This document shows positions 1 through 13,106 of a stretch of DNA of 13,106 bases, piece after piece. The notes beneath the pieces were generated by a model. The model ran no database searches, was not told where the DNA came from, and worked only from the letters and a program-made list of their open reading frames with translations. A program made the position numbers and the translations under genes. The stretch's first letter is position 1, and every line of letters starts with the position of its first letter. This DNA is from Acidobacteriota bacterium (GTDB lineage: Bacteria > Acidobacteriota > Vicinamibacteria > Vicinamibacterales > UBA2999): NCBI GenBank assembly GCA_947465645.1, contig CANIBQ010000118.1, forward strand, positions 1-13,106, written 5' to 3'.

Positions 1-318
1 CAGGTTGGGGCCTCGCTGGACGATCTCGTCAACCGTTTTGGCTTCGATGTTCCGACTCACATCAAGATTGATGTCGACGGGCATGAGCCGGACATCATCA
101 GAGGAGCCACTGAGGTGCTGTCGAATGAGAGATGCCGAAGCATCCTCATCGAGATTCAGAGGAACGATCCAGACCATCTGGCTGCGGTGGGGAAACTTGA
201 AGAGCTTGGATACGCCTGCGTCTTACAGCGTTCGACCTGGGCCTCGCGCGCCAGTCGTGAGCTGCGCGGCGCAGAACGGGAACACCCTACCGTAAACATG
301 ATTTTTACCCGCGCCTAG
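1..318 (+). CDS. FkbM family methyltransferase, C-terminal part (5' end outside window)
   Basis: This is the last 105 codons of a gene that enters the window in frame 1 and stops at TAG 316-318. The segment SLDDLV (residues 5-10 of the visible part) followed by IKIDVDGHEPDIIRGA (21-36) is the late core of FkbM-type SAM-dependent methyltransferases. In these enzymes the IDVDG(H/A)E block follows a 'tldell' helix. The IEIQ strand and the LGY...NMIFTR ending also fit the family's C-terminus. FkbM enzymes usually O-methylate sugars or polyketides, and in this setting a sugar hydroxyl is the likely target (inference). The SAM-binding GxGxG region is upstream of the window and cannot be checked. 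The next gene follows after 18 bases on the same strand, so the two are probably cotranscribed. Confidence 0.85.
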   Translation, partial: QVGASLDDLVNRFGFDVPTHIKIDVDGHEPDIIRGATEVLSNERCRSILIEIQRNDPDHLAAVGKLEELGYACVLQRSTWASRASRELRGAEREHPTVNMIFTRA

Positions 319-336
319 TCCAGGCCGCCTGCTGCA

Positions 337-1650
337 TTGGATCACGCAACAACCACTGTGCCCACCGGTATCCGCGACACGAAAGCAGCGACAGGCAACC
401 GTTCGGATTATCTGGTTCGTAAGGCGAGGCAGTTCGCTCACCGGTTCATCCTGAGACCGGTCGGCATTCTCCTCCACCCGCTGCTGTACGTTGCGCTGAC
501 GTCCATCAGTCGAGGACGTCCGGTTCGGCTGGGCACGTTGAATGCCAAGGGACGAATTTCGATCATGATCTCGAAAATCGAGCCGAACGTGCGCAGGCTG
601 CGAGCCGAGCCCCTAAAGAACCCACTTGTCATCGTTCTGAATCCAGGCCCGTGCCCCAACGAGCAGCTGACCCTCATGTATGGCCGCGCGGTATGGCTGG
701 TGGACGGGACCCGTCCGTGGCTGAGACGAGTACTCACGGTTGTTCACCATCTGTTGATCGCGGCGGACTCCTCGATGGCTGTGCGATTGAGAGCCGGCGT
801 ACGCCACGAATTTGCCCGTGCGTGGCGTGACGGCACACCGGTGCTTCGTTTCACGGCTGAAGAGCAGAAGGCGGGCGAGGAGCTTCTGCGCAGCCTCGGG
901 GTACCGGAGGGCGCCTCACATATCTGTTTCACCGTACGTGACGATGCCTACTACGAGCAGCTCCGAAGACAAGAAGACAGCCGTCGTATCAACGACCAGG
1001 CGGGCAAGGAGTACGCGATTCGGAACCCGAGCGTGGGGAGCTATTTGCCCATGGCGATCGAGTGCGCCACGAACGGCCACCACGTGTTGCGGATGGGGTC
1101 CGTCGTGGCCGAGCCGCTGCCGGCAGGGCTGCATCCCAGGATCGTCGACTACGCTTCAACCAGGCGTACGCCGTTCGGCGACGTGTACCTCCTTGCCACC
1201 TGCAAGTTCGCCGTGTCGGGGGCGGCCGGGATGTTCTGGTTTTCGACGGCGTTCAACCGGCCGGTGGTCCTCACCGATCATTACTACTTGGCGTTTCGGT
1301 CGCTCAGGCCCGGTGACCTCTTTATCCCTATCAAGTTCTGGCTCATCGCTGAGAAGCGCTTCCTGACGTTCCGCGAGATGTTGGGGGATACCGATCACCA
1401 GTGGACGAGCGAGCTCCACACCCATCGGTTGGGCCTTGAACTGGTACGCAACACGCCGGAGGAGATCGCGGCCGTGGTTCGTGAGATGGAGCAGCGGCTC
1501 AACGGTACGTGGAGAACGACGGAAGACGATGAAGAGCTGCAGCGGCGCTTTCAGGCGCTATTGACGCCTGAACACATGGGATACGGGATGCCTTCACGGA
1601 TCGGCGCACAGTTCCTGCGCGAGAACGCGCATCTCATAGGAAAGGACTGA
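337..1650 (+). CDS. TIGR04372-type putative glycosyltransferase
   Basis: A 437-residue protein whose C-terminal half matches my memory of the TIGR04372 putative glycosyltransferase family. The matching blocks are HICFTVRDDAYY (195-206), YLPMAIECATNGHHVLRMGS (236-255), IVDYAS (269-274), DVYLLATCKFAVSGAAGMFW (282-301), LFIPIKFW (328-335) and KRFLTFREML (340-349). The family is found in surface-polysaccharide clusters and is presumed to transfer a sugar; donor and acceptor are unknown. The fold probably resembles GT-B enzymes, with the SGAAG turn near a nucleotide-sugar site (inference). There is no clear membrane segment apart from a weakly hydrophobic stretch near 41-55. The start is uncertain: TTG 337 gives the longest frame, GTG 358 is seven codons in, and neither has a good Shine-Dalgarno. 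The stop lies five bases before the amidotransferase start, which indicates an operon. Confidence 0.8.
   Translation: MDHATTTVPTGIRDTKAATGNRSDYLVRKARQFAHRFILRPVGILLHPLLYVALTSISRGRPVRLGTLNAKGRISIMISKIEPNVRRLRAEPLKNPLVIVLNPGPCPNEQLTLMYGRAVWLVDGTRPWLRRVLTVVHHLLIAADSSMAVRLRAGVRHEFARAWRDGTPVLRFTAEEQKAGEELLRSLGVPEGASHICFTVRDDAYYEQLRRQEDSRRINDQAGKEYAIRNPSVGSYLPMAIECATNGHHVLRMGSVVAEPLPAGLHPRIVDYASTRRTPFGDVYLLATCKFAVSGAAGMFWFSTAFNRPVVLTDHYYLAFRSLRPGDLFIPIKFWLIAEKRFLTFREMLGDTDHQWTSELHTHRLGLELVRNTPEEIAAVVREMEQRLNGTWRTTEDDEELQRRFQALLTPEHMGYGMPSRIGAQFLRENAHLIGKD
1638..1646 (+). promoter_or_regulatory. Ribosome binding site for the amidotransferase gene
   Basis: The purine-rich AGGAAAGGA lies inside the last codons of the preceding gene. 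Its AGGA ends nine bases before GTG 1656. It supports a GTG start that is fixed independently, because the mature enzyme needs Cys as its second residue. Confidence 0.5.
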
Positions 1651-1655
1651 CAGAG

Positions 1656-3596
1656 GTGTGCGGCATCTGCGGTGAGTTGCGCGTTGCCGGCGGAGTGACG
1701 TCTCCCGAGCGCATCGTCGGGATGCGCGATGCGCTCACGCACCGGGGGCCGGACGATGGGGGTCTGTACATCTCGCCCGACCGCCGCGCCGGCCTTGGGT
1801 TCCGGCGCCTCCGCATCATCGATCTGAGCCGCGATGCGGACCAGCCGATGACCAACGAGGACGGGACTGTCCAGGTCGTCTTCAACGGCGAGATTTACAA
1901 CTTTCGTGAGCTGCGGGCGGAGCTCGAAACAAAGGGGCACCGCTTCCGATCCAAGTCCGACACGGAGGTCATCGTCCACCTGTACGAGGAGGAGGGTGAA
2001 AAGGCCATCGCTCGGCTCGACGGCATGTTCGCGATCGCCGTGTGGGACGAACGGGCGAAGCGGCTGCTGCTTGCGCGCGACCGTGCCGGAAAGAAGCCGC
2101 TCTTCTACACCCAGACCCGCGATACGTTCGTCTTTGCGTCTGAAATCAAGTCGTTCTTCGGTTTGGACGATCTCCCGATCGAAGTTGACCGGGAGATGGT
2201 GCCGCAGTACTTCATTCACGGGTTCGTTCCGTGTCCTCGAACCCTGTATCGAAACGTCAGACAGGTGCCCCCGGCGACTGTCGTGACGATCGAAAGCGAC
2301 GGCCGCACCCGGGAACATGTCTTCTGGCGGTTGCAACTGCGCCCGCACGCCCCAGGACCGTCGGGTCCTTCCAACGAGCGCGAGGCAGCCGCCACCGTGC
2401 GAGATCTGATGACTCGAGCCGTCGAGCGGCGTCTCATCAGTGACGTTCCCCTGGGCGCCTTCCTGAGCGGCGGCGTCGATTCGACGATCATCGTCGGCGT
2501 GATGAGTCAGTTGACCGGTTCTCCGGTCAAGACGTTCAGCATCGGTTTCGAAGGTGATCCGGCATTCGACGAAACGCCCTACGCGCGCGACGTGGCGCAA
2601 CGGTTTCAGACCGATCACACCGAGTTCAAGGTTACGCCGTCGGCGGTCGACCTCATCGATACTCTGGTCTGGCATCACGATGGTCCGTTCGGGGACGCGT
2701 CAGCGATTCCCACGTACATCGTCTCCCGCCTCACCAGACAACACGTGACGGTGGCGTTGACGGGCGACGGTGGCGACGAGCTGTTCGCCGGCTACATGCG
2801 GTTTGCGGCGGGAATTGCCGCGGAACGGCTGCCCAAGAGCATCAGCCGTCCGCTCCAGGCGGCCTTCGCGGGGGTGCCCGTCAACCCCAACGAGCGGCAT
2901 TGGATCGAGAGGGGACGACGATTCGTCCACGCGATGAATTTACCGCTGTACGAGAGGATGACCCGGTGGAGCAGTCTTTTCTACCAGGACCTCGAGCCGT
3001 TGCTCGCGCCAGACCTGTTGGCCTCGCTCCCGCCCATCAATCGGCTGGCCTACCTCGAGAGCGAGCGCGAGCACATGCAGGGGCTCTCGACCCTGGGCAC
3101 GCTGCTGCATGCCAATTTCCGCTCGTACCTCCTCGACGACCTGCTCGTGAAGGTCGATCGCTGCACGATGGCGAATTCGCTCGAGGCTCGCTCTCCCTTC
3201 CTCGACACCGAGTTAATCGACTATGTCGGCGGGCTGCCTGACCGCATGAAGCTGCGGGGACGGACGACGAAAGTCATCCTGAGGAAGGCATTCGAGGACC
3301 TGCTGCCGGCCTCGGTGGCCAGGCGCGGCAAGATGGGATTTGGCGTTCCGCTCGGCTCCTGGTTCCGCACCGAGTTGAAGGATTACATCCGGGATCTCCT
3401 GCTCGACCCTTCTGCGCGCTACCGAGACTTTCTCTCTGTTTCCTACGTTCAGCAGCTCGTGAGGCGCCATCAGGCTGGCGAGACCAATTCAGGACTTCAG
3501 CTCTGGAGCATCCTCTGTTTCGAAGTGTGGCTCCGAAACCTGCCTCGATGGACGCGGCCGCAGGTCCCTCAGGCCAGCGGGTCAGTCGTCCACTGA
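1656..3596 (+). CDS. asnB: Asparagine synthase (glutamine-hydrolysing) family amidotransferase
   Basis: A 646-residue class II glutamine amidotransferase of the AsnB family. The N-terminal glutaminase domain begins MCGICGE, so Cys2 becomes the N-terminal nucleophile once Met is removed. It also has HRGPDDGG (29-36), FNGEIYN (76-82), SDTE (101-104) and LARDRAGKKPLFY (139-151). The synthetase domain has the ATP pyrophosphatase loop SGGVDS (271-276), LTGDGGDELFAGY (368-380) and the late VDRCTMANSLEARSPFLD block. Ammonia from glutamine is passed to an AMP-activated carboxylate. In polysaccharide loci, homologues either make asparagine or amidate uronic acids or other sugar carboxylates. The neighbouring glycosyltransferase and methyltransferases favour glycan modification (inference), but the sequence alone does not exclude true asparagine synthesis. 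All key motifs are present and the length is normal. The next ATG follows the stop codon with no gap. Confidence 0.93.
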   Translation: MCGICGELRVAGGVTSPERIVGMRDALTHRGPDDGGLYISPDRRAGLGFRRLRIIDLSRDADQPMTNEDGTVQVVFNGEIYNFRELRAELETKGHRFRSKSDTEVIVHLYEEEGEKAIARLDGMFAIAVWDERAKRLLLARDRAGKKPLFYTQTRDTFVFASEIKSFFGLDDLPIEVDREMVPQYFIHGFVPCPRTLYRNVRQVPPATVVTIESDGRTREHVFWRLQLRPHAPGPSGPSNEREAAATVRDLMTRAVERRLISDVPLGAFLSGGVDSTIIVGVMSQLTGSPVKTFSIGFEGDPAFDETPYARDVAQRFQTDHTEFKVTPSAVDLIDTLVWHHDGPFGDASAIPTYIVSRLTRQHVTVALTGDGGDELFAGYMRFAAGIAAERLPKSISRPLQAAFAGVPVNPNERHWIERGRRFVHAMNLPLYERMTRWSSLFYQDLEPLLAPDLLASLPPINRLAYLESEREHMQGLSTLGTLLHANFRSYLLDDLLVKVDRCTMANSLEARSPFLDTELIDYVGGLPDRMKLRGRTTKVILRKAFEDLLPASVARRGKMGFGVPLGSWFRTELKDYIRDLLLDPSARYRDFLSVSYVQQLVRRHQAGETNSGLQLWSILCFEVWLRNLPRWTRPQVPQASGSVVH

Positions 3597-4358
3597 ATGA
3601 GGAACGTCCTGGCCTCGGCCTCGGGCGTACATCGAACTGACCTCGACGTCCTTCAGCAGCACAGGCGCGTCTGGGCGGCCCGGGCCGAGCTTCGCTCCGT
3701 ATATCAGGAATTCTTTGACGCACTCCTCGGCGCGGCAGGGGATCGGCGGCCGATTGTGGAATTGGGCGCCGGCCCAGGCTTCTTCAAGGAATACTGCCCA
3801 CGTCTCATTGCCGCCGATGTGCTGCCAGTGGACGGTGTGGACCTCGTCTGCGATGCGTGCGCGCTGCCGTTCACGCACGGGTCGGTCGGCGCGATAGTAC
3901 TCCTGGATGTCTTGCACCATCTGCCACGGCCGCTGGATTTCATGACGGAGGCGGCGCGTGTGCTTGCGCCCGGCGGTCGCCTGGCGATCATCGAGCCATG
4001 GATGACGCCGGCGTCATACCTCCTGTATCGATATTTCCATCATGAAGAATGCCGCCTGGGCGTCGACGTGGCGAGGCCATTTGCGACGTCGGGGAAGCGC
4101 GCCTTTGACGGCAATGCGACGATTCCGTTCAAACTCATGCGGCACTACCGTACGACACCGCCGCCTCTGCAGTTGGTGCGGCACGAGCCGTTTCTGGCGC
4201 TCCCCTATCTCGCGACGCTCGGTTTCAAGAGGAGCGGCCCACTGCCGCGCTCGTTGATCGGGATGGCCCGCTGGCTGGAGACGGCGCTCGGGCCGATCGG
4301 ACGATGGAATGCGACGCGCGCACTGCAGGTGTGGGAGAAGCCAGCGGTCAAGGCGTGA
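3597..4358 (+). CDS. Class I SAM-dependent methyltransferase (Methyltransf_11-like)
   Basis: A 253-residue Rossmann-fold methyltransferase. Motif I is VELGAGPGF (54-62). A degraded acidic-loop region follows, with VDLVCDACALPF (81-92) as the binding segment. Motif IV-like LLDVLHHLP is at 102-110, and EAARVLAPGGRLAIIEPW (118-135) is the typical post-motif helix and strand. The C-terminal half, with RYFHHEE and an aromatic-rich stretch, is probably substrate-specific. The UbiE/Methyltransf_11 superfamily acts on many small molecules. A sugar, lipid-linked sugar or aminosugar substrate is inferred from the neighbours. ATG 3597 directly abuts the TGA of the amidotransferase gene and has no Shine-Dalgarno of its own, so translation by re-initiation is likely. 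The 3' end overlaps the convergent minus-strand gene by 11 bases, with no terminator between them. Confidence 0.85.
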   Translation: MRNVLASASGVHRTDLDVLQQHRRVWAARAELRSVYQEFFDALLGAAGDRRPIVELGAGPGFFKEYCPRLIAADVLPVDGVDLVCDACALPFTHGSVGAIVLLDVLHHLPRPLDFMTEAARVLAPGGRLAIIEPWMTPASYLLYRYFHHEECRLGVDVARPFATSGKRAFDGNATIPFKLMRHYRTTPPPLQLVRHEPFLALPYLATLGFKRSGPLPRSLIGMARWLETALGPIGRWNATRALQVWEKPAVKA

Positions 4359-5835
4359 AGTAGAGTTTCGCGGCCGCCCGGCCGGACATCCTCAGCAACA
4401 GCCAGCCATCGCGGAACCGATTGATGTTGGTTGACCCGTAGGTTCGCTGCCGATATCGAACGGGCACTTCGACGATTCTCAGGTTCAGCTTCGCCGCGCC
4501 AAACAGCAGATCGAAGTCGCCGAACGGATCGAGCGCGCCGAAGTAGGCGCGGCCACGGGCCAGCTTCTCATAGGTCGCCCTCCAGAGAACTTTCGTCCCA
4601 CAGAGACCGTCCTTGAGCGATTGCCCCATCAGCGTGCTCAGCAGCAGGGCGAAGAACCGGTTGCCGAGCAGGTTGAGGAATCGCATGGCCTCCGGATCCA
4701 TGGTGTAGACCAACCGGCAGCCGTTCACGAAGTCGCCCTTTCCCTCCACCAGCGCTTCGTAGAAGATCACCAGATCTTCGGGAGGCACGCTGAGGTCCGC
4801 GTCCAGGATCATCAGGATGTCGCCCGTCGCGTGCGAGAACCCGAGCCGTACCGCGTCACCCTTGCCCTTCCCCTCCTGTACCAGCACGCGGATGTCCTTG
4901 TCGGGTCTTGCCGCGGCAGCGCGCCGGCACTCGGCGAGCGTCTCATCAGCGGAGTGGCCTTCGACGAAGATGAGCTCCGTGCGCGAGCCGAGCGACGGAA
5001 GGCGGTCGACGATCTGCTGAATATTGCCGGCTTCATTTCGACAGGGACACACAATCGAGACCGAGGGCGCCGCCGCGTGCTGCTCGACGGACAACGGACG
5101 GACAACGAGCCAATTCGTGAGGCACAGGTGGCGTACCAGCGGCACATGCGCCAGGAATCGGTTCGCGATCGTGTTCGCGACCGGCACACGCGCAGGCAGG
5201 AGGACCCGGCGCTGATGGCGGACCACCTCGTAGTCCGTCAGGTAGAGCAGATTGGTGATGTCTTCGACGGTGGTCCAGTTGAGGAGCGGCTGCGGGTACT
5301 TGCGCCCCAGACGTTCCGCCAGCGACAGCACCGGCTGCCAGAGGCGGCTGTACCAGTGGATCACTATCCGCGTCTGCGGATGGCACACCGAGCGCAGACG
5401 TTCGAACACCAGACGGATGTCGTACAGAAATCCCACCAGGTCCGAGAGCACGATGTAGTCGAACGTCTCGCCACCCAAGTCGAGTTGTTCGGCCGGCATC
5501 TGGCGGAATTCGAGGTGGGGATGCCTTGCCGACGCGAGGCGCACCATCTCGCCGGAAATATCGATGCCCAGTCCGCGCGCGGGCCTGGTGGCAGCCAGGA
5601 GATCGCCGGTTCCACTCCCGATCTCGAGCACGCTCGCATCCGGCGGGACGTAGAACTGCGCGATCGATGAAAGCGCCGAATAGTAGCCGGCATTGCGGTC
5701 GTGCCATGACTCGACCGAGGAAGCGTAGTGATCGAAGAAGGCTTCCCAGCCGCTCAGGTACTCGTCGATCGTCACCGGCGGGCGATCGGTCCGGATGCTC
5801 TTGACCCATCCAGCGTAGGTTTCTTGGCGCATCAT
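4348..5835 (-). CDS. Fused SAM methyltransferase and polyprenyl-phosphate-sugar-synthase-like GT2
   Basis: One uninterrupted frame joins two enzymes; residues are numbered from the ATG at 5835. The N-terminal half is a class I methyltransferase with motif I VLEIGSGTGD (69-78), LGIDIS (89-94) and FDYIVLSDLVGFLYD (125-139). After a linker near 245-257, a family 2 glycosyltransferase starts at SVSIVCPCRNEAGNI (258-272). It continues with LIFVEGHSADET, QEGKGKGDAVRLGF (320-333), ILDADLS (343-349, the metal/nucleotide Asp site), DGLCGTKVLWR (409-419) and YGSTNINRFRDG (466-477). That order is typical of DPM1/DPG-synthase-like enzymes, which transfer a hexose from an NDP- or GDP-sugar to a polyprenyl phosphate on the cytosolic side. 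There are no C-terminal TM helices. Start choice: the frame can begin at ATG 5877, but its first 14 codons are AT-rich at third positions and overlap the opposite gene, so ATG 5835 (or 5832) is preferred. The methyl acceptor is unknown. Confidence 0.85.
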   Translation of the reverse strand: MMRQETYAGWVKSIRTDRPPVTIDEYLSGWEAFFDHYASSVESWHDRNAGYYSALSSIAQFYVPPDASVLEIGSGTGDLLAATRPARGLGIDISGEMVRLASARHPHLEFRQMPAEQLDLGGETFDYIVLSDLVGFLYDIRLVFERLRSVCHPQTRIVIHWYSRLWQPVLSLAERLGRKYPQPLLNWTTVEDITNLLYLTDYEVVRHQRRVLLPARVPVANTIANRFLAHVPLVRHLCLTNWLVVRPLSVEQHAAAPSVSIVCPCRNEAGNIQQIVDRLPSLGSRTELIFVEGHSADETLAECRRAAAARPDKDIRVLVQEGKGKGDAVRLGFSHATGDILMILDADLSVPPEDLVIFYEALVEGKGDFVNGCRLVYTMDPEAMRFLNLLGNRFFALLLSTLMGQSLKDGLCGTKVLWRATYEKLARGRAYFGALDPFGDFDLLFGAAKLNLRIVEVPVRYRQRTYGSTNINRFRDGWLLLRMSGRAAAKLYFTP

Positions 5836-5878
5836 GTTGGTGAACACCGCAATGTTACTATCCGTAACCAGTCGCATG
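5833..5878. promoter_or_regulatory. Divergent start region with two short inverted repeats
   Basis: This segment between two divergently read genes is clearly less GC-rich than its surroundings (about half G+C). It holds GGTG-AA-CACC (5839-5848) and GTTAC-TATCC-GTAAC (5854-5868). Either could be an operator for a dimeric regulator or simply chance. The starts could be ATG 5835 (minus) and ATG 5876 (plus), leaving about 40 bases between them. Alternatively they are the overlapping ATGs at 5877 (minus) and 5876 (plus). I see no convincing -35/-10 pair with proper spacing on either strand. Confidence 0.3.
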
Positions 5879-6556
5879 GTATCGAACGCCGATAGGGGTC
5901 CCGCGCCACCCGTGGTTCCAAGGAAAGAGCTGCTGTTGCCGCTTGTCGATCCCGATCTGCAGGGGCTCGTCCGGCTGCACTACTTCCCATTCAGCCGCAT
6001 CGTGTACCGCAAGCGTCTGCAGATCGCGGTGGATCTGATGAGTCCTGGTGCACCGTTTGATAACGGACTCGAGATCGGCTTCGGTCCTGGATTTCTGTTG
6101 CCATCGCTCGCACGGTGCTGCCGCCACGCGGTTGCGGTCGACATTCACGAGGACGTGGGCCCAGTCAGCCTCATGCTGCGGCGGCAGAACGTCGACGGCG
6201 TGTCGCTGATGAGAAACTCGGTCTCGGACCTGGCATTTCGTGACGCGGCGTTTGATCTCGTGGTCTGCACGAGTGTGCTCGAGCACATTCATCACCTCGA
6301 CGCCGCATTGCGGGAGATCGCACGCGTGGTACGCCGGCACGGCGCGGTGGTGCTGGGGTTCCCGGTCAAGAACCGGGTGACCGATTCGTTGTTCAAGGCC
6401 GTGGGGTATGAACCCGACGAGATCCACCCCAACAGCCACGCCGACATCATCGCAGCCGCGGGGCAGGTGTTTCGAATCATCCGCCAGGAGCATTACCCTG
6501 CCTGGTTGCCGCTGGACCTCTCCCTCTATGGCTGGATCGCGTGCGAGAAGCCCTGA
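5876..6556 (+). CDS. Class I SAM-dependent methyltransferase (Methyltransf_11-like)
   Basis: A 226-residue methyltransferase. It has motif I GLEIGFGPGFLLP (64-76), an acidic residue at the end of strand 2 in AVAVDIHED (85-93), and LRRQNVDGVSL feeding the adenine-binding loop. Motif IV is FDLVVCTSVLEHI (126-138), followed by LREIARVVRRHGAVVLGFP (145-163). The C-terminal EIHPNSHADI segment resembles methyltransferases that act on lipid or sugar substrates, but no specific substrate can be named. The open frame extends to ATG 5834, but the added 14 codons contain TTA, CTA and GTA, unlike the rest of the gene, and overlap the opposite gene. ATG 5876 is therefore chosen; GTG 5912 is also possible. 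It differs in sequence from the other methyltransferases here and is not a recent duplicate. The next gene on this strand starts about 20 bases after the stop. Confidence 0.83.
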   Translation: MVSNADRGPAPPVVPRKELLLPLVDPDLQGLVRLHYFPFSRIVYRKRLQIAVDLMSPGAPFDNGLEIGFGPGFLLPSLARCCRHAVAVDIHEDVGPVSLMLRRQNVDGVSLMRNSVSDLAFRDAAFDLVVCTSVLEHIHHLDAALREIARVVRRHGAVVLGFPVKNRVTDSLFKAVGYEPDEIHPNSHADIIAAAGQVFRIIRQEHYPAWLPLDLSLYGWIACEKP

Positions 6557-6575
6557 CAGCAACTCCCGACGGGCC

Positions 6576-7232
6576 GTGAGGATCGCGCATTGGACGGGCA
6601 TCGGATGGTGGCTCATGCCCGTGCTCTACGCCGTGCTGCTTGCGGCCCCGAGCGCCACACTACCCGGCGATGGTCTTGGCATCCGCGTCTTCCAGACACC
6701 GGCGCTCAGCCCGTCCCTCCGGCTCGGACAGACCTTTACGATGCCGGGCGATGGCTTTCATGCCATCGAGATATTCCCGTCTGCTGTCGGTGGAACAGTG
6801 TCTGGGAAAGTTCAGTTGGAGCTTCACGAACTCGATAGCGGCCACCGCGAAATCGCCCTCGTACGCACAGCAGAGGCGTCGGCGAGCGACGTCGTGGGCG
6901 CTCCATCCTATCGATTCGAATTTGCGCCAATCGTCGATTCCAAGGACCGCGCGTACCGGTTTGATCTCATCGCGTCCGAAGCGGAAGGCGTGGCGTTCTG
7001 GGCCACCAAAGGGAACCGCTACGCTGGCGGCGCGATGCACGCGAATGGTCGCGGTCGCTGGGCCGATCTGGCGTTTCGCGTCTACGCGCCGAATCCCTCT
7101 GTGTGGGGACGGCTCATGATGCTGCGCGACACCAATCCGGTGCGCGCCTACCTGGTGATCGCCGCCGGTCTGGCCGTCTGGCTGCTCCTCGGCTTCTTCT
7201 TGCGCGCGATAGAGGCCATTCCCGCCTCATGA
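6576..7232 (+). CDS. Two-TM protein with predicted beta-sandwich ectodomain
   Basis: A 218-residue protein starting at GTG 6576. A hydrophobic segment at about 9-27 acts as signal or anchor. A soluble domain of about 160 residues follows, and a second TM at about 191-210 precedes a short tail. The soluble part is rich in beta-prone strands: GQTFTMPGDGFHAIEI (51-66), GKVQLELHEL (77-86), YRFEFAPIVDSKDRAYRFDL (112-131), AFWATKGNRYAGGAMHANG and WADLAFRVY (162-170). This succession resembles a jelly-roll domain that I recall joined to large membrane glycosyltransferases. That is memory, not a search result, and no function is assigned. The stop overlaps the next start as ATGA (7229-7232), so it is translationally coupled to the GT-C-like protein and probably partners it in the periplasm (inference). 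Longer in-frame versions (from 6408 or 6528) run into the preceding gene and are Arg/Ser-rich, so they were not chosen. Confidence 0.72.
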   Translation: MRIAHWTGIGWWLMPVLYAVLLAAPSATLPGDGLGIRVFQTPALSPSLRLGQTFTMPGDGFHAIEIFPSAVGGTVSGKVQLELHELDSGHREIALVRTAEASASDVVGAPSYRFEFAPIVDSKDRAYRFDLIASEAEGVAFWATKGNRYAGGAMHANGRGRWADLAFRVYAPNPSVWGRLMMLRDTNPVRAYLVIAAGLAVWLLLGFFLRAIEAIPAS

Positions 7233-8923
7233 GTGTGCCCGCCACCGCCGCCGACCAGATTGGCGGCCCGGCCCCGCTGGCGTACGCGGCCGCCGCCCTG
7301 GTCGGTGTGTTCGGGTTCGCTTTCCGGTTCCTGGCGCTGCGCGGCCTTCCGAACGACCACTACATCTACCTCTCGGCGGCGCAGCAGATCGTGCTCGGTG
7401 ACGTGCCAGGACGCGACTTCGTCGAGCCCGGGATGCTGCTCCAGTTCCTGATCTCCGCCGCAGGCCAGGCGATTGCGCCGGGGCCGTCAACGGAGGCCGT
7501 GCTCACGGCCGGGCTCCTCGCGCTGGCGGCGGCCGTGACGTGCGTCGGCGTGTCCTGGCTGACGCGATCGACGATCGCGGGCGCCCTCGCGGGCCTCTTC
7601 CAGATCCTCGTCTTCACTCGCCTGTACTCGTTTCCAAAGGTTCTTGTGCCGGCGGTCCTGCTCCTGCTCGCCCTGGCCTATGCGCGGCGACCCGGCACGA
7701 CGCCGCGCGCGCTGCTGGCCGCGTGGATCGCCGTCGCGTTCCTTCTCCGCCACGACATCGGCGCGTATGCAGCCATCGCGGGCGCGTGCGCCGTCGGCCT
7801 GAGCCATCGTACGGTGGGCAGCGCCGTGCGCGCGTGCGCGATGCTGACGGCGACCGTGCTGCTGGTCCTCCTGCCGTACTTCATCTATCTCGAATGGAGC
7901 GGCGGCATCGTCGAACACGTGCGCGGTGCATTCGAGTACGGCAACGCGGAATCGGGCGGGTTCAACTTCCCGTGGCCGGCTATTCGGTTCGGTCCCGCGG
8001 CTCGTGCGGCCGGCGCGGTTCCCTGGAGCAGGGATGATTCGGCCGCGTACCTGTATTACGTCGCCTGCAGCCTGCCGCTGCTTTCGGCGGTGCTCCTCAC
8101 CACGGTCGCCGAGCATCGCCGCCGCGCGCTGACGCGCGCCGGCGTGGGCAGTGCCATCGTGATCGCCCTCTTTTACGACGTGATCATTCTTCGTCACCCG
8201 GTCATCACTCGCGTGCAGGACCTGGCGGCCGTCTACGCCATCCTCGGCGCCTGGACCGTCGTCGCGCTGCTGCGCATGATCCTGGGATCGCGCCCCGCTG
8301 CCGTGCTGTCGTGGCGTGCGATTCCGACTGCCGCCGTGGTCGGGGCGGTGGCCGTCGCCGCCTTCAGCGTGAACGTGCTCGCCGAGCTGCCGGACGAACT
8401 CGACGAGGCGAGCCTCTTCAATCCGCCGTCGGTGCTCAGGGACCATGCGCGCGAGGTGATGGCCGCGGGGCGCGACTGGCCGTGGCGAACGTTCTGGCCC
8501 TCGGGCTCACCTCCCGACGCCGTTGAGTACGTCAATGCCTGCACCAGGCCCGACGAGCGTATCTGGGTGACGTGGCCAGCCCCTGAGTGGTACGTATTCA
8601 CGCGGCGAGGCTTCGGCGCCGGACATGCGAACACGCTGTCGCCGCATTCCTACAAGACGATTGCCGATCAGCAACTGGTGATTGCCCGGCTCGATCGGAA
8701 CCGCGTACCGATCGTCCTCATCAATGAGTCGACTCGTCCTGAATTCGCCGCCGCCTATCCGCGCGAAGATGAGTACCTGCGGAGACTCTACGTTCCGTCA
8801 GGGCAATTCACCATCCGCGACGGCTCGACGATCTCGATTGCCATCCGGCGCGGGCTGAAGGCGACTGGTACGTACGGAGCCGAGGCATGGCCATGCCGCT
8901 TCGTGGCCGCCCCGGCCGGATAG
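7229..8923 (+). CDS. Multi-pass membrane protein, GT-C-like glycosyltransferase
   Basis: A 564-residue integral membrane protein with about ten to twelve hydrophobic segments between residues 16 and 385 and a soluble C-terminal domain of about 180 residues. After TM1 comes PNDHYIYLSAAQQIVLGD (41-58), then GRDFVEPGMLLQF (61-73). This is the acidic first loop plus 'G..P.RDF..P' pattern of GT-C enzymes (ArnT/PMT-like), in which an Asp in this loop is catalytic. LLRHDIGAY (172-180) is a second family-like motif. GT-C enzymes take sugars from polyprenyl-phosphate donors at the outer membrane face. A suitable donor could come from the GT2 fusion encoded at 4348-5835 (inference). Acceptor and sugar are unknown. 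The start is ATG 7229, overlapping the previous stop; the frame extends to 7103, but that added segment is an Arg-rich shadow of the previous gene. The gene's 3' end carries the Shine-Dalgarno of the next gene. Confidence 0.75.
   Translation: MSVPATAADQIGGPAPLAYAAAALVGVFGFAFRFLALRGLPNDHYIYLSAAQQIVLGDVPGRDFVEPGMLLQFLISAAGQAIAPGPSTEAVLTAGLLALAAAVTCVGVSWLTRSTIAGALAGLFQILVFTRLYSFPKVLVPAVLLLLALAYARRPGTTPRALLAAWIAVAFLLRHDIGAYAAIAGACAVGLSHRTVGSAVRACAMLTATVLLVLLPYFIYLEWSGGIVEHVRGAFEYGNAESGGFNFPWPAIRFGPAARAAGAVPWSRDDSAAYLYYVACSLPLLSAVLLTTVAEHRRRALTRAGVGSAIVIALFYDVIILRHPVITRVQDLAAVYAILGAWTVVALLRMILGSRPAAVLSWRAIPTAAVVGAVAVAAFSVNVLAELPDELDEASLFNPPSVLRDHAREVMAAGRDWPWRTFWPSGSPPDAVEYVNACTRPDERIWVTWPAPEWYVFTRRGFGAGHANTLSPHSYKTIADQQLVIARLDRNRVPIVLINESTRPEFAAAYPREDEYLRRLYVPSGQFTIRDGSTISIAIRRGLKATGTYGAEAWPCRFVAAPAG
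8876..8879 (+). promoter_or_regulatory. Ribosome binding site for the FkbM-like gene
   Basis: GGAG lies seven bases before ATG 8887, inside the last codons of the GT-C-like gene, with a further GAGG at 8882-8885. This favours the early ATG 8887 (or 8893) over the ATGs at 8938 and 8950, which have no such site. Confidence 0.5.
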
Positions 8924-10062
8924 CACGCACCATTGCCATGTCGCATGAAATGACCAAGGAAGCCGCCGGCGAAACCGAGCCGTTCGTTCAGCACCACCCG
9001 GCCATCCTCCGCGTCCCTCCGCAGACACGCGCGGTGCCGGCAGGGTACTTTCTCGAATTCGGCGGCGCGATCACGCGCGCGGAGTGGATGAACTCGTTCC
9101 GCTGGCGCTCGCGTGGCGTCGGCGTGCAGAAGAAGACCGCCGCGGCTGTCGAGGCGCCGCTCGCGCCCCCTGTCAACGAGGAGTACTTCGAGTGGATCGA
9201 CCTGCTTGAAGCGGTCGATCAGGCCCGCGACCGTGGCCAATTTGTCATGGTGGACCTGGGAGCGGGGTACGGACGATGGTCCGTTCATGGAGCGCTTGCG
9301 GCGCGCGCGGCCGGCATCGAGGCGCACTGTGTCACCGTGGAAGCGGAACCAAGCCATGCGCGCTGGATGCGACAGCACTTCGTTGACAACGGTTTGTCTC
9401 CGGCGGACCACGAGTTGTTGTGGGCCGCGATGAGTCCCGAAGGCGGGTTCGTGCCGTTCGGGATCGGGCGCGCTCGAATGAGTTACTCGGGTGAGGTCGG
9501 CAAGCGATCGGACGCGCCATACCCGACCGCCGCTGAACGCCGTCGATTGCGTGCCAGGTCCGCCCTGGGACGCCCGCCACACGTCGACAGTGAGCTACGT
9601 GGCTCCATGTGGGTGCCGGCCCTGACCCTGACGGATATCCTGGCGCCCTATCCGATCATCGACTTGATCGATCTGGATGTTCAGGGAGCCGAGCACGCCG
9701 TCCTGAGCGCCGCGATCCGCCGCCTCAACGCCCGGGTGCGGCGTGTTCATGTCGGGACGCACGGGGGCAGCGCGGGTGTGGAAGACGGCGTCCGTGAGTT
9801 GTTCACAAAGCATCGCTGGACGTGTGTGTACGACTATGCCGCAGGGGCACTGGTGGACACGCCGTACGGCCGGATTCAGTTCTACGATGGCGTCCAGTCC
9901 TGGGTCAATCCAGACGTCGGCCGGCCGGAAGTCGCGCCGACGGCGCCGCTGCACGGCGAGGAAATTGCCAGGTTGAACGAGCGCGTGTGGCGACTGAAGC
10001 AACGGCTGCGCGTGCTCAAGAGTGACGCCAGCAAGAGCGCCGACGAAGACGCGTCCGATTAG
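8887..10062 (+). CDS. FkbM-like SAM methyltransferase with C-terminal coiled coil
   Basis: A 391-residue protein. An N-terminal extension of about 115 residues precedes the SAM-binding motif VMVDLGAGYGRWS (120-132). VTVEAEPSHARWMRQH (149-164) follows as the acidic strand-2 motif. After an insertion rich in Arg and Pro (about 195-240), LTLTDIL (246-252) and IIDLIDLDVQGAEHAVL (257-273) match the FkbM 'SLD-L...IDVQGAE' block, with L-DLDVQGAE in place of the usual K-DVEG. HVGTHG (288-293) is the next conserved strand. Residues 357-380 show a heptad pattern with Leu/Ile/Val at core positions (EEIARLNERVWRLKQRLRVL), predicting a short coiled coil and so oligomerisation. A sugar O-methyltransferase role is likely by family; the substrate is unknown. 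The start at ATG 8887 overlaps the preceding gene by 37 bases and has a good ribosome binding site. It ends 11 bases before the convergent gene's stop. Confidence 0.82.
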   Translation: MAMPLRGRPGRIARTIAMSHEMTKEAAGETEPFVQHHPAILRVPPQTRAVPAGYFLEFGGAITRAEWMNSFRWRSRGVGVQKKTAAAVEAPLAPPVNEEYFEWIDLLEAVDQARDRGQFVMVDLGAGYGRWSVHGALAARAAGIEAHCVTVEAEPSHARWMRQHFVDNGLSPADHELLWAAMSPEGGFVPFGIGRARMSYSGEVGKRSDAPYPTAAERRRLRARSALGRPPHVDSELRGSMWVPALTLTDILAPYPIIDLIDLDVQGAEHAVLSAAIRRLNARVRRVHVGTHGGSAGVEDGVRELFTKHRWTCVYDYAAGALVDTPYGRIQFYDGVQSWVNPDVGRPEVAPTAPLHGEEIARLNERVWRLKQRLRVLKSDASKSADEDASD

Positions 10063-10073
10063 ACGTCGCGAGC

Positions 10074-10595
10074 CTACTGGGTCTCCGACAGGGTTCTAAG
10101 CAATGGCGCGTCGCCAGCCTCGATCTCGCGACACGGTTCCGTAGACGGACCGTCGTCATCCCTCCTCAGCACGCGGACGATGTCCTCGTTCCGCAACGCC
10201 TCCGCAAGACAGACCGCCTTCCTGTTCGCCGCGCGATCCATCCGGACGCCGAACGCCAACAACATCTGCACGGCCTGCGGGTTCTGGACGGCGGTCGCCC
10301 ACACCACGGGCGACACGAGCACCGATCGTCCGCCTGTCAACACCGGATCGCGAACCGCGATCAGGTCGTTCGGATCCTGCCCACGGTGAATGAAACCGTA
10401 CGCCTGCAGCAGGTCCCCCTGCGCAATGGCATCGCCCAACGAGTACGCCAAGGGCGTGTCGAAGGGGGACGGCGGCCGAAGCACACGCCAGGCTCCCACC
10501 GCGGCAATCCCGAGCGCCACGACGAGGGTCGGGGCCGCGACGAGCAGCGCGACGCGCCGCTTCAGGCGGGCCGGATCCCGATCGACCGCGTTCAC
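10074..10595 (-). CDS. Small membrane-anchored ankyrin-like protein (module copy A)
   Basis: A 173-residue protein with a basic N-terminus (R6, R10, K12, R13, R14) and one TM helix at about 15-35, followed by two or three degenerate ankyrin-like units. Unit 1 is about 52-76 (SLGDAIAQGDLLQAYGFIHRG). Unit 2 is about 94-119 (LVSPVVWATAVQNPQAVQMLLAFGV). A shorter one at 128-143 contains CLAEALRNEDIVRVL. Ankyrin repeats bind proteins; the partner here is probably the membrane protein encoded just upstream (inference). GTG 10595 overlaps that gene's TGA as GTGA and has GGAG eight bases upstream, so the start is well supported. The frame continues to 10862, but only as an out-of-frame shadow. It is paralogous to the protein at 12035-12538, with the same TM, ankyrin and CLA layout. 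With N-in topology the repeats would lie in the periplasm by the positive-inside rule. Confidence 0.75.
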   Translation of the reverse strand: MNAVDRDPARLKRRVALLVAAPTLVVALGIAAVGAWRVLRPPSPFDTPLAYSLGDAIAQGDLLQAYGFIHRGQDPNDLIAVRDPVLTGGRSVLVSPVVWATAVQNPQAVQMLLAFGVRMDRAANRKAVCLAEALRNEDIVRVLRRDDDGPSTEPCREIEAGDAPLLRTLSETQ

Positions 10596-12031
10596 GCCGG
10601 CAGCTCCGCGATGAACCGGCGCAGCAGGCTGGGATAGCGGGTGGGACGAGGCGCCCCCTGGGCGGTGCCCTGTTCGATCATCGATTCCATGATGCGCAGA
10701 TACGTTGCGCGGTCCTTGAATTCCAGCCGACGCTCGGGCAGCAGGAGAAACCACTCCGTCTGATTTCTCGTCGAGGTGAGCCGCGTGCGCTCGACCGTGC
10801 CCAGCGCCCGCAGTTGCCAGCCGCCGACGATGGCCATCAACGCCACGCCGATGAGGGCACACCGCACCCGCGGCGCCTGGAGCGCGTGGGCGGCGGCCGA
10901 GCGGATGGCGTAATACGCCGCGAGCGCGTAGAACGGCACGGCCATGCCGCCGAGCCGGTCACGCGAATAGTTGAAGCTCAGGACACCGCACGCAAGGAGC
11001 GTGACCAGCAGGGTGACGACGAGGCGCGCCTCTTCGGACCACCCCTCGCGGATCGCCCGCCTCGACGCGTTGACGCCCCACCATGCCATGACCGCGGTCA
11101 TCCCCACCGACGACCCGAGATGTACGAGCTGCCACGGTTCAGGATGAAGGCTGCGGACGATCGCGCGAATGATGGAAAACGTGCCGCGGGTCGGTTCGGC
11201 GAAGAGCACGTTGGCGATGGTGCTCAGGCCGCTGTACGCATAGATCAGATACGGGAACGAGCCATAGCGCGCCACGGCTTCCGGAGGTTCCATCTCGCCG
11301 AACCCAAACCCCACCGCCTGCTCGAACATCGGCCATGACTGGCGCCAACTGAAGCGAAAGACGATGTACGCCGCGGTCATGACGACGACGGCGGCCGCCG
11401 TGACGCCGCGCGCGCCGGGCGCACGCGTCCACCAGGCGATGACGATCAGCGGCACGAGCACCAGTCCCTGTTCCTTGAAGCCGACCGCGACGAGCGTGAG
11501 GAGGACGATGACCGGCTGATGCCACGCTCGTGATGGCCGATTCAGCAGGATCCATGCGCCGAGCGCGAGCGGCATGCCGATGATCGTGTAGCTCAGCGGA
11601 AGCTCGAGGTTGTCGCGGAAGCCGGGGCTGCCGACCAGAATCGCCACAGCCGCCGCGGCGGCGGCGGCGTCCAGGAGCCCGCGCGGCCGCAGGTGCCAGA
11701 TGAACAGCAGAACCAGCACGAGGATGGGCACGATGTGCAGCAGCTTGATCCACGCGAGCGTCGCCTCGAGCGACGGCGCCTGGCGCCAGATCGTCCCTAT
11801 CGCGATCTGGAAGAGCGGGCGGTAATACGAGGTGTCCGGCGTCAGGAACCGGGCAGGCGGCTGATTCACGACGTCCTCGAAGATCGCCACCGCCTCGGAG
11901 ATCGGAAACGGCATGCGCCAGAGCGTGAGACAGAGAGCAGCCACGACCGGCGCGCACGCCAGCAGCACGGCGGCCGTCCACAACCACGGCCGCCCGTTGG
12001 AAAGAGCGTCGTCGGTGTCGTTGCTCGGCAT
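10592..12031 (-). CDS. Multi-pass GT-C-like membrane protein (module copy A)
   Basis: A 479-residue protein with about ten hydrophobic helices (first at about 16-38, last near 390-405) and a soluble tail of about 70 residues. After TM1 comes an acidic loop, FEDVVNQPPARFLTPDTSYYRPLF (two pieces, 51-60 and 61-74). A Tyr-Tyr-Arg-Pro motif there, and GFKEQGLVLVP (184-194) on a later helix, resemble the YRP and 'KE' motifs I associate with TMTC/PMT-like GT-C glycosyltransferases. No TPR domain is present. The role is probably sugar transfer from a polyprenyl-phosphate donor at the periplasmic face (inference); a non-catalytic membrane protein remains possible. The start is ATG 12031, three bases after the stop of the upstream ankyrin-like gene. 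The stop overlaps the downstream ankyrin-like gene. Residues 280-380 align collinearly with the start of the window-edge fragment at 12510-13106, showing common ancestry. Confidence 0.72.
   Translation of the reverse strand: MPSNDTDDALSNGRPWLWTAAVLLACAPVVAALCLTLWRMPFPISEAVAIFEDVVNQPPARFLTPDTSYYRPLFQIAIGTIWRQAPSLEATLAWIKLLHIVPILVLVLLFIWHLRPRGLLDAAAAAAAVAILVGSPGFRDNLELPLSYTIIGMPLALGAWILLNRPSRAWHQPVIVLLTLVAVGFKEQGLVLVPLIVIAWWTRAPGARGVTAAAVVVMTAAYIVFRFSWRQSWPMFEQAVGFGFGEMEPPEAVARYGSFPYLIYAYSGLSTIANVLFAEPTRGTFSIIRAIVRSLHPEPWQLVHLGSSVGMTAVMAWWGVNASRRAIREGWSEEARLVVTLLVTLLACGVLSFNYSRDRLGGMAVPFYALAAYYAIRSAAAHALQAPRVRCALIGVALMAIVGGWQLRALGTVERTRLTSTRNQTEWFLLLPERRLEFKDRATYLRIMESMIEQGTAQGAPRPTRYPSLLRRFIAELPA
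10604..10607 (-). promoter_or_regulatory. Ribosome binding site for ankyrin-like copy A
   Basis: On the minus strand GGAG lies eight bases before GTG 10595, inside the end of the GT-C-like gene. Together with the GTGA stop/start overlap it fixes this start and implies coupled translation. Confidence 0.55.
11655..11669. repeat. Short GCG triplet run
   Basis: Five GCG/CGC triplets in a row encode the alanine stretch at about 122-128 of the GT-C-like protein read on the minus strand. Slippage here would change the number of Ala residues without breaking the frame. It lies in a predicted membrane helix and is probably of little consequence. Confidence 0.5.
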
Positions 12032-12034
12032 GTC

Positions 12035-12538
12035 TTAGCTCACTGTCCCGGTCGCCTGCGGCGGAACGCCGCAGGGCCCTGCTGAAAGATCGAACGCATC
12101 TTGCAGCAGAGCCGCCGCCTCTGCGGCCTCGACCTCTGCCGCCAGGCAATAGAGGCGGCGCATTTCCGGCGGCGGCGGACGCACGCCCAGATCGAGGAGC
12201 ACGCCGACGACGGAATCACCGCGCCGCCGATCACCGGCTTCGAGGCGAATCGCGGCTTCAAGGGGAGACATCGTGGGGGGGGCGTCGCCCTCCCGAAAAT
12301 CCGGCCGGACAGGCTGGGGCAGATCGAGCCGCGCGCCGCGTGCGGCCAGCGCCCGGACGCGGGCGGCGTCGCCGAGCGCGGCCGCCTCGGCGATGTTGGC
12401 GGTCGGCGTCGGCCAGAACCACGAAGCCACCGGCGGTACGCCCAGCGCGAGCATCAGGCTGAACACACCGAGCAGCAGGGGTGCGGCCGACGCCAGTCCC
12501 AGCGCGAGGCTACTGAACTTCGAGGTACGGTTCGACAC
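12035..12538 (-). CDS. Small membrane-anchored ankyrin-like protein (module copy B)
   Basis: A 167-residue protein with basic residues at R4 and K7 and a TM helix at about 10-33. An ankyrin-like unit at 48-72 (NIAEAAALGDAARVRALAAR then GARLD) is followed by a Pro/Asp-rich spacer. A second unit at 91-120 contains SPLEAAIRLE and VVGVLLDLGV, and LYCLAAEVEAAEAAALL is at 129-145. The order TM, 'A..GD...V..L...G', 'SP...A', 'V..LL.(F/L)GV', 'CLA' is the same as in the protein at 10074-10595, so the two are paralogues. The start GTG 12538 lies inside the end of the upstream membrane-protein gene (29-base overlap). No good Shine-Dalgarno is visible, so coupled translation is likely. A later start would lose the TM helix. 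The function is unknown; binding to the partner membrane protein is inferred. A run of eight C (minus strand) lies mid-gene. Confidence 0.7.
   Translation of the reverse strand: MSNRTSKFSSLALGLASAAPLLLGVFSLMLALGVPPVASWFWPTPTANIAEAAALGDAARVRALAARGARLDLPQPVRPDFREGDAPPTMSPLEAAIRLEAGDRRRGDSVVGVLLDLGVRPPPPEMRRLYCLAAEVEAAEAAALLQDAFDLSAGPCGVPPQATGTVS
12275..12282. repeat. Homopolymer of eight G/C inside ankyrin-like copy B
   Basis: Eight G on the plus strand (eight C in the coding sense) encode the end of A86 and P87-P88 of the ankyrin-like protein at 12035-12538. The frame is intact here, because both ankyrin-like units on either side read through. A run of this length is prone to replication slippage and to sequencing error. 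Confidence 0.6.
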
Positions 12539-13106
12539 GTCGTTGTTTGGTGAAGGTCGGATGAGGGACGTCGAGCGAGAGGTTCCGCTGCCTTAGACTC
12601 AAGAACGCGCGTCGCGTCGGCTCGAAGCCCCAGTCGGCAGGCAGCTCGCGTTCGAGCGAATACAGCGCCCAGTCGTTGGCAACTTTGTACGCGGACGACT
12701 GCAGGGAGACAAGAGTGCCGGCCGCACGCGTACTCCAGAGGACGGACGCGCACACAAGTGCCAACGCCGCCACGACGTGGGCATTCCGGCGTTCCCGTAC
12801 GCGATCCCCGAGGCCGGCCAGGACCGCAAAGGCGCCCCCGGCATAGAACGCGACGCCGACGCTCAGCACTTCGTCCTTCACGTAGCCGAAGCTCAGCACG
12901 CTGTTGGCGCCCACGAGCGCGAACGCCAGCAGCACAAAGCGATCACGCTCGTCGAGTGCTCCGCGGCGCCAACGTGCCAGTGCGGGCACGAGGGCCATCA
13001 ACATCGCGCTGGTAACGATCGCGCTCGACGCGACGTGGATCAGCATCCAGGGGTGCACGTCGGCGTCCAGCACGTGCCGCACGACCGAGAAGGATCCGCC
13101 GCGCGG
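12510..13106 (-). CDS. C-terminal part of GT-C-like membrane protein (module copy B; 5' end outside window)
   Basis: The minus-strand frame is open from the window edge to TAG 12510-12512 (198 codons) and continues beyond 13106, so a GTG at 13082 is not its real start. It shows hydrophobic helices at about 22-42, 55-75, 82-100 and 110-127, then a soluble tail of about 65 residues. The first 100 residues align with residues 280-380 of the protein at 10592-12031 with a single one-residue shift. Shared landmarks are GSFSVVR/GTFSIIR, PWMLIHVASS/PWQLVHLGSS, VLSFGYVKD/VLSFNYSRD and VAFYA/VPFYA. By eye about 30% of positions are identical, and the helix layout matches. The catalytic-loop end that would test a glycosyltransferase role lies outside the window. 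It overlaps the following ankyrin-like gene by 29 bases. Confidence 0.75.
   Translation of the reverse strand, partial: PRGGSFSVVRHVLDADVHPWMLIHVASSAIVTSAMLMALVPALARWRRGALDERDRFVLLAFALVGANSVLSFGYVKDEVLSVGVAFYAGGAFAVLAGLGDRVRERRNAHVVAALALVCASVLWSTRAAGTLVSLQSSAYKVANDWALYSLERELPADWGFEPTRRAFLSLRQRNLSLDVPHPTFTKQRRVEPYLEVQ

Follow-up and report, generated by a model that had tools for sequence, protein, structure and literature searches.

The stretch of DNA analysed here (the window; 13,106 nucleotides of an Acidobacteriota contig) probably carries two paralogous copies of a two-part membrane glycosyltransferase, each copy a pair of cognate partners, a judgement that applies to the explanation as a whole. 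It has computational support from both predicted folds, the genome-wide association of the two genes, their fusions, the co-divergence of the partners and conserved motif residues. Each pair consists of a large membrane protein followed by a small ankyrin-like one (Table 1), and the window itself is a sugar and methyltransferase gene cluster. The coordinates confirm the layout described in an earlier, sequence-only reading, which had noticed that two consecutive minus-strand gene pairs were built alike; the GTGA overlap with GGAG eight bases upstream is indeed present between memA and ankA, as is the 29-base overlap between memB and ankB. Only 3 bases separate the ankB stop from the memA ATG. 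Among the three nearest relatives of the memB/ankB pair, the overlap is likewise 29 bases in L092 and L077 and 23 bases in L107, and the 4-nt stop/start position holds a start codon in 26 of 40 relative pairs.

Table 1. Genes, junctions and conserved codons of the two gene pairs.
Feature	Position	Strand	Description
memB	13106..12510	minus	C-terminal 198 aa; second GT-C-family membrane protein, divergent subfamily; continues past window edge
ankB	12538..12035	minus	167 aa, GTG start; TM-anchored ankyrin-like partner of memB
memA	12031..10592	minus	479 aa; membrane protein with predicted GT-C fold
ankA	10595..10074	minus	173 aa from GTG; memA partner with TM helix 8-39 and three helix pairs of ankyrin type
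memB/ankB overlap	12510..12538	minus	29 bases
memA/ankA junction	10592..10607	minus	GGAG, 8-base spacer, GTGA overlap (ankA GTG over memA TGA)
memA Glu46 codon	11894..11896	minus	acid in first loop after TM1; E in 13/13 close, D in 47/47 divergent members
memA Arg71-Pro72 codons	11816..11821	minus	YYRP motif; 60/60 members
memA Lys186-Glu187 codons	11471..11476	minus	KEQG motif at TM5/TM6 break; position 187 E in 59/60, D in the remaining one
memA Arg357 codon	10961..10963	minus	basic residue before TM10; K or R in 59/60
ankA Cys129 codon	10209..10211	minus	CLA motif; Cys in 93/93 aligned long forms
ankA Cys155 codon	10131..10133	minus	Cys in 91/93 aligned long forms; would pair with Cys129 in a disulfide

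The membrane proteins of the two pairs were found to be collinear, as the earlier reading had it, with the landmarks VLSFNYSRD/VLSFGYVKD, FYA and PWQLVHLGSS/PWMLIHVASS in both. The identity of memB to memA is 26% over the aligned part, and their subfamilies match each other profile-to-profile at E 1.8e-63. The small proteins are 22-23% identical and have in common the TM helix, the ankyrin units and the CLA motif that had been ascribed to them. The further proposal that the pair had duplicated and diverged as a unit held in part: cognate partners do co-diverge, but for each gene of the window, pairs from other genomes are closer than its neighbour in the window. Judged from the sequences, memA and memB represent two old subfamilies, and a recent origin of the pairs by duplication at this locus seems unlikely.

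Searches with memA gave no significant match in Pfam or NCBIfam and neither PF08409 nor TPR up to an E-value of 1; for all four proteins the Pfam/NCBIfam matches stayed below threshold, and these, GlpG and L-aspartate oxidase among them, were taken as noise. The fold was assessed on a modelled homologue, P0021, a natural fusion 66% identical to memA. Comparison of the predicted structure pointed to a GT-C fold (Foldseek's own E-values for this fold being 0.006 or worse), which supports the view of memA as a GT-C-like membrane protein and makes this the computationally predicted fold of the large subunit. Eleven TM helices were counted manually in the helix list of the model, four of them only 15-16 residues long; simple hydropathy gave 8 for memA, 8 for P0021 and 10 for P0091. 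The last residue of TM1 in P0021 is 36, and the conserved first-loop acid (column 46) lies past this helix. The motif counts in Table 1 cover 60 of the 64 family ORFs (13 close and 47 divergent), the 4 partial ORFs having been dropped; Lys186 is conserved in the close subfamily only and is lost in the divergent one. Catalysis would lie with memA, whose donor may be a polyprenyl-phosphate sugar, as GT2 genes among the neighbours and a GT2-GT-C fusion (L094) indirectly suggest.

Related environmental bacteria have the same pairing of the two genes, in some cases merged into a single protein. The gene-neighbourhood survey called for in the earlier reading, which expected homologues to be adjacent in other genomes, returned a near-obligate adjacency: the two proteins were associated in at least 53 of 54 cases among the rows listed, of which 64 (54 strong and 10 weak) were entered, with distances taken between matched stretches and not between gene ends. 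The genome set comprised 193 genomes, 5 of which (G001-G005) had been located by way of this very family; 8, 4 or 19 candidates were scored per genome in separate scans, so that some members may be missed, and relatives were taken from the 120 of 439 matches listed in one search and the 120 of 261 in another. Up to 7 GT-C copies were found per genome, and L083 shows an array of three pairs. There are ten in-frame ankyrin fusions, all lacking a TM anchor. L103, a seeming in-frame fusion of the divergent subfamily, was dropped from this count, as a stretch between its halves looks out of frame. The long N-termini of L066, L081, L100, L074 and L064 were judged by eye to look like spurious upstream frames. 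For six members that do not lie at contig ends, no ankyrin gene was found nearby, and the acid and RP are retained in five of the six, namely those within the 60-ORF alignment (which holds six ankyrin-less rows, one of them, L106, at a contig end); this implies that the ankyrin is dispensable for the core.

Cognate partners co-diverge across 41 genome pairs and the 2 window pairs, and this includes paralogous enzymes within one genome. Only pairs with the ankyrin gene downstream on the same strand were used, 1 of 42 being dropped for a short GT-C match, and L103 and the true fusion L063 were kept in the correlation as whole ORFs. We infer that the GT-C enzyme and the ankyrin protein form a physical complex, with an interface suggested by the pTM of the folded natural fusion.

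The small proteins, whose folding as ankyrin units was a point on which the sequence-only reading could have failed, are predicted to do so: the modelled ankA has stacked ankyrin helix pairs forming three repeats, and its Foldseek rows include 9iq8, the solved 'Ankyrin-like protein, AnkB'. PF00023 was matched at E ≤ 0.01 by 40 of 93 members, the ankA of the window itself matching only Ank_2 at E 0.21. A family-specific hairpin with Arg82 is present in 89/93. Cys129 and Cys155 would form a disulfide, with the ankyrin domain at an extracytoplasmic site. The Cys pair is not universal among the ankyrin relatives: 16 of the 125 listed have no Cys (short forms outside the 93-member alignment), and a pair 20-34 apart occurs in 47 of 54 whole genome ORFs, the 7 without it including some that are short or cut. 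Of 43 domain slices, 12 showed fewer than two Cys, since a slice may stop short of the second one.

In the mechanism that we propose, the large subunit would be a GT-C-fold enzyme with motifs resembling those of TMTC/GT105, which would use a sugar carried on polyprenyl phosphate as donor and transfer it to an acceptor on the outer side of the cytoplasmic membrane. On this same side would sit the small subunit, an ankyrin solenoid held by one TM helix or, in fused forms, joined directly to the C-terminus of the enzyme. This subunit would dock on the enzyme's C-terminal side, where TMTC has its TPR repeats, and may either present and select the acceptor or keep the enzyme in shape. That the ankyrin serves as a stabiliser, assembly factor or regulator and not in acceptor recognition is possible but less likely. 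Periplasmic ankyrin proteins and the AnkB/KatB pair of Pseudomonas offer precedents, only three repeats are modelled, and a docking role would suit the Arg82 hairpin and the Cys pair no less than one in recognition; the within-genome co-divergence with paralogous enzymes fits a pair-specific role, but a pair-specific stabiliser would show the same. The most specific form of our proposal, offered tentatively and with considerable doubt, is a bacterial counterpart of TMTC, in which every one of a set of paralogous GT-C O-glycosyltransferases has an ankyrin subunit of its own for acceptor recognition, whether fused or not, and a single genome would thereby add sugars to a number of different client molecules, secreted or on the surface.

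The neighbours of the relatives were scanned in 102 ORFs from 338 called by a crude GC3 rule (first choice 150), and yielded GT2 (11), methyltransferase family (9), DegT (8) and epimerase/dehydratase (4) members; the scan covered these neighbourhoods alone. Many neighbours are thus of polysaccharide type, as is the sugar and methyltransferase setting of the window itself, which would suit a protein of GT-C fold acting as a glycan polymerase, ligase or lipid-sugar binder in surface polysaccharide assembly, with the ankyrin linking it to other assembly proteins. The conservation of the loop-1 acid, RP, the TM5/6 Glu and the pre-TM10 basic residue in both subfamilies, together with the GT2-GT-C fusion, makes this unlikely. 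Gene-dense regions with such genes could also hold co-transcribed neighbours of independent function, a very improbable explanation given the ten fusions, the 53/54 association and the co-divergence. A toxin-immunity pair with the ankyrin as immunity protein (Imm-ank), a kind that polymorphic toxin systems include according to passages of PMC3482391, was rejected as scarcely credible: the partner is a predicted GT-C membrane protein, fusions hold both halves in one chain, the neighbours are of glycan type, and no toxin family occurred among the 25 of 92 families listed for the 102 ORFs.

In the literature searched, from which subscription papers and preprints were excluded, we found no description of an ankyrin paired with a GT-C glycosyltransferase, with a bacterial periplasmic O-mannosyltransferase or, in Acidobacteriota, with an oligosaccharyltransferase or a mannosyltransferase; on ankyrin-glycosyltransferase fusions in Acidobacteria the toxin paper alone came up, and on ankyrin in Vicinamibacter an unrelated one. 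Within this scope, the suspicion that a GT-C enzyme with a dedicated ankyrin subunit is undescribed stands. The family, with no significant Pfam/NCBIfam match for memA, can be named as a probable surface glycosyltransferase system. To our knowledge, a GT-C enzyme is either a single polypeptide or a component of a large complex. The solved ones (ArnT, PglB/STT3, PMT, AftD/Emb) carry accessory domains of other kinds than ankyrin, and no PDB sequence matched the memA family at E ≤ 1. The ankyrin fold of ankA is common to small bacterial ankyrin proteins such as 9iq8; the partner of Pseudomonas AnkB is the catalase KatB and not a GT-C enzyme, and we know of no fused form of such a protein with its partner.

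The closest resemblance is to TMTC1-4/GT105 and bacterial PF08409-type proteins, GT-C O-mannosyltransferases of which the TMTCs carry TPR repeats. The ankyrin solenoid, which some genomes have as a separate cognate subunit and others as part of a fused chain, offers a natural series for testing the role of a solenoid in GT-C enzymes, a question that also concerns the TPR domain of the human TMTC proteins. Profiles of the memA family aligned with TMTC-type profiles in hhalign at probabilities of only 76-94% (reversed controls 1-8%). The TMTC/GT105 motifs given in passages of PMC7801869 are DD (EL1), YRP (EL1), KE(T/Q) (EL3) and R before TM10. Unlike TMTC, the memA family has one acid (E or D) in place of DD, and the K of KE is lost in one subfamily; the set without ankyrin genes was the only one in which a D lined up with DD, and the close-subfamily alignment begins after DD, so that Glu46 corresponds to it by position only. 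The PF08409 match and TPR are also absent from memA, and the repeat domain here is ankyrin, usually on a separate TM-anchored protein. With these limits on the motifs, the family resembles TMTC/GT105 in a loop-1 acid, YRP, KE(Q) at TM5/6 and a basic residue before TM10, and it shares with TMTC the 11 TM helices (manual count) and a helical-repeat domain placed after the last of them, on the loop-1 side.

The two genes for GT-C-like membrane proteins (memA and memB, whose products are 26% identical in the alignment) and those for their small TM-anchored ankyrin-like partners (ankA and ankB) lie in the layout that the sequence-only reading had drawn, overlaps included. In the remainder of the window, sugar-related and methyltransferase genes form a cluster. 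This part also encodes another long hydrophobic protein, which gave no match in Pfam and NCBIfam searches at the thresholds used.

Features of the window and of related loci (window genes of the two pairs in minus-strand order)
Feature	Location	Strand	Remark
memB (partial)	13106-12510	-	29-base overlap with ankB
ankB	12538-12035	-	3 bases between ankB and memA
memA	12031-10592	-	GTGA overlap with ankA, GGAG eight bases upstream
ankA	10595-10074	-	
FkbM-type methyltransferases (2)	elsewhere in window		
TIGR04372 glycosyltransferase (1)	elsewhere in window		
Asparagine synthase (1)	elsewhere in window		
Further methyltransferases (2)	elsewhere in window		
Methyltransferase-GT2 fusion	4348-5877	-	GT2 half: best NCBIfam match AglJ, E 3.5e-31, below cut-off
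Hydrophobic protein	7103-8923	+	606-aa ORF
Tandem pairs, L083	G126:C5:70800-87800		three pairs
GT2-joined family member	L094:55-2313	+	PF00535, E 1.9e-23
Enzyme-ankyrin ORF	L103:1315-3072	+	rejected fusion
N-terminal-type stretch	within L006:7482-9389		
N-terminal-type stretch	within L003:11298-13961		887-aa protein

With the large-protein profile, the family was detected at 64 places in 24 of the 193 genomes of the class to which the genome of locus L001 belongs; in a phylum-wide sample it occurred in 7 of 396 genomes, all already among the 24. An independent ankyrin search gave matches in 79 of the 193 genomes at E <= 1e-5, which were divided into 54 strong places (at least 44.6 bits, 18 genomes) and weaker rows (41.4 bits and lower). 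The sequence-only reading had proposed surveying how often homologues of the small protein sit directly after the membrane protein, and the association proved close: a family place was at most 3.5 kb away for 53 of the 54 strong places and at most 500 bp away for 49, of which 47 had it on the same strand. The sole exception among the 54 lies roughly 160 bp from the end of its contig. The 10 weaker rows entered all lacked a family place nearby. Viewed from the large protein, 55 of the 64 places had an ankyrin match within 3.5 kb; of the other nine, three were no more than 220 bp from the end of a contig and six belonged to the lower-scoring members. The ankyrin gene was mostly downstream, sometimes upstream, and in 26 of 40 downstream pairs its start codon lay in a 4-nt stop/start overlap. 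At L083 three pairs form a tandem array, and two DegT genes plus a single Gfo/Idh gene are placed between and after the pairs. The records of L003, L004 and L007 are titled Acidimicrobiia; since G003 and G004, the genomes of these records, were counted in the same class as G001 (an Acidobacteria record), one public label looks wrong.

The large proteins and their partners have diverged together. Across 43 pairs (41 genomic and the two of the window) their distances correlated with r 0.79, and within genomes with 0.72 (52 comparisons). When partners were shuffled among same-genome pairs, the correlations were 0.10 ± 0.08 and 0.10 ± 0.14, respectively, and none of 5000 shuffles reached the observed value in either measure. 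The claim that the pair duplicated and diverged as a unit is supported as to the co-divergence of cognate partners; a recent tandem duplication looks unlikely. The three nearest relatives common to memA and ankA were L054, L053 and L059, and those common to memB and ankB were L107, L092 and L077; therefore, judged by sequence relationships, the window pairs are members of two old subfamilies.

Of 439 homologues, the best 120 include 9 fusions, and one further fusion was found at a genome locus (L005, the same as L063). The fusion seemingly present at L103 was discounted as probably a frame artefact: enzyme and ankyrin form a single ORF only via an out-of-frame-looking stretch, which would reflect assembly error or decay. 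In addition, an unnamed segment at the N-terminus, at most about 165 aa long and with an HVRW..THNIDR pattern and TM-like stretches, lengthens 12 of these best 120 homologues (P0088, P0089, P0090, P0092, P0094, P0098, P0101, P0103, P0109, P0114, P0119 and P0120); a Pfam search of P0094 and P0088 gave no match. L006 contains a similar stretch, and so does an 887-aa protein of L003, where it is separate from the family core.

If the large protein has 11 TM helices and its acid-bearing loop after TM1 is outside, its C-terminus would also be outside. Each of the ten true fusions has its ankyrin domain directly behind this C-terminus, with no anchor: the most hydrophobic 19 residues scored 0.73-1.45 in nine tails (P0040 was left out) versus 2.57 in ankA and 2.06 in ankB. 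In standalone ankyrin forms the mean net charge was +0.88 before the TM versus -0.54 after it, the preceding stretch being positive in 82 of 123. All three observations point to an extracytoplasmic ankyrin domain, and none proves it. Two cysteines 25-26 residues apart are kept in 10 of 10 fusions, perhaps forming a disulfide. The sidedness argument is slightly weakened by the cysteine and TM counts. The short ankyrin relatives of 102-130 aa (P0129, P0131, P0133-P0135, P0137-P0139, P0141-P0143, P0155, P0161, P0165, P0166 and P0208) have no cysteine.

Among the 102 neighbour genes scanned of 338 called, 11 gave matches to GT2, 8 to DegT aminotransferase, 9 to a methyltransferase family and 4 to epimerase/dehydratase families; the best names, all below cut-off, were PseC, LegB and UDP-GlcNAc 3-dehydrogenase. 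At L094, where the ankyrin gene was not detected, a family member is fused to a preceding GT2 domain, which hints at the sugar donor. Such joining is expected if GT2 loads a polyprenyl-phosphate carrier with sugar, which the GT-C enzyme would then use. The pair is probably a two-subunit, polyprenyl-phosphate-sugar-dependent glycosyltransferase active outside the cytoplasmic membrane, and it is close to even whether the ankyrin subunit would select acceptors or stabilise the enzyme.

Both halves have folds already known, and where names were given among the matches listed, these were 'hypothetical protein' or 'ankyrin repeat domain-containing protein'. The apparently new element is their dedicated, co-diverging and sometimes fused pairing, of which no description was found in the open literature searched. 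As to acceptors, the gene neighbourhood leans towards surface glycans, and proteins are suggested by the likeness of the family to TMTC, the GT-C O-mannosyltransferases with TPR repeats, a likeness strengthened by reversed controls.
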